Shown here piece by piece: positions 1-64,000 of a stretch of 64,000 bases of DNA. Location of the stretch: NCBI GenBank assembly GCA_021801795.1, contig JAJYXR010000027.1:55027-119026 (forward strand), in the 5' to 3' direction. Source of the stretch: Actinomycetes bacterium. GTDB taxonomy: Bacteria > Actinomycetota > Acidimicrobiia > Acidimicrobiales > JAJYXR01. Under the pieces are notes generated by a model that saw only the letters and a list, made by a program, of their open reading frames with translations, was not told the origin of the DNA and ran no database searches. A program made the translations under genes and the position numbers. The first letter of the stretch is position 1. Each line of letters opens with the position of its first letter.

Positions 1-508
1 CGAGCCATTTTCTCAGGTCTTGCGTGTGGAGGTGGTCGAAGGTGATGAAGTCGATCTCCTCGGGAGAGATACCGAGGCGCTCCAGGTGGCCCTCGACGGT
101 ACCGTGCACCGACACCGCCAGGGTCCTCATACGCGGATGGCGCTTCTCCATGCTGGCGAAGTAGGGAGTCGCTGCAGCCAGGTAGTGCTCGGTGGGCTCC
201 ACAAGCATGGTACGGCGGTGACCTCCCGCATCGTTCCAGCGAACCACCATCATCCGGTTGAAGATCCGGACGAAGGGTGCTGGCGACCGCGACGCCCTCC
301 AGAGGGCGAAACGCCTGGGATAGGGCAGCTCTATTAGGTCGCAGGTCCTAACGAAACCTGGCGTCCCGGATGCCGCGAACCATTCCTTGAACGCCGGGGC
401 GGCCTCACGGATAGCCGCCAGCTGGCGTCCTGGTAGGGCCTCCTGGCGGGACTGGAGGAAATGCTCTATGGGCTTCAGCTCTGTTAGCTCGCCCGCGTCG
501 AGAGTCAT
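1..508 (-). CDS. Hypothetical protein, possibly MBL-fold hydrolase (cut by window edge)
   Basis: Only the first 169 codons are present; the gene runs off the left edge, so its C-terminus is unseen. The ATG at 508 is supported by GGAAGG eight bases upstream. It begins 2 nt after the stop of the SGNH esterase and is probably co-transcribed with it. Near residues 155-169 the protein reads FDHLHTQD, following an 'EEIDFIT' strand. This resembles the HxHxD metal-binding motif of metallo-beta-lactamase-fold hydrolases, which normally follows such a strand. The metal-ligand histidines further downstream would lie outside the window, so the family call is tentative. Confidence 0.55.
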   Translation of the reverse strand, partial: MTLDAGELTELKPIEHFLQSRQEALPGRQLAAIREAAPAFKEWFAASGTPGFVRTCDLIELPYPRRFALWRASRSPAPFVRIFNRMMVVRWNDAGGHRRTMLVEPTEHYLAAATPYFASMEKRHPRMRTLAVSVHGTVEGHLERLGISPEEIDFITFDHLHTQDLRKWL

Positions 509-510
509 GG

Positions 511-2082
511 CTAGGGCCTTCCAGGCTGGTTGGCGCCGGTAGAACCGGACGAGGTGCCCTGCGAGGCTACATCACCAGGTCCAGGCGAGGTGGAGGCTGC
601 AGAGGTGGTGGTCGTGGTCGTCCCGTAGACGGGCGCCGCCAGCGGTGGGGGTGTAGGCACTCCGGTGGGGCCCGTACAACCCGGGGTAGGTGTCACACCC
701 ACGAGGAGGGGAACCGTGGGTGCCTGGGGAAGGTCCAGCAGAGTCGTGTTCACCGAGTCTGCCATCGCAGTCTGGCCTGCCGGGTTCGGGTGAAGATGGT
801 CGCCCGAGTCGTACGGCGGGAACATCGCTGTCGGTACGCAGGCGCCGTTGTAGGCATCGCGCACTGCGGCCGCGAAGTCCAGAACTGCGTCGAATGCCCC
901 AGAGGTCCTGATCCACTGGTTCACCTGCTCCCTGTAGGTCTCCATCGTCTCGGTCCACGGGCGGCCGTCCACGACACTGCCTTTCCTGGGCAGCAGGGTC
1001 ACGCCGATGACCCTCAGGCCTGCCTGGTGGACCATGGCGATCGCCTGCTGAAGCCCGGCGATCACCTGGTCGGCGGTCGCCCCGAAATAGAGGTCGTTCG
1101 TGCCGAGGAAGATCACCACCTCCGACACGCCGTCCTGGGTGAGGGCATCGACGTCCATGCGCTGAAGACCCGGAGGACCGCCACCCACCTTCGCGAAGTC
1201 ACCGGGCACGCTGATAAGCGTGTTCGCGCTTATCCCCTCGTTCACCACTGCCCGGCGCTCGTCGGCCGGCAGCAGGTCTATCCGGTTCTGCAGGACATGG
1301 GTCCAGGTGAGCGAGGTGTTAAACCCTGCAGTTATCGAGTCGCCCACCACCACTATGCTCCCGGCTGCCCTGCTGGTAAGCACATCCACTGCGTCCACCC
1401 ACCTCGGAAAGGGACTCGCTGCAGAGAAGGGGGCAGCGCCCGGGGCATCGACGGCGTCACCCCCCCCGTTAGGGGTGAAGTAGGAGACCTTCGGGCCATC
1501 GGGACGGGAGGGGTTCAGGCTGACCAGGTCCGGGCGAACCACGTAGAGGCTCACGGCCAGCACCTGCATGGCATGCACCTGTATCGGCACCGTGTCGCTC
1601 GTGAGCACCTGACCGACGGGTATGGTCACCGACGGCTGACCCGCGAAGGTGACCTGGTGGAGGGTTCCGGCAGCCACGTAGGGACCGCTCGTATCCAGGG
1701 CGACAGTGGCGGCCCCCACCACCAGCGGGGCATTGCCGAACGCGTTCGATATCCGTATCCTCACGGCCCGACCCCCTATTCCCACCCGGGTGAGCTCGCG
1801 CACCGTAGCGTTCTCGGCGATGCCGTAGCCCCATGCCATGGCCGACCCCCAGGCCACACGCCACGACGGCACCGATACCGGTGCGCTGGTCGTAGACGTG
1901 GTGGCAGGCGACATGGTCGTCGTCACGACGCCTTCACGCCTGCGGTGGGGTTTCTCGGCGTGCGCGCGTCGATCACCACTCAGGGTCACCAGCGCCACCG
2001 TGGTACCCACCAGGAGCGCGACCAGCAGGGCCGGCACCCCGCGGCGCAGCAGTCGGGCCTGCCTACTCACCGTCCTGGCCAT
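511..2082 (-). CDS. Secreted SGNH/GDSL-family esterase
   Basis: A 523-residue protein with an N-terminal arginine-rich stretch and one hydrophobic segment (about residues 15-36), consistent with a signal sequence or membrane anchor. A Thr/Ser/Pro linker (52-70) follows. Residues 72-230 look like the beta-rich accessory domain that often precedes this catalytic domain. The SGNH hydrolase domain starts with GDSI (247-250, nucleophile Ser), has GTND (327-330) and ends with DHLHP (428-432, catalytic Asp/His). The tail is Pro/Thr/Ser-rich, suggesting a surface-exposed linker. It probably hydrolyses ester or acyl groups on extracellular glycans or lipids; the substrate cannot be inferred. No Shine-Dalgarno precedes the ATG at 2082, and a leader frame overlaps it. 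Confidence 0.85.
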   Translation of the reverse strand: MARTVSRQARLLRRGVPALLVALLVGTTVALVTLSGDRRAHAEKPHRRREGVVTTTMSPATTSTTSAPVSVPSWRVAWGSAMAWGYGIAENATVRELTRVGIGGRAVRIRISNAFGNAPLVVGAATVALDTSGPYVAAGTLHQVTFAGQPSVTIPVGQVLTSDTVPIQVHAMQVLAVSLYVVRPDLVSLNPSRPDGPKVSYFTPNGGGDAVDAPGAAPFSAASPFPRWVDAVDVLTSRAAGSIVVVGDSITAGFNTSLTWTHVLQNRIDLLPADERRAVVNEGISANTLISVPGDFAKVGGGPPGLQRMDVDALTQDGVSEVVIFLGTNDLYFGATADQVIAGLQQAIAMVHQAGLRVIGVTLLPRKGSVVDGRPWTETMETYREQVNQWIRTSGAFDAVLDFAAAVRDAYNGACVPTAMFPPYDSGDHLHPNPAGQTAMADSVNTTLLDLPQAPTVPLLVGVTPTPGCTGPTGVPTPPPLAAPVYGTTTTTTSAASTSPGPGDVASQGTSSGSTGANQPGRP

Positions 2083-2134
2083 CAGAACAGCGGGTGCAGG
2101 ATGGTGAGTGTGGTGTCGGGATGCGATACGGCAT
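2063..2134 (-). CDS. Possible 23-codon leader peptide overlapping the esterase start
   Basis: ATG at 2134 preceded by AGGAG with ideal spacing (7 nt), reading 23 codons to a TAG at 2063-2065. The frame overlaps the first 20 bases of the esterase gene, which has no Shine-Dalgarno of its own. A ribosome finishing the leader could reinitiate at the esterase ATG (2082). The peptide has a CxxC motif (SCTRC) but no amino-acid run typical of attenuators. Whether the peptide has a function beyond coupling cannot be told. Confidence 0.35.
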   Translation of the reverse strand: MPYRIPTPHSPSCTRCSDGQDGE

Positions 2135-2361
2135 AGCTGTTCTCCTGGCTCGGAGCGATGTTAGATGAACTGCATGCCCCACAGGTGGCATCGCCAGTCG
2201 CGCGGCGACACCTCGCGCTATGGTCGCGCCAGGCCAGGACGCGAGGGTGCCCATGCCTGGATCATCGCGCGGTGCCTCACCGCTGCCGGGATCCTCCAGG
2301 CGCACCAGCGCGAGAGTGACCGAGCGGATCCACCAGCTAGCCGAGCAGGAGAGGGACGAGA
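2135..2361. other. Divergent intergenic region
   Basis: Region between the minus-strand esterase leader and the plus-strand metalloprotease. It must hold both promoters. I see no convincing -10/-35 pair, operator or hairpin in it apart from the two Shine-Dalgarno sequences at its ends. Confidence 0.4.
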
Positions 2362-2955
2362 ATGCGACGTCCATACGCCCAATCCCCTACCAGGAAAGCA
2401 GTAGACCTGCCTGCTGGGGCCGACACCGGGGGCTGCCTGCCTGAGGTCGTGATACGGGCCAGTAGCCGGCGACGAAAGACTGCCAGCGCCTCCTGGGAAG
2501 GAGAGCGGATCGTGGTGGTGGTACCAGCCCACCTATCCCTCAGACGCCGTGGGCAGATCGCCACTGACCTGGCGGGCAGGCTCGCTTCTTCCAAGCCGTA
2601 CCTGTGGGCCTCCGACGACGACCTCTACAGGCGCGCGGAGCACCTGGCGGACCTCTACCTGGACGGGCTTCGCGCCCGATCGGTGCGCTGGGTGGCGAAC
2701 CAGAACCGTCGCTGGGGATCATGCACCATAGCCAGCGGTGACATCCGCCTGTCCGACCGGCTGAGGGTGGTTCCGGACTGGGTGCTCGACGCGGTGCTCG
2801 TCCACGAGCTTGCCCACCTCGCCGAGCCGCGCCACTCGAGGGCCTTCAAGGCGCTGATCGCCCGCTACTCCCGCATGAGCGAAGCGGACACCTTCCTGGA
2901 GGGCTTCGCGCTTGGCCTCGAACAGGCATCTGCGGCTGAAGCGCGAGGCACCTGA
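2362..2955 (+). CDS. YgjP-like (DUF45/SprT-type) zinc metalloprotease
   Basis: A 197-residue protein with the hallmark RWGSC (117-121) and HELAHL (148-153) zinc-protease signature, followed by HSRAF, matching the M48-related YgjP/DUF45 family. The start at 2362 has a good Shine-Dalgarno (AGGAGAGGG) eight bases upstream. The first 25 residues are not conserved family sequence. The carbohydrate kinase follows after only 7 nt, so it is probably the first gene of that cluster although the functional link is unclear. The in vivo role of YgjP proteins is poorly known. Confidence 0.85.
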   Translation: MRRPYAQSPTRKAVDLPAGADTGGCLPEVVIRASSRRRKTASASWEGERIVVVVPAHLSLRRRGQIATDLAGRLASSKPYLWASDDDLYRRAEHLADLYLDGLRARSVRWVANQNRRWGSCTIASGDIRLSDRLRVVPDWVLDAVLVHELAHLAEPRHSRAFKALIARYSRMSEADTFLEGFALGLEQASAAEARGT

Positions 2956-2962
2956 AGCCATC

Positions 2963-4591
2963 ATGCGCACCGTCCCCCTGGTCTTAGGCCTGGACCTCGG
3001 GACCTCACGGGCCAAGGGTGCCCTCTACGACCTCAGGGGAAATCCCTTCGAGGCCATCGCTTCTGCGGGCGCGCCAGGAGCTGGATCGTGCTCTGCCTCC
3101 TACCCGACCAGCACCTCGCCTGGCGGAGCTGCCGAGCAGGATCCCGAGCAATGGTGGCAGGCGACGAGGTCGGTGATCGGCTCTCTCGCCTCTGTCGCAT
3201 CCGTAGCAGGGGGGAGGGTGTGTGCCATCGGCCTCTCCTCCCAGATCGGGAACCAGGTGATGATCGGCAGCGACGGATCGCTGCTCGCGCCCAGCCCGAT
3301 ATGGTCTGACACACGCGCATGGCCCGAGGTGGATCGGCTCTACGGCTGCTTCTCGCAGGCGGAGCTCGATGAGCTGCTCGGCATGCACCTGCCGCCGGGT
3401 CCGAATTGGCCGGCAGCACGCCTCGCCTGGTTCAGACGTTCCTTCCCCGCCATCGCAGATAGGACTCGGATGGTGCTCCAGGCGAAGGATTTCCTAGGTT
3501 GGCGGCTGACCGGCGAGCTTGCCACTGATGCTTCGAGCTGGCGCGGGCTCGTCTGCCAACCTTCCGGCGAGATCCCTGCAGAGCTCCTAGGCTTCGCAGG
3601 CTTCTCGGCCGACCAGATACCGTCGAGGCTCGATCCCTGGGCAAGGCTCGGGGAGGTGATCGACTCCGAGGCAGAAGCGCTCGGGCTCGACGGGGGCATT
3701 CCGGTGGCCGTTGGATGGAACGATCTGAACTGCGGTGTGCTCGGCATGGGTATCGGAACCGGTGCAGTGTTCGACCTCACCGGGACCTCCGACCACCTCG
3801 GATGCCTGGTGAGAGAACCAATCCGGCCAGAGACAACGCTGTTGGACGGCCCTTACCTACCCGGGACCCGGCTCCTCTATGGCGTGACCGCAGCCAGCGG
3901 CGGCTGCCTCTCTTGGATCAGCCGAGTGCTCACCATGGAGTCCGCCACACCGGGGGATCCCGAGCGCGTCAGTCATACGAACACCTATCCCTATCCGGGT
4001 GCCGGTGGCGAGGCCACGCTGGTGGCCCTGGCAGGAGGCGTCCCGCCAGGGGCTGCAGGGCTGATGTTCCTGCCCTACCTGGCTGGAGAGCGGACGCCGC
4101 TGTGGGACCCCCTCGCCAGGGGAGCATTCCTCGGTCTCTCGCTGCACCACGGGCCTGCCGAGATGACCCGTGCCGTGCTGGAGGGCGTCGCCTACAGCCT
4201 GGCCACCATCCTCCATATCCTGGAGAGATCCCACCCGCTCGGCTCCGAGCAGGTTCACGCGGCCGGCGGCGGAACCAGGTCGGCGGTATGGAACTCCCTG
4301 AAGGCCGACGTGCTCGGTGTGCCCTACGCGGTGGCAGGCACCCCCGAGGTCGGATGCCTGGGCGCCGCGAAGCTGGCCATCAGGATGCTGGGCCTGCCAT
4401 GGGAGGATATAGCTCCCCCGTTCGAGGTCCTGGAGCCAGACCGCGAGCACCACGAGATATACGAAGACCTGCTGGGGCTTTTCGCCAACGCCTGGCCATC
4501 GGTGTCTACTGTGATCCACTCTCTCGGCGCCCTCCAGAGAAGGGCCGGCGGATGGGGGAATCGCGAGGATATAGATTGGTCGCCAGCATGA
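2963..4591 (+). CDS. FGGY-family carbohydrate kinase (xylulokinase-like)
   Basis: Phosphorylates a sugar or polyol with ATP. The N-terminus LGLDLGTSRAKGALYD is the FGGY phosphate-binding element, and AGERTPLWDP, AGGGTRSAVWN and EVGCLGAA in the second half are the usual FGGY_C motifs. I chose ATG 2963 because the conserved N-terminus begins there; an upstream in-frame TTG at 2912 would add 17 residues inside the preceding gene. The next gene starts 1 nt after the stop. With a mannitol-phosphate-type dehydrogenase and a zinc alcohol dehydrogenase next to it, it likely acts in use of a pentose, ketose or polyol; the exact substrate is unknown. No dedicated sugar transporter is seen next to it. 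Confidence 0.88.
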   Translation: MRTVPLVLGLDLGTSRAKGALYDLRGNPFEAIASAGAPGAGSCSASYPTSTSPGGAAEQDPEQWWQATRSVIGSLASVASVAGGRVCAIGLSSQIGNQVMIGSDGSLLAPSPIWSDTRAWPEVDRLYGCFSQAELDELLGMHLPPGPNWPAARLAWFRRSFPAIADRTRMVLQAKDFLGWRLTGELATDASSWRGLVCQPSGEIPAELLGFAGFSADQIPSRLDPWARLGEVIDSEAEALGLDGGIPVAVGWNDLNCGVLGMGIGTGAVFDLTGTSDHLGCLVREPIRPETTLLDGPYLPGTRLLYGVTAASGGCLSWISRVLTMESATPGDPERVSHTNTYPYPGAGGEATLVALAGGVPPGAAGLMFLPYLAGERTPLWDPLARGAFLGLSLHHGPAEMTRAVLEGVAYSLATILHILERSHPLGSEQVHAAGGGTRSAVWNSLKADVLGVPYAVAGTPEVGCLGAAKLAIRMLGLPWEDIAPPFEVLEPDREHHEIYEDLLGLFANAWPSVSTVIHSLGALQRRAGGWGNREDIDWSPA

Positions 4592-4592
4592 G

Positions 4593-5852
4593 ATGTCCGC
4601 CGTGAACAGCACCCGGGTCCCCTCAGGGCGTCATGCGGTGATCGTCGGCGCAGGGAAGATCGGGCGGGGATTCCTCGCCCACCTGTGCTTCGCCGCGGGC
4701 TGGTCCGTCACCTTCGTGGAGAGCAACTGCTCTGTAGCAGAGGAGCTCAGGCGCGCCGGCTCCTACCGGCTGCGGGTGCTCTCCCGGCCGCCCCGGACAG
4801 AGCTGATGGAAGGGTTCGCGATCCACGACTGGTCAGAGACCGCAGCCATCACATCCGCCCTCGGCACCGCGGACCTGGTTCTCACCGCCGTCGGAGGCCA
4901 GAACCTCCGAGAGGTAGCCGCCGAGCTCGGCTCCATGCTCCATGCTCGCATCGAGGACGTGAGCAGGGACCCCCTGAACATCATCACCTGCGAGAACTGG
5001 GTCCATCCAGCCGGGGTCATGCGAGAGGGGCTACTGGCCCCACTGGGCACCCGCGCCACTGGATCAGCCCGCGGACGGCTGGGGGTGAGCGAGGCGATCG
5101 TGCTGCGCTCCTGCATGGAGCCCACGGCAGGAGAACGCGAGCAGGATCCCTTCTCACTGCGGGTACAGGACTTCTGGGAACTGCCCGTCGACGCATCCGG
5201 ACTGGCCCTGCCGGCTCCGATCCTGCCCGGGGTCGTCGCGGAGGAGAACTTCGCCCACGCACTGGAGCGCAAGCTCTACACCTATAACGCGGCCAGCGCC
5301 ACCATGGCATTCCTCGGCATCCCCCTTGGGCTCACCTACCTGCACGAGGCGTCTGGTGACCCGGACGTCTCGCAGGTCGTCGCAGAGGTGCTGGAGGAGT
5401 CCTCCGAGGCAGTCTGTGCTGCCTATGGATACGACCGCTCGGATCAGCGGCGATTCTGTGCGCAGGCCATCGCCAAGTACTCGAACCCTGACCTCGCGGA
5501 CACCCTGGAGAGACAGGTGCGTGACCCTGTCCGGAAGCTGGCGCCGGCTGACAGGCTCGTCGGAGCAGCTTCGCTCTGCCTGGAACACGATGTAGAGCCA
5601 CGCTCGCTCTGCCTGGCCATAGCAGCGGGGATCCGCTACGAGAACCCCGACGACCCCTCGGCCTGCCAGATGGCCTCCATCCGCCAGGAAGGAGGCACTG
5701 CTGCGGTGCTCTCGAAGATATGCGGCCTCGAGGCCGGCAGCACCCTTGCACGGATGGTGACAGATCGCGAGCCCGACCTGGAGCGTCTCTGGCTGTCTCG
5801 CGCCTCGGCACGCGGGTCTGGCACACCCAGGTCTGGCACCGAACTGCCGTGA
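4593..5852 (+). CDS. Mannitol-1-phosphate 5-dehydrogenase-like oxidoreductase
   Basis: A 419-residue protein whose N-terminus (residues 14-30, VIVGAGKIGRGFLAHLC) is the Rossmann fold typical of MtlD/mannitol dehydrogenases, where the usual GAGxxGRGF pattern binds NAD. The C-terminal half has the helical mannitol-dehydrogenase domain, including an ERKLYTYNA-like substrate-site stretch. It likely interconverts a polyol phosphate and ketose phosphate. It starts 1 nt after the kinase stop and its own stop overlaps a possible GTG of the next gene, so the three are surely one transcript. Length is slightly above the roughly 380-390 residues usual for MtlD. Confidence 0.82.
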   Translation: MSAVNSTRVPSGRHAVIVGAGKIGRGFLAHLCFAAGWSVTFVESNCSVAEELRRAGSYRLRVLSRPPRTELMEGFAIHDWSETAAITSALGTADLVLTAVGGQNLREVAAELGSMLHARIEDVSRDPLNIITCENWVHPAGVMREGLLAPLGTRATGSARGRLGVSEAIVLRSCMEPTAGEREQDPFSLRVQDFWELPVDASGLALPAPILPGVVAEENFAHALERKLYTYNAASATMAFLGIPLGLTYLHEASGDPDVSQVVAEVLEESSEAVCAAYGYDRSDQRRFCAQAIAKYSNPDLADTLERQVRDPVRKLAPADRLVGAASLCLEHDVEPRSLCLAIAAGIRYENPDDPSACQMASIRQEGGTAAVLSKICGLEAGSTLARMVTDREPDLERLWLSRASARGSGTPRSGTELP

Positions 5853-5869
5853 ACCTGATAGCGAAGACC

Positions 5870-6892
5870 ATGAGAGCCGTGCTGGCAGACGGGAGTGGCG
5901 GGACCCTGCTCGAGACCGTGCCAGTTCCGGACCCCGAGCCTGGGTGGGCCCTGGTGAGGGTGGAGTGCTGCGGGGTGTGCAGCACCGATCTGGAGCTCGT
6001 GGCTGGCTCGATAGATGCCCCGTTCCCTATCGTTCCCGGTCACGAGTGGTCCGGGGTGGTGGTGGCAGTCGGTGCTGAAGAAGACGCCGGGTGGATATCG
6101 CGACGGGTGGCAGGAGAGAACGAGGTCTCCTGCATGAGATGCGAAGCCTGCCTGGCTGGAAGGGTGCGGCTGTGCAGCTCATACGAGCAGATCGGGTTCT
6201 CTGCCAGGTCTGGCGGCTACGCAGAGCTGCTCAGCGCGCCGGTGGCCGGCTTGCACGAGCTGCCCAGCCATGTCTCGTTCACCCAGGGGGCCCTGCTGGA
6301 GCCGCTGGCCGTAGCCATGGCTCTGGTCGCACGCGCACGGGTCCGCCTGGCCTCGACGCTCACGGTGATAGGAGACGGACCTCTCGGGCTCCAGGTGGTC
6401 GCATGTGCCAGAGCAGCCGGTGCCAGGCGCATAGTCCTCTCAGGCGAGCACTCCGAGCGCCTGGCGATGGGGGTCAGCTTCGGTGCCCGGGAGGCTGTCG
6501 ACCACCGGCGCACTCCCCTCAGAGAAGTGGTGGCAGGTCTGCATGGTCACTCGGATGCGGTGATCGAGACGAGCGGCAGTCCCGGCGGCTTCGACGATGC
6601 CCTCGCATGCGTGGCACCCGAAGGCCGCATCGTGCTCGGTGGGTACTTCGCATCGCGACGTGTGACTTGGTCACCTGACCTGGTCCACCTCGGCAACATC
6701 TGCCTGGAAGGCGCAGGTAATCTCCCTGGGTGGATGGGAACTGCTCTCTCGGCGGTCTGCGACGGCCTGGTCGCCTCGGAGCGGCTCGTGACACACCGTT
6801 ACCGGCTGGACCAGCACCGCGAGGCGCTGGTGGCCGCCCGGGAACGTCCGGCAGGATTCGTAAAGGCCGTCTTCGCTCCGGCACCGAGGTGA
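5870..6892 (+). CDS. Zinc-dependent medium-chain alcohol/polyol dehydrogenase
   Basis: MDR-superfamily dehydrogenase. Catalytic zinc ligands are seen in CGVCSTDLE and GHEWSG, and the structural-zinc cysteines in CMRCEACLAGRVRLC. The Rossmann glycine motif is GDGPLGLQ. The catalytic-loop GEN (where many relatives have GD) is slightly unusual. Best matches by eye are sorbitol/threonine/galactitol-type dehydrogenases. ATG 5870 starts at the conserved MRAV; an in-frame GTG at 5849 overlaps the previous stop as GTGA and would add 7 residues with translational coupling. It completes the kinase-dehydrogenase cluster for a sugar or polyol. Confidence 0.85.
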   Translation: MRAVLADGSGGTLLETVPVPDPEPGWALVRVECCGVCSTDLELVAGSIDAPFPIVPGHEWSGVVVAVGAEEDAGWISRRVAGENEVSCMRCEACLAGRVRLCSSYEQIGFSARSGGYAELLSAPVAGLHELPSHVSFTQGALLEPLAVAMALVARARVRLASTLTVIGDGPLGLQVVACARAAGARRIVLSGEHSERLAMGVSFGAREAVDHRRTPLREVVAGLHGHSDAVIETSGSPGGFDDALACVAPEGRIVLGGYFASRRVTWSPDLVHLGNICLEGAGNLPGWMGTALSAVCDGLVASERLVTHRYRLDQHREALVAARERPAGFVKAVFAPAPR

Positions 6893-6907
6893 CTTAGGCA
6901 ACTAAGT
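6892..6907 (+). promoter_or_regulatory. 16-bp inverted repeat (operator-like or small hairpin)
   Basis: ACTTAG-GCAA-CTAAGT, a perfect 6-bp inverted repeat around a GCAA tetraloop, beginning at the last base of the dehydrogenase stop codon. It has no T-tract, so it is a poor intrinsic terminator; it may be an operator for the transporter gene that starts 80 bp downstream. A looser GC hairpin (CCGGC/GCCGG) follows directly. Confidence 0.3.
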
Positions 6908-6987
6908 GCCGGCTCGGGGGCCGGGGCAGTGCGCCATACATTTGGTAGCCTGGGCGATCGTCGTCTCATGGGGAACAGGGGGACGTG

Positions 6988-9726
6988 ATGAGGCAGTTTT
7001 GGTCGTGGCTCGGCCTGAACCTGGGAAAGCGCGCGGGGACTGTCGCAGTGGTGGGCGTCCTTCTCACCATAGGCCTTGGATACGGGATGGTCAGGCTGAA
7101 GTTCGTCACCTCGAACTCCAGCTACCTGGACGCGAACAACGTCGCCCAGGTCGACTCTCTGAAGTACGAGAAGGTGTTCGGTGGGGACCTGATGGCGACC
7201 ACCTTCACCATGAAACCGGGGACCACCATCGACAACCTCTTCACGCCTCAGAACATGGTCGAGATGCGCTCGGTCGAGGATCGGCTCGCCAGAGATCCTT
7301 CCGTGTTCGACGTGGTGAGCCCTCTCGATGCCTTGGAGCTCTCCAGCAGCCTCCTGGCAAGCCCCGACGGTAATCCCGAGAACAGCCTTGCAGCGCGGAT
7401 CCTGCTGTCCGCGTACAACCGCGATCCGTCGGCATCCAGCAAGGCGATACGACTCAGCTTCATGGCAGCCTCTCTCGCGGGTGAGCAGGCCTTCCCGCCG
7501 TCCAGCCAGGTATTCTCGAACCCCGCATGGGTCCAGTTCGTCCTGCATAACCCGTCTGGCACCATACGCACAGCGGTCACCGGCTTCTTCCCGAACGACC
7601 AGCATGCGGCCATGTTCGTGGTACTTCACGGGCCGCTCAGCATAAACGCAGAAGCCCGCGCTGCGAAGGGCGTGCTGGCCATCGTGAACTCAGCCCACTT
7701 CGAGAACGCCACGACCATGACGACCGGCGTGCCCGCCCTGCTGGAGAGCATAAACAACTACCTGAAGGGCGGGATGCTCACCCTAGGAGCGATCGCGGGT
7801 GCGATCATGGCTCTCGTCCTGCTCGTGTTCTTCACCGTGCGCTGGCGGCTGCTTCCCTTCGTGATCGTGGCCGTAGGACTTGCCTGGGGATTCGGCCTGG
7901 TGGGTTACTTCGGCATCCCCCTCTCGCTGGGATCCATAGCCGGGTTGCCCACCCTTCTAGGCATCGGGATCGACTACGCGATACAGATGCACTCCCGGAT
8001 CGAGGAAGAGGTGGTGCTGGACCGCTCTGCACACCCCATCCAGGCCGCGGCCAGGAGCCTCGGCCCGGCCCTGCTCGTGGTGACCGTCGACGCGGTGCTC
8101 GCGTTCGTTGCGCTGTGGTTCTCCAGGGTCCCGATGATCCGGCAGTTCGGCGAGCTGCTCGTCATAGGCATCATCGCTGTCTGCATCTTCAGCATCGTCG
8201 GCCCGCTGGCCTTCCTAGGCATCCGCGAGTACCGCTCCCCGACCAGGGGCAAGGACTTCAGCACCGGCAGGATGGCCCGCATGGTGGTATGGCTGGGAAG
8301 CCTGCCACCCAAGAGCGCCGTGCCGCTCGCTCTGGCGAGCCTGGTCATCTTCACCGGCGGGCTCGCGGTGGAGGGGAGGATCCATCTCCAGACCGACCCC
8401 ATCCAGTGGATCAACCCGAACTCCACCGCGGGCCGCCAGATAAACGACCTCAGGAAGGAGACAGGCGCGAACAACGAGCTCGGGGTAATGGTGACCACTC
8501 CGAATCCATTCTCGAACGAGACCGTCGCCTACGTGGCCCATCTGGGTCGTGAGCAGTTGAGCCGCTATCCCGGCGCGGTGTTCCCCGCCCTTGGCATCGT
8601 GAACGTCGTCGACCAGCTCACCGAGATACCAGGCACTACGTTTGTGCCTGCCACCGGCTCCGAGGTGGCCGCCGTCTACGCGCTTGCACCTCCGAACGTC
8701 CGGCGCGCGATGGTCGGGGAAGGCGGCCACGCCCTGAACCTCATATTCCGGGCCAAGACGCCGACCATTACCGGCCTCACACCCATGGTCCACGCTCTGG
8801 AGCACTCGACGGCTACCCCGGCCGGAATACATGTGATGCCGGGCGGTATAGCAGTGGTGGGAGTAGGCCTGCTGGACAATCTCGCCTCCTCCAGGACACT
8901 GCTGACATACCTGGCCCTACTGTTCGTCGGGGTATGGCTCGCCATCAGGCTGCGCAGCATCACCCGCTCGCTGCTGTCGCTGGTGCCGGTACTCATAGCA
9001 GTCGGATCCGTGGCTCTCATCGCGTATGGACTGAACCTCCAGCTCAGCCCCATGACCGCTGTGTCAGGCCCGCTGGTGGTAGCGGCCTGCACGGAGTTCA
9101 CCTCCCTAATCCTGCTCCGCTTCGTAGAAGAGCGCGGCCGGGGACTGGGTCCGCGTGAGGCAGTCGACGTCGCAGGCAGGAGGACCGGGCGCGCCTTCAT
9201 GGTCTCCGCGATGACAGCAGTGGTCGGCATAGGGGTAATGGCGACCTCCTCGATGCCGTTGCTGAGAGGCTTCGGCACCATGGTCGCGCTGAACGTAGCC
9301 GTGGCTCTGGCCGCCGCCCTCGTGATCCTGCCACCATTGCTTGTCTGGGCCGAGCGCTGGGACCTGGTCTCGCGCGGGCTGGTGCGGACAGACGACCTGC
9401 CACGGGAGGTCGTCTATGCGGGCGCCCCGGGCCTGGAGCCGAGTGGTGCATGGGCGTCGGTGGGCTCTCAGGGCAACGGGTCGGCTCTCCAGCACCATGT
9501 ACCTGCCTACGGCGAAAGCGGCACTCCCCCGCCCCCTCCGGTCCCGCCCCTGGAGGCACCCCCGCCACGTACCTATGGACCGTCCAGGGGATCCGGACCA
9601 CGCCCACCGGTGAGCGGGTGGGGGAACCCCGGATGGCACCCCGACCCCTTCGCCCCGGGCGCCGGCCAGCTGCGTTACTGGGATGGCACCTCGTGGACCG
9701 GCCAGGTGAGAGCCGCGGAGAGCTGA
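6988..9726 (+). CDS. RND/MMPL-family transporter with C-terminal DUF2510
   Basis: A 912-residue inner-membrane exporter with the two-fold RND plan: TM1, a large extracytoplasmic domain, a five-helix block (roughly residues 255-410), then a second TM-domain-TM5 repeat (to about 800). GIGIDYAIQMHSR in the first block is the conserved TM4 region of MMPL/HpnN-type 'hydrophobe' exporters. The tail is Pro/Gly-rich and ends in GWHPDPF...LRYWDGTSWT, a DUF2510 domain usual in actinobacterial membrane proteins. ATG 6988 is preferred over GTG 6985, with AGGGGG just upstream. Likely cargo is a lipid such as a hopanoid or cell-envelope lipid. Its last 52 bases overlap the convergent permease gene. Confidence 0.85.
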   Translation: MRQFWSWLGLNLGKRAGTVAVVGVLLTIGLGYGMVRLKFVTSNSSYLDANNVAQVDSLKYEKVFGGDLMATTFTMKPGTTIDNLFTPQNMVEMRSVEDRLARDPSVFDVVSPLDALELSSSLLASPDGNPENSLAARILLSAYNRDPSASSKAIRLSFMAASLAGEQAFPPSSQVFSNPAWVQFVLHNPSGTIRTAVTGFFPNDQHAAMFVVLHGPLSINAEARAAKGVLAIVNSAHFENATTMTTGVPALLESINNYLKGGMLTLGAIAGAIMALVLLVFFTVRWRLLPFVIVAVGLAWGFGLVGYFGIPLSLGSIAGLPTLLGIGIDYAIQMHSRIEEEVVLDRSAHPIQAAARSLGPALLVVTVDAVLAFVALWFSRVPMIRQFGELLVIGIIAVCIFSIVGPLAFLGIREYRSPTRGKDFSTGRMARMVVWLGSLPPKSAVPLALASLVIFTGGLAVEGRIHLQTDPIQWINPNSTAGRQINDLRKETGANNELGVMVTTPNPFSNETVAYVAHLGREQLSRYPGAVFPALGIVNVVDQLTEIPGTTFVPATGSEVAAVYALAPPNVRRAMVGEGGHALNLIFRAKTPTITGLTPMVHALEHSTATPAGIHVMPGGIAVVGVGLLDNLASSRTLLTYLALLFVGVWLAIRLRSITRSLLSLVPVLIAVGSVALIAYGLNLQLSPMTAVSGPLVVAACTEFTSLILLRFVEERGRGLGPREAVDVAGRRTGRAFMVSAMTAVVGIGVMATSSMPLLRGFGTMVALNVAVALAAALVILPPLLVWAERWDLVSRGLVRTDDLPREVVYAGAPGLEPSGAWASVGSQGNGSALQHHVPAYGESGTPPPPPVPPLEAPPPRTYGPSRGSGPRPPVSGWGNPGWHPDPFAPGAGQLRYWDGTSWTGQVRAAES

Positions 9727-11168
9727 TCCGGCTCTGCGCGGTCATGGCCGGCGAAGACGACGGGGGTCTTAGCACGCTTCCTCGTGGCCCATGCGAACAC
9801 GACCCCCAGGCCCGTCAATACCAGTATCACCTGGTCGATCCCATCTCCGATGGCCTTCGGCGCTATCACGAAGAAGGCCACCAGCATGGATCCCATGACG
9901 ATGCTCGAGAACACGGCACCGGCGCGCAGCAGGCGGTGGTCGTGAGGATGCAGGGCCAGATCCGGCAGCCTCCGGTGGCCGACGGTGAGGAAGACCACCG
10001 CGGTCACCGAGTCCAGGAAGAACTCGGCCAACAGGAAGAACCCTGCTGCCGAGAGCACGAGGCCGAAGAAGGTAGCGAGCGAGGACACCAGGAGCTGCAC
10101 GGCCGTGACCGCCAGGGTCGCGCCGAGTGTGACCAGAACCGCCACGTGGGGGACCCTCCGGCGGCTCAGGCTGGCGAACTGGCGTGGGACCAGCTCCTCC
10201 CTGCCCATCGCGAACAGGGCCCGGGTCAGTATGTAGGTGGTGAGCCACAGGCCACCCGCTGTAGAAGCCAGTATGGGCACCAGGATCAGCCAGGGGGCTC
10301 CGGGCACCAGCCTCGTCGACCATAGGGCCAGGGGGTCCGCTGAGTCAGCCAGCAGGTGCATGGGGGTCTCGGCGAACATGAGGGGGTAGAGAAGCGCATA
10401 GAACGCCAGCGCGCCGAACGCTCCTACGATCCCACCCAGACCCGGGTGACTCCGAGGGCGCAGCGACTCCTCGGCTGCATAGGAGTCGATCTCCCAACCA
10501 TCGAGAATGGTGGCAGCGACAACAGCCACCACCAGGATGCCCCCTATGGGGGGCTTGCCGAAGTGGATAGGTGCATGCAGGCGTGACCAGGAGGCGATCC
10601 CGATGGCGCCGAACACGACCAGCGACACCATCTCCAGAGCGAAGAACGCCTGGGTGACACGCGCAGTCGGCCTCGAGCCGAGCAGGAGAGGTGTCGCCGC
10701 GAAGGCTATCCAGAAGAGGGCCACTGCCAGAACCAGCTCGGGTGCGTAGTGCCGGCCGGGAGCCACCAGGGCGAGGCTGTAGCTGGCGGCGGGAATGGCG
10801 ATGGGGGGTATCGAGACGAAGTAGGCCACGATCAATATCCAGGCCTGGTAACGAGAGATCGATCTACCCACCACACGAGCAGACCAGTGATAGGAGGCTC
10901 CGGCATGGGGGAAGTGGCGGTTCAGGAGCCGGAAGACGAAGCTCGAGATGATGAAGGGCACTGCCAGGATCGCGATTGCCGGCAGGGTCCACCAGCCTGC
11001 CTGCGCGGCCATGACGCCTCCGGTGGCAGCCACCGAGAACATCGGCCCGACACTCGACACCGACAGCGGCACCAGGTCCCAGAGGTGGAAGAGCTGGGCC
11101 ATGCGCCCGCGACCCGATGCCTCGCCTCCATCTGGGTCCACCGGGTGCTCCTCGCCATGCATTTCCAC
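9675..11168 (-). CDS. APC-superfamily amino acid permease
   Basis: A 497-residue polytopic protein with about 12 hydrophobic segments. The first helix LWDLVPLSVSSVGPMFSVAA and the HFPHAGASYHW stretch after TM2 are typical of the amino acid-polyamine-organocation family. It imports or exchanges an amino acid or amine; specificity is not readable. GTG 11168 or ATG 11162 could be the start. An 8-bp inverted repeat lies 17-37 bp upstream, suggesting its own repressor-controlled promoter although it follows the MFS gene closely. The 3' end overlaps the convergent RND gene. Confidence 0.83.
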   Translation of the reverse strand: MEMHGEEHPVDPDGGEASGRGRMAQLFHLWDLVPLSVSSVGPMFSVAATGGVMAAQAGWWTLPAIAILAVPFIISSFVFRLLNRHFPHAGASYHWSARVVGRSISRYQAWILIVAYFVSIPPIAIPAASYSLALVAPGRHYAPELVLAVALFWIAFAATPLLLGSRPTARVTQAFFALEMVSLVVFGAIGIASWSRLHAPIHFGKPPIGGILVVAVVAATILDGWEIDSYAAEESLRPRSHPGLGGIVGAFGALAFYALLYPLMFAETPMHLLADSADPLALWSTRLVPGAPWLILVPILASTAGGLWLTTYILTRALFAMGREELVPRQFASLSRRRVPHVAVLVTLGATLAVTAVQLLVSSLATFFGLVLSAAGFFLLAEFFLDSVTAVVFLTVGHRRLPDLALHPHDHRLLRAGAVFSSIVMGSMLVAFFVIAPKAIGDGIDQVILVLTGLGVVFAWATRKRAKTPVVFAGHDRAEPDQLSAALTWPVHEVPSQ

Positions 11169-11184
11169 GGCGGCATCGTAACGC

Positions 11185-11205
11185 TATTGCAAGTGAGTTG
11201 CAATA
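11185..11205 (-). promoter_or_regulatory. Inverted repeat TATTGCAA-N5-TTGCAATA, probable operator
   Basis: Perfect 8-bp arms (11185-11192 and 11198-11205) around GTGAG. The AT-rich symmetric site stands out in a GC-rich background, lies between the MFS stop and the permease start, and resembles TTGCAA-type MarR operators. There is no T-tract, so terminator function is unlikely. Binding protein unknown; no MarR-type gene is in the window. Confidence 0.55.
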
Positions 11206-11211
11206 AGCTGA

Positions 11212-12696
11212 TCAGGTCGCCCGCTCTCTCCTGTGGCTCATCACCCTGGTGGCAGACAGGAGCGCAGCCAGCACCATGAAGGCCATCGACGCGTAGAAGG
11301 CAGCGTGGAGCCCGCTGGTGAAGGCTCCTGCCACATGGGTGTCCAGCCTGGTGGTCCCCACGAAGATCGCGAACGCGACACGGCGGGGTATCGCACGGGC
11401 GGCCACGAGTATCGCTACGGCGAAGGAGAAGACCATTCCGATGTTCGCTGCCGTGCGGAGCATCCCCGAAGCTATCCCCGAGACCTTGCCAGGAGCCACC
11501 TTCATGATCGCGGAGGTGTTGGCGGGGAAGAAAGCCCCTCCCCCGATGCCGTTCACCACCGCCGCCAGCACCACGATGCCGAGCGGGGTGCTCACTCCGA
11601 GCTGGGCGTAGATGCCGAGTGCGACTATCTGGATGCCGAGGCCGATGGTCGCAGGCCAGACCGCTCCGACCTTGTCAGCCATCCTCCCGGCGAACGGGCC
11701 CACCATGCCACCGATCAGGTAGCCAGGCACCAGCAGCAGCGAAGCATCCAAGGGGCTGAGGCGGCGGACTCCCTGCAGGTACATGATGACTAGGAAGAGC
11801 ACCGCGAAGTTCGCCAGACCCTGGAACAGAGATGCGAGCAGGGTCGGGCTGAACGAGGGGATCCTGAACAGGGAGAGATCGACCATCGGGTTGGCCCGGG
11901 AGCGTTCGACGAAGACGAAGGCCACCAGCAGCACCAACCCTCCCACGAGGTAGACCAGCACCCCGGTAGAGAAAGCGGTAGTGGCCAGCTTGGTTATCGC
12001 CCAGAGCACGCCGAACAGTCCGGCTCCGAGGACGAGCATCCCTGCTATGTCCAGCTTCTGCCTCACACGTTCGGTGTGGTCGTGCAACACCCTCAGCGAG
12101 AGCATGAACGCGACGATGCCGGCCGGGACGTTTATCCAGAAGATCCACCGCCAGGATATGAAGGTGATGATCACACCCCCGAGAAGGATCCCCAGGATCG
12201 CGCCTGCGCTCCAGCCGATCGAGTTGAAACCGTAGGCCCGGCCCCGTCTCTCCGGCGGGAAGGTATCGGCTATCACCGCACCGGAGTTCGCTGTGATGAG
12301 CGCACCGCCGACACCCTGGATCACCCGGAACGCGATGATGGTGGCCTCGTTGGTCGCCAGCGCGCACAGCGCGGACCCGACTATGAACACGATGAAGCCG
12401 GCCTCGTACATCCGGACCCTGCCGAACATGTCACCTAGGCGTCCCACCTGGGTCGCCAGCAGGGTGATGACCAGTAGGTAACCGATGATCACCCAGATCA
12501 CGTCAGCGAGCGCCACGTGCAGCGCGCGCTCCATCTCCGGCAGGGCCAGCACCACGATGGTCGTGTCCACCGCCGCCATCAGAACGCCTATCATGATCAC
12601 CAGTAGCGCCAGGCCGGTACGGGTCTCGCCTGGATGCCCAGGTAGCTCTGCTGCGGCTAGGCCGTTTCCAGCTCCTGGACCAGGCGCGGGGGTCAC
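11212..12696 (-). CDS. MFS drug exporter, DHA2 (EmrB/QacA) family
   Basis: A 494-residue transporter with about 14 hydrophobic helices. Motifs include MAAVDTTIVVLALP in TM1, GRLGDMFGRVRMY (motif A) in the first loop and GGALITANSGAVI...GRAYG (motif C region), typical of the 14-TM DHA2 drug:proton antiporters. Its GTG start (12696) overlaps the atpC stop as GTGA, so translation is coupled to the last gene of the ATP synthase operon, an unusual position for a drug pump. Substrate unknown. Confidence 0.87.
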   Translation of the reverse strand: MTPAPGPGAGNGLAAAELPGHPGETRTGLALLVIMIGVLMAAVDTTIVVLALPEMERALHVALADVIWVIIGYLLVITLLATQVGRLGDMFGRVRMYEAGFIVFIVGSALCALATNEATIIAFRVIQGVGGALITANSGAVIADTFPPERRGRAYGFNSIGWSAGAILGILLGGVIITFISWRWIFWINVPAGIVAFMLSLRVLHDHTERVRQKLDIAGMLVLGAGLFGVLWAITKLATTAFSTGVLVYLVGGLVLLVAFVFVERSRANPMVDLSLFRIPSFSPTLLASLFQGLANFAVLFLVIMYLQGVRRLSPLDASLLLVPGYLIGGMVGPFAGRMADKVGAVWPATIGLGIQIVALGIYAQLGVSTPLGIVVLAAVVNGIGGGAFFPANTSAIMKVAPGKVSGIASGMLRTAANIGMVFSFAVAILVAARAIPRRVAFAIFVGTTRLDTHVAGAFTSGLHAAFYASMAFMVLAALLSATRVMSHRRERAT

Positions 12697-13181
12697 GATT
12701 GGGACTGCGCGGCGTCGAGGCGGACCTGAGCGCGCCTGAGCGCCGCGGAGCCGGCCTCGTCCCAGGTGGGCTCCCCCGTAGGAGACGACCCGGCAGAGGA
12801 CCCAGCAGCCGACCCGCCAGCCGACCCGCCAGTCGACCCGCCAGTCGACGCTGAAGCCGATCCGCCGACCGCGATCATCGCCGCCTCGAGGGCTCGCCTG
12901 GCCCTGTCGACGTCTACCTCCGAGGCAAGCTCCGCCACCGGCGCGAGCAGCACCACCTTGGCTCCGTCCACCTGGACGAAACCCCCGTGCACCGCGACTC
13001 TCTCCTCCGTACCGTCCTCACGCTGGAGCCTGACGACGCCAGGCACCACCGATGCCACGAGCGGAGCGTGACCGGCCAGGAAGGCTGCCTCACCGAGTTC
13101 GGTCCGCAGGAAGACCGCCTGCATCTCTTCTTCCAGCAGGACCCTCTCGGGAGTGACGACGCTCAGAGGGAAGGTGGCCAT
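12693..13181 (-). CDS. atpC: ATP synthase F1 epsilon subunit with repeat insertion
   Basis: The N-terminal beta-sandwich (residues 1-85, VVTPERVLLEEEMQAVFLRTELGEAAFLAGHAPLV...) is typical AtpC, part of the rotor stalk. The helical C-terminal hairpin is interrupted after about residue 104 by a Gly/Ser repeat (GGST, GGSA) of some 30 residues before the last helix (ALRRAQVRL). The repeat is encoded by 12-bp tandem units. Total length 162 versus about 120-140 normally. Last ATP synthase gene, 3 nt after atpD, overlapping the MFS gene. Confidence 0.93.
   Translation of the reverse strand: MATFPLSVVTPERVLLEEEMQAVFLRTELGEAAFLAGHAPLVASVVPGVVRLQREDGTEERVAVHGGFVQVDGAKVVLLAPVAELASEVDVDRARRALEAAMIAVGGSASASTGGSTGGSAGGSAAGSSAGSSPTGEPTWDEAGSAALRRAQVRLDAAQSQS
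12809..12847. repeat. 12-bp tandem repeat inside atpC
   Basis: Units at 12809-12820, 12821-12832 and 12833-12844 (CCGACCCGCCAG, third copy starting T), plus a partial copy. Each unit encodes four residues (GGSx on the minus strand). Confidence 0.85.
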
Positions 13182-13184
13182 GGG

Positions 13185-14687
<1,503 letters not shown>

Positions 14688-14698
14688 TCAGCGGGTGT

Positions 14699-15610
14699 TC
14701 AGAGGTCGTCTCCTGCTGCCGAGGCTCTCAACGCCTCGGCGCCCCCCACGATCTCCATGATCTCGGTGGTGATGGAGTCCTGGCGCGCACGGTTCATCAC
14801 ACGCGTGAGGGTCTTTATGAGCTCCTCCGCGTTCTCGGTGGCCGCGGCCATGGCTCGCTGGCGCGCGGTGTGCTCGCTCGCCGCGGCTTCGAGCAGGGCG
14901 CCGAATACGGCTGCCTCCAGGTAACGGTCCACCAGCTCCACCAGCATCTCCGAGGCCTCGGGCTCGAGCTCGGTATATCCCCCCCTCTTCATCTCCTCCG
15001 CCTCCTCCGCCTCGGGAGCAGGATAGGGCAGCGGGAGGACCTGCCTGGTCTCGACGACCTGCACGCCGGCAGAGAGGAACCTGGTGGAGACCACCATGAC
15101 CTGGTCCACATCTCCTGCCATGAACGGGGCGCTCAGGGCTGCCGACACCTCGGCGGCGTCGGCGAAGCTGGGCCGGTCCGAGAACCCGCTGAAGCTCCGC
15201 TCCACCTCGTAGCCTCTGAAGCGCAGGTAGGAGACGGCCTTGCGGCCGACGGTCATGAGCCTGTGGTCCACCCCGGCGGATCGGCCAGCCTGGACCAGGC
15301 GCTCCGCGGTGCGCAACACGTTCGAGTTATATCCCCCACACAGGCCCCGGTCTGCCACTACCGCCAGCACGAGAACGGACCCCGGCGAGTCGGGAACTCC
15401 CATCAGACGCCCGGCGGATGCCGGCGAGTCCGCGAGCACCTCTGCGAGCACCTCGGACATTCCCCGCATGTAGGCGCTCGCGGAGGCTATCCGTCCCTGG
15501 GCACGCACGATCTGGGAGGCAGCTATCAGCTCCATGGCGCGGGTTATCTTCTTCGTCGACTGCACGCTGCGGATCCTGCGTCGCAGCGCTCGCTCCTGGC
15601 CACCTGCCAC
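14699..15610 (-). CDS. atpG: ATP synthase F1 gamma subunit
   Basis: 303-residue rotor shaft. The N-terminus (ALRRRIRSVQSTKKITRAMELIAASQIVRAQ) and C-terminus (AMAAATENAEELIKTLTRVMNRARQDSITTEI) are the conserved coiled-coil ends; the middle Rossmann-like domain has DRGLCGGYN. Start 2 nt after the atpA stop. Confidence 0.96.
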   Translation of the reverse strand: MAGGQERALRRRIRSVQSTKKITRAMELIAASQIVRAQGRIASASAYMRGMSEVLAEVLADSPASAGRLMGVPDSPGSVLVLAVVADRGLCGGYNSNVLRTAERLVQAGRSAGVDHRLMTVGRKAVSYLRFRGYEVERSFSGFSDRPSFADAAEVSAALSAPFMAGDVDQVMVVSTRFLSAGVQVVETRQVLPLPYPAPEAEEAEEMKRGGYTELEPEASEMLVELVDRYLEAAVFGALLEAAASEHTARQRAMAAATENAEELIKTLTRVMNRARQDSITTEIMEIVGGAEALRASAAGDDL

Positions 15611-15612
15611 GG

Positions 15613-17229
15613 TCAGGAGCCCGAGTCCTCGCCGCCGGCGTCCGCTGCCGGCGCACCTACTGCCACTGGCTTGGCCGTCTCACCTGAGGAGGCATTGCCA
15701 GACGGGATATCGCCCGAGGAGGCATCGAAACCCGAGACGAATGCCTCCAGCGCCTTGTCCAGCTCCGCCTCGGGAGGTAGGTCACCGCTGGAGCGGATGC
15801 CCGCGAGCAGCTCCGGGTGGTTCGCGCGCATGAAGGCGACCAGCTCCGACTCGAAGCGGCGCACCTCGGCGACGGGCACAGCGTCCACCCAGCCGTTCGT
15901 CCCGGCGTAGACGACGACTACCTGCTCCTCGACTGGAACAGGTGCGTTCTGGGACTGCTTCAGCAGCTCGGTGAGGCGATAGCCGCGATCGAGCTGGGCC
16001 TGGGAGACCCGGTCCAGCTCCGAACCGAAGGTGGCAAACGCCTCCAGCTCGCGGAACTGCGCCAAGTCGATCTTCAGCGTACCGGAGACCTTCTTCATGG
16101 CCTTTATCTGGGCCGCTCCACCGACTCGGCTGACCGATATGCCCACGTTCATGGCCGGCCGCACACCGGAGTAGAACAGCTCGGACTCCAGGTACACCTG
16201 GCCGTCGGTGATCGAGATGACGTTCGTGGGAATGTACGCGGATACGTCGCCGGCCTTGGTCTCTATGATCGGGAGCGCGGTGAGCGATCCCCCACCCTTC
16301 GCATCCGAGAGCTTCGCGGCCCTCTCCAGGAGGCGGCTGTGGAGGTAGAACACGTCTCCCGGATACGCCTCCCGCCCGGGGGGACGCCTGAGGAGCAGCG
16401 ATATCTGCCGGTATGCCTCAGCCTGCTTCGAGAGGTCGTCGTAGACGATCAGCGCGTGCTCACCCTTGTCCATCCAGTGCTGACCGATCGCACACCCTGC
16501 GTATGGAGCCAGGTACTTGAAGGGTGCCGGATCCGATGCAGGCGATGCCACCACCACCGTGTACTCGAGGGCCCCGTGCTCCGCGAGGGTGGCGACGGTC
16601 TGGGCGATGGATGAGCCCTTCTGGCCGATCGCCACGTAGATGCACTTCACGCCCTGGCCGCGCTGGTTGATGATCGTGTCGATGGCTACCGTGGTCTTCC
16701 CGGTCTTACGGTCGCCGATGATGAGCTCGCGCTGGCCCCGGCCAATAGGGGTCATGGCATCGATGGCCTTTATCCCGGTCTGGAGAGGCTCGGCCACCGG
16801 CTGGCGGTCCACGATGCCCGGTGCCTGCACCTCGAGGCGACGGAACTCGGTACCGGTGATCGCGCCCTTGCCGTCGATAGGCTCCCCGAGAGCGCTCACG
16901 ACCCGGCCCAGCATCGCGTCCCCCACCCGAACAGAGAGGATCCGGCCCGTGCCGCGCACGAGCTGCTCTTCCTCTATGTGCTCCCCCATACCGAGGACCA
17001 CGGCCCCGATCGTGTCCTCGTCGAGGTTCAGCGCTAGCCCGAGCGTGCCATCCTCGAACTCGAGCAGCTCGTTCACGGCAGCTCCTGGCAGGCCCGATAC
17101 CCGGGCTATGCCGTCACCGACCTCCATCACGCGCCCCACCTGCTCTGCCTCCACCCCGGGGACGTAGCCGTCCAGGTGGCGACTGAGGGCGGCCGCTATC
17201 TCGGCTGCGTCGATGTTCAGCTCTGGCAT
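15613..17229 (-). CDS. atpA: ATP synthase F1 alpha subunit
   Basis: 538 residues. Walker [14 protein letters not shown] and the C-terminal alpha motif ([19 protein letters not shown]) are clear. A 35-residue Ser/Gly/Ala-rich tail ([16 protein letters not shown]...) extends beyond the usual C-terminus, one of several low-complexity extensions in this window. Sits between atpH and atpG. Confidence 0.97.
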
Positions 17230-17247
17230 CAGATTGTTTCCTTTTTC

Positions 17248-18189
17248 CTAGTGATTACCTAGTGACGGTGTCTCGGCTGATATGCCCACAGTTAGGAGGC
17301 GCTCCCCGAGCAGCTCGAGACGGTGGCTGGCACTGGCGTCCACCAGCACGTCTCCCACGGTCACGACCACGCCACCGAGCAGCGAGGGATCGATGGTGAC
17401 CTGGAGCTCCACCTCGGAACCGGTCAGACGGCCGAGGGCTGTCACCAGACGTGAGGCCTCGTCCTCGCCGATCTCTTCAGCCGCCCTCACCCGAGCCACG
17501 CGCCAGCCGCGGGCCACCCCTGCCTGTTCGGCTAGCCAGTCCATCGTCCCCGACATGCTCCTGGTCCTGCTCCTGAGAGCCTGGCCGGCCAGTCGCATGG
17601 TGCTAGGGCAGGCCTGAGCAGCCAGCAGGTCCTCGAGGATCCCCTGGCGGAGGCGCCTTGGGAGGCTCCGGTCGGCCAGCGCCGAGCCGAGAGCCGGGTT
17701 AGCTTCTATCACCCTCGAGAACGCGAACAGCTCGCCCTCGGCCCGCTCGATCTCGGCCACCGCTACGCCCTCCAGCAGGGCCGCGGCATAGCCCGCGAGG
17801 AATGACCGCTCGGCGTACCTCGAAAGGAGGAACTCGCCGTCGGGAACCTCTTCGCCCGCGCGGATCTCCACCTGGTGATTGGCACGATGATGAGCCAGCT
17901 CGACGAGCTGCTCGAGGGCCACCTCGCAGGCGTCCGCCCGCTCTGTGGAGAGCGTCTTCACGAGGATCCCCAGCGTGTCCTGGCCCACGCGGTCTTCAAG
18001 GAGATCATCCATCACGGCCACGCGCGCAGACGACGACACGCCTACATCCGAGATAACCCTGGAAAGCTCGGAGGTGCCACAGATCAGCGTGTAGAGAGCT
18101 GAAAGCTCCTCTGCCAACCGATCCACGGAGCCATCCGCGACGGCGGTGTCGATCAGAGCCTCCGCGTAACCTCTCAACCAGGCATGCAC
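17248..18189 (-). CDS. atpH: ATP synthase delta subunit (OSCP) with duplicated N-terminal domain
   Basis: 313 residues, against about 180 in most bacteria and about 270 in many actinobacteria. Residues 1-110 begin RGYAEALIDTAV and form one six-helix OSCP-like unit; a second starts near 130 (FLAGYAAALLEGV) and continues to the normal OSCP C-terminal strand domain (VELQVTIDPSLLGGVVVTVGD). Long or fused deltas with an N-terminal duplication are known in mycobacteria. It joins the peripheral stalk to F1. Confidence 0.9.
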   Translation of the reverse strand: MHAWLRGYAEALIDTAVADGSVDRLAEELSALYTLICGTSELSRVISDVGVSSSARVAVMDDLLEDRVGQDTLGILVKTLSTERADACEVALEQLVELAHHRANHQVEIRAGEEVPDGEFLLSRYAERSFLAGYAAALLEGVAVAEIERAEGELFAFSRVIEANPALGSALADRSLPRRLRQGILEDLLAAQACPSTMRLAGQALRSRTRSMSGTMDWLAEQAGVARGWRVARVRAAEEIGEDEASRLVTALGRLTGSEVELQVTIDPSLLGGVVVTVGDVLVDASASHRLELLGERLLTVGISAETPSLGNH

Positions 18190-18200
18190 AGGATCCCTAC

Positions 18201-18743
18201 CTATACCTTCTGTGCTCTCTCGCCGGCTACCCCGGTCTCCGCTCCCTGCCGGAGTGCCGAGAGAGCCTCGTCGATGAGAGACCTGTGTGCCTCCGCGTCG
18301 ATCTCGCGGCCTACCACCTGGCGGGCCACCGAGATCACCAGCGAGGCGACCTGAGCGCTCAGCTCGTCGAGCGCCCGTCTCTTCGCCATCGCTATCTCGG
18401 CCTCCGCTGCTGAAACCAGGCGCGCCTGTTCGATCTCGGTCGCGCCGAGCGCCTCGGCCTTGGCCTCCTCGGCCGTCCGGTTCGCCTGTGCCACTATCTG
18501 GCGTGCCTGCTGGCGTGCCTCGTCGAGTATTCGCGCCCGCTCCGAACGGGTCTCGTCTGCTTCTGCCCTAGCCCGGTCGGCTGCCTCCAGTGCGTCGGCG
18601 ATCTTCTGGCGACGCTCCTCCGCCATCCGGTTCAGTGGCGGCAGCACCACCTTCCAGACGAAGCCGAGCACGATCAAGAAGGCGATTACCTCGACGATGA
18701 TCGTGGCATTCGGGACGAGGAAGTTACTGCTGGCCAGTAGCAT
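18201..18743 (-). CDS. atpF: ATP synthase Fo b subunit
   Basis: 180 residues: one N-terminal membrane helix (NATIIVEVIAFLIVLGFVWKVVLPPLN) and then a long charged helix rich in Ala, Glu and Arg (AEERRQKIADALEAADRARAEAD...), the dimeric peripheral stalk. Only 4 nt downstream of atpE. Confidence 0.94.
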   Translation of the reverse strand: MLLASSNFLVPNATIIVEVIAFLIVLGFVWKVVLPPLNRMAEERRQKIADALEAADRARAEADETRSERARILDEARQQARQIVAQANRTAEEAKAEALGATEIEQARLVSAAEAEIAMAKRRALDELSAQVASLVISVARQVVGREIDAEAHRSLIDEALSALRQGAETGVAGERAQKV

Positions 18744-18747
18744 CCGA

Positions 18748-19011
18748 CTACTTCTTGTAGAGCGAGAACACGAACAGAGCCGTGAAGGCCAGGTTTATGA
18801 AGTACATGGCCTCCACCAGCCCCACAGTGAGGAACATGATCGTGAACAGGCGGCCCTGTGCCTCGGGCTGGCGGGCCACCCCTGCTATCGTCTGGCTCCC
18901 GGCCAGGCCGTCGCCGACCGCGGCGCCGACGGCTCCGCCGCCAAGCGCCAGGCCACCTCCGACCATGGCACCTGCCAGCTTTACTGCCTCCGCCATCGCG
19001 TCACTTGCCAT
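18748..19011 (-). CDS. atpE: ATP synthase Fo c subunit
   Basis: 87-residue hairpin of two membrane helices joined by the polar loop ARQPEAQG. The ion-binding carboxylate is Glu67 in LVEAMYF. The first helix is glycine/alanine-rich ([20 protein letters not shown]), as usual in c rings. No glutamine-plus-serine sodium signature is evident, so proton coupling is likely. Confidence 0.96.
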
Positions 19012-19091
19012 CGGTGTTGCTCCTTTTTCTCTGGATATTACGGATAGAACTGACTCCGGTCCTGCTCAACTGCTCCTCCTGCACGAGCACG

Positions 19092-19871
19092 TCAGTGCTC
19101 CTCCTGCATGGCTATGTCGAAGTAGACGATGGTGAGCAGAGCGAAGATGAAGGCCTGGATCGGGCCTATCAGCAGCACGTCGAAGATCTTCCAGACGGGG
19201 TCCAGGATGATGACTGCCACGTCGCCTATCGGGATCCCCGAGAGCTTCCAGGCAGCCAGGGCTGCTATCAGGGCAAGCATGAGGCCACCGGACAGCAGGT
19301 TCCCGAATAGCCGGAGCGCCAGGGTGACGGGGCGGACCAGCTCCTCCACGACGTTTATGAAGAGGTTGATCGGGAACAGGAGCTTCGGAAACGGGTGGAA
19401 GAAGTAGTGGGCGATGTAGCCACGTATCCCTCGGGCTCGCACCGAGGCTATGTGCACGAGGAGGATGACGAACAGGGCGAGCCCGAGGGGAAGGTTGATG
19501 TCGCCGGTGGGGGCAGGCAGGAACTCGTACTTCGACCCCAGGCCGAAGACCTCGAAGGAGTTGGCCACGAGGATCAGGAGGAAGAGGGAGATGGCCAGGG
19601 GGACTATGGCAGCACCGCGGGGACCGATGGAGCCCTCGACCTGGTTCGTCACCGCATCAACCAGAGCCTCCCAGATGATCTGCAGCTTCCCGGGTACGTC
19701 ACTGGTGGCGCGGGCACGCAGGAAGAGGCCGAGGCCCATCACCACGAGCATCGCCGCTCCGGTGGCCCAGAGGGTGTCCAAGTCCATGCTGAAACCGAAG
19801 ACCTTCCCCTCGGGGTGGACGCCCACCGTGATGTTCGCGGCGAGCAGCCGCGGAATGTCCAGAACGCTCAC
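19092..19871 (-). CDS. atpB: ATP synthase Fo a subunit
   Basis: 259-residue membrane protein of the proton half-channels. The conserved arginine lies in the fourth main helix (VTLALRLFGNLLSGG), followed by the C-terminal helices ending AFIFALLTIVYFDIAM. GTG start overlaps the upstream stop as GTGA (19868-19871). Confidence 0.96.
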   Translation of the reverse strand: MSVLDIPRLLAANITVGVHPEGKVFGFSMDLDTLWATGAAMLVVMGLGLFLRARATSDVPGKLQIIWEALVDAVTNQVEGSIGPRGAAIVPLAISLFLLILVANSFEVFGLGSKYEFLPAPTGDINLPLGLALFVILLVHIASVRARGIRGYIAHYFFHPFPKLLFPINLFINVVEELVRPVTLALRLFGNLLSGGLMLALIAALAAWKLSGIPIGDVAVIILDPVWKIFDVLLIGPIQAFIFALLTIVYFDIAMQEEH

Positions 19872-20287
19872 GACGGACCGCCTACGGCCTTAGTGGCACG
19901 GAGCATGGCTACGGTCACGTTCGCGAGCAGCACGAACTCGAAGACCGCCAGACCCACTAGGGTGCCGAAGCCGAGAGGGGCTTCGACCAGCAGCAGGATG
20001 ATGGCCACCGCGCTCACCATGCCGAGGCGACCGAGGGTGCTGGCGGCGAGCGGCCTGCGCCGGTTCGCTCTCTTCGAACGGCTGGCCCGCGCGACTGCGA
20101 TGGTGACCATGCGGAAGTTCACCAGCCCGAGACCGAGGCCGATGCAGCACCCGAGACCGAAGAGGACGTTGCCGACGAATGCGGACACTGCCACGGCCGC
20201 GATCCCGAGAAACACGGCCAGGAGGGCCGCACGCCTTACGACGTGGGCTATCTCGGGCAACGGCAGGTCGAGAAGGTTTTCTAGCAT
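19868..20287 (-). CDS. ATP synthase I-like membrane protein
   Basis: 139 residues with four hydrophobic segments and a basic middle loop (RASRSKRANRRRPLA). Position directly before atpB and topology match AtpI/UncI proteins, thought to help c-ring assembly or Mg2+ supply. Sequence conservation in this family is low, so the call rests on topology and synteny. Confidence 0.75.
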   Translation of the reverse strand: MLENLLDLPLPEIAHVVRRAALLAVFLGIAAVAVSAFVGNVLFGLGCCIGLGLGLVNFRMVTIAVARASRSKRANRRRPLAASTLGRLGMVSAVAIILLLVEAPLGFGTLVGLAVFEFVLLANVTVAMLRATKAVGGPS

Positions 20288-20349
20288 CGGAAGAACTCAG
20301 CTGGCTGCGCGGTGCCTGGTGCACCCCGGAACGCCGGCGCGAGGGAACT

Positions 20350-20571
20350 CTACAGCGATTTGCGCACCTGGCGCACAGTCGAGAGGATGGCCAGCACCAC
20401 CCCGGCAGCGAGCCCCAGGAAGGTGAACAGGGGGGCGGCATGGAGCCAGTCGTCCAGCAGTATGCCGATGCCCAAGCCAGCGCCTATGTAGACAGCAGAG
20501 GACAGCCCCATCGCCAGAAGGTCGATAAGGCCGGGGTTCCGGTCCCGGTCCCCACCACTCTCCTCGCCCAT
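20350..20571 (-). CDS. AtpZ/AtpI-family small membrane protein
   Basis: 73 residues with two hydrophobic helices; GLGIGILLDDWLHAAPLFTFLGLAAGV resembles the AtpZ family (two-helix protein with a GxxLDxxLxTxPxF-like motif) found at the head of ATP synthase operons. Probably the first gene of the atp operon. ATG at 20571 overlaps unrelated upstream sequence with only a weak ribosome site. Confidence 0.75.
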   Translation of the reverse strand: MGEESGGDRDRNPGLIDLLAMGLSSAVYIGAGLGIGILLDDWLHAAPLFTFLGLAAGVVLAILSTVRQVRKSL

Positions 20572-20751
20572 AGTCGCCAGCCTGAGCTGGTTCAGGTAGC
20601 AAGCTGGGATAGGACATGGGGCGCTCTGCCTGCCGCGGTGACATCGTGCCAGATCACCCCACGAGGGTCTTCCTGGCTACCAGATGGGCTCAGGACCTGC
20701 CTCGAGCGCCCGCGGGCAAATGGTGAGTCGTAGGGTGTATATGGCACCGGG
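20572..20751 (-). other. Gap before the ATP synthase operon
   Basis: 180 bp between wecA and the first atp gene. Expected to hold an atp promoter, but I see no convincing -35/-10 pair. It contains no gene on either strand that looks real. Confidence 0.35.
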
Positions 20752-22014
20752 TCATCTTCGCATCAGGTGGCGCCTGGCGGCAAGGTGGGCACCAGGAGTG
20801 CGCCTTTCCGGGTCAGTGCCATCTCGGCCTGCAGGCGGGGTGGGCTGGGCACCTGCGGAGGCTCCCTCCCTGGCCTCCGAAACCCGCAGGTCGGGATCCA
20901 GCGCATCGGCCGCGTCGTCAGGTCCCTTTCTGAGCCCGGGATGGAACCAGGTGTAGAGAGCCAGCCCGAGCACACCGGCGCCGAATGGTATGACAGCGTT
21001 CCCCTTGCCGCCGAAGAGGGGGTAGAGGACGAAGCCCGACAGCAGGGCCGTCCACGCCCAGAGGATCACCACGGTCCTCCTGTGGCCGTGCCCCAGGCGC
21101 AGCAGCCGGTGGTGGACGTGATCCTTGTCCGGGGTCTGGAACCCCGTCCCGTTCGCCGTCCGGCGAACGAAGGCGAAGGCCATGTCCGCGATGGGCACGC
21201 CGAGGATGAAGAGCGGGATGAAGAGCGGGGCGAAGAAGAAGTAGGTCTGGCCGCTGACCGGTGGGGTCCGTCCTCCTATCACCATGGTCGCCGAGGCCAT
21301 CAGCAGGCCGATGAGCAGGGCCCCCGCGTCTCCCATGAAGAGCTTCGCCCGATGGAAGTTGTGAGGCAGGAACCCCAGGCATGCACCACAGGTGGCGACT
21401 GCCAACAGGGGACCTATGTTATGCGCAGAGAGATCCCCGAGGACCACCAGACGCATCCCGTATACGGCCAGGGCACCGGCAGCTATGGCCACGATGCCTG
21501 CCGCCAGCCCATCGAGACCATCGATCAGGTTCACGGCGTTCGTGATCCCGATCACCCAGATGGCGGTAAGCAGCGGGGTGAGGCTCGACGACAGGACCAC
21601 GAAGCCCGCGAGCGGGATCTTGAACTGGAACATGGTGACGCCGAAGAAGTAGAGGACCGTGGCAGCCAGCACCTGGCCGGCGACCTTCGCGGGCGCCGAC
21701 ATCTCCCTTACGTCGTCCACCAGCCCGACCACGAATATGACCACCGCGGCAAGCACCACTCCGAGGGGTTCCGACGACCCTGCGAACACCGACCTGAGTG
21801 GGCTGAGCGAGGATGCCACCATCATCGCAACGAGGAAGCCGACGAGCAGGGCAGCCCCACCACCGTAAGGAGTGGCCTGCTCGTGCACCCGGCGCTCGTC
21901 AGGGGCAGCTACGTAGCCGACGCGACCTGCGAATCGGCGCGCGGGGAAGCAGGACAGGTAGCTCACGATCACGGCCACCAGGCCGACGACCACGTAGCTG
22001 CCGACCGGGAGCAC
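20752..22014 (-). CDS. wecA: WecA/MraY-type GlcNAc-1-phosphate undecaprenyl transferase
   Basis: Polytopic enzyme that transfers a sugar-1-phosphate from UDP-sugar to undecaprenyl phosphate, starting cell-wall glycan synthesis. Catalytic acidic motifs are present: GLVDDVRE, NLIDGLDGLAAG, KLFMGDAGALLIG and DKDHVHHRLL. About 11 hydrophobic segments. The C-terminal 50 residues are a polar Pro/Arg/Gly-rich tail. Between glyA and the ATP synthase operon, the same place as mycobacterial rfe (WecA), so WecA rather than MraY is favoured. Confidence 0.88.
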   Translation of the reverse strand: MLPVGSYVVVGLVAVIVSYLSCFPARRFAGRVGYVAAPDERRVHEQATPYGGGAALLVGFLVAMMVASSLSPLRSVFAGSSEPLGVVLAAVVIFVVGLVDDVREMSAPAKVAGQVLAATVLYFFGVTMFQFKIPLAGFVVLSSSLTPLLTAIWVIGITNAVNLIDGLDGLAAGIVAIAAGALAVYGMRLVVLGDLSAHNIGPLLAVATCGACLGFLPHNFHRAKLFMGDAGALLIGLLMASATMVIGGRTPPVSGQTYFFFAPLFIPLFILGVPIADMAFAFVRRTANGTGFQTPDKDHVHHRLLRLGHGHRRTVVILWAWTALLSGFVLYPLFGGKGNAVIPFGAGVLGLALYTWFHPGLRKGPDDAADALDPDLRVSEAREGASAGAQPTPPAGRDGTDPERRTPGAHLAARRHLMRR

Positions 22015-22019
22015 GGCTA

Positions 22020-23390
22020 TCAGCCTGGCGCAGACCTATCCCCGGGCACACCATCGACAGGTGCCAGGGATGGGCTGCCCACCCCACCGGCACCGAGGTC
22101 GGGGTAGGGGGGGTGGAGCCTGCAGAGCTCGGCTACCGTCGCGCGCACTCCATCGAGCACCTGGTCGTCACCGCGCCTTCGCAGCGCCGTCCCGATGAGC
22201 GAGGCGATCTGACCCATGTCGGCTGGGCCCATCCCCGCAGTGGTCTCGGCGGCGGTGCCGAGGCGGAGACCCGAGGTGGTGAAGGGAGTACGCGGGTCGT
22301 CTGGGATCTGGTTACGGTTCAGGGTTATTCCCACCCGGTCGAGCACCTCCTGGGCCTCCTTACCGGTGAGGTCCTCGTCGAAGGTCCTGAGATCCAGGAG
22401 CAGGAGGTGGTTATCGGTGCCACCCGAGACGAGCCTGAACCCCTGCTGAGCGAGCGCCGCCGCGAGTACCCGGGCGTTATCGACCACCCGTCGTGCGTAG
22501 TCGCGGAACTCTGGCCGGGAAGCCTCCGCGAAGGCCACTGCCTTGGCAGCTATCACGTGCTCCAGGGGACCGCCCTGGAGGCCAGGGAAGACCGCCTGGT
22601 CTATGGCCTTGGCATGCTCGGCCCTGCACACGATCGCCCCGCCACGCGGGCCGCGCAGGGTCTTATGGGTGGTGAAGGTGACCACGTCCGAGAGGCCCAC
22701 CGGGTTCGGATGGACGCCGCCTGCTATGAGCCCGGCAGGGTGGGCTGCGTCGAACATGAGGTAGGCACCCACCGAGTCCGCTATCTCCCTGAAGGGCTCG
22801 GCCTCGATGACACGCGGGTAGGCCGTCGCGCCCGCGACGATGAGCCTGGGTCGCTCGCGTTTGGCCAGATCGGCCATCTGGTCGAAGTCGATCAGCTCAC
22901 CTGGGTGGCCACCGTCGGCTACGGCAGGCGTCACCCCGTAGCCGACGAAGCGCCATATCCGGCTGGTGATGCTCGCAGGGGAGCCGTGGGTGAGGTGCCC
23001 GCCCTGGTCTAGACGCATGGCCAGCACGGTGTCGCCGGGATCGAGAAGTGCCTGGTAGACAGCTAGGTTCGCGCTCGCTCCGGAGTGGGGCTGGACGTTC
23101 GCATGCTCGGCGCCGAAGAGCGCCTTCGCGCGCTCGCGGGCCAGGTCCTCCACCTCGTCGATCACCTGGTTCCCGCCGTAGTAGCGCCTGTGGGGGTAAC
23201 CCTCCGCGTACTTGTTAGTGAGCAGCGACCCGGTGGCTGCCAATACCGCAGGTGAGGTGAAGTTCTCCGAGGCTATGAGCTGCAGGGTGGTGGACTGGCG
23301 CTCGGCCTCGTCCGAGAGGAGCGCGGCGACCTCTGGGTCGCTGGCCAGCCAGGCGCCGAAGGGCCCCGATGGGAATGTGCCGGACACCAT
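22020..23390 (-). CDS. glyA: Serine hydroxymethyltransferase
   Basis: PLP enzyme converting serine and tetrahydrofolate to glycine and methylene-THF. Conserved N-terminus [35 protein letters not shown], and the PLP-lysine motif [14 protein letters not shown]. 456 residues, a little longer than usual at the C-terminus. Its ATG shares one base with the rpiB stop (TGATG), so the two are translationally coupled. Confidence 0.95.
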
Positions 23391-23866
23391 CAGGCGCCTC
23401 GAACCTGGGGGGCGACGACACCTGTGCCTGATGTCTCCAGCTCGGCGATCTCCTCGACCCGACGGCTGTGCCTGCCACCGGCTGGTGAGGCGGCGAGGAA
23501 TGCCTCGAGAGACTCCTTGGCCACCTCGGTTCCCACGATGCGCCCCCCGAGGCAGAGCACGTTCGCGGCGTTGTGCTGGCGGGCCAGGTGGGCGGTGGTG
23601 ACGTCATGGGCAACGGCTGCACGGACGCCGTCGACCTTGTTCGCTGCGATGCCTATTCCCATACCGGTCCCGCATACGCAGAGACCCAGGTCTGCTGCTC
23701 CTCCCACCACCGCGCGGCCTACTGCTGCCCCGTAGAGCGGGTAGTCGACCGGCTCCTCCGAATGGGTGCCGAGATCCTCCACCTCGTGCCCGAGCTCCCT
23801 CAGGTGCCCCGCCAGGACCTCCTTCAGGACGTAACCGGCGTGGTCGGAGCCGACCGCTATGCGCAT
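23390..23866 (-). CDS. rpiB: Ribose-5-phosphate isomerase B
   Basis: 158-residue RpiB/LacAB-family sugar-phosphate isomerase: [10 protein letters not shown] at the N-terminus, [14 protein letters not shown] with the catalytic cysteine, and the [24 protein letters not shown] block. Interconverts ribose-5-P and ribulose-5-P. TATGCT ends 6 nt before the ATG and no Shine-Dalgarno is present, so a leaderless internal promoter is likely. Confidence 0.93.
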
Positions 23867-23872
23867 AGAGGA

Positions 23873-23878
23873 AGCATA
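23873..23878 (-). promoter_or_regulatory. -10 box of a probable leaderless rpiB promoter
   Basis: TATGCT on the minus strand, exactly 6 nt before the rpiB ATG, in the 36-bp gap after tsaC. No good -35 is seen. Confidence 0.4.
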
Positions 23879-23902
23879 CCTACCAATGAAGCCCGATGAT
23901 CG

Positions 23903-24514
23903 CTACGAGCCGGCCAGGACCTCGAGGATCACCGACCAGGGGATGGACCCTTCCCTCAGGCAACGGGGCTCGTCGCCGGTGAGGTCCACCACGGTCGAGG
24001 CGGTGCCTCCGCAGGCGCCACCGTCGACCACCACGGGCACCGACTCACCGAAGGCCTCGGATATCTCCGCTGCGGTCAGGAGCGGCCGCTGGTGGTGGAG
24101 GTTCGCGCTGGAAGCCCCGAGCGGACCCGCCTCGGAGCAGAGGCCACGCGCAAGGGGGTGAGCCGGGCAGCGCAGCCCGATGCTGTAGCCGTCTCCGCCC
24201 AGCTCGAAGCCCAGGCCGGGCGCTCTGGGGAGCACCATGGTGAGCCCGCCCGGCCAGTGACGCTCTGCCAGCCGCTTCGCCGACCTGGGCAGAACGCCGC
24301 CCGCCACCAGGCCCTCCGCCTGCTCGAGGTCCGCTACCAGTACCTGGAGAGGAACCGAGTCCGGGCGGCCCTTCGCCCGGTAGAGTGCCGCGAAGGCACC
24401 TTCCCTGGTCGGATCGATCACGAGGCCGTAGACGGTGTCGGTAGGGATCCCCACCACCTGGCCCTCTGCCAGGGCGACCAGCGCTTCCGCGGTCCCCCGG
24501 CAGACCCGGCTCAC
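23903..24514 (-). CDS. tsaC: L-threonylcarbamoyladenylate synthase (TsaC/Sua5/YrdC)
   Basis: 203 residues; makes threonylcarbamoyl-AMP for t6A37 tRNA modification. GIPTDTVYGL near the N-terminus, LYRAKGRP and the WPGGLTMVLPR strand are diagnostic of the YrdC domain. It lacks the extra C-terminal Sua5 domain, so the short TsaC form. Start overlaps the prmC stop by 4 nt. Confidence 0.93.
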   Translation of the reverse strand: MSRVCRGTAEALVALAEGQVVGIPTDTVYGLVIDPTREGAFAALYRAKGRPDSVPLQVLVADLEQAEGLVAGGVLPRSAKRLAERHWPGGLTMVLPRAPGLGFELGGDGYSIGLRCPAHPLARGLCSEAGPLGASSANLHHQRPLLTAAEISEAFGESVPVVVDGGACGGTASTVVDLTGDEPRCLREGSIPWSVILEVLAGS

Positions 24515-25361
24515 CTCCTACCTACCAGCACCCTGGGACGGCCGGCCAGGTCGGTCTCCACCCTCACCTCTCCAAGGCCTGCCCCGATGGCCATCCTCGC
24601 GACCTCGGGTGCCTGGTGAGGTGCGATCTCGCAGACCAGGGCACCCCCCGGACGCAGCCAGGCAGGTGCCCGGGCGATGATCTCCTCCAGCGCCTCCGTG
24701 CCCCGCTCGCCTGCCACCAGAGCCGAGCACGGTTCGTGGTCGCGGATCGACCGATCCAGCCCCTGGAATTCTGTCGCCGACAGGTAGGGTGGGTTCGACA
24801 CCAGAAGCGAGAGCCTTCCGGCCAGCTCTGGCGAGAGCGCGTCGAACCAGGCTCCCCTGGCGAGCTCCACCCTCGAGGTCACCCGGGGGTATGTCTCGGC
24901 TGTCCTAAGGATGTTCTCCGCTGCCAGGGCTATCGCACCAGCCGACACGTCCGTGGCCCAGACCATCAGCTCAGGGTCACTCTCGCCCAGGCAGGTCTCG
25001 GTGGCGAGCGAAAGGGCTATGGCTCCGCTGCCGGTCCCGAGATCTGCCGCCAGGATCACATCCGACTTCGCTACCTGCTCCGCCAGCAGGCCGAGGGCTA
25101 CCTCCACCACCTGCTCGGTCTCCGGCCTCGGTATGAGCGCCCGCGCGTCCACCGAGAGCTCCAGGAACCGGAACTGCCAGGTGCCCATCACGTACTGGAG
25201 AGGCTCCCCGGACTCCAGACGGAAGATCATGGCCTCCAGCACGGCGGAAGGGTCAGAGGCCTCCAGAGCACTGGCAGCGAGCCAGCGCGCCGCTGGAGCC
25301 GACCCGAGGACCTCCATGGCCCGCTCCACCAGGGAACTCGAACCAGGTACCGAGAGCCTGC

Positions 25362-25365
<4 letters not shown>
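24511..25365 (-). CDS. prmC: Release factor glutamine methyltransferase
   Basis: 284 residues. SAM-binding domain with ADLGTGSGAIALSLA and the signature NPPY in LLVSNPPYLSA; N-terminal helical domain has the ...QYVMGTWQF...LIPRPETEQVV block conserved in HemK/PrmC. Methylates the GGQ glutamine of release factors; encoded right after prfA with a 4-nt overlap. Confidence 0.94.
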
Positions 25366-26453
<1,088 letters not shown>

Positions 26454-26459
26454 GCCTTA

Positions 26460-26690
26460 TCAGGCCTTACGGGCAGCCTTGGAACGCGCCCCTGAGCGAC
26501 CGTAGCGCCGCTCGAAACGCTCGACCCTGCCTCCGGAGTCGACCAGCTTCTGCCGGCCGGTGAAGAAGGGGTGGCACTCGTTGCACAGCTCGAGGTGGAG
26601 CTCGGGCTTGGTCGAGCGGGTGGTGAAGGTGTTCCCGCAGGAACAGTGGACGGTGGTCTCCATGTAGGCGGGATGGATGTCTGGCTTCAT
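26460..26690 (-). CDS. rpmE: Ribosomal protein bL31
   Basis: 76 residues starting MKPDIHP, with the zinc-binding cysteines CSC and CNEC (the C+ form). ATG 26690 has a strong GGAGG four bases upstream; the longer reading frame to 26729 lacks family sequence. 6 nt before prfA. Confidence 0.95.
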
Positions 26691-26762
26691 GATTCCTCCA
26701 AGGATAACGGGAGCCGAGGCCAGCGCCACAGGCGCGCAGGTCTCGGCTAGACGGCTGGCAGG

Positions 26763-28610
26763 CTAGACGGCTGGCGCTGGACCCTTCGCGATCTCGGCCA
26801 GGAACTCGTCGTTGCTCTTGGTCTGACGGATCTTGTCCATCAGGAGCTCGAGGCCCGGAGCAGCATTCCCCTCAGCGGCAAGCGCATTAAGGACCCGGCG
26901 GAGCTTCCACACCTGCTGTAGCTGACCTCGCTCGAAGAGCAGCTCCTCGTGACGTGTCGAGCTGGCGTTCACGTCGATCGACGGGTAAAGACGGCGTTCT
27001 GAGAGGCGGCGGTCGAGACGCAGCTCCATGTTCCCCGTTCCCTTGAACTCCTCGAATATGACCTCGTCCATCTTCGAGCCGGTCTCCACCAGGGCAGTCG
27101 CGAGGATGGTGAGCGATCCACCTTCCTCTATGTTCCTGGCCGCCCCGAAGAACTTCTTCGGCGGGTACAGGGCTCCCGAGTCGACACCGCCGGACATGAT
27201 CCGGCCACTGGTCGGCTGGGCTAGGTTATAAGCCCTCGCGAGCCTGGTGATCCCGTCCAGGATGACCACCACGTCGCGACCCTGCTCCACCAGCCGCTTC
27301 GCCCGCTCGATGACGAGCTCCGCGACCTGGGTGTGCTCCTCGGAAGGACGGTCGAACGTCGAGGCCACGACCTCGCCCTGGACCGACCTCCGCATGTCGG
27401 TCACCTCCTCCGGGCGCTCGTCCACCAGCAGCACGAAGAGACACACCTCGGGGTTGTTCGTCTCTATCGAATGGGCTATCTGCTTCATCACCGTCGTCTT
27501 CCCGGCCTTCGGGGGAGACACGATCAACCCGCGCTGGCCCTTGCCTATAGGCGACAGCAGGTCGATGATGCGCGCCGTGACGTTATCGGTGGACCCCGGT
27601 GACTCGAGTCTCAGCTTCGAGTCCGGGAACAGCGGGGTCAGGTCCTCGAAGCGAGGTCTATTGCGTGCCTCGTCGGGAGACATACCGCTGACCGAGTCGA
27701 TCCTGATGAGAGCTGGGAACTTCTCGTTGCTGGCAGCAGGGCGGCAGGCGCCCTCGACGTAGTCACCCTTGCGAAGGGAGAACCGCTTCACCTGGCTGAT
27801 GGACACGTAGACGTCGCGGGGCCCAGGCAGGTACCCGTCTGCCCTGAGGAAACCGAACCCCTCGTCACGCTGGTCCAATACCCCACTCACGGTGACTAGC
27901 TCTCCCTGGTACTGGGCTTCCTGGCCCCCTGGCTGCAGGTCGCGCTCGGCCGGAGCGCCCGAGCGATCACGCCCGCGCCGGCGCCTGTTCCGGCGACTGC
28001 CCTGCTCGCCCTGGCCGGCACCACCCTGGCGGTTTCCGGGCTGTGCCGTCTGGTGTCTGGCTTCGCGCGCTGCGGGCTGGGCTGGCGCATCTGAAGCAGG
28101 CGTATCTGCGGTTGGCCCATCGGATGCTGATTCCCCGGATGCCGATGACCCGGTGCCAGCCGACCCGGTGCCAGCCGGCTCAGCGCCAGACTCGGTTTCC
28201 GAAGCAGCCCCAGCCAGGGCGCCGGTGCCGTTTCCGGAGGCATCTGGCGCGTCACCAGCCGGAGAGCCACTTTCGAGACCGTCGCCAGAGGACCTGGTCC
28301 CAGAGGAGACGTCGCCCTCAGGGCCTTCCTGGAGGCCATTTCCGGCATAGGAGGTGCCGTCAGCGGATCCATTCGAAGACGACCGTGGAGATCCATTGGT
28401 GCTGGTGCTGCTCTCGGCTGGCCGAGGGCTGGCACCGCCGGCCTCGCCCGGCGCCACACCGTTCGCCGCGGCATTCAGGATCTGGTCGATGATATCGGCC
28501 TTCTTCGTCCGCGAGTTCGTCTCTAGGGACATGGCCTGTGCGATGGCCCTGAGCTCCTCACGCTCTTTGCGCTGGAGAACGGACCGGTCGAGCTGCTGCT
28601 CTGCAGCCAT
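26763..28610 (-). CDS. rho: Transcription termination factor Rho with long low-complexity insert
   Basis: 615-residue hexameric RNA helicase. Rho_N helices at 1-46, then about 180 residues rich in Ser, Gly, Ala, Asp and Glu, with a basic patch [11 protein letters not shown] near 210, followed by the OSB-fold RNA-binding domain and RecA motor (Walker A PPKAGKTT; Walker [14 protein letters not shown]-loop/R-loop [20 protein letters not shown]). Actinobacterial Rho proteins often carry such inserts. The insert includes a 15-bp DNA duplication at 28147-28176. Start supported by GAGGT upstream. Confidence 0.96.
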
Positions 28611-28830
28611 CGGCTACCTCACTTGGTGGTGCCTCGACGGCGGTTGGCATCGCCAGACGCCCGAGGACACGGGGACAGAGGACGAGAAGCACGGCACACC
28701 ATGGTGCCGGCCCCCCACCGCCCAGCCCACGGCACTATGCCGGGGCACCGCCGCGACCTGCTCCGCGGCAACGGGAAGCGGTGAACACATCGTAGTGCAT
28801 GGTTACGGGCCCGGCAAGCAGGGCCCCGCC
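28611..28830 (-). other. Gap where thrB is expected
   Basis: 220 bp between thrC stop and rho start, the position of thrB in mycobacteria. No homoserine kinase remnant is readable. A GC-rich hairpin (CGGGGCCC / GGGCCCG) just after thrC could aid termination but lacks a T-tract. Confidence 0.5.
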
Positions 28831-29901
28831 TCAGAGGCCCAGCGCCTCGAGGACCGCCGACTCGCTGGCGTCGACAGGCTCGGGAACCTTGATCTGGCTG
28901 ATCGCCAGGTCTGGATCCTTCAGACCATGGCCGGTGAGGACGCAGACCACCGTCGACCCCTCGGGCACCTTCTGGCTGAGCAGGCCTGCGACCGAGGCGG
29001 CCGAGGCGGCCTCGCAGAACACCGACTCCTCGGTCGCGAGGAACCGGTAGGCCTCGAGTATCTGCTGGTCGGTGACCGCCTGGATGGAGCCCCCGGACTC
29101 CGAGGCTGCCGCAGTGGCCCCGTACCACGAAGCTGGGTTCCCGATCCTGATGGCAGTCGCGATGGTCTCTGGATGCTCGATCGGGTGGCCCTCCACTATC
29201 GGCGCGGCACCTGCGGCCTGGAAGCCGAGCATGCGCGGGAGGCGGGTGCTCAGGCCGGCCTGGCGGTACTGGCAGTAACCCTTCCAATATGCAGTGATGT
29301 TGCCCGCGTTCCCTACCGGTATGCAGTGGACATCCGGGGCATCCCCTAGGACGTCGACGATCTCGAATGCCCCGGTCTTCTGGCCTTCTATCCTGTGGGG
29401 GTTGACCGAGTTCACCACGGTCACCGGCGCCCTCGAGGCCATGGCACGAACTATTTCCAGAGCCTCGTCGAAGTTCCCTCGCACCTGGACGACCTTGGCC
29501 CCGTGGACCAACGCCTGGGCCAGCTTCCCGAGGGCTATGTGCCCCTCGGGGATGAGCACCGCACAGGTCATGCCCGCACGCGCCGCATAGGCGGCGGCCG
29601 CGGCGGAAGTGTTGCCCGTCGACGCGCAGACCACCGCCTTCGCCCCGTCCTCCGCGGCCTTCGAGATGGCCAGGGTCATCCCCCGGTCCTTGAAGGAACC
29701 CGTAGGGTTCATGCCTTCGAGCTTCAGCCAGACACTGGCTCCCAGCCGATCGGAGAGCCGCCTGGCGAAGAGCAGGGGGGTATTACCCTCCAGGAGCGTC
29801 ACCACAGGGGTCGCGGGCCCCACCGGCAGGTGGTCCCTGTATGCCTCGATCACGCCTGGCCAGGCGCTCCTGGCCGAGCGTGGCGAACCGGGAGTGCTCA
29901 T
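28831..29901 (-). CDS. thrC: Threonine synthase
   Basis: 356-residue PLP enzyme converting O-phosphohomoserine to threonine. The PLP lysine is in [12 protein letters not shown]; [18 protein letters not shown] and a glycine-rich [13 protein letters not shown] loop bind the cofactor phosphate. ATG 29901 overlaps the hom stop as ATGA, so the long upstream frame is not used. Confidence 0.95.
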
Positions 29902-31334
29902 GGGACATCTCCGAGCACCCGCAGGGCTCCACCGATCTGCTCGACCGCGTCGATGCCCTTCAGCGCTTCCAAGGTCCCCATGAAGGAACCCTGGCGCGCC
30001 ATGTGGGTGAGGAACACCAGCCGGGCCTCGTCTGCGAGACCTACCTGTTCCATCGAGCGAATCGAGATCCCGTGGTCGCCGAACACGGTCGCCACCGCGG
30101 CCAGCACGCCTGGCCTGTCCACCACGTCGATGCTCAGGTACCACGCGGACCAGAGGTCCTCCGGCGGGTGGATGACCGCGGGTGATCGTTCCGGTATGTA
30201 CGACGCGCCCGCGGAGCGGAGATGGTGGGCTGCGTCGACCAGGTCCCCGAGCACGGCCGAGGCAGTTGGAAGGCCGCCAGCACCCTGGCCGTAGAACATG
30301 AGATCTCCGCAGCCGGCGCCTTCTACGAACACCGCATTGAACGGACCGCGAACCGATGCCAGTGGATGCGAGGCGGGGACCATGGCCGGATGGACCCTCA
30401 CCGAAATCTCACCGGCGGATGCGGTCGCCTGCTCGCCTGGGGCAGCACCGGCGGATGCGGTCGCCTGCTCGCCTGGGGCAGCACCGGCGGATGCGGTCGC
30501 CTGCTCGCCTGGGGCGGCACCGGCGGGCATATGGGCTTTCGGAACTGGCCGATCTACCCGCTCGGCCACAGCCAGCAGTTTCACCACGTAGCCGAGTCGA
30601 CGGGCGAACTCGATGTCCAGTGGCCTCACGCTGGCGATCCCCTCGCGCTGTACGTCCGCTGCCTTCACGTCGCAGTGAAAGGCGAGACCCGCGAGGATCG
30701 CGGCCTTGGCAGCAGCGTCGAACCCCTCCACGTCGGCCGTGGGATCGGCCTCGGCCATGCCGAGGCGCTTGGCCTCGGTGAGGGCCTCCTCGTAGGAGGA
30801 ACCCAGCTCGGACATCATGGTGAGAACGAAGTTCGTGGTTCCGTTGACTATCCCTGTGACCCGGTGGATGCTCTCACCAGCGAGGGACTCCCTGAGGGGC
30901 CGGACAAGGGGTATGGCCCCAGCCACGGCTGCCTCGTAGAGAAGGTCGACCCCGCTGGCACGGGCCAGGGCCTCGAGCCCGCGGCCGTGCTCGGCGAGCA
31001 GGGCCTTGTTCGCCGTGACGACAGGCTTGCCGGCAGCCAGCGCTGCACTGACCAGCTCGAGGGCCGTATCGATCCCGCCTATGAGCTCCACCACCACCTC
31101 CACCGAGCGGTCGCGGACCAGGCCCATCGCATCGCCGGTGATAAGGCCCGCCGGTATCCCCGCGCGCTCTCGCGTCGGGTCTGCTACCGCCACGCCCGCC
31201 AACTCGAAACGGACACCTGACCGCTCGGCCACCCCGGCTGCATCCTCCAGGAGCATGCGCGCCAGGGAGCCACCGACGTTCCCGCATCCGAGTATGCCGA
31301 CGGCTACCGGGTCGCCTGTCCGAGACTTGCTCAT
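29898..31334 (-). CDS. hom: Homoserine dehydrogenase with ACT domain and 12-residue repeat insert
   Basis: 478 residues. NAD(P)-binding [16 protein letters not shown], then the homoserine-dehydrogenase catalytic domain ([34 protein letters not shown]), and a C-terminal ACT domain (about 395-478, [23 protein letters not shown]) for threonine feedback. Between residues about 268 and 308 three copies of a 12-residue unit ([12 protein letters not shown]) interrupt the catalytic domain, encoded by perfect 36-bp tandem repeats. Overlaps thrC by 4 nt. Confidence 0.95.
30421..30528. repeat. 36-bp tandem repeat (3 copies) inside hom
   Basis: Units 30421-30456, 30457-30492 and 30493-30528; the first two identical and the third with one or two changes at its end. 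A degenerate partial copy precedes. Encodes 12 residues per unit in the hom frame. Confidence 0.95.
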
Positions 31335-31482
31335 CCGATAACGCTACCGCTGCCAGGGGCTTCGAGAAGCCTGAGAGGACCCCGGGCTCCGAGAGGGGCT
31401 GGGATGTAACGGGCTCCGAGACGGGCTTCGGTGCACCGGGCTGGAGTGTAACGGGCTCCGGGGCACCGCCGGCATCTGGAGC
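31335..31482. repeat. Intergenic degenerate ~42-bp repeat between lysA and hom
   Basis: The 148-bp gap contains TGTAACGGGCTCCG at 31405-31418 and again at 31447-31460 (42-bp period), with a further GGGCTCCGAGA-like copy at 31384. The region is otherwise featureless and not readable as a continuation of either gene. Confidence 0.65.
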
Positions 31483-32898
31483 TCATACGTCCAGCCGGAC
31501 CAGGTCGTCGAAGTCCTCGCGTCGCACCACGACCCGGGCGGTGCCATCGGCGACGAACACCACAGCCGGGCGGGGGACCTTGTTGTAGTTCGAGGCCATC
31601 GAGTAGCCGTATGCGCCCGTCACCGGCGTCGCCAGCAGGTCGCCGACCTTCACATCGCTGGGAAGCCTGGCATCCGAGACCAGGACGTCGCCGGATTCGC
31701 AGTGCTTGCCCACCACACGCACCGGCAGCGGTCGGGGTGCAGCGGGTTCACGAACCAGGAATGCCTCGTAGCCTGATCCGTAGAGAACCGGCCTGGGGTT
31801 GTCGCTCATGCCACCGTCGACGGCTACGTAGGTGCGCACAGAGGGGATCTCCTTCATCGTGCCCACCCTGTAGAGAGTCAGGCATGCGTCCGCCACTATC
31901 GAACGCCCGGGCTCCGCCGTGATCCTCACCCCGGCTCCCACTCCGTTTCGGCTGAAGGATTCCTTCACCACGCGGGCCCATTCGCCGATCGAAGGTGCTG
32001 TCTCGCTCGACAGATACGCCACCCCGAGACCGCCTCCGACGCAGATCTCTGGAAGCCCGAGGGGTACGAAGAAGGGGGCGATCACCTCGGCAGCCTCGGC
32101 GAATGAACCGACATCGAATACCTGGCTCCCGATGTGGGCATGTATGCCGACGAGATCCATGGTCTGGGTGGCCGAGATCCGTGATACTGCCTCGTGTGCG
32201 GCGCCCGACGCGATCGAGAAGCCGAACTTCGAGTCCTCCTGACCGGTGCGGACGAACTCATGGGTATGGGCCTCCACTCCTGGCGTGACCCTGACGAGCA
32301 CCCGCAGCCTCTCAGGCCGCCCGATCTGCCACCCGGCCTGCTGGGTGGTCTGCCGCCCGGCCTGCTGGGTGGTCTGCCGCCCGGCCTGCTGGGTGGTCTG
32401 CCGCCCGGCCTGCTGGGTGGTCTGCCGCCCGGCCTGCTGGGTGGTCTCGCTCATGAGGCGGTCTATGCGGTCGATCTCGTCGAAGGAGTCGACAACGATC
32501 CTGCCTACCCCAGCCCCGATAGCCAGCGCCAGCTCCTCCCCGGACTTGTTGTTGCCGTGCAGAACGAGGTCCTGCCCGGCTATGCCTGCCGCCAGCGCGA
32601 CATGCAGCTCGCCTCCCGTCGCGACGTCGAGACGCAGACCCTCCTCGACCGCCAGACGCGCCATGGCCTTGCAGAGAAATGCCTTGGTGGCATAAGCCGT
32701 TCCCTCGTCGAAGACCTCCAGTGCCTCACCACAGCGACGCCGGAGATGCAGCTCGTCATAGACAAACAGCGGGGTGCCATGCTCGTCGGCGAGCTCGACC
32801 AGATCGACCCCACCCACAACGAGGGAGCCCGATGGCCCCACCTCTGCCGTCATCGGCAGCAGGTGGCGCGCGACCGGGTGCTCTGACGGCGCCGGCAT
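31483..32898 (-). CDS. lysA: Diaminopimelate decarboxylase with 8-residue repeat insert
   Basis: 471-residue PLP enzyme for the last step of lysine synthesis. PLP lysine in YATKAF (Lys72), HGNNKS, VRVTPGVEAHTHEF, HAHIGSQV, GGGLGVAY, EPGRSIVA and GKHCESGD are family motifs. Residues about 152-190 are near-perfect QTTQQAGR repeats, replacing a short surface loop just before the RVLVRVTPG strand; the DNA is a 24-bp tandem array. ATG 32898 overlaps the argS stop by one base (TGATG). Confidence 0.95.
   Translation of the reverse strand: MPAPSEHPVARHLLPMTAEVGPSGSLVVGGVDLVELADEHGTPLFVYDELHLRRRCGEALEVFDEGTAYATKAFLCKAMARLAVEEGLRLDVATGGELHVALAAGIAGQDLVLHGNNKSGEELALAIGAGVGRIVVDSFDEIDRIDRLMSETTQQAGRQTTQQAGRQTTQQAGRQTTQQAGRQTTQQAGWQIGRPERLRVLVRVTPGVEAHTHEFVRTGQEDSKFGFSIASGAAHEAVSRISATQTMDLVGIHAHIGSQVFDVGSFAEAAEVIAPFFVPLGLPEICVGGGLGVAYLSSETAPSIGEWARVVKESFSRNGVGAGVRITAEPGRSIVADACLTLYRVGTMKEIPSVRTYVAVDGGMSDNPRPVLYGSGYEAFLVREPAAPRPLPVRVVGKHCESGDVLVSDARLPSDVKVGDLLATPVTGAYGYSMASNYNKVPRPAVVFVADGTARVVVRREDFDDLVRLDV
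32334..32447. repeat. 24-bp tandem repeat (4.75 copies) inside lysA
   Basis: Identical units at 32334, 32358, 32382 and 32406, each 24 bp, and a truncated fifth to 32447. The absence of sequence divergence indicates recent expansion. Each unit encodes eight residues. Confidence 0.97.
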
Positions 32899-34526
32899 CA
32901 CATCTCCCGAGGGGCGCTCACACCGAGCAGATCGAGCCCGATGCCGAGCGAGATCCTGGAAGCCTCGACCAGCCACAGACGAGCCTGGGCCAGCTCGGTT
33001 GGGACCGAGGGTGCGAGCACCGGGCAGTCGTGGTAGAAGCCGTGGAAGGCACCGGCCAGGTTCCGCACCCATGTGGTCACCCGGTGAGGGGCGCGATCTC
33101 GCGCGGCCTCCACCACGGTGTCTGGCAGCTCCTCTATGCGCCTCAGGAGCTCGAGCTCGCGATCGTGGACCAGCGCGCCCAGGTCCACCGAGTCGAGCGG
33201 CTGGCGTTCCACGCCTCGCTCCACCATCACCCTCTCGATGGAGGCGATTCTCGCGTGGGCATACTGGACGTAGTAGACGGGGTTCTCCATCGAGCTACTC
33301 CTCACGACGTCGAGGTCGAGAGTGGAGGCCTGGTCGAGTGAGCTCATGAGCGACAGAAGCCTCGTCGCATCAGGTCCGATGTCTGCTATCAGGTCGTCCA
33401 GGGCCACGAAGTTCCCGGCTCGCTTGGACATAGCACCGCTCTTTCCCCCTTCCAGGAGCGAGACCATCTGTCCCAGCTTCACCTCGAGCCTGTCCCTGTC
33501 GACACCAAGCGCCTCGACGCCTGCCAGGAGGCTCGGAACCTGACCGTGGTGGTCCGCGCCGAACACGTCGATCACCCGGTCGAACTTCCGGACCAGGAAC
33601 TTGTCACGGTGGTATGCGAGGTCGCCACCCAGGTAGGTCACGTCACCACTTGACTTCACCAGCACACGATCACGCTGGTCGCCGAGGCTGGTCGAACGCA
33701 GCCAGACCGCCCCGTCGTCCTCGTAGACCAGGCCCCGCTCCGCGAGCAGGGCGATGGTCTCCTCGACGGCTCCGGACTCCTCCACCGAAGCCTGGCTGTA
33801 CCACTCGTCGTAGACGATCCCGATCGAGGCGAGGGTGGCGCGAATGGAATCGAGTATCCGTCCAGTAGCGAAGCGGCCCGCGGCATCCACGTCGTCGGGG
33901 CCCTCGTAGTGACTGGCCAGTTCGGCCACGTAGGCCCCCTGGTAGCCATCCTCTGGGACCTCCTCGCCTCGACGCCGTGCGAGCAGGCTGGCGCCCAGAC
34001 GCCTTACCTGCCCCCCCGTGTCGTTCACGTAGTACTCGCGATGGACCTGCCAGCCACACCGGGCCATCACCCGCGCCAGGGCGTCGCCGTATGAGCCCCA
34101 CCAGCCGTTCCCGACGTGCAGGGGGCCGGTCGGATTGGCCGAGACGAACTCGATCTGCACTCGCTCCCCATGACCGATGTCTGCCGTTGCGTAACCTGCG
34201 ACCCCCTGGCTGACCGTCTCCACCAGGGCGTCGTAGAGCCAACCGGGCTTCAGGTAGAGATTCAGGAACCCTGGGCCTGCGATCTCTACACGGTCCAGGT
34301 GGGGGGGTGGATCCATCAGGAGCTGCTCGGCAAGCTGCTCGGCAAGCGCCCGCGGCTGCCTGCCGACCGAGCGCGCATGGACGAGAGCTGCGTTCGTCGA
34401 CCAGTCACCGTGCTCGAGCCTGGCCGGTCGCTCGACGTGGGCTGTGGGCCTCCCGTCTTCTGGGAGCACCCCGCAGCCGACGAGAGCGCTGGAAATCGAC
34501 CTGGCTAGCACCTCACGAAAAGACAT
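32898..34526 (-). CDS. argS: Arginyl-tRNA synthetase
   Basis: 542-residue class I synthetase. HIGH-type motif in SANPTGPLHVGNGWWG, KMSK-region MSKRAGNFV, and the C-terminal anticodon-binding DALR domain (YYVQYAHARIASIERV). ATG 34526 fits the family N-terminus; the reading frame further upstream is antisense tRNA sequence. Encoded divergently from, and 33 bp away from, a tRNA-Arg gene. Confidence 0.96.
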   Translation of the reverse strand: MSFREVLARSISSALVGCGVLPEDGRPTAHVERPARLEHGDWSTNAALVHARSVGRQPRALAEQLAEQLLMDPPPHLDRVEIAGPGFLNLYLKPGWLYDALVETVSQGVAGYATADIGHGERVQIEFVSANPTGPLHVGNGWWGSYGDALARVMARCGWQVHREYYVNDTGGQVRRLGASLLARRRGEEVPEDGYQGAYVAELASHYEGPDDVDAAGRFATGRILDSIRATLASIGIVYDEWYSQASVEESGAVEETIALLAERGLVYEDDGAVWLRSTSLGDQRDRVLVKSSGDVTYLGGDLAYHRDKFLVRKFDRVIDVFGADHHGQVPSLLAGVEALGVDRDRLEVKLGQMVSLLEGGKSGAMSKRAGNFVALDDLIADIGPDATRLLSLMSSLDQASTLDLDVVRSSSMENPVYYVQYAHARIASIERVMVERGVERQPLDSVDLGALVHDRELELLRRIEELPDTVVEAARDRAPHRVTTWVRNLAGAFHGFYHDCPVLAPSVPTELAQARLWLVEASRISLGIGLDLLGVSAPREM

Positions 34527-34559
34527 GGTCCCGCCGAGGATAGTGTGGTTCGAGCACCA

Positions 34560-34631
34560 GCCCTCGTAGCTCAGCGGATAGAGCACCGGCCTCCGGAGCC
34601 GGGTGCGCAGGTTCGAGTCCTGCCGGGGGCG
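34560..34631 (+). tRNA. tRNA-Arg (anticodon CCG)
   Basis: Acceptor stem GCCCTCG/CGGGGGC with one G-U pair, D-arm GCTC...GAGC, anticodon stem CCGGC/GCCGG around loop CTCCGGA (anticodon CCG, reads CGG), T-arm GCAGG-TTCGAGT-CCTGC, discriminator G. CCA is not encoded. Divergent from argS; the VapBC pair follows 40 bp downstream. Confidence 0.96.
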
Positions 34632-34651
34632 CTCTGTCATTTCGCAACTAA

Positions 34652-34663
34652 TATGCTAGCATA
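34652..34663 (+). promoter_or_regulatory. 12-bp palindrome TATGCTAGCATA, likely VapB operator and promoter
   Basis: Perfect palindrome directly upstream of vapB, flanked by direct GCAAC repeats (34644-34648 and 34666-34670). It contains TAGCAT (34657-34662), 8 nt before the GTG of vapB, so the operator covers a probable leaderless -10. Autoregulation by the VapBC complex is usual for such pairs. Confidence 0.6.
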
Positions 34664-34670
34664 GTGCAAC

Positions 34671-34892
34671 GTGAAGACGCTCTACATTCGCAACGTGCCT
34701 GACGAAGTCGTCGAGCGCCTGGAACGGCTGGCCGCCCGTGACCGGATGTCCGTATCGGCGGTGGCGGTGAGGGAGCTCGATGAAGTGTCCCGCCGGGTGG
34801 ACAACCCGGTACTGCTTCGCACCCTTCCAGACCTCGACGTGGATCCGGCTTCTCTAATCGCCGATTTGGACGCTGGGCGCTCTGAACGGTGA
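34671..34892 (+). CDS. vapB: VapB-like antitoxin (ribbon-helix-helix)
   Basis: 73 residues; the N-terminal strand-helix-helix [29 protein letters not shown] is the FitA/VapB type RHH DNA-binding fold, and the C-terminal part should wrap the toxin. GTG start without Shine-Dalgarno, apparently leaderless. The stop overlaps the vapC GTG as GTGA. Confidence 0.85.
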
Positions 34893-35272
34893 TCGTCCCA
34901 GACACGTCGGCAGCGCTCTCCGCTCTGCTTAACTCTGGCCCTGCCCGGCACGCGCTGGCAGAGCAGCAGTTGCACGTTCCTCACCTGATCGATTCCGAGA
35001 TCGCTAACGCGCTTCGCCGGGGGGTTGCTGCCTCGAGGCTCGAGCCTGGAGCTGCAGGGGCTGCGCTCGATTGCTGGGGGCGGCTCGGCATGACGCGCTA
35101 TCCCGTCTCCCACCTCTTGGAACGCATCTGGGAACTTCGGGAGAACCTCTCGGCCCATGACGCTTCGTATGTTGCGTTGGCCGAGTCACTTGGTTGCGCA
35201 CTGCTTACTGCCGACGCCAGGCTCGGCCGATCACCAGGACTAAGCTGCCCAGTGACCGTGGTCCCCCGTTAG
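34889..35272 (+). CDS. vapC: VapC-like PIN-domain toxin RNase
   Basis: 127 residues. PIN acidic residues: Asp5 in VPDTSA, Glu in [10 protein letters not shown], Asp in [13 protein letters not shown] and Asp in LLTADARL. Expected to cut a specific RNA, often a tRNA, when freed from VapB. Coupled to vapB; both lie next to tRNA-Arg(CCG). Confidence 0.87.
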
Positions 35273-35334
35273 CTAAAGCCGAGGACTGCATTGGGATAGT
35301 CATGCCCTGGCCGAGAGCCTCGGGCAACAGATGC

Positions 35335-35478
35335 CTATGAAGAGGTCGGAGCCCGGGCCGCCACCGCAGCGAGCAGCTCGTCGGCAATCAGTTCCTCGTA
35401 GATGATGCGGCCGTCGGCCCGGAAGTCGGCAGGCAGTTCGGGCTCCTGCGGGTGCGACCACCAATATAAGAGTCCACC
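35335..35478 (-). pseudogene. Start-less coding remnant of unknown gene
   Basis: Between in-frame stops, about 47 codons read as a plausible protein tail (WWSHPQEPELPADF, then DGRIIYEELIADELLAAVA) but no ATG, GTG or TTG lies in frame. It may be the end of a lost gene of the accessory patch. Family not recognised. Confidence 0.3.
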
Positions 35479-35516
35479 TTAGCCAACCAAGCTACTTCAC
35501 CGACGAACCACTAGGG

Positions 35517-35522
35517 TAGGAT
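35517..35522 (+). promoter_or_regulatory. -10 box TAGGAT, probable leaderless promoter
   Basis: TAGGAT ends 8 nt before the GTG of the beta-helix gene, the same spacing as vapB and bcp. No Shine-Dalgarno is present. A TATAAG at 35465-35470 is an alternative. Confidence 0.4.
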
Positions 35523-35530
35523 CGCCTCTC

Positions 35531-36982
35531 GTGACAACAGCAAGGTGGTTCACAGCATCCGCCGTTCTGCTGGCCGTATGCCTTGGGGCGTTGGCCTTAT
35601 TCGCGCAGCACTCTTCTCCCACCCGAGCGAGCGCAGTCAGACATGCTGTACAGCCGACACAAGCACGGTCTCTAGCGACGACTTATTACGTCAATTCAGC
35701 TCACGGTAGCGATTCCTCCTCGGGAACCACTGAGGCGACCGCATGGAAGACACTGGCAAACGTCGATAGCCATGTGTTTGCCCCGGGCGATCACATCGAG
35801 TTCGCCCGGGGTGGCACCTGGACCGGCCAGCTCCATCCCCTGGGTTCTGGCTTACCTGGTGATCCCATCGTCATCGGCGCTTACGGTTCCGGAGCGCGGC
35901 CCCGGTTCGTCTATTCACGATCGTCCATACCGAATGGCGAGATAGGCGCAGCTATCTTTCTCCTGAATCAGGGATACTGGACCATTCACCATGTCGCCGC
36001 GTATGCCCCGGCAGCCGCGTCTAATTTCGGAACCCTAGCGCAACCGGGACAGGCTCGCTACGGGATATTCGTCGCCGACAACGGAGGGGGCACTATCTCA
36101 GGAATCACCATCTCAGACAATTCGGTCTCCGGTGTTGGTGGATGCTTCAACTGCTCGGATGTCGATTCCCATTTGAACGGCGGGATCATCGTCGAGGCCG
36201 TGAGGAGGAATGACAGCTTTCACGATGTTGACATCAGCCACAACCGTGTAACCGATGTTGCCAGGTCTGGAATCGTCGTATGGGACCAGAGCTATTACAC
36301 CACCAGTATCGTGCAGGTAGTCGCGTCACAGTTGAGCACGGGCGTCATCATCGAACACAACTCCCTATCGATGATCGCCGGCGATGGGATCATCGTGTTC
36401 GGCACCGCCGGCGCCGTGGTGGATGGTAATACCGTACGCGATGCTGCCCAAAGAACGATCATTGGTTCGACTGAGGCGGCCAGCGTGGGCATCATGACCA
36501 CACGGGCGATCGGCAGCGTCATCGAGCACAACAGGGTGTCGGGAACCCTCACCCAGTTCACAGACGGCGAGGGATACGATGTCGATCTGGGAAGCACCGA
36601 CACGGTCGTCGAGTACAACTACAGCCAAGATAACGAAGGGGGCTTCCTCCTCTTCGTAGGAGGCTTTTCCTCGGGACTCGTCGTGCGAGATAACACGTCC
36701 GTCAATGATGCCTACAGCGGCCTGAAAGGCGTATTCAGTTTTGACACATCTGCCACCTCAGTGTCGATCTACGACAATACGGTGAAGATTCCCCGGGGAT
36801 CTCCGGCACGGCTGATCTTTTGCCAAAACTGCGCGCCGGCAGCGTACAACGTGTGGAGTTTCTTCGACAACGTCATCGACGGCTCAGGACACGGAGTCTC
36901 TGTCCTCCCACCGGGAACGACGATGACAACGACTCCGGGCGGCCCCATAGCCTATAGCGCCGGAGATCCCGGGAAGGCATGA
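35531..36982 (+). CDS. Secreted right-handed parallel beta-helix protein
   Basis: 483 residues. N-terminal signal peptide (AVLLAVCLGALALFAQ), then TYYVNSAHGSDSSSGTTEATAWKTL, the usual opening of pectate-lyase-like beta-helix proteins, followed by rungs with repeated 'I..N.V.....GI.V' patterns (ISDNSVSGVGG, ISHNRVTDVARSGIVV, IEHNSLSMIAGDGIIV, VDGNTVRDAAQ). Probably binds or cleaves polysaccharide outside the cell; no catalytic residues can be assigned. In the first 73 codons I count 56% G/C at third positions, against 84% in the first 73 codons of egtB, so recent acquisition is likely. Confidence 0.8.
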   Translation: MTTARWFTASAVLLAVCLGALALFAQHSSPTRASAVRHAVQPTQARSLATTYYVNSAHGSDSSSGTTEATAWKTLANVDSHVFAPGDHIEFARGGTWTGQLHPLGSGLPGDPIVIGAYGSGARPRFVYSRSSIPNGEIGAAIFLLNQGYWTIHHVAAYAPAAASNFGTLAQPGQARYGIFVADNGGGTISGITISDNSVSGVGGCFNCSDVDSHLNGGIIVEAVRRNDSFHDVDISHNRVTDVARSGIVVWDQSYYTTSIVQVVASQLSTGVIIEHNSLSMIAGDGIIVFGTAGAVVDGNTVRDAAQRTIIGSTEAASVGIMTTRAIGSVIEHNRVSGTLTQFTDGEGYDVDLGSTDTVVEYNYSQDNEGGFLLFVGGFSSGLVVRDNTSVNDAYSGLKGVFSFDTSATSVSIYDNTVKIPRGSPARLIFCQNCAPAAYNVWSFFDNVIDGSGHGVSVLPPGTTMTTTPGGPIAYSAGDPGKA

Positions 36983-37278
36983 GCTCCACTTCGGAGAAAT
37001 CTGCTTAGCCGAAGCTGAAGGAATACCTATCGTGGATGCCACGTCACGGCGGCGCTGGTTCTGCCGAAGACCAGACCACTCCGCGGGCCGAGATCCCGGG
37101 GAGCACCGGCATCACCGGGTCGAACCTGCACCGGCTGGCTGGCGCGAGGCTGACCCTCGGTTGTCCGCTCGGTTGCTCATGAGGATCCCCGGGGGCGCCA
37201 CGCGGGCAACTTCGGAGTTCGGGATTGATACATTTGCCTCAGCGCAGACACGACGATCCAGAGAGGGGAACCCAGGGC
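36983..37278. other. Gene-free gap
   Basis: 296 bp between the beta-helix gene and the dienelactone hydrolase. No convincing gene, repeat or terminator. GC returns to the local high level within it, so one edge of the accessory patch probably lies here. The hydrolase promoter must be in the right half. Confidence 0.4.
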
Positions 37279-38031
37279 ATGTACGACGGGATGATGGCGG
37301 AGACCGTGAGCATCACCGGCCACGGCGGCGACGACATCGAGGCATACCAGGCCCGACCGCTCGGTGACGGACCCTACGGGGGTGTGGTCGTCATACACCA
37401 CATGCCTGGCTACGACGCCGCCACGAAGGAGATAACCAGGCGCTTCGCGGCCAATGGCTATGCGGCCATCATGCCGAACCTCTACAGCCGGGAGGCTCCC
37501 GGAGCCAGCCCCGACGATGCCGCCGCGGCAGCTCGCGCAGCTGGTGGCGTACCCGACGGGCGGCTGGTGGGAGACGTGGCCGCTGCGGCCCACACACTCA
37601 GATCGCTGACCACCTCGAACGGGAAGGTGGGCGTGATCGGCTACTGCTCGGGAGGGCGCCAGTCCTTCCTGGCAGCGTGCAGCCTCGACCTGGACGCCGC
37701 CGTGGACTGCTACGGGGCGTTCGTGGTGGGAACCCCGCCCGAGGGGATGCCCCTGAAGGTCGGACCGATCGTCCACATGACCAAGGATCTCTCCTGCCCG
37801 CTGCTCGGCTTGTTCGGCGCGGAGGACTCCTATCCGTCTCCAGAGCAGGTAGAAGAGCTCCGGGCCGAGCTGGACAAGCACCAGAAGACCTACGACTTCC
37901 AGATCTACGAAGGGGCTGGCCATGCCTTCTTCGCCGTGGATCGCCCCAGCTACAGACCCGAGGCGGCGAACGACGGCTGGAAGCGGATCTTCGACTGGTT
38001 CGGCCGCTACCTGTCCGGCGGCAGGGACTGA
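37279..38031 (+). CDS. Dienelactone hydrolase family protein
   Basis: 250-residue alpha/beta hydrolase. Catalytic triad visible: Cys in GYCSGGR, Asp in GAEDSYPSPE and His in GAGHAFF; Cys nucleophile is the mark of dienelactone hydrolases. Substrate in this organism unknown. ATG 37279 matches the family N-terminus. Same strand and 10 nt before the DUF6295 gene. Confidence 0.87.
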   Translation: MYDGMMAETVSITGHGGDDIEAYQARPLGDGPYGGVVVIHHMPGYDAATKEITRRFAANGYAAIMPNLYSREAPGASPDDAAAAARAAGGVPDGRLVGDVAAAAHTLRSLTTSNGKVGVIGYCSGGRQSFLAACSLDLDAAVDCYGAFVVGTPPEGMPLKVGPIVHMTKDLSCPLLGLFGAEDSYPSPEQVEELRAELDKHQKTYDFQIYEGAGHAFFAVDRPSYRPEAANDGWKRIFDWFGRYLSGGRD

Positions 38032-38041
38032 GAGCCGGCAC

Positions 38042-38290
38042 GTGTGCACCTACATGACACGAAAGGACCAGGTGTCGGGAAGCGCTAAGGGCCCGGACGG
38101 GTGGTTCAAGCTGACCCAGGCGGTGGTCTACTACGACCACCCTTCGCATGCCCCCGAGGAGCACACCCTGAACATCGACTTCACTAACCCCGCAGATGGA
38201 CCCTCGGCGCGCGTGGCAGTCGAGCTGAGCCTGGACTCGGCGAGGGCTCTGCTCGAATCGATACGGCTCACCTTGGAATCCGTCACGTGA
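38042..38290 (+). CDS. DUF6295-like small protein
   Basis: 82 residues starting MCTYMTRKD from GTG 38042. The pattern GSAKGPDGWF, VYYDHPSHAPEEHTLNIDF and NPADGPSARVAVEL resembles a small uncharacterised actinobacterial family that I recall as DUF6295. Its stop overlaps the egtB GTG as GTGA, so it is coupled to ergothioneine synthesis; its function is unknown. Confidence 0.7.
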   Translation: MCTYMTRKDQVSGSAKGPDGWFKLTQAVVYYDHPSHAPEEHTLNIDFTNPADGPSARVAVELSLDSARALLESIRLTLESVT

Positions 38291-39504
38291 CCAAGGGGCG
38301 GTCTCTGGCCGATAGGTATACCTCCACCAGGGATTACACCGAATCGCTGGCAGCGCCCCTGTCTCCTGAGGACCAGACCGTCCAGTCGATGCCAGATGTC
38401 AGCCCCACGAAGTGGCACCGGGCCCACACGTCGTGGTTCTTCGAGGAGTTCGTCCTCGCCGAGGCCGATCCGGGCTACGAGGCCTTCGATCCCTCCTACC
38501 GGTACCTCTTCAACTCCTACTACGAGTCGGTCGGCGCGCATGGCGAACGTGCCACGCGGGGACTCGTGTCACGCCCTGGAGCAGCCGAGATCTCCGAGTA
38601 CCGCGCGCATGTCGACGAGGCCATCCGCGGGCTCTTCCGTAGAGGGGCCATCAGCGAGTCGACCGCTCGAACCCTGGAACTGGGAATCCACCACGAGTGC
38701 CAGCACCAGGAGCTCCTGCTGATGGACATAAAGAACGTGCTCTACAGCAACCCTCTGCGTCCTGCCTACTGCGAGGCGCCCCCGCACCCCGAACGCATCG
38801 TTGCAAAGGCTGGATGGCTAGAGCACGACGGCGGTCTGGTGGAGATCGGCCATAGCGGAGCAGGCTTCTGCTTCGACAACGAGCTACCCCGTCACCTCGT
38901 GTACCTCTACCCGTTCGCCCTTGCCAGCACACCGGTGACATGTCGCGAGTGGCTCGGCTTCATCGCCGACGGCGGCTACGAGCGGTCAGAGCTCTGGCTG
39001 TCGGAGGGCTGGGCCTGGCTGCAGACCTCCAGTATCAGCTGCCCTCTCTACTGGGAGCCCGCGGGACCAGACGGAGACCACCGGGTGTTCTCGCTCCGGG
39101 GCATGGTGGACATGGACCCCGACGAACCGGTCTGCCACGTCAGCTACTTCGAGGCTGATGCCTATGCCAGGTGGGCCGGTGCCCGCCTGCCCACCGAGGC
39201 CGAATGGGAGGCAGTGGCAGATGGCGAACCCGCCGGTGGCGCCTGGTTCGGGAACGTCTGGGAGTGGACCTCCTCGGCCTACGCTCCATACCCGGGATTC
39301 AGACCACTCGAAGGCTCCCTCGGTGAGTACAACGGCAAGTTCATGGTCGACCAGTACGTTCTGCGCGGGGGCAGCTTCGGGACACCCCCAGGTCACTCAC
39401 GGACCACCTATAGGAACTACTTCCCTGCCGGGGCACGATGGCCCTTCACGGGGCTTCGCCTGGCCACCGATGCCTTCATCGCCCGATCCGCTGCGGCAAG
39501 GTGA
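38287..39504 (+). CDS. egtB: EgtB: hercynine oxygenase (sulfoxide synthase)
   Basis: 405-residue iron enzyme joining hercynine to a thiol donor in ergothioneine synthesis. DinB-like N-terminal domain with the iron-binding HHECQHQELLLMD, and a C-terminal FGE-sulfatase-like domain (PVCHVSYFEADAYARWAGARLPTEAEWE; GNVWEWTSSAY; RGGSF). Part of a four-gene run with EgtD after it. Confidence 0.94.
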   Translation: MTKGRSLADRYTSTRDYTESLAAPLSPEDQTVQSMPDVSPTKWHRAHTSWFFEEFVLAEADPGYEAFDPSYRYLFNSYYESVGAHGERATRGLVSRPGAAEISEYRAHVDEAIRGLFRRGAISESTARTLELGIHHECQHQELLLMDIKNVLYSNPLRPAYCEAPPHPERIVAKAGWLEHDGGLVEIGHSGAGFCFDNELPRHLVYLYPFALASTPVTCREWLGFIADGGYERSELWLSEGWAWLQTSSISCPLYWEPAGPDGDHRVFSLRGMVDMDPDEPVCHVSYFEADAYARWAGARLPTEAEWEAVADGEPAGGAWFGNVWEWTSSAYAPYPGFRPLEGSLGEYNGKFMVDQYVLRGGSFGTPPGHSRTTYRNYFPAGARWPFTGLRLATDAFIARSAAAR

Positions 39505-39535
39505 GGCCGCTCATGTCGCATATGAGCCCGAGCAC

Positions 39536-40507
39536 ATGAAGCCGCGCGTGGAAGTGCACCTGGACGAGGAGGAACGACGTGCCTCACTGCTGAGGGACGC
39601 CTCCCAGGGACTGCAGGCGCCTGGCAAGCATCTGCCGCCGGTGTGGTTCTACGACGAGGTAGGTAGCCGCCTATTCGACACGATCACCCGCCTGGATGCC
39701 TACTACCCCACTCGTGTCGAACGGGCGCTACTGGCGAAGTACGCGGACGAGATCGCCGCGCTGGCATCGGCGGCGTCCCTGGTGGAGCTCGGGTCAGGCA
39801 CCTCGGACAAGACACGGGTCCTGATCGAGGCCATGAGCGACCAGGGGGACCTCCGTTCCTACATACCCTTCGACGTGAGCGAGACCACACTGCGCCGGGC
39901 CGCCGACGAGCTCGCGGTCTCGTATCCCGGCATCACCATCCATGGCGTGATCGGCGACTTCCACCGCCACATAGATCGCATCCCTGGCTCAGGCAGGCGG
40001 CTGTTCGCGTTCCTGGGAGGGACCATCGGGAACCTGAGGCCGTCCGAACGCCAGGACTTCTACACACGTCTAAGGTCGACCATGCGCGACGGTGACTCCT
40101 TCTTGATGGGCGCAGATCTGCTGAAGGATCGCCGTAGGCTGGTCGCCGCATACGACGACCCCGAGGGGATAACAGCCGAGTTCAACCTGAACGTCCTGTC
40201 GGTGCTGAACCGCGAGCTCGGCTGTGACTTCGATCCACAGCGGTTCTCCCATCTAGCCATATGGAACGAGGCAGAAGGCTGGATGGAGATGCGGCTGCGC
40301 TCGCTCGCGGACCAGACGGTCGAGGTGGGCGCGCTGGGCCTCTCGATCACCTTCAGCGAAGGAGAAGACCTCCTGACCGAGATCAGCGCGAAGTTCGACC
40401 TCGACAGCTTGCTCGACGAGCTCTCGAGGGCTGGACTCTCGGTGGAGGCCGTCTGGGGTGACCCGGGCGAGTACGCGCTCACCATGGCTGTTCCGGCCGG
40501 TAGCTGA
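39536..40507 (+). CDS. egtD: EgtD: L-histidine N-alpha-methyltransferase
   Basis: 323 residues. SAM-binding LVELGSGTSDKTRVLIEA, the YYPTRVERALL substrate helix, FLGGTIGNL and FHFAIWNEAEGWMEMRL-like C-terminal signature (SHLAIWNEAEGWMEMRL). Trimethylates histidine to hercynine, the EgtB substrate. ATG 39536 gives the usual family length (about 321). EgtA, EgtC and EgtE are not in the window. Confidence 0.94.
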   Translation: MKPRVEVHLDEEERRASLLRDASQGLQAPGKHLPPVWFYDEVGSRLFDTITRLDAYYPTRVERALLAKYADEIAALASAASLVELGSGTSDKTRVLIEAMSDQGDLRSYIPFDVSETTLRRAADELAVSYPGITIHGVIGDFHRHIDRIPGSGRRLFAFLGGTIGNLRPSERQDFYTRLRSTMRDGDSFLMGADLLKDRRRLVAAYDDPEGITAEFNLNVLSVLNRELGCDFDPQRFSHLAIWNEAEGWMEMRLRSLADQTVEVGALGLSITFSEGEDLLTEISAKFDLDSLLDELSRAGLSVEAVWGDPGEYALTMAVPAGS

Positions 40508-40566
40508 GCCGAACCGCGAGCCGGAACGGGCTGCGGTGGCTCTCGGCGACGGCAGCTCCAGATCTC

Positions 40567-42099
40567 TCAGCCCGTGACGGCTGTTGAGCTCGATGCAGGC
40601 GCCTGGCCGAGGGTAGCCGTCGTGCTGCGCTCCCTGTTCCCCACCCAGTAGGTGATGGTGACCTGGTCGCCGGGATGGTAGGACCGGATCGCGACGCTGA
40701 GCGATTCTGCCGAGGTGATGGCCGTGCTGTCCACCTTCACGATCACGTCACCGGCAGCCAGGCCTGCCTGCGAGGCCGGTGACCCAGGCTCCACTGCTGC
40801 CACCAAGGCGCCACTGGTGGGGGTGAAGCCGTACTCTGCTCGGAGCCCCGAGGTGAGCGTCAGGATCTCCACCCCGAGGTAGGCCGGGCTCTTCGCCACC
40901 GTCCCGCCCTTGGCCAGGAGCGGAAGCAGGGCCTCGATCTTGTCGACAGGGATCGCGAAGCCGATGTTCTGAGCAGGCGCATTGCCCGAGCCGGTTCCCG
41001 ATGCCACTGCCGTGTTCATCGCGATCACCTCTCCCTGCGCATCCACGAGTGGCCCTCCGGAGTTACCGGGGTTTATGGCGGCATCGGTCTGGAACATGTC
41101 AGTGAGCGTCTCGGTAGCGCCAGTCACCGAGTCAGAGGCAGTCACCGTCCGACCCTCGGCAGATATGATCCCGTTCGTCACTGTCGGACCGCCGGCGAGA
41201 CCCAGTGCGTTCCCGATGGCTATGACCGCATCACCCACCTGTGTGTCGGCAGAGTTCCCGAGGGTGACCGTGGGTAGCGTCCCCGTACCGTGGACCTGCA
41301 GGAGTGCCATGTCCGCGGTCGGGTCCGTCCCTATGACACTTGCCGCGTACTGGTGAGTCGAGCCGTAGAGGGCGACCGTGATGCTCGTCGCACCTTCTAT
41401 GACATGGTTGTTCGTAAGCACCTCACCAGACGGGGTAAGGATCATCCCAGTCCCCTCGTCGGTGACCGTAGCCGAGGATGACCCGCCACTCCCATAGCCA
41501 TAACCCCCACCGAAGGGGCTGCCACCGAAGGGACTGGCACCGAATGGGCTACCACCTAGGGGACTCACCTCGCTCGAGGTCGCGGGGCCCGTAGCGGTGA
41601 TCGAGACCACCGCGGGGAGCACCTTGGCAAGCACGGCCTGGATGTCCATGGTCGCCGGTGGCAGGCTGGTGTCGGCTACGAACCGGTCGATAACGGTAGT
41701 GCCATGACTCGACGACACAGCCGTGACGCCGGAACCCACCGCACCTCCGACCACGGCAGCCACGATAAGGGCTGCCAGCCAGAACCTGGGGCGGGAGAAG
41801 CGACCCATCCCACCACCAGAGGCGCCCGGCGACAGAGGAGATCCGGCACCCGAGAGGTGGTCCGCACCCGAGGACTCGCCCTCGGCCTGCAGGCTCGGGG
41901 GGCTCGGCAGGCTCGGCAGGCTCGGCACCCAGTAGAGCCCCTCGTCCTCCTGAGATGCATTGCCCTCCTCATGGGCATCCGGCACCGGGGTGGCCCCGTA
42001 GGCCGGTCCTGGCTCGCGCTCTGGCCCACCTGCGGCCGGGTCGGGGTGATCCCCGCTGGCCGGCCCTTCCATACTCCAGCTCTCGTCGATCTCGTCCAT
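40567..42099 (-). CDS. Membrane-anchored HtrA/DegP-like serine protease with PDZ
   Basis: 510 residues: cytoplasmic acidic Pro/Gly-rich region, one membrane helix (FWLAALIVAAVVGGAVGSGV), trypsin-like domain and a C-terminal PDZ domain. Catalytic residues in TNNHVI (His), ADMALLQV (Asp) and NPGNSGGPL (Ser). A Gly/Pro/Phe repeat (GGSPF) lies between the first strands. ATG 42099 has a perfect AGGAGG. Likely envelope protein quality control. Divergent from a two-component system that may control it. Confidence 0.92.
   Translation of the reverse strand: MDEIDESWSMEGPASGDHPDPAAGGPEREPGPAYGATPVPDAHEEGNASQEDEGLYWVPSLPSLPSPPSLQAEGESSGADHLSGAGSPLSPGASGGGMGRFSRPRFWLAALIVAAVVGGAVGSGVTAVSSSHGTTVIDRFVADTSLPPATMDIQAVLAKVLPAVVSITATGPATSSEVSPLGGSPFGASPFGGSPFGGGYGYGSGGSSSATVTDEGTGMILTPSGEVLTNNHVIEGATSITVALYGSTHQYAASVIGTDPTADMALLQVHGTGTLPTVTLGNSADTQVGDAVIAIGNALGLAGGPTVTNGIISAEGRTVTASDSVTGATETLTDMFQTDAAINPGNSGGPLVDAQGEVIAMNTAVASGTGSGNAPAQNIGFAIPVDKIEALLPLLAKGGTVAKSPAYLGVEILTLTSGLRAEYGFTPTSGALVAAVEPGSPASQAGLAAGDVIVKVDSTAITSAESLSVAIRSYHPGDQVTITYWVGNRERSTTATLGQAPASSSTAVTG
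41510..41569. repeat. 15-bp degenerate tandem repeat in the HtrA-like gene
   Basis: Four 15-bp units (41510, 41525, 41540, 41555) encoding five residues each, FGGSP-like. Divergent copies suggest an older array than those in lysA or hom. Confidence 0.7.
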
Positions 42100-42220
42100 C
42101 GGTATCCTCCTGGGGATCATTCCAGCGATATCTTCGGGCCTGAAGCTTTGAGCTAGCTGAGAGTGCCCTGTGGCGCTGCCGCGGATTTCGGACCGGCGAA
42201 GATGCAGCTCCTATCCCACA

Positions 42221-42240
42221 GGCACACAGCCGGCACACAG
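42221..42240 (+). promoter_or_regulatory. Direct repeat GGCACACAG, 11-bp period: likely OmpR-type site
   Basis: GGCACACAG at 42221-42229 and 42232-42240. Tandem half-sites one helical turn apart are the typical binding pattern of OmpR/PhoB regulators. It lies between the divergent HtrA-like gene and the response regulator, so it could serve either promoter. Confidence 0.55.
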
Positions 42241-42314
42241 GGAGCGCCCAGACAGTCTGCAGGCATGAGTGGCAAGATGCCCATACGGCTACAGATACCC
42301 CCCAGAAGATCCTC

Positions 42315-43004
42315 GTGGTAGACGACGAGCCTTCGATAGTGGACGCGGTCGCCACCACGTTCCGCTACGAAGGATTCGAGGTCACCGAGGCCACCAGCGG
42401 GCTCGAAGCGCTCGCGCTCGCCGCCCAGTCCCGCCCTGACCTCATAGTTCTCGACGTGATGCTCCCCGACGTCGACGGCATCGAGGTGACCCGGAGGCTG
42501 AGGAGCGACGGCATACGGGTCCCGGTCCTCTTCCTCACCGCGAAGGACGCCACCGAGGACAAGGTGACGGGTCTCACGGTTGGCGGTGACGACTACGTGA
42601 CAAAGCCCTTCTCCCTCGCAGAGGTGGTAGCCAGGGTACGCGCGATACTTAGACGCACCGGGAACGAGCCCGGCGCGGACAGCATCCTCAGGTTCGCCGA
42701 CCTCGAGCTGGACGAGGACACCCACCAGGCCTGGCGTGCCGGTAAGGAGCTGCAGCTGACTGCCACGGAGTTCGCACTTCTCAGGTTCTTCATGCTGAAC
42801 CCCCGCCGGGTGCTCTCGAAGGGACAGATCCTCGACCACGTGTGGCACTACGACTTCGGCGGGGACGCGAACATCGTGGAGACCTACGTGAGCTACCTCC
42901 GCAAGAAGCTCGACACCTTCGGTCCCCCGCTCATCCAGACCATCAGGCTGGTCGGCTACGCACTCCGTGAGACCCCCACCAGCGGCGTCTCACCTGGTAG
43001 CTGA
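42315..43004 (+). CDS. OmpR/PhoB-family response regulator with uncertain start
   Basis: Receiver domain with phospho-Asp in LIVLDVMLPDVDG (Asp47 counted from GTG 42315), Thr/Lys in LFLTAKD and DDYVTKPF, then a winged-helix DNA-binding domain (LTATEFALLRFFMLNP...VSYLRKKLD...RLVGYALRE). Starting at GTG 42315 removes half of the first strand (KILVVDDE). Codons for KIL precede it in frame, but no start codon does; an ATG at 42265 is in another frame and would join through the run of six C at 298-303 by a -1 shift. The kinase follows directly. Confidence 0.85.
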   Translation: MVDDEPSIVDAVATTFRYEGFEVTEATSGLEALALAAQSRPDLIVLDVMLPDVDGIEVTRRLRSDGIRVPVLFLTAKDATEDKVTGLTVGGDDYVTKPFSLAEVVARVRAILRRTGNEPGADSILRFADLELDEDTHQAWRAGKELQLTATEFALLRFFMLNPRRVLSKGQILDHVWHYDFGGDANIVETYVSYLRKKLDTFGPPLIQTIRLVGYALRETPTSGVSPGS

Positions 43005-44663
43005 ATGTCGCTGAGGGTACGACTCCTGCTGGCAGCGGGGGCCGTGGCACTGGTGGCACTCGTGGCGGCCGACATAGCCACCTACTCCTCGCTGGAGTCC
43101 TTCCTCACCACCCAGATCCACCAGCGACTCGCCAACGCCGACACTCCCATAGAGCGGGCCCTCGATTCGGGCGCAGCGCTCAGCTTCTCCACGGTGGCCC
43201 ACCTGGCTCCTGGCATGTTCGTCCAGGTCCGGGATGCCGCTGGAGAGCCTACCGGGACAGTGGACAGCGTCGCCGAGGACGGCCAGCAGATCAGCCCTGC
43301 GCTGCCAGCGACTCTGCCGGCCATGACGGCTCCGGCGAGCTCCGACGGTGCGCCCCGTGCCTACTTCACAGCTCCGGCCGAGCAGCCAGGCGGCCCCCGC
43401 TTCGAGGTACGGGCCTCCGAGCTCGTGAACGGCGCTGTCCTCATACTCGCGCTGCCCCTCGACCAGAGCGATGCGACCCTGCATCGCCTGCTGCTCGTGG
43501 AGCTGGCCGTGAGCACGCTCGCGCTGGCAGGTGCGGCGGGAATCGGCTGGTGGCTCGTGCGCGCGGGTCTGCGCCCGCTGGCCGAGGTGGAGGAGGCAGC
43601 GGATGCCATCGCGGAGGGCGACCTCTCCAGACGTGTGGCGGAGGCCGGCGAGAACACCGAGGTCGGCCATCTCGCCAGGGCCTTCAACACCATGGTCGGC
43701 CGCATAGAGGAGGCCTTCTCGAGGCGAGACGCCACCGAGGCCGAGCTGAGGAGCTCTGAGGAGCGGCTGCGCCGCTTCGTGGCAGATGCCTCTCATGAGC
43801 TGAGGACTCCGCTGGCGGCCATCAGGGCATACGCGGAGCTCTTCGAACGCGGTGCCTCGGGCCGTCCAGAGGACCTCTCTCGCACCATGTCGGGCATACG
43901 CCACGAGGCGGAGCGGATGGGTGACCTGGTGGACGAGCTGCTACTTCTAGCCCGCCTCGATGAGGGAAGGCCCCTCGCACGCGAACCTGTGGAGCTGGTG
44001 GGCATTGCCGCCAAGGCAGTGGACGCAGCCAGGGCGCTCGGGCCCGACTGGCCGGTGAGCCTCCTGGCAGACCGGCCTGTAGAGATCACCGGTGATCCCA
44101 GCCGCCTCCGCCAGGTCATCGACAACTTCCTCGCGAACGTACGCCACCACACCCCGCCGGGCACTACCACCACGGTCCTCGTATCGACTCCTACCTCGCC
44201 TGACCGCGCAGATGAGGCGATCCTGAAGGTAACCGACGATGGCCCCGGGATCCCGCCCCAGCAGGTGGAGCATGTCTTCGAAAGGTTCTACAGGGGCGAT
44301 CCCGCACGTGCCAGAGCCCGCCAGATAAACGGAGAACATGCCGGCAGCGGCCTGGGTCTTGCCATAGTGTCCGCGATAGTGGCCGCCCACGGAGGCTACG
44401 TCGAGGCCGAGAGCCCCCCTGGCGGTGGCGCCTCGTTCACCGTGCACCTACCCCTGGACGGAGCCACGGCTTCTGCAGCAGCACCGGAGGCACGTCCGAC
44501 GTCCAGCTCACCACCGGCGTCACCACCGGTGTCACCACCGGTGTCACCACCGGTGTCACCACCGGAGGCATCTGATGCCACAGCGCCGGAAACGAACGAC
44601 CCGGCGATCTCTACGGATACGCCAAAGACCTTCACAGCTGGCATCCAGAAGCCGGTGGTCTAA
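43005..44663 (+). CDS. Sensor histidine kinase with proline-rich C-terminal repeat tail
   Basis: 552 residues: TM1 (5-27), extracytoplasmic sensor to about 160, TM2 (163-185), HAMP, HisKA with His264 in ASHELRTPL, and HATPase motifs (IDNFLANVRHH, DDGPGIPPQQ, GSGLGLAIVSAI, GGGASFTVHLPL). After the ATPase domain comes a 70-residue Ala/Pro/Ser tail with PPVS repeats encoded by 12-bp units, which a kinase does not need. ATG follows the regulator stop immediately. Confidence 0.93.
   Translation: MSLRVRLLLAAGAVALVALVAADIATYSSLESFLTTQIHQRLANADTPIERALDSGAALSFSTVAHLAPGMFVQVRDAAGEPTGTVDSVAEDGQQISPALPATLPAMTAPASSDGAPRAYFTAPAEQPGGPRFEVRASELVNGAVLILALPLDQSDATLHRLLLVELAVSTLALAGAAGIGWWLVRAGLRPLAEVEEAADAIAEGDLSRRVAEAGENTEVGHLARAFNTMVGRIEEAFSRRDATEAELRSSEERLRRFVADASHELRTPLAAIRAYAELFERGASGRPEDLSRTMSGIRHEAERMGDLVDELLLLARLDEGRPLAREPVELVGIAAKAVDAARALGPDWPVSLLADRPVEITGDPSRLRQVIDNFLANVRHHTPPGTTTTVLVSTPTSPDRADEAILKVTDDGPGIPPQQVEHVFERFYRGDPARARARQINGEHAGSGLGLAIVSAIVAAHGGYVEAESPPGGGASFTVHLPLDGATASAAAPEARPTSSSPPASPPVSPPVSPPVSPPEASDATAPETNDPAISTDTPKTFTAGIQKPVV
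44508..44567. repeat. 12-bp tandem repeat (5 copies) in the histidine kinase tail
   Basis: Units of TCACCACCGGTG at 44508, 44520, 44532, 44544 and 44556; the three central copies are identical and the outer ones differ by one base. In frame as SPPV. Confidence 0.95.
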
Positions 44664-44704
44664 TGATCTAGCCAGCCAATGCGGGTTCCCCTGCCCGCCG
44701 ACCG

Positions 44705-44735
44705 GAGCCCCGCCGACCCCCCCGGCGGGGCTCTT
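44705..44735 (+). terminator. Hairpin terminator after the two-component operon
   Basis: Perfect 10-bp stem GAGCCCCGCC / GGCGGGGCTC (44705-44714, 44724-44733) with a 9-nt loop, followed only by TT. It separates the kinase from aconitase and argues that the acnA start lies downstream of it. Confidence 0.75.
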
Positions 44736-44780
44736 GGCTGTCGGGGCGGCCGACAGGCCCAGCTACCCTGGCAGGCTGCG

Positions 44781-47654
44781 ATGGTGGAGAATAGGGCTGT
44801 GACACCCCCCATCGAAGTCCCCGACCACTTCTCCACCCGGTCCACCATCGAGGCAGCCGGGCGCAGATTCCAGATCCACCGCATCGGAGCTCTCGCTGGA
44901 CACTTCGACGTAGAACGCCTCCCGTTCTCGATAAAGGTGCTGCTCGAGAACCTCCTGCGCCACCACGACGGGCGTCATGTACATGCAGCCGACATCGAGG
45001 CACTTGCCTCGTGGGCCGAGAGGACAGCCGCCACTGCCGGCGAGCCAGCCAGCGGGACCGGGTCTGGGACAGGTGGCGTCGGAGTTGGGGGTGAGATCGC
45101 CTTCTCCCCCGAGCGGGTCCTCATGCAGGACTTCACAGGTGTGCCGGGGATAGTGGACCTCGCCGCCATGCGTGACGCTCTCAGGCGGCTCGGGGGCGAC
45201 CCGGCCAGGATCAACCCCCGGGTACCAGTCGAGCTGGTGATAGACCACTCGGTGATAGTCGAATCCTCGGGACTTCCATCCTCCTTCGACGAGAACGTGG
45301 ACATCGAGTACCAGCGCAACATCGAGCGTTACCAGCTCCTGCGCTGGGCCCAGCAAGCCTTCGACGGGCTGCGTGTGGTACCACCAGGTACTGGCATATG
45401 TCACCAGGTGAACCTCGAGTACCTCGCACGCGTGGTCTTCGCCGGCGACGACGGTTGGGCCTTCCCAGACACCCTGGTCGGCACCGATTCCCACACCACC
45501 ATGGTGAACGGCATCGGGGTGCTCGGCTGGGGAGTGGGGGGCATCGAGGCAGAGGCCGCGATGCTCGGCCAGCCTCTCACCATGCTGGTGCCACCGGTCG
45601 TGGGGTTCCGCCTGAGAGGATCCCTCCGGGAGGGAACCACCGCTACCGATCTGGTGCTCACCATCACCGAGAAGCTCCGCAGCCACGGCGTGGTGGGCAA
45701 GTTCGTCGAGTTCTTCGGAGAGGGACTTGCCGAGCTGCCGGCGGAGAACCGGGCGACGGTGGCGAACATGGCTCCCGAGTACGGAGCCACCTGCGGCATC
45801 TTCCCCATCGACGCGGTCACCCTGGATTACCTGCGCTTCACCGGGAGGGACCAGGATCAGGTGGCCCTGGTGGAGGCCTACGCGAAGGAGCAGGGGATGT
45901 TCCACCTGCCCGGTGACTCCGAGCCGGTGTTCAGCGAGCTGGTGGAGCTGGACCTCGCTAGCGTCGAGCCGAGCCTGGCTGGTCCGTCACGTCCCCAGGA
46001 CCGGGTCCCGCTCTCGAAGGCCCGAGATGGATTCCGGGCTGCACTCGGAGCAGACCGCTCCGACGCAGCTTCGACGCCAGCAACGCGGTCAGCCGGTGAG
46101 GGGTCGCCAGCCACGGGGTCAGCCGGTGAGGGGTCGCCAGCCACGGGGTCAGCCGGTGAGGGGTCGCCAGCCACGGGGTCAGCCGGTGATGCCATATCCC
46201 GATCGGCGAGGGCCGTGCTGGCAGACGGAAGGGAGGTGAGCATCGAGGACGGCCATGTCGTCATAGCAGCCATCACGAGCTGCACGAACACCTCGAATCC
46301 CCAGGTGATGCTGGCCGCGGGCCTGCTGGCACGCAACGCGAGGGCACGGGGCCTCGCCTCGAAGCCCTGGGTGAAGACCTCGCTGGCCCCAGGTTCGAGG
46401 GTGGTGATGGACTACTACGAGCGCGCAGGCCTGACCAGCGCGCTCGACGAGCTCGGCTTCGAGCTGGTGGGCTTCGGCTGCACCACCTGCATCGGGAACT
46501 CCGGTCCCCTGCTAAGTGGCGTCTCGGACGCGGTACAGAGCGCCGGGCTGTCGGTGGCGGCCGTGCTGTCGGGGAATCGGAACTTCGAGGGAAGGGTCCA
46601 CCCGGATGTCCGGATGAACTACCTGGCCTCTCCGCCGCTCGTGGTCGCGTATGCCCTGGCCGGCACCATCGACATCGACCTCACCAGCGAGCCTCTCGGA
46701 ACTGGCGACGACGGCAATCCGGTTTACCTGGCAGATATATGGCCTACCAGCACGGAGGTTCGCGAGGCTGTGGCCTCGGCCGTCACCTCGGAGATGTTCA
46801 CCCGGCGCTACGCGTCGGTCTTCAAGGGCGATTCACGCTGGGAAGCCACCCCGATAGCCCAGGGTGCGAACTTCGCCTGGGACGAGTCCTCCACCTACGT
46901 CCTGAGGGCGCCCTTCTTCGACACGATCGACCGGGAGCCTGCGCCCGTAGAGGACATAAGGGGCGCCCGGGTGCTCGCCCTACTCGGAGACAGCGTGACC
47001 ACCGACCACATCTCCCCGGCCGGCTCCATCGGTGTCACTACCCCGGCCGGTCGGTACCTGGTCGACCATGGGGTCGACCGTCGGGACTTCAACTCCTACG
47101 GAGCCAGGCGCGGGAACCATGAGGTGATGATGCGGGGAACCTTCGCGAACGTCAGGCTGAAGAACATGCTCGCACCTGGCACCGAGGGTGGTGTGACACT
47201 GCACCTGCCCGATGGCGAGGAAATGAGCATCTACGACGCAGCCATGCGCTACGCGGAGGAAGGAGTACCCCTCGTGGTGCTGGCAGGGAAGGAGTACGGG
47301 TCAGGCTCCTCCCGGGACTGGGCAGCGAAGGGACCGGCGCTGCTCGGCGTGCGCGCCGTGATCGCGGAGAGCTTCGAGCGCATCCACAGGTCGAACCTGG
47401 TTGGCATGGGCATCGTGCCCCTGGAGCTCGAAGACGGTGCAACGGTCGGCTCGCTGGGGCTGAGCGGTCACGAGGTGTTCGACATCGAGGGCATCGCCGC
47501 GCTCGGCCGCGGGGAGCTGGTGAAAGAAGTCACCGTGAGAGCCGGAAGCCGTGCCTTCAGCGCAAGGGTGCGGATCGACACGCCGATGGAGGCGGAGTAC
47601 TTCTCGAACGCCGGCATCCTCCCATACGTGCTGCGCCAGCTGGCTGCATCGTAG
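44781..47654 (+). CDS. acnA: Aconitate hydratase A with repeat insert
   Basis: 957-residue TCA-cycle [4Fe-4S] enzyme. Motifs: VPVELVIDHSV, GTDSHTTMVNG, NMAPEYGATCGIFP, AITSCTNTSNP (first cluster cysteine), GFGCTTCIGNSG (other cysteines) and the swivel domain KEYGSGSSRDWAAKG. Between the second and third parts (residues about 435-470) lies SAGEGSPATG repeated, coded by a 30-bp tandem array; a smaller Gly-rich loop is near residue 95. Start ATG 44781 lies after the terminator hairpin. Confidence 0.95.
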   Translation: MVENRAVTPPIEVPDHFSTRSTIEAAGRRFQIHRIGALAGHFDVERLPFSIKVLLENLLRHHDGRHVHAADIEALASWAERTAATAGEPASGTGSGTGGVGVGGEIAFSPERVLMQDFTGVPGIVDLAAMRDALRRLGGDPARINPRVPVELVIDHSVIVESSGLPSSFDENVDIEYQRNIERYQLLRWAQQAFDGLRVVPPGTGICHQVNLEYLARVVFAGDDGWAFPDTLVGTDSHTTMVNGIGVLGWGVGGIEAEAAMLGQPLTMLVPPVVGFRLRGSLREGTTATDLVLTITEKLRSHGVVGKFVEFFGEGLAELPAENRATVANMAPEYGATCGIFPIDAVTLDYLRFTGRDQDQVALVEAYAKEQGMFHLPGDSEPVFSELVELDLASVEPSLAGPSRPQDRVPLSKARDGFRAALGADRSDAASTPATRSAGEGSPATGSAGEGSPATGSAGEGSPATGSAGDAISRSARAVLADGREVSIEDGHVVIAAITSCTNTSNPQVMLAAGLLARNARARGLASKPWVKTSLAPGSRVVMDYYERAGLTSALDELGFELVGFGCTTCIGNSGPLLSGVSDAVQSAGLSVAAVLSGNRNFEGRVHPDVRMNYLASPPLVVAYALAGTIDIDLTSEPLGTGDDGNPVYLADIWPTSTEVREAVASAVTSEMFTRRYASVFKGDSRWEATPIAQGANFAWDESSTYVLRAPFFDTIDREPAPVEDIRGARVLALLGDSVTTDHISPAGSIGVTTPAGRYLVDHGVDRRDFNSYGARRGNHEVMMRGTFANVRLKNMLAPGTEGGVTLHLPDGEEMSIYDAAMRYAEEGVPLVVLAGKEYGSGSSRDWAAKGPALLGVRAVIAESFERIHRSNLVGMGIVPLELEDGATVGSLGLSGHEVFDIEGIAALGRGELVKEVTVRAGSRAFSARVRIDTPMEAEYFSNAGILPYVLRQLAAS
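46085..46189. repeat. 30-bp tandem repeat (3.5 copies) inside acnA
   Basis: Units at 46085, 46115 and 46145, plus a half copy to 46189. Only one base differs in the first copy. Each unit encodes ten residues. Confidence 0.96.
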
Positions 47655-47700
47655 GCCGTTCGCGGCTACTGCCTCAGACAACAGGACATCTCAGCAGGCC

Positions 47701-48465
47701 TCAGGCAGTGGGGACCACGCGGAAGACCTCGGCCAGATTTCCCTCTGGAAGCCCTGCCACGCGGGCCGCATGCCCGAGCCATGCGCGCAGCATGCCGTCG
47801 AGCTGCTCGCCAGCGCCCACCTGGCTGCGATGACACCTGAGTGCAGCGATCTTCTTCTCGAAGGTGCCCGTCACATCCAGAGCGCGTAGGCTCGCGCCCA
47901 TCTCGGCGGCTTCCTCGGCAGATCTCGGGAGCTCCACCCCCATCAGCCACAGCTCGGGCACGCTATAGGGTTCGAGGCCCTCTTCGAGCAGCTCGGGGTG
48001 GGCGAATGGGTTCCTGGCATCGGGGTAGACAGCGCAGGTGGCTGCCTCACCGGCGGCTAGGTGGTCTGGATGGCTGGCGGCTATCCGCTGCCAGTTCCTC
48101 TCCGGCGACTGGGTCACCACGCGGTCGGGACGGAACCTGCGGATGACCCGGGATATGTCACGCCGCAACTCCAGGCCCGGCGCCAGCCGACCGTCAGGGT
48201 AACCGAGAAATGTTATGTCCTCCACGCCGAGAACCGCCGCTGCCTCGGTCTGTTCCCTGCGTCTGGTAGCAGCCATGTCGGACCGGCTCACCGATCGGTC
48301 GGAGCCCCCGGCGTCGCCGTCGGTAGCGATGCAGTAGGCCACCTCCACCCCCGAAGCCACCCATGCGGCCACGCTGCCGCCGGTGCCGAAGTCCACGTCG
48401 TCGGGATGAGCCGTCACCACGAGAACTCGTTCGATGCCTGTGGGGTCGTCGAGGGCAATGCTCAT
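47701..48465 (-). CDS. PIG-L family N-acetylglucosaminyl deacetylase-like protein
   Basis: 254 residues. Zinc motif AHPDDVDFGTGG near the N-terminus and SHPDHLAAGEA later are typical of the MshB/Mca/BshB-like LmbE family. It could act in mycothiol synthesis or detoxification, but no other mycothiol gene is nearby. ATG 48465 is preferred: a TAGGAT box ends 9 nt before it. GTG 48474 is also possible. Convergent with acnA. Confidence 0.85.
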   Translation of the reverse strand: MSIALDDPTGIERVLVVTAHPDDVDFGTGGSVAAWVASGVEVAYCIATDGDAGGSDRSVSRSDMAATRRREQTEAAAVLGVEDITFLGYPDGRLAPGLELRRDISRVIRRFRPDRVVTQSPERNWQRIAASHPDHLAAGEAATCAVYPDARNPFAHPELLEEGLEPYSVPELWLMGVELPRSAEEAAEMGASLRALDVTGTFEKKIAALRCHRSQVGAGEQLDGMLRAWLGHAARVAGLPEGNLAEVFRVVPTA

Positions 48466-48483
48466 AGCCGGCACATCCTACCG

Positions 48484-48553
48484 GCAGCTCGGCACGGGCA
48501 GCTCGGCACGGGCAGCTCGGCACGGGCAGCTCGGCACGGGCAGCTCGGCACGG
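48484..48553. repeat. 14-bp intergenic tandem repeat, five perfect copies
   Basis: GCAGCTCGGCACGG repeated five times without a change (48484, 48498, 48512, 48526, 48540), starting right after the stop of the C69 gene. The unit is not a multiple of three, unlike the arrays inside genes. Confidence 0.98.
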
Positions 48554-48554
48554 C

Positions 48555-49766
48555 TCAGACCGGAAGCAGCATTCGGGCCTTGGCGAGCGCGGCGCGGAGC
48601 CGCTCGGAGCAGTACTCATAGAACGACGACCAGGCCTGGGTCTCCACCGGAAGACTCTCTGCCTCCTGCCACAGCGCCGATTCCAGTGGGCCGAATATCT
48701 CCCGGATCGCCCCGAGCAGCGCCGGGTCGTTCTCGACCGCCCTGGCCAGCACATGGAAGCGCCACCAGACCTCCTCGTCGCTCAGCACCTCTGGGACCCC
48801 CAAGTCCGGGAGGGTAGGCAGGAACACCGAGGCACAGGGGTTTCCCTGGGCGAACCAGGCCCTCACCGGTTCGCCCTGGTCGCGGGGCAGCCAGGAGATC
48901 ATCGAGGCAGCGGTGGCCTGGTAGCCAGCTACGTGCATGCAGACGCTCACTCCCGTTCCGTCGGGCAGGGCATACTCCGGTGGAGGAACCACCTCTGCTG
49001 ACGGGCTCGACGGGGATCCCCAGGGTCCCGACCCATGGTCACGCATGTGGGCGGCCACGGCCGCCGGATCAGGGGCTGACATAGGGTCCCGGGACGCCAC
49101 GAAGTCCCGGCTGGCCGAGAGGCGCCTGTCGGCGTGACCGGTGGGAGCCTCCTGGTTACGCCATCCGTCGAAATCGGCCCCCTCGGGCAGGTCGTCCGAC
49201 GACAACGTCCAGTCCGACCCGAGGGTGATCCTGTTCGAGATGGCTACCCCTGTCTCATCGACCCCCACGCGCCTGGCCGCCCAGGTGCGCGCGGAGGTCT
49301 CCAGCACGAAGCAGTTCCCCGGATCAGCGACGAGGAAGGAGGACCAGTAGGGCTCTCGCGACGACTGGTCGGCGATGCCTCCCTGACCGTGCACGGCGAT
49401 GAGGTCGGTGATGACCGCGAGCGCATCTTCGGCGCTCGTGGAGCGTTCGAGACCGAGGCGCACCAGGTCCATGCCTATCAGCGCAGGTGGGAAGCTGTAG
49501 GGATCGTGGATGGTGTAGACCTTCTCGTTCCCTATGGCCACCCGGTGCTCGTTCAGCCCGTGCTCGACACCCCAGAGCCAGGTCGGGCGCGAGAGCACCA
49601 CCGCACATGCACCGGTGTCAGGGATCGAGAGGTACTGGGTGCCTAGAGTGCCGCCCGGCTCGCGGGCTGGACATGCCTCGATTACCTGTGGTTCGGCGAC
49701 TGGCCTGTCGGAGTTCTTCGCGAAGATCGAGCCGCCGGCCTGGTGGATCCAGAGGGTGTCGCACAT
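48555..49766 (-). CDS. C69-family/secernin-like Ntn hydrolase
   Basis: 403 residues starting MCDTLW: after removal of Met, Cys2 would be the catalytic nucleophile of the Ntn fold, as in dipeptidase A and secernins. IFAKNSDRPVAEPQ, and a GCAVVLSRPTWLWG-like strand, match. Cleaves small peptides or amides; true substrate unknown. Not EgtC, which has a glutamine-amidotransferase type N-terminus. 33 bp downstream of the helicase. Confidence 0.8.
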   Translation of the reverse strand: MCDTLWIHQAGGSIFAKNSDRPVAEPQVIEACPAREPGGTLGTQYLSIPDTGACAVVLSRPTWLWGVEHGLNEHRVAIGNEKVYTIHDPYSFPPALIGMDLVRLGLERSTSAEDALAVITDLIAVHGQGGIADQSSREPYWSSFLVADPGNCFVLETSARTWAARRVGVDETGVAISNRITLGSDWTLSSDDLPEGADFDGWRNQEAPTGHADRRLSASRDFVASRDPMSAPDPAAVAAHMRDHGSGPWGSPSSPSAEVVPPPEYALPDGTGVSVCMHVAGYQATAASMISWLPRDQGEPVRAWFAQGNPCASVFLPTLPDLGVPEVLSDEEVWWRFHVLARAVENDPALLGAIREIFGPLESALWQEAESLPVETQAWSSFYEYCSERLRAALAKARMLLPV

Positions 49767-49799
49767 GCGAGTCGGGTACCCGGTCGACCAGGGGTGAGG

Positions 49800-50984
49800 C
49801 TAGGAAGGGCCGTCATCCGGCTTCCACGAAACCAGATCCCCGAGGCGGGGGTCGTTCGAGAAGACCTCGACTATCGGCATGCACATCGACAGCCGCTTCT
49901 GGATGCGCTCCACGTCACGGATCTGGTCCCATAGGACCAGGGTCGCGACCACACCTGAGCCTCCGGCCCGAGCGGTCCTGCCGGAACGGTGCAGGTATGC
50001 CTTATGGTCCTCGGGCGGATCGTAGTGGACAACCACATCCACGTCGTCGATGTCGAGCCCACGGGCCGCTACGTCGGTGGCCACCAGGACCGGCATCCGC
50101 CCCGATGCGAACCCCTGGAGTGCCTTCTCCCTGAAGGCCTGGCGCAGGTCACCGTGGATGGCCACCGCCTGGACGTTCTCGGACCTGAGCTGTTCGACCA
50201 GCCTGTCCACCCCACGCTTGGTCCGCACGAAGACTATGGCCTTCTTCGCGCCGCGGCAGATGGCAGCAGCCACCCGAGCCTTGTCCATCTGGTGGACCTG
50301 GAGGAAGCGATGCTCCATCTCCTCCACCGTCGGCTGGTCGGACTCCACCTCGTGGAGCACCGGATCGCTCAGATGACGGCGGACCAGCCTGTCGACGTCC
50401 CCATCGAGCGTCGCAGAGAAGAGCATGGTCTGGTGAGGAGCGGTGATCCTGCGCAGAAGCCAGTCGACCTGTGGCAGGAACCCCATGTCAGCCATCCGGT
50501 CCGCCTCGTCGAGTACCACCACCTCCACCGACGCGAGCTCCACCTCCCTACGGTCCACCAGGTCAATGAGACGCCCCGGCGTGGCAATCACGATGTCGGC
50601 ACCCTGGTGAAGCTTCTTTATCTGCCGCTCGATGTCGGCACCGCCGTAGAGAAGGGCCATGCTGCGGCCGACTGCCTCCCCGAGAGGCTCGAGCACCTCG
50701 TGCACCTGCATGGCCAGCTCCCTCGTGGGTACCAGCACCAGGCCAACCGGTCGTCTACGCTTGGCCTTCGCCGAGCGCATGAGCAGGGGCAGTCCGAACG
50801 CGAGGGTCTTGCCCGAGCCGGTCTTAGCCTTTCCGCAGACGTCCCTGCCGGCCAGTGCGTCGGGTATCGCCTCGCACTGGACTGCGAAGGGGTGGGTGAT
50901 CCCCTGTGATGCCAGCGCGGCCACCAGCGCCGGGTCGACCCCCAGGTACTCGAAGGTCGCGACCCGATCTATCGTCGTCGTCAT
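49800..50984 (-). CDS. DEAD-box RNA helicase
   Basis: 394 residues with the RecA pair: Q motif ITHPFAVQCEAIP, Walker A AKTGSGKT, PTREL, DEAD in VVVLDEADRMADMGF, SAT in LFSATLDG, and YLHRSGRTARAG. A compact form without a long tail. ATG 50984 has GGAAG upstream; GTG 50990 is possible. Likely RNA remodelling or ribosome assembly. Confidence 0.93.
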   Translation of the reverse strand: MTTTIDRVATFEYLGVDPALVAALASQGITHPFAVQCEAIPDALAGRDVCGKAKTGSGKTLAFGLPLLMRSAKAKRRRPVGLVLVPTRELAMQVHEVLEPLGEAVGRSMALLYGGADIERQIKKLHQGADIVIATPGRLIDLVDRREVELASVEVVVLDEADRMADMGFLPQVDWLLRRITAPHQTMLFSATLDGDVDRLVRRHLSDPVLHEVESDQPTVEEMEHRFLQVHQMDKARVAAAICRGAKKAIVFVRTKRGVDRLVEQLRSENVQAVAIHGDLRQAFREKALQGFASGRMPVLVATDVAARGLDIDDVDVVVHYDPPEDHKAYLHRSGRTARAGGSGVVATLVLWDQIRDVERIQKRLSMCMPIVEVFSNDPRLGDLVSWKPDDGPS

Positions 50985-51144
50985 GTCCACTTCCGTTCAC
51001 GGTGGCTGCGCGAGGGCAGGGTGAGCGTAGGAGGTCCTGCTCTGCGACATCTTTAGCGCCGCTGCCGGGCCTGCACCCACCCGGGACTTCCACTAGTCCC
51101 AAAGGGCGGCACGCCACCTATTCGCAGACAATGCTACCAGGCGG
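50985..51144 (-). other. thiC-helicase gap
   Basis: 160 bp. A weak hairpin (GGGACT / AGTCCC) follows thiC at 51090-51110. It must hold the helicase promoter, but no clear boxes are visible. Confidence 0.35.
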
Positions 51145-52947
<1,803 letters not shown>

Positions 52948-52999
52948 CTAATCCTCGGAGTCTCCCGCATCCTCGATGGCAGCTCTGCACGCACCCAGA

Positions 53000-53005
53000 T
53001 AGGCT
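53000..53005 (+). promoter_or_regulatory. -10 box TAGGCT, probable leaderless bcp promoter
   Basis: TAGGCT ends 8 nt before the bcp ATG, and no Shine-Dalgarno lies between. The 92-bp gap to the riboswitch has no other signal; no good -35 seen. Confidence 0.4.
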
Positions 53006-53013
53006 GCCTGGTC

Positions 53014-53493
53014 ATGAGCGGACAGAGCGTGAGGCTGGAGGCTGGCGACTCAGCACCCGAGTTCAGGCTGCCCGACCAGGATGGCAAGCCGGTCTCCCTG
53101 AAGGACTTCCGTGGCCGCAGGGTCGTCGTGTACTTCTACCCAGCCGACGACACGCCTGGATGCACCAAGGAGGCCTGCCAGTTCAACGACGACCTCGATT
53201 CCTTCAGGGGATCGGGCATCGAGATCATCGGCATATCACCCGACGCTGCCACTAAGCACCAGCGCTTCCGCGAAAAGTACGGGCTGCGGTTCTCGCTGCT
53301 GACCGACGAGGACCGCTCGGTGATGGAGGCCTACGGAGCCTGGGGAACGAAGACCCTCTACGGAAAGAAGTCCCTCGGGGTCATACGTTCTACCTTCTTG
53401 GTGGATCCCGACGGGGTGATCGAGCGTGCCTGGTACAACGTCCGCGCGGACGGCCACGCGGCGAAGGTCCTAGCCGAAGCCGCCAGCCGGTGA
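53014..53493 (+). CDS. bcp: Thioredoxin-dependent peroxiredoxin (Bcp/PrxQ)
   Basis: 159 residues. Peroxidatic and resolving cysteines in DDTPGCTKEACQF (C-x4-C), the atypical 2-Cys PrxQ type; GDSAPEFRLPDQDGKPVSLKDF opening and YGVWG-like AYGAWGTKTLYGK. Reduces peroxides in the cytoplasm. Divergent from thiC. Confidence 0.94.
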   Translation: MSGQSVRLEAGDSAPEFRLPDQDGKPVSLKDFRGRRVVVYFYPADDTPGCTKEACQFNDDLDSFRGSGIEIIGISPDAATKHQRFREKYGLRFSLLTDEDRSVMEAYGAWGTKTLYGKKSLGVIRSTFLVDPDGVIERAWYNVRADGHAAKVLAEAASR

Positions 53494-53501
53494 CCGAACC
53501 G

Positions 53502-53530
53502 TTGACCGGAGAGCTGAGCCAGCCTACTCT
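53502..53530 (+). promoter_or_regulatory. Promoter TTGACC-N17-TACTCT, leaderless
   Basis: -35 TTGACC (53502-53507), 17-bp spacer, -10 TACTCT (53525-53530), ATG of the first pilZ gene 6 nt later. The best promoter match in the window. Confidence 0.72.
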
Positions 53531-53536
53531 TTACCC

Positions 53537-54211
53537 ATGGGTATCCTGAGGCGGGGTTCCGAGGCTGGCGCACCAGAGCCCTCCCGGAGTGCCGCCCATC
53601 CTCGCGAGTGGCCCCCGGAGGGCACCCACGTCATCCTGGTCCTCGGCAAGTACAAGACTGGATATCGTTCTGAGGTAGTCCTTCACGATCGCAGCCGGGA
53701 GCTCTTCGAGCTGGCCGAGCCGCACATACCCGGCGAGACCATACTGGCTGACTCAGGAGATCTCATCACCGTCACCTGGACCTCTCCGGGAGGCGTCCAT
53801 GCGCTTCGAACCAGGCTCGTAGAGGTACCGGTGAAGCCACCTGTGTGGCGCGTCGAGCCGACCAGCCCGGTCGCCCTGGTGAACCGCAGACGCCACCCGC
53901 GTGCACCCTGGCGGGCTAGGGCACGCCTTATCCTGGCGTCCGGGGAGGAGTACGAGGTGTCGCTCATCGACGTCAGCGAGGGTGGGTTCAGGGTCATCTC
54001 GCCCAAGCCTGTGAAGGCCGGAGCGGGCGCGCCGGTAGTTACACGCATACCAATCGAGGGAGGCGACCCCGTCGAGGCTAACGGAAGCGTCGCCTGGCAC
54101 CGCATGCACGGCCAGCAAACCGAGCTGGGACTGACGATCCAGGACGTGACCAGGCGCGATATAGCACGGATCCGCGACCTAGTGCACCGGGTGCTCCGTA
54201 ACGGTCGCTGA
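53537..54211 (+). CDS. PilZ-domain protein (c-di-GMP receptor), first copy
   Basis: 224 residues. N-terminal YcgR-like domain (about 30-115) then PilZ with NRRRHPR (RxxxR) near 118 and DVSEGGF (DxSxxG) near 147, the two c-di-GMP contact motifs. No membrane segment. It may act as a flagellar brake as YcgR does, given the flagellar genes 3 kb away. Confidence 0.88.
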   Translation: MGILRRGSEAGAPEPSRSAAHPREWPPEGTHVILVLGKYKTGYRSEVVLHDRSRELFELAEPHIPGETILADSGDLITVTWTSPGGVHALRTRLVEVPVKPPVWRVEPTSPVALVNRRRHPRAPWRARARLILASGEEYEVSLIDVSEGGFRVISPKPVKAGAGAPVVTRIPIEGGDPVEANGSVAWHRMHGQQTELGLTIQDVTRRDIARIRDLVHRVLRNGR

Positions 54212-54222
54212 GCGCGCCGTCC

Positions 54223-54873
54223 ATGTTCTTAAGGAAAGCCGGTTCAGCCCTGCCCGAGCCAGGTACCGACGTGCGCCTGCGCCTCGAGGGCGATCCCGCG
54301 CACCGGACACTGGAGGCACGCGTGCTGCAGTCCGACACCAGGCGCCATGCTCTGGTGATCAGATCGCCCTCCTGGCAGGGCAACACGGTGGCTGCCCCCA
54401 TCGGCACCCGCGTGGCCATCGCCTGGTGGGTCCGCGAGGGGGAACACGTAGCCGTGGCACGCATCGTGAGCGTGGCCGGGGAGACGATCCCGAAGTGGGT
54501 GCTGCGCGCGGAGGGACCCGCCCATGTCGCCCAGAACCGCGACTTCGTCCGGGTGGACATGGTGGGACGGATTACCCTGGACGCGATCGGTATGGTGGCG
54601 GACGCGACGATGCTCGACCTGTCCGAAGGCGGGATGCGGTGCACCGTCAAGCCTCACCAGCGCCTTAACAAGGGTCAGACCGTAGAGACCACGCTCAGCC
54701 TGGGCAACGAGCAGGTCCCCGTGAAGGCCGAGATCATGCGCGCCACAGACCGCCACGACCCGCCTCGCATCGAGCTCGGCCTGCGCTTCGTCGACATGAG
54801 CGAGCGCTCGAACGATGCCATCAGGCGCTACGTGTTCGAGGTACTGCGCGAGCAGCGCAGGCACCATGCATGA
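54223..54873 (+). CDS. PilZ-domain protein, second copy
   Basis: 216 residues with the same plan; PilZ motifs NRDFVR (RxxxR) and DLSEGGM are kept. It diverges strongly from the first copy although only 11 bp away, so the two are old paralogues with perhaps different partners. Confidence 0.85.
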   Translation: MFLRKAGSALPEPGTDVRLRLEGDPAHRTLEARVLQSDTRRHALVIRSPSWQGNTVAAPIGTRVAIAWWVREGEHVAVARIVSVAGETIPKWVLRAEGPAHVAQNRDFVRVDMVGRITLDAIGMVADATMLDLSEGGMRCTVKPHQRLNKGQTVETTLSLGNEQVPVKAEIMRATDRHDPPRIELGLRFVDMSERSNDAIRRYVFEVLREQRRHHA

Positions 54874-54923
54874 GCAGTCGGCTCACACCTTCCAACCTCG
54901 CCCCGCAGACCAGACAGCTCGAC

Positions 54924-55652
54924 TCAGGCAGCGTACGGACGGGGCTTGACTGGCTCCGCGTTCCATGTGAGCAACCCGATTCCAAGATCTTCTGCCAAGG
55001 CATCTGCCCTGTCGTAGATCCTCATGCCGTAGCAGTACGGAAGGATCGTACCGGTGAGTCCTAGTCGGGAAACGAGGCCCGCCAGCGACGTATGGAACCT
55101 CCGAACGTCGGCCGGGCGGAGCCTCACCTTCGCCTCTACGACGAAGGTGACCGTCTGGCCGTTTCCGTCTTCAGCGCTCGCCAGGACATCGACCTCGCTC
55201 TCGCCAAGATCGACGGTCATGGGTTCACCATGCAGGGTCCAGCCGCGGTCCAGCGCCACCATCTCGACACCGGCAGCAGCATCCTGCTCGACCCCACCAC
55301 CGACGACGGCCGAAAGGGTGCCCACCTCGCTGCGAAGAGCTGCCTGGCCCTGAGCGAAGTCGGCCACCTTCTCGGAGAGGGTGCCCACCTCGCTGCGAAG
55401 GGCTGCCTGGCCCTGAGCGAAGTCGGCCACCTTCTCGGAGAGGGTGCCCACCTCGCTGCGAAGGGTGCCCTGGCCCTCAGCTAGATCGGCGATCTTATCG
55501 GTGAGCTGGTCCAGCCTGGTGGTGAGGCGAAGATCCATCTCGGCGACGCGGGCTGGCAGGCTGAGCAGTTCATCGCCAAGCAGGACAGACCGAAGCTGCG
55601 CGCGCAGACCCTCGTCCTGCTCGATCTGGCGAATGATGTCAAGCGTGTCCAC
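54924..55652 (-). CDS. Coiled-coil PD-(D/E)XK nuclease-like protein (DUF3782 type)
   Basis: 242 residues. Coiled coil of residues about 40-115 made from 21-residue units (LSEKVADFAQGQAALRSEVGT, abbreviated: three heptads each). The C-terminal half has SEVDVLA and VVEAKVR, spaced like the D...ExK of PD-(D/E)XK nucleases. Comparable proteins occur in many genomes with varying repeat counts; role unknown. GTG start is preceded by TATCCT 6 nt upstream. Confidence 0.65.
   Translation of the reverse strand: MDTLDIIRQIEQDEGLRAQLRSVLLGDELLSLPARVAEMDLRLTTRLDQLTDKIADLAEGQGTLRSEVGTLSEKVADFAQGQAALRSEVGTLSEKVADFAQGQAALRSEVGTLSAVVGGGVEQDAAAGVEMVALDRGWTLHGEPMTVDLGESEVDVLASAEDGNGQTVTFVVEAKVRLRPADVRRFHTSLAGLVSRLGLTGTILPYCYGMRIYDRADALAEDLGIGLLTWNAEPVKPRPYAA
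55318..55506. repeat. 63-bp tandem repeat (2 near-perfect, 1 degenerate copy)
   Basis: Units at 55318, 55381 and 55444. The first two differ by one base, the third is diverged. Each encodes 21 residues, exactly three heptads, so copy change keeps the coiled-coil phase. Confidence 0.95.
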
Positions 55653-55658
55653 GGTACC

Positions 55659-55664
55659 AGGATA
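55659..55664 (-). promoter_or_regulatory. -10 box TATCCT, probable leaderless promoter
   Basis: TATCCT on the minus strand 6 nt before the GTG at 55652. A weak ACTTGA may be a -35 at 16-bp spacing. Confidence 0.4.
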
Positions 55665-55687
55665 CCAGCGACTGGTAAGATCAAGTC

Positions 55688-56560
55688 CTAGGAAGTCGGG
55701 CGGGTGGCCATGACGACCACCTGGGCACTGCAGGTGAACTGGCTGGCCAGGTCCTCAGTGGCGTAGAGCTCCAGGCACTCGTCGAACTCCTCCGGTGCCA
55801 TGATCCCTCGCTCCACGATCTCGCCGCGGGCACTCATCAGGCGTCCCACGTCGAACTGGCGTGCCAGGCCGTCGGGGTGGCTCGGCGCGTGGAGCGACTG
55901 GGGCCAGATAAGCGTGGTGACCACGTCGAACCCCGAGCTCTCCAGGTAGGTGGACAGCTTCCGCCCTACGTAGCGATCCTGGCCCTTCGATGCCGCCAGC
56001 TCTACGAAGGCTCTGTGCAGCCGTGGGAAGGCATCGGAGACCTCCGGGTAAACCAGGCTGAACTGGTCGTCTACGTCCATGAGGCACACGTAGCCTCCTG
56101 GCCGGACCACCCGCCACAGCTCGGCACCTGCGGCCAGGGGATCGGCCAGGTACTGGTAGACGAGCCTGCCGATAACGAGATCGAAGTGCTCGCCTCCGTA
56201 TGGCAGCGAGTACGCTTCGCCGAGATCGAAACTGGGCAATACGCCGGAGAACACCTCCTCCTCGGCCAGCAAGTCAGCCAGGTGGCGCGCCACCTGGAGC
56301 TTCGACTCGTCCGCGTCGACCCCATGCACCCGAGACGAGGCCTGAGCTGCGAGCTCCAGTGCGATGCCACCGAACCCGGTGCCGAGATCCAGGACGGTCC
56401 AGGACTCCTCCGCGGTGATGAGGCCGAGCAGAGCCCTCCAGGAGCCGGCGGTGAACACCGTCTGCTCGAAGAGCCAGCGCTCCTCCATCTCCTGGTGATC
56501 GGACAGGTAGCCTGCGAGCACCGCGTCGATAACGGCTGAAACATCGGGGTCTAGCTTCAC
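55688..56560 (-). CDS. Class I SAM-dependent methyltransferase
   Basis: 290 residues. SAM motif I VLDLGTGFGGIALELA, acidic motif II GVDADESK, and motif VVRPGGYVCLMDVDD. Substrate unknown. GTG at 56560 is preceded by TAGTCT with 6 nt between, again without a Shine-Dalgarno. Between the nuclease-like gene and the flagellar group; a link to flagella cannot be shown. Confidence 0.8.
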   Translation of the reverse strand: MKLDPDVSAVIDAVLAGYLSDHQEMEERWLFEQTVFTAGSWRALLGLITAEESWTVLDLGTGFGGIALELAAQASSRVHGVDADESKLQVARHLADLLAEEEVFSGVLPSFDLGEAYSLPYGGEHFDLVIGRLVYQYLADPLAAGAELWRVVRPGGYVCLMDVDDQFSLVYPEVSDAFPRLHRAFVELAASKGQDRYVGRKLSTYLESSGFDVVTTLIWPQSLHAPSHPDGLARQFDVGRLMSARGEIVERGIMAPEEFDECLELYATEDLASQFTCSAQVVVMATRPTS

Positions 56561-56566
56561 GGAAGT

Positions 56567-56572
56567 AGACTA
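56567..56572 (-). promoter_or_regulatory. -10 box TAGTCT, probable leaderless promoter
   Basis: TAGTCT on the minus strand 6 nt before the methyltransferase GTG. No good -35. Confidence 0.35.
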
Positions 56573-56707
56573 GAGGTTCTTCCGCTGTCCGCGCTGCATC
56601 GGCGGGGCGTGCTGAGCAGGCGGGTCTCCGCATCGGATGCATTAGCTGCTTCCAGCGCCAGGCCCGCCACCCATGGCCAGCACCCGCCGGCATCGCCGGC
56701 ACCAGGG

Positions 56708-57106
56708 TCAGGCCCGCCGGTCGACGAAACGCGGAGCGGGGCTGGCTGCACTTCCGGTGCCCCCAGGACCAGGGCCGAAGGAGCCCACCCGTTCCTCCAT
56801 CGCTGCCACCGCCTGGCCGAGTGCGTCTGCCAGCACCACCGCCTGGCGTTCGAGCTCCCGCGTCGCGATCAGCACCGATTGGGCCCTCTCCAACAGATCG
56901 GCCGGTATGGGTCCAGGGTCTTCATGGGGCGGCTCGAAGCGAGCCAGCAGTGCGTCGGGTGAACCTGGCCCAGCCGAGCCGGCAGGTAGCGCAATGGGAC
57001 CTGCCTCACCGAGCAGGCGCCCCTCGACCGGCTGCTCGATGAGAGCCCGCCATCCAGCCAGGTCGCGCTCCATGGCGTCGAGAAGCTCCTGCCACGACGC
57101 AGCCAT
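56708..57106 (-). CDS. Small helical protein downstream of fliS, possibly FliT/FlgN-like
   Basis: 132 residues, start supported by AGGGA 8 nt upstream, 9 nt after the fliS stop. Helical N-terminus (WQELLDAMERDLAGWRALIE) and a second helix (LLERAQSVLIATRELERQAVVLADAL). Size, helix pattern and place resemble FliT/FlgN flagellar export chaperones, but I see no diagnostic motif. Confidence 0.55.
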   Translation of the reverse strand: MAASWQELLDAMERDLAGWRALIEQPVEGRLLGEAGPIALPAGSAGPGSPDALLARFEPPHEDPGPIPADLLERAQSVLIATRELERQAVVLADALGQAVAAMEERVGSFGPGPGGTGSAASPAPRFVDRRA

Positions 57107-57115
57107 CGATGGTCC

Positions 57116-57556
57116 CTAGGCTGCGCCGTGGACGGCCAGGGCAGGCGGCACCATCGCACCCGGCCCGGCGGCGGCGTCCTCCAGGGCATAGCGCTCTGCA
57201 GCCAGATGCCAGGCCGATGCCAGCTGGCGAGCGATGTCGGCACACTGGTCTATGCGGGCACGGTCCTTATAGGTGTCGGCAAGCAGGGTCTCGCGGTGCA
57301 GGAAGTCGTAGAGCGCTGCCAGCTTCGGTGCATGCTCCCAGACCTCCAGGCGAAGCGTGGCTCGGAGGTAGCGGATCACCTCGGTGGCATGGCACAGCGC
57401 CCTGTGCACGCCCTCGATGTCGTTTACCTCGAGTGCCGTCTCGGCTTGGGCGAAGTCGGCCACGAGCCGGTCGTAGACCATCACCACCAGCTTTCCCGCG
57501 CCCGCGGTGGCTACCGAATCACCCATGTAGCGCTGCTCTACCGACTGCATCACCAC
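57116..57556 (-). CDS. fliS: Flagellin export chaperone FliS
   Basis: 146 residues. QRYMGDSVATAGAGKLVVMVYDRLVADFAQAE matches the FliS opening (Y...V.TA...LI.MLYDG). Binds flagellin before export. GTG 57556 has AAGGGG upstream; ATG 57550 possible. Downstream of fliD. Confidence 0.9.
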   Translation of the reverse strand: MVMQSVEQRYMGDSVATAGAGKLVVMVYDRLVADFAQAETALEVNDIEGVHRALCHATEVIRYLRATLRLEVWEHAPKLAALYDFLHRETLLADTYKDRARIDQCADIARQLASAWHLAAERYALEDAAAGPGAMVPPALAVHGAA

Positions 57557-57642
57557 GGCCTACCCCTTCCCTCGACACACCCGGCTGCTACCAGCGTGGC
57601 ACCTCCTGTGGCACTCTGGCGAGCGGACGCGAAAGCCACGAC

Positions 57643-60183
57643 TCATAGCCCCGTGGCGCTTATGAACTGCGACAGGTAGCTGCCCTGGCTGTGCAGGGAC
57701 GAGACCACGCTCAGGGCCTGGGAGAACTCGTTCTGGAGCATCTGCTGTTCCTGGTTGGCGATCTGCTGGTAGTTCGCTATCTCCGGGTTCAGTGCCGTCG
57801 ACTCCTGCTGCAGACCCGAGATCACGTACCCGAGCTGGCCGGTAGTCGGGTTCGAGGTCTGGTTAGCCAGCTGGACATAGTCTTGGCCCGCACCAGCGGT
57901 GTAGGTGAAGCTGCCGATGTTCGTGGACGAGGTGATGCCCGGGGTGGTGACCTCGAGCACCATGCCACCCAGCGGCGAAGCCGACGACGCCGTGAGCGAC
58001 TGGCCGTTACCGGTGGCGGCCATCCCGTCGATGGTGCCAGCCACGTTGGTCCCGGTGAAGCTGGCCGTCCCGCTACCCGCCAGCCCCGTGGTCCCCGAGG
58101 CGGTGTTCGTGGAGCTCACCGTGAACGTAGCCGAGCTGCCGTAGGCGTCGGAGAGGATCTGGAGCTGGTCGGAGCTGTTCACCTGAGCGTTCAGGGCCAT
58201 CCCCATGCCAGAGAAAGCCTGGTTCAGTCCCGAGGCGATGCTCTGGAGGGACTCACCTGCATAGGTCGAGTAGGCGATGCTCTGGCCCCCCGTGGCGACG
58301 CTGAGGGTCTCCGCAGCGCTGACGCTTCCCGCGGAGAGGGCCGTGCCAGTGTCGGTGGCCTGCGTGGCCGACTGGGTGATGTTGACCGAGTAGGTGCCCG
58401 GCTGGGTGGTGGAACCCGCGTAGAGCAGGCTCACCTGGCCCGTGTAGGCCGACGAGGAGGGGGCGAAGGTCCCACCCTGGGCGAAGAGCGCCTGGACTGC
58501 CGAGGGATTCGCTGCGTAGGCCGAGTCGAAGGTGCTCTTGTTGAACGCGAGCTGGGTCATCGTGCCGTTCGAGGTGAGCGTGACCCCGGCTGCAGCCAGC
58601 GAGCCGAGCGAGGTGCCCTCCCCGGCCGTGGCCACGAGGGAGAGGATCTGCTGCTGGAGGTTCTGGAGTGCAGCGGAGCCCATCAGCGGCCCGCCGGTCT
58701 TCGTGGCCGCGTTATAGCCGATGTCGCTGTTTATGTCCGAGAGCACCTGGTTCGCCGCGTTCACGAATGCCTGGACCTTCGTGGCCATGGCCTGGGCATC
58801 CGAGGACACGGTCACGGTGACCGGCGACGAGGACACCGAGTGGAGGTCGATCGTCACACCTGCGAGCAGCCCCGTGAGAGAGTTCGTGGGGGACGAGACC
58901 ACCGGCCCACTAGCACCTCCTATCGACACCTGCGCGTCTGAACCGGCTATGGCGGTGTCGAGGGTCCCGAGCGGGGTAGAGGCGAAGGAGCCAGGCGCGA
59001 TGGTGATGTCAGACGCGCTGCCGGTGGCAGAAGCAGTGAGCTCCAGCTGGTAGCCAGCAGAGGTCTGGACCGCCGACGCGCTGAAGCCGACCCCCGCGGA
59101 GTTAATCGCCTGCACCACGTCCGCGAGCGAGCCGTTCCCGGTGCTCACGTTCTGTGCACTGATCGATCCGACCGAGACGAGCGAGCTGTTCACGTAGGGC
59201 TGGGACGTGGACCCCTCCACGGTCGCCGATATGGACCCCCCCGATCCCGAGCTGAGCGTGTAGGTGGACCCGGGGGCCACGGTCGTCAGCGTGTTGGAGG
59301 TGCCGTCCACGTTCACCACGGCATTGGCCCCGGACGCTGCAGAGGACATCACCGAGAGCCCGAGTGCGGAGAGTGCTCCCCCTCCGGTCACCTGGAGCGA
59401 CTGGGACGAACCCTGGTCTACTGTGGCGAGCACCATCTGGCCAGATGAGCTGAGCCCCGCCTGCAGGCTGCCCGAGAGCCCCGCAGCCGAGATGGCAGAG
59501 TTAACTGCCGCCACCAGGGAGGACCCGGATGTGTAGTTACCAGGGGTGATGGTGAGCGTGTAGGCGGTGCCGTTCACGGTCACGTCCAGGGTGTTGGACC
59601 CGCTCGCGATGTCTGCACCCGAGGTCTGCAGGTCGGTGCTCCCCGTGGCCGTGGCAGCCTGCGAAGCCTGGGTGACGCTCAGGGTGTGCGATCCGAGGGT
59701 CAGGCCGCTGCCCGCGAGTGCCGAGAACCCGAGCGACCCTGCCTGGGAGAGCAGGAGGCTGGTCGCCGAGGTCACCGACGACGAGGTGGAGGACACTGCA
59801 CCCGAGGACAGGAGCACGTCCGCGGTGGCGAGCTGGTCGACCGTGAAGGTGGTGGAGCCGGACTGTGCACCCGACGAGGCCGTCGCGCTGGCCACCGCGC
59901 TGTCGGAGGAGCTGGCCTGCATCGCTCCCCAGTCCGAGGGCGAGGAGATAGCCTGAGCAGCGCTCTGGAGAGCCAGGACGTCGGTGTTGACCTGCTGGTA
60001 GGCACTCACCTGGCTCGCAAGCGTCTGCTGCTCATCCTGGAGGTTGGTGATGGGCTGGTCATAGCTCGCCATCAGGGCATCTATGACCGTCTGGGGGTTG
60101 AACCCCGGGAGAACCTGGTTCCAGATAAGGGCATCGAGCGACGCTGCTGTCGAACTCGAGGAAATCCCGCCTAGGAACGTCAT
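57643..60183 (-). CDS. fliD: Flagellar cap protein FliD (HAP2), arginine-free
   Basis: 846 residues, longer than the usual 450-650. N-terminal FliD domain (PGFNPQTVIDALMASYDQPITNLQDEQQ) and C-terminal FliD domain (EIANYQQIANQEQQML...LSQFISATGL). Middle is Ser/Thr/Ala/Gly-rich with hook-IN-like units. No arginine occurs and only three lysines. ATG 60183 follows GGGAGG; the upstream frame is arginine-rich and is not part of the protein. Confidence 0.93.
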   Translation of the reverse strand: MTFLGGISSSSTAASLDALIWNQVLPGFNPQTVIDALMASYDQPITNLQDEQQTLASQVSAYQQVNTDVLALQSAAQAISSPSDWGAMQASSSDSAVASATASSGAQSGSTTFTVDQLATADVLLSSGAVSSTSSSVTSATSLLLSQAGSLGFSALAGSGLTLGSHTLSVTQASQAATATGSTDLQTSGADIASGSNTLDVTVNGTAYTLTITPGNYTSGSSLVAAVNSAISAAGLSGSLQAGLSSSGQMVLATVDQGSSQSLQVTGGGALSALGLSVMSSAASGANAVVNVDGTSNTLTTVAPGSTYTLSSGSGGSISATVEGSTSQPYVNSSLVSVGSISAQNVSTGNGSLADVVQAINSAGVGFSASAVQTSAGYQLELTASATGSASDITIAPGSFASTPLGTLDTAIAGSDAQVSIGGASGPVVSSPTNSLTGLLAGVTIDLHSVSSSPVTVTVSSDAQAMATKVQAFVNAANQVLSDINSDIGYNAATKTGGPLMGSAALQNLQQQILSLVATAGEGTSLGSLAAAGVTLTSNGTMTQLAFNKSTFDSAYAANPSAVQALFAQGGTFAPSSSAYTGQVSLLYAGSTTQPGTYSVNITQSATQATDTGTALSAGSVSAAETLSVATGGQSIAYSTYAGESLQSIASGLNQAFSGMGMALNAQVNSSDQLQILSDAYGSSATFTVSSTNTASGTTGLAGSGTASFTGTNVAGTIDGMAATGNGQSLTASSASPLGGMVLEVTTPGITSSTNIGSFTYTAGAGQDYVQLANQTSNPTTGQLGYVISGLQQESTALNPEIANYQQIANQEQQMLQNEFSQALSVVSSLHSQGSYLSQFISATGL

Positions 60184-60250
60184 CTGAACACCTCCCCTCA
60201 CCTGTCGGGTACCGCCCCTGGGACGGCCACACGTCCTGAGAGCGGTTCCG

Positions 60251-60278
60251 GTCCGGGGAACCCGAGGGTTCCCCGGAC
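60251..60278 (-). terminator. Strong hairpin between fliC and fliD
   Basis: Perfect 12-bp stem GTCCGGGGAACC / GGTTCCCCGGAC with a 4-nt loop. It follows the flagellin stop by about 30 nt and has no T-tract, so it may limit read-through or protect the flagellin message. Confidence 0.7.
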
Positions 60279-60309
60279 ACGGACTCACTCTCGCTTAGAA
60301 CCCGCTCTA

Positions 60310-61140
60310 CTAGCTGAGCAGCTTCAGCACCAGGGTCGGGTTCGTCTGTGCCTGGGCCAGCATGGCAGTGCCGGACTGCATCAGGATCTGGTCCGTGGTG
60401 AACTGCGTGGTCGCCTGAGCCATGTTCACGTCGATGATCGACGAGTAGGCAGCGGTCACGTTCTGGTTCGCGACGGTCAGGTTCTGGATCATGGCAGTCA
60501 GCTCGTCCTGGGTGGCACCGACCTGAGCCTCCACGCCGTTCACGTTCGTGATGGCTACGGCCAGCGAGGCCATGGCCTGTGAGGCGTAGGTGGCTGAACC
60601 TACGTTCGTATTGGCGATGTTCAGCGCAGGCGCACCGGTGGATGCCGCCGTGATCGACAGCTCGATGGTGTCCGTGTTGTAGACACCTACCTGGAACGTC
60701 TCGTTAGAGTACGCGCCGGTGAGGAGCTGCTGCTGACCATAGGTCGTGGTGTTGGCAATCTGGTTTATCTGTCCCATCAACGCCGAGTACTGGGCGTTGT
60801 TGGCCGCCAGAGTCGCCGAGTTCATCGTGCCGGCGTTCGCCGAGGACTCCGCCAGCGTGTACATCTGCTGGAGCAACCCACCGATCTGCTGCAGGGCGCC
60901 ATTAGCGATCTGCAGCACCGACACGCCTTCGTTGGCGTTCTGGATGGCCTGGGTCTCACCGTTCTGCTGCAGGGTGAGATACTGGCCGATGACGTAGGCA
61001 GCCGGGCCGTTCTCTGCGGTCTGGATCGCCTTGCCCGAGGAGAGCTCGCTCTCCACCTGGCTCAGCGCCGAGTCCGTCTGGTTCAGCAGGTTAAGGCTGT
61101 TCAGCGCATCGACGTTGGTACCGACAACTAGTGACGACAT
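60310..61140 (-). CDS. fliC: Flagellin, arginine-free
   Basis: 276 residues: only D0/D1, no variable outer domain. N-terminus VGTNVDALNSLNLLNQT..LSSGKAIQTAENGPAAYVI and C-terminus SSIIDVNMAQATTQFTTDQILMQSGTAMLAQAQ fit flagellin, but the usually conserved arginines (LSSGLRI, SRI.D) are replaced. No Arg, His, Trp or Cys, and two Lys. AAGGAGG precedes the ATG. Confidence 0.95.
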   Translation of the reverse strand: MSSLVVGTNVDALNSLNLLNQTDSALSQVESELSSGKAIQTAENGPAAYVIGQYLTLQQNGETQAIQNANEGVSVLQIANGALQQIGGLLQQMYTLAESSANAGTMNSATLAANNAQYSALMGQINQIANTTTYGQQQLLTGAYSNETFQVGVYNTDTIELSITAASTGAPALNIANTNVGSATYASQAMASLAVAITNVNGVEAQVGATQDELTAMIQNLTVANQNVTAAYSSIIDVNMAQATTQFTTDQILMQSGTAMLAQAQTNPTLVLKLLS

Positions 61141-61196
61141 GTCGCACTTCCTCCTTGTAGTTGGTCCTCCGTCCCCCTGTCCGTGGGAACGTCAAC

Positions 61197-61225
61197 ATCC
61201 TAGCTCCGACCGGGCTGAATGTCAC
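61197..61225 (-). promoter_or_regulatory. Flagellin promoter GTGACA-N17-TAGGAT
   Basis: On the minus strand -35 GTGACA (61220-61225), 17-bp spacer, -10 TAGGAT (61197-61202). A 5' UTR of about 50 nt with AAGGAGG follows. It looks like a housekeeping-type promoter; no sigma-28 pattern (TAAA...GCCGATAA) is present. Confidence 0.6.
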
Positions 61226-61489
61226 CCCATTACCCGGACAATCCGAAGTTCCTGCGGACCCCGGAGGTGACCTACGGCACGATCCTCGCCACCTAGTTAA
61301 TCGACACCCTCCGTGCTCGGCTGAAGCGCCAGACCCACCTGACGCGTTATTTTGTCATGGCGTTGTGCAGTGAGGCTGGTGGTGGGTAGAGCCGTTACCC
61401 AGGCAGAGCTACTGTCCGGCCGGGCTACTGTCCGGCAGAGCTCCGCGGGCGCTATCAAGCCTCGGTCCCGCATTCCCGATACCATTCCG
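61226..61489. other. Divergent flagellin/glycosyltransferase gap
   Basis: Contains the 5' side of the flagellin promoter region and open frame upstream of the glycosyltransferase. GCTACTGTCCGGC is repeated with a 16-bp period near 61409-61437. No clear plus-strand promoter seen. Confidence 0.35.
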
Positions 61490-63832
61490 GTGGTCTCCAG
61501 AGCGCCCACCACCGTCGTAGTCCCCGTATGGAACGCCTGGGACACCACCCGGGCCTGCCTGGACGCGCTCCGCCCCACCCTGGCTCCCCGGGACCAGGTG
61601 GTGGTGGTGGACGACGGATCGACCGACGCCACCGCCGCGAGGCTGTCACGCTATCCATGGGTGCAGGTGGTGACGAACGGCCAGAACCTCGGCTTCGCAG
61701 CCGCCTGCAACCGTGGGGCCGCTCTGGCCACCGGCGAGATCCTGGTGTTCTTGAACAACGACACCCTGGTGAGCGGGCGCTGGCTCGACGCCCTCTGCGG
61801 AGTCTTCTCGGACCCCTCGCTCGGAGCTGCCGGTGCCCGCTCGAACTTCGTGTCGGGCAGCCAGATGGTGGCCGAGGCTGCCTCGCTGCGGCCCGACCCT
61901 GCTGCCATCCGCTCCTTCGTGCGGTCCTGGGAGGCTGCACACAGGGGGATGACGACACCTACGACGCGGCTGGTCGGCTTCTGCCTGGCGGTGAGGCGAG
62001 CCGCCTTCGAGAAGGTGGGCGGCTTCGACGAGTCCTACGGCAGCGGCGGCTTCGAGGACGACGACCTGTGCCTCAGGCTCACCGAGGCCGGATATGGGCT
62101 GGTGATAGCCGACGAGTGCTTCGTCTACCACGCCGGCCACGTCACCTTCGACGCGAACGGCCTCGACTGGTACGCCGAGCAGAGGTCGAACGAGCAACGT
62201 TTCTTCGCCCGGCATGCCACGGCAGCCAAGCCCTCGCGGACCACCGAGCCGCTGGTGTCGGCCTGCATGATCGTGCGCGACGAGGAGGTGAACCTGCCTG
62301 GATGCCTGGCCTCGCTGAAGGGCCTGGTAGACGAGGTGGTCGTCTACGACACCGGCTCGCTCGACTCCACGCCAGAGCTGGCCGCATCGCTCGGTGCCCG
62401 TGTTACCGAGGGCTACTGGGACGACGACTTCTCCCGTGCCAGGAACGCGAGCCTGGAGGAATGCCGTGGCACCTGGATCCTCTGGATAGATGCCGACGAG
62501 ACCCTGGTCTGCGAGGATGCCGCTGGGCTGCGCAGGCTGCTCGCCACCATGCCAGACGAGGTGGACGGCCTGGAGGTATCGATAGAGAACCTCTCGGGCA
62601 GCAGGCTCGAGTCGTCGTTCACCCATGTGGCGGTGAGGCTGTTCCGCAGGGAGCGCTGCCGCTGGCACGGCCGGCTGCACGAGCAGATCAGCCGAAGGAA
62701 CGGTGCCGGCCATCCCCGGCTCTCCTACCTGCCCCAGATCCGCCTACTCCACACCGGCTACAGCGCTGCGGTGTTCGAGGCGCGCTCCAAGGCGGCGCGA
62801 AACGTCAGGCTGGCCGAGAAGGAGCGGTCATCCGAGCACGCCGACGACTCCTTCGCCGAGCTGAACCTGGGCAGGTCCCTATGGGCGGGCGGGCATACCG
62901 ACGAGGCCATATCCCACTGCCTGGCCGCAGCGCGCACCACGGACGACCCGACCATCAGGCGCCTGGCCCTCCGGACGGCCATCCTCGCCATGACCTCCGC
63001 GGGACGCTTCGACGAGGCGACCTCGACCATCGGTGAGCTGCGCGCCGCCTGTGCCAGCCAGGTCCTTCCTGACGAGGTCGAAGGGGAACTCTGGCTGGCT
63101 GCCGGGGATCCTGCCAGGGCGCTGGAGCACCTGGAGAGGGTGGGTCGCTTCAGCCGTGACGACGACGGCTTCGAGCACGGCACCCACACGACCGCGAAGG
63201 CCCGCGCCCAGGCCCTGGCGGCTCTCGGCCGTCATGGGGAGGCGGCCGACGTTCTCTTGGACGTCCTCTCGACCGACGGCATACTCCCAGGGGGGGTAGA
63301 GCTGCTGGTCGCCTCGCTCACCCAGGCCGGGCGCTCACTCGACGAGCTCGCAGGCGCTCTGCGGAGCGATCGGCTGGCGCAGTTCCTGCCAAGGGTGGTC
63401 GTCATGGAGCCTGCCGAGGCCGACATGGTGCTCGAGAGCCTCTGGAGCTCGCGTTCGGAGACGCCAGACGCCATGGGGGTGCTGGCCGCAGCGGGACTCG
63501 TCACCTCGCGCCTGGGCCTGGACCGGATGCTCACCTGGTCTGCACGCCTGCGCTCCAAGGGACTCGCTGAGCACTGCCCACTCCTGGCAGTCGCCGGAGA
63601 TCCTCTGCGTGCGCCGGTCGAGAGGGTCCGCGCTGCGGCGTCCGCGCACGGCGCGTTCTGCGACCCCAGGGCACGGCCTGCGCTGGCAGCCCTCCTTGGC
63701 CAGATGGCCGCGTCCGGCAGCTCGGCGGAGCTGGAGCAGGTGACCGCCGAGCTCGAGCTACTGGTACCGGACCTGGTGGCCGACCTCCTGGCCCAGCCCC
63801 GGGAAGGACCTCATCATGGGCTGCTTCGTTAG
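61490..63832 (+). CDS. Large protein with two GT2 glycosyltransferase domains and a helical repeat tail
   Basis: About 780 residues. First GT-A domain: TVVVPVWNAWDTT, VVVVDDGSTDA, FLNNDTLVSG (DxD-like), GGFDESYGSGGFEDDDLC. Second: LVSACMIVRDEEVNLPGCL, DEVVVYDTGSLDST, WILWIDADETLV. The last 300 residues are helical with TPR-like pairs (LNLGRSLWAGGHTDEAISHCLAAA). Next to flagellin and cap genes, so filament glycosylation is likely. The frame is open from TTG 61352; I chose GTG 61490 by comparison with the second copy, but the start is uncertain. Confidence 0.87.
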   Translation: MVSRAPTTVVVPVWNAWDTTRACLDALRPTLAPRDQVVVVDDGSTDATAARLSRYPWVQVVTNGQNLGFAAACNRGAALATGEILVFLNNDTLVSGRWLDALCGVFSDPSLGAAGARSNFVSGSQMVAEAASLRPDPAAIRSFVRSWEAAHRGMTTPTTRLVGFCLAVRRAAFEKVGGFDESYGSGGFEDDDLCLRLTEAGYGLVIADECFVYHAGHVTFDANGLDWYAEQRSNEQRFFARHATAAKPSRTTEPLVSACMIVRDEEVNLPGCLASLKGLVDEVVVYDTGSLDSTPELAASLGARVTEGYWDDDFSRARNASLEECRGTWILWIDADETLVCEDAAGLRRLLATMPDEVDGLEVSIENLSGSRLESSFTHVAVRLFRRERCRWHGRLHEQISRRNGAGHPRLSYLPQIRLLHTGYSAAVFEARSKAARNVRLAEKERSSEHADDSFAELNLGRSLWAGGHTDEAISHCLAAARTTDDPTIRRLALRTAILAMTSAGRFDEATSTIGELRAACASQVLPDEVEGELWLAAGDPARALEHLERVGRFSRDDDGFEHGTHTTAKARAQALAALGRHGEAADVLLDVLSTDGILPGGVELLVASLTQAGRSLDELAGALRSDRLAQFLPRVVVMEPAEADMVLESLWSSRSETPDAMGVLAAAGLVTSRLGLDRMLTWSARLRSKGLAEHCPLLAVAGDPLRAPVERVRAAASAHGAFCDPRARPALAALLGQMAASGSSAELEQVTAELELLVPDLVADLLAQPREGPHHGLLR
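61504..61630 (+). repeat. Direct repeat copy 1 (at least 127 bp)
   Basis: Base-for-base identical to 63874-64000 (offset 2370). The match starts at the first shared base and runs to the window edge, so its full length is unknown. Confidence 0.98.
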
Positions 63833-63838
63833 CATGTG

Positions 63839-64000
63839 ATGGTGCCCACCGACCGAGCACGCGTAACGCACCAGCCCACCACCGTCGTAGTCCCCGTATG
63901 GAACGCCTGGGACACCACCCGGGCCTGCCTGGACGCGCTCCGCCCCACCCTGGCTCCCCGGGACCAGGTGGTGGTGGTGGACGACGGATCGACCGACGCC
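63839..64000 (+). CDS. Second GT2 glycosyltransferase (cut by window edge)
   Basis: ATG 63839, 54 codons visible. After a unique 12-residue start (MVPTDRARVTHQ) the sequence PTTVVVPVWNAWDTT and beyond is identical at DNA level to the preceding gene. Tandem paralogue, 6 nt after it; the rest is outside the window. Confidence 0.9.
   Translation, partial: MVPTDRARVTHQPTTVVVPVWNAWDTTRACLDALRPTLAPRDQVVVVDDGSTDA
63874..64000 (+). repeat. Direct repeat copy 2 (runs off the window)
   Basis: Identical to 61504-61630. The base before the match differs (A versus C), so the left end is sharp. Confidence 0.98.

Follow-up and report, generated by a model that had tools for sequence, protein, structure and literature searches.

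Loss of charged residues from the external flagellum in a clade of Acidimicrobiales that includes named acidophiles

A flagellin and a filament cap without arginine

Why should a flagellin and its filament cap contain no arginine at all, when nearly every gene around them encodes it freely? The question is raised by a window of 64,000 nucleotides, the whole stretch of DNA analysed here, in which fliC (60310..61140, minus strand) encodes a flagellin of 276 residues with D0/D1 only, and fliD (57643..60183, minus strand) encodes the filament cap, 846 residues long from its ATG. A residue count confirmed what a preliminary description of this DNA had reported, namely zero arginine in both proteins and only two lysines in FliC and three in FliD; FliC further contains 0 His, 6 Asp, and 10 Glu, and FliD 3 His, 28 Asp, and 11 Glu. 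At the median arginine rate of relatives, the naive probability of such an absence is 2e-7 for FliC and 2e-16 for FliD. FliS, the cytosolic flagellin chaperone that serves as the inside control (57116..57556, minus strand), and the small ORF adjoining it (56708..57106, minus strand; no Pfam match) have the normal content ascribed to them, with 11 arginines in 146 and 132 residues, respectively. The arginine-rich unused frame noted upstream of FliD was also recovered, as an alternative 881-residue fliD frame whose seven extra arginines all lie upstream of the ATG of the 846-residue form. FliD is 828-863 residues long in other arginine-poor genomes, which fits the 846-residue start, as against 529-811 residues in nine arginine-rich genomes of the same order. 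The statement that all other window proteins use arginine freely held for 45 of 47 other likely ORFs (heuristic list of 49, including FliC and FliD), each with at least 5.4% arginine, but not for a membrane protein (19092-19871; 3.5%) or a trypsin/PDZ protease of the HtrA type that spans the membrane once (40567..42120, minus strand; 2.3% over its whole length).

In gene order and domains, the locus resembles that of an ordinary flagellin, with fliC beside fliD and fliS and with Flagellin_N, Flagellin_C, FliD_N, FliD_C, and FliS all above the Pfam cut-off in the window. The FliC scores of 82 bits for Flagellin_N and 57.4 bits for Flagellin_C place it among the bacterial flagellins. The structural model is of P0001, which differs from the window FliC by one residue; its mean pLDDT was 66, with most blocks of the D1 core at 74-92 and the ends below 50. 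This model matched solved flagellar filaments at E values down to 3.3e-12 and displayed the D0/D1 helical fold; 78 solved flagellins matched in a separate comparison. By this model, the window FliC is a short flagellin of the ordinary kind whose chemistry has changed. The arginines usual in flagellins (in LSSGLRI and SRI.D) had been described as replaced, and none of the 12 columns in which 80% or more of the 29 class relatives share arginine retains arginine or lysine in the window FliC, and an acid is missing from 15 of its 17 conserved Asp/Glu columns. This shows that a lineage can do without arginines that ordinary flagellins conserve, which bears on models of the filament and on acid-proof protein tubes. 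On the opposite strand, adjoining fliC, Pfam identifies a family 2 glycosyltransferase with TPR-like repeats (61352-63832), which could serve flagellin glycosylation given the Ser/Thr-rich FliC and FliD.

Among the best 120 listed homologues of the window flagellin, 108 had no arginine, 11 had one, and one had two; when another query belonging to the same clade was added, 153 of 216 proteins had none, and the maximum was four. Flagellins whose source is named include those of Acidimicrobium ferrooxidans DSM 10331 and Ferrimicrobium acidiphilum (no arginine), as well as Ferrithrix thermotolerans DSM 19514, Acidithrix ferrooxidans, and Acidithrix sp. C25 (one each). A flagellin-family match was found in 75 of 395 genomes of the class, from which we sampled all 30 genomes of the own order, 20 of 45 from other orders, and G395 of the own family. 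The arginine count in FliC was bimodal, at 0-2 in 22 genomes from 11 families and 14-23 in 29 genomes, nine of them from the own order, with none between. Fragments and frames cut by locus ends were left out of these counts (176 residues with 11 Arg, G133; 97 residues with five, G273; a 5'-cut copy with 13, G111; and a 108-residue piece with none, G332). The arginine-poor branch of Acidimicrobiales, with its 22 genomes, includes the named acidophiles Acidimicrobium, Ferrithrix, and Acidithrix. Within it, G332 (L038) carries two full arginine-free flagellins plus another truncated at the contig end, and the flagellin of family f17 (G289, G193; L047, L053) is longer, at about 470 residues, still with only two arginines. 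An arginine-free flagellin about 55% identical to the window FliC (P0019) occurs in a metagenome-assembled genome labelled Acidobacteriota, which may reflect mis-binning or gene transfer; it was kept out as independent evidence because the contig may be mis-binned. A scan of genome contigs yielded a single Sulfurimonas locus, whose flagellin has 10 arginines and was counted in the FliC medians and the charge comparison, and not in the p-value or conserved-column analyses. Among 75 plasmid-borne flagellin records, no acidophile name appeared in the 40 matches listed.

Charge inside and outside the cell

The arginine shortage had been attributed to the filament, a scope that proved too narrow, as the hook, hook cap, junction proteins, and FliE share it, and other exported proteins do so more weakly and with exceptions. 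Median arginine contents (18-22 clade genomes versus 14-30 of the rest; 19 versus 10 for FliS) were 0.00 versus 5.43% in FliC, 0.12 versus 4.17% in FliD, 1.34 versus 8.39% in FlgL, and 0.96 versus 6.36% in FlgK. Hook proteins with normal arginine, which the preliminary description had named as an observation against its own idea, were not encountered, the FlgE median being 1.12% versus 4.00%, and the ranges of clade and rest were disjoint in all five of these external proteins. Inside the cell, FliS did not differ (7.09 versus 8.07%; p 0.27, with p values that ignore kinship), and RpoB contained 8.06% arginine in the clade and 7.95% in the rest. The genome to which the window belongs displayed the same gradation: FlgD (154 residues) and FliE (114 residues) have no arginine, two candidate rod ORFs (small, at the rod-gene position, without a Pfam match) have 2.2-2.5%, the membrane parts FliF, MotB, and FliL are intermediate at 3.4, 3.8, and 3.1%, and FliG, a FliI-type ATPase, FlhB, and FlhA reach 9.0, 9.2, 7.9, and 7.4%, respectively.

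The claim that external parts lost positive charge stood, and their cytosolic partners did not lose it, but aspartate and glutamate in the external flagellar proteins also fell by about 40-60%, largely to asparagine and glutamine. Median Asp + Glu contents in clade versus rest were 4.5 versus 9.7% in FliC, 4.0 versus 8.7% in FliD, 5.2 versus 12.8% in FlgL, 4.6 versus 12.1% in FlgK, and 5.3 versus 8.6% in FlgE, as opposed to 14.1 versus 12.3% in FliS. Charge of both signs, and not arginine alone, has been lost from the external flagellum. When the five external proteins were pooled and a column was called conserved if at least 80% of relatives had one shared charged residue, the clade kept arginine in 16% of cells (39 columns), aspartate in 36% (35 columns), and glutamate in 27% (21 columns); asparagine filled 35% of the conserved-aspartate cells and glutamine 39% of the conserved-glutamate cells. 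In the conserved charged columns of RpoB, the clade retained 92-96%.

Beyond the flagellum, penicillin-binding protein (PBP) ectodomains (22 versus 18 genomes; one protein per genome, mostly the best-scoring, with orthology unproven) contained 3.43 versus 6.03% arginine and 6.85 versus 13.33% Asp + Glu, with lysine (2.41 versus 1.78%) and histidine (2.00 versus 1.16%) slightly higher in the clade. The ectodomain of the HtrA-type protease in the window (residues 200-517) has 1.6% arginine, and a peptidoglycan hydrolase inside the flagellar cluster of the same genome has 1.0%. Counter-examples in the window are a GDSL lipase that carries an N-terminal hydrophobic stretch (511..2082, minus strand; 5.0% in residues 45-523) and a histidine-kinase ectodomain (4.8%), both within estimated domain limits. 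The shift is restricted to exported proteins, among which the tendency to low charge is general, though not without exceptions, and is most marked in the flagellum. A 334-residue ORF adjoining the flagellar cluster (L257:14423-15427), without a Pfam match and perhaps exported, has 1.2% arginine.

Charge computed from standard pKa values gave FliC +1.3 per 100 residues at pH 2 in the clade versus +8.5 in relatives, and -3.7 versus -2.7 at pH 7, where the clade is slightly the more charged; the corresponding pI values were 3.38 and 4.57. The window FliC carries a computed net charge of about +2.8 at pH 2 and -14.1 at pH 7. By this calculation, the clade filament is nearly neutral in acid and not specially neutral at pH 7.

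Stability in acid and its alternatives

Ordinary flagellar filaments disassemble near pH 2-3. At such pH, aspartate and glutamate would be protonated, leaving an ordinary flagellin without salt bridges, and its remaining positive charges would then repel one another between subunits. Replacement of Arg by Gln, Asn, or Thr, of Asp by Asn, and of Glu by Gln could preserve the contacts through pH-independent hydrogen bonds and packing, and the near-neutral cytoplasm that houses FliS and RpoB would call for no such change. We consider that the low charge of the external flagellum, comprising hook, junction, filament, and cap, probably keeps the filament intact in acid. A broader reading, to which we give even weight for and against, is that the whole external flagellum was rebuilt once as a nearly uncharged, acid-indifferent polymer, with the exchange of acids for amides (D to N, E to Q) and of arginine for amide-type residues (R to Q/N/T) amounting to an organelle-wide code for acid-proof self-assembly. 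How a bare filament might remain assembled near pH 2 is now open to direct test, as aligned families with and without charge are at hand from which the relevant residues can be picked out and tried.

Acidimicrobium ferrooxidans is described as motile with a growth optimum of pH 2, and acidic habitats are stated for Ferrithrix and Ferrimicrobium, and not for Iamia, in the accessible part of PMC3035218. In an excerpted Vibrio protocol, HCl at pH 2 takes flagella off the cells (PMC9249833), yet this is the pH at which the motile A. ferrooxidans grows best. Such release fits the idea that low charge holds the filament together in acid, without proving dissociation into monomers; the portion of PMC3528739 available holds nothing on acid dissociation of flagella. 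The pH adaptation of acidophilic proteins is termed unclear and inconsistent in a passage of PMC3787623. The titles and beginnings of abstracts listed by searches of an open-access library mentioned neither arginine-free flagellins nor the composition of acidophile flagella, an absence that is not proof.

The history of the trait complicates its link to acid. In an RpoB tree of 38 genomes (two of 40 were left out for want of a match or for a broken frame), all 22 arginine-poor genomes fell into one clade with support 93/92, a bootstrap that is unsettled, beside the nine arginine-rich genomes of the same order (support 100/100). This single clade implies one transition, so that kinship and acid are confounded; the tie to acid therefore derives from the named acidophiles in the clade and the exported-only pattern, and not from repeated origins. 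The acid link of the preliminary description thus gains from these members but lacks independent replication, and its interpretation as a whole is partly supported. Arginine-rich flagellins were the rule in the relatives examined, as it had anticipated, with the habitat pH of those genomes not fixed one by one. A single clade with support 93/92 would also result from a change that arose once for reasons other than pH and was passed on without serving any purpose in acid. This reading would agree, too, with the phylum sample: of 396 genomes, 56 had a match, including 51 from beyond the class, and the 25 of these 51 examined revealed no second origin or arginine-poor flagellin, all having 13-23 arginines. 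We nevertheless regard such an inherited quirk as unlikely, since under drift the five external proteins would not have stayed low across 11 families with FliS and RpoB unchanged, and since the pattern holds across a locus GC of 0.45-0.74. GC or codon bias was itself ruled out by this GC range of arginine-poor loci together with their arginine-rich neighbouring genes.

Economy, whereby a protein that is exported and abundant would dispense with residues that are costly or rich in nitrogen, could draw on the lower side-chain nitrogen of FliC (0.221 per residue in the clade versus 0.330 in the rest). It appears very improbable, however, because Asn + Gln in FliC rises from 12.7 to 20.9%, Asp and Glu fall although their side chains contain no nitrogen, and side-chain carbon is nearly constant (2.35 versus 2.43). 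Equally improbable is evasion, by which the loss of Arg and Lys would remove trypsin-like cleavage sites or contacts for phages or immune receptors: the replacement of all 12 conserved arginines in the window FliC agrees with it, but Asp and Glu were lost as well, the shift extends to the hook and to the ectodomains of cell-wall enzymes, and no host is known. Least probable of all, by a small step, is that the flagellar export gate favours low-charge cargo when it works against the steep proton gradient that an acidophile maintains, for although the strongest cases (FliC, FliD, FlgD, and FliE) are cargo of this gate from general knowledge of these families, the shift also extends to the PBP and HtrA ectodomains, for which this gate plays no part.

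Comparison with known flagellins and acid-stable proteins

Ordinary short (D0/D1) flagellins, such as those of Shewanella (9lah), Roseburia (9hpz), and Kurthia (6t17), resemble the window FliC in Pfam domains, length, and fold, yet the window FliC lacks all 12 conserved arginines, which are common in such flagellins and not required by the Pfam models. Pepsin works in acid with very few basic residues and is rich in acidic ones. The flagella of the clade share its scarcity of basic residues but differ in lacking its acid-rich composition, and pepsin is a single enzyme. A rule of low positive charge for acid-stable enzymes is already in print, as an excerpt of PMC6172347 attests; its organelle-wide version, with acid loss too, was not found in searches of an open-access library. 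The acid-stable alpha-amylases of Alicyclobacillus and Bacillus acidicola covered in that excerpt have fewer K + R + H, as do the external proteins of the clade, and the same reasoning, repulsion in acid between positive charges at the surface, is common to both (PMC6172347). These amylases are described there with an excess of D + E (PMC6172347), whereas the clade flagellum has no such excess, its D + E being roughly halved (4.5 versus 9.7% in FliC), and an alpha-amylase is one enzyme, whereas the flagellum of the clade is an organelle of many proteins.
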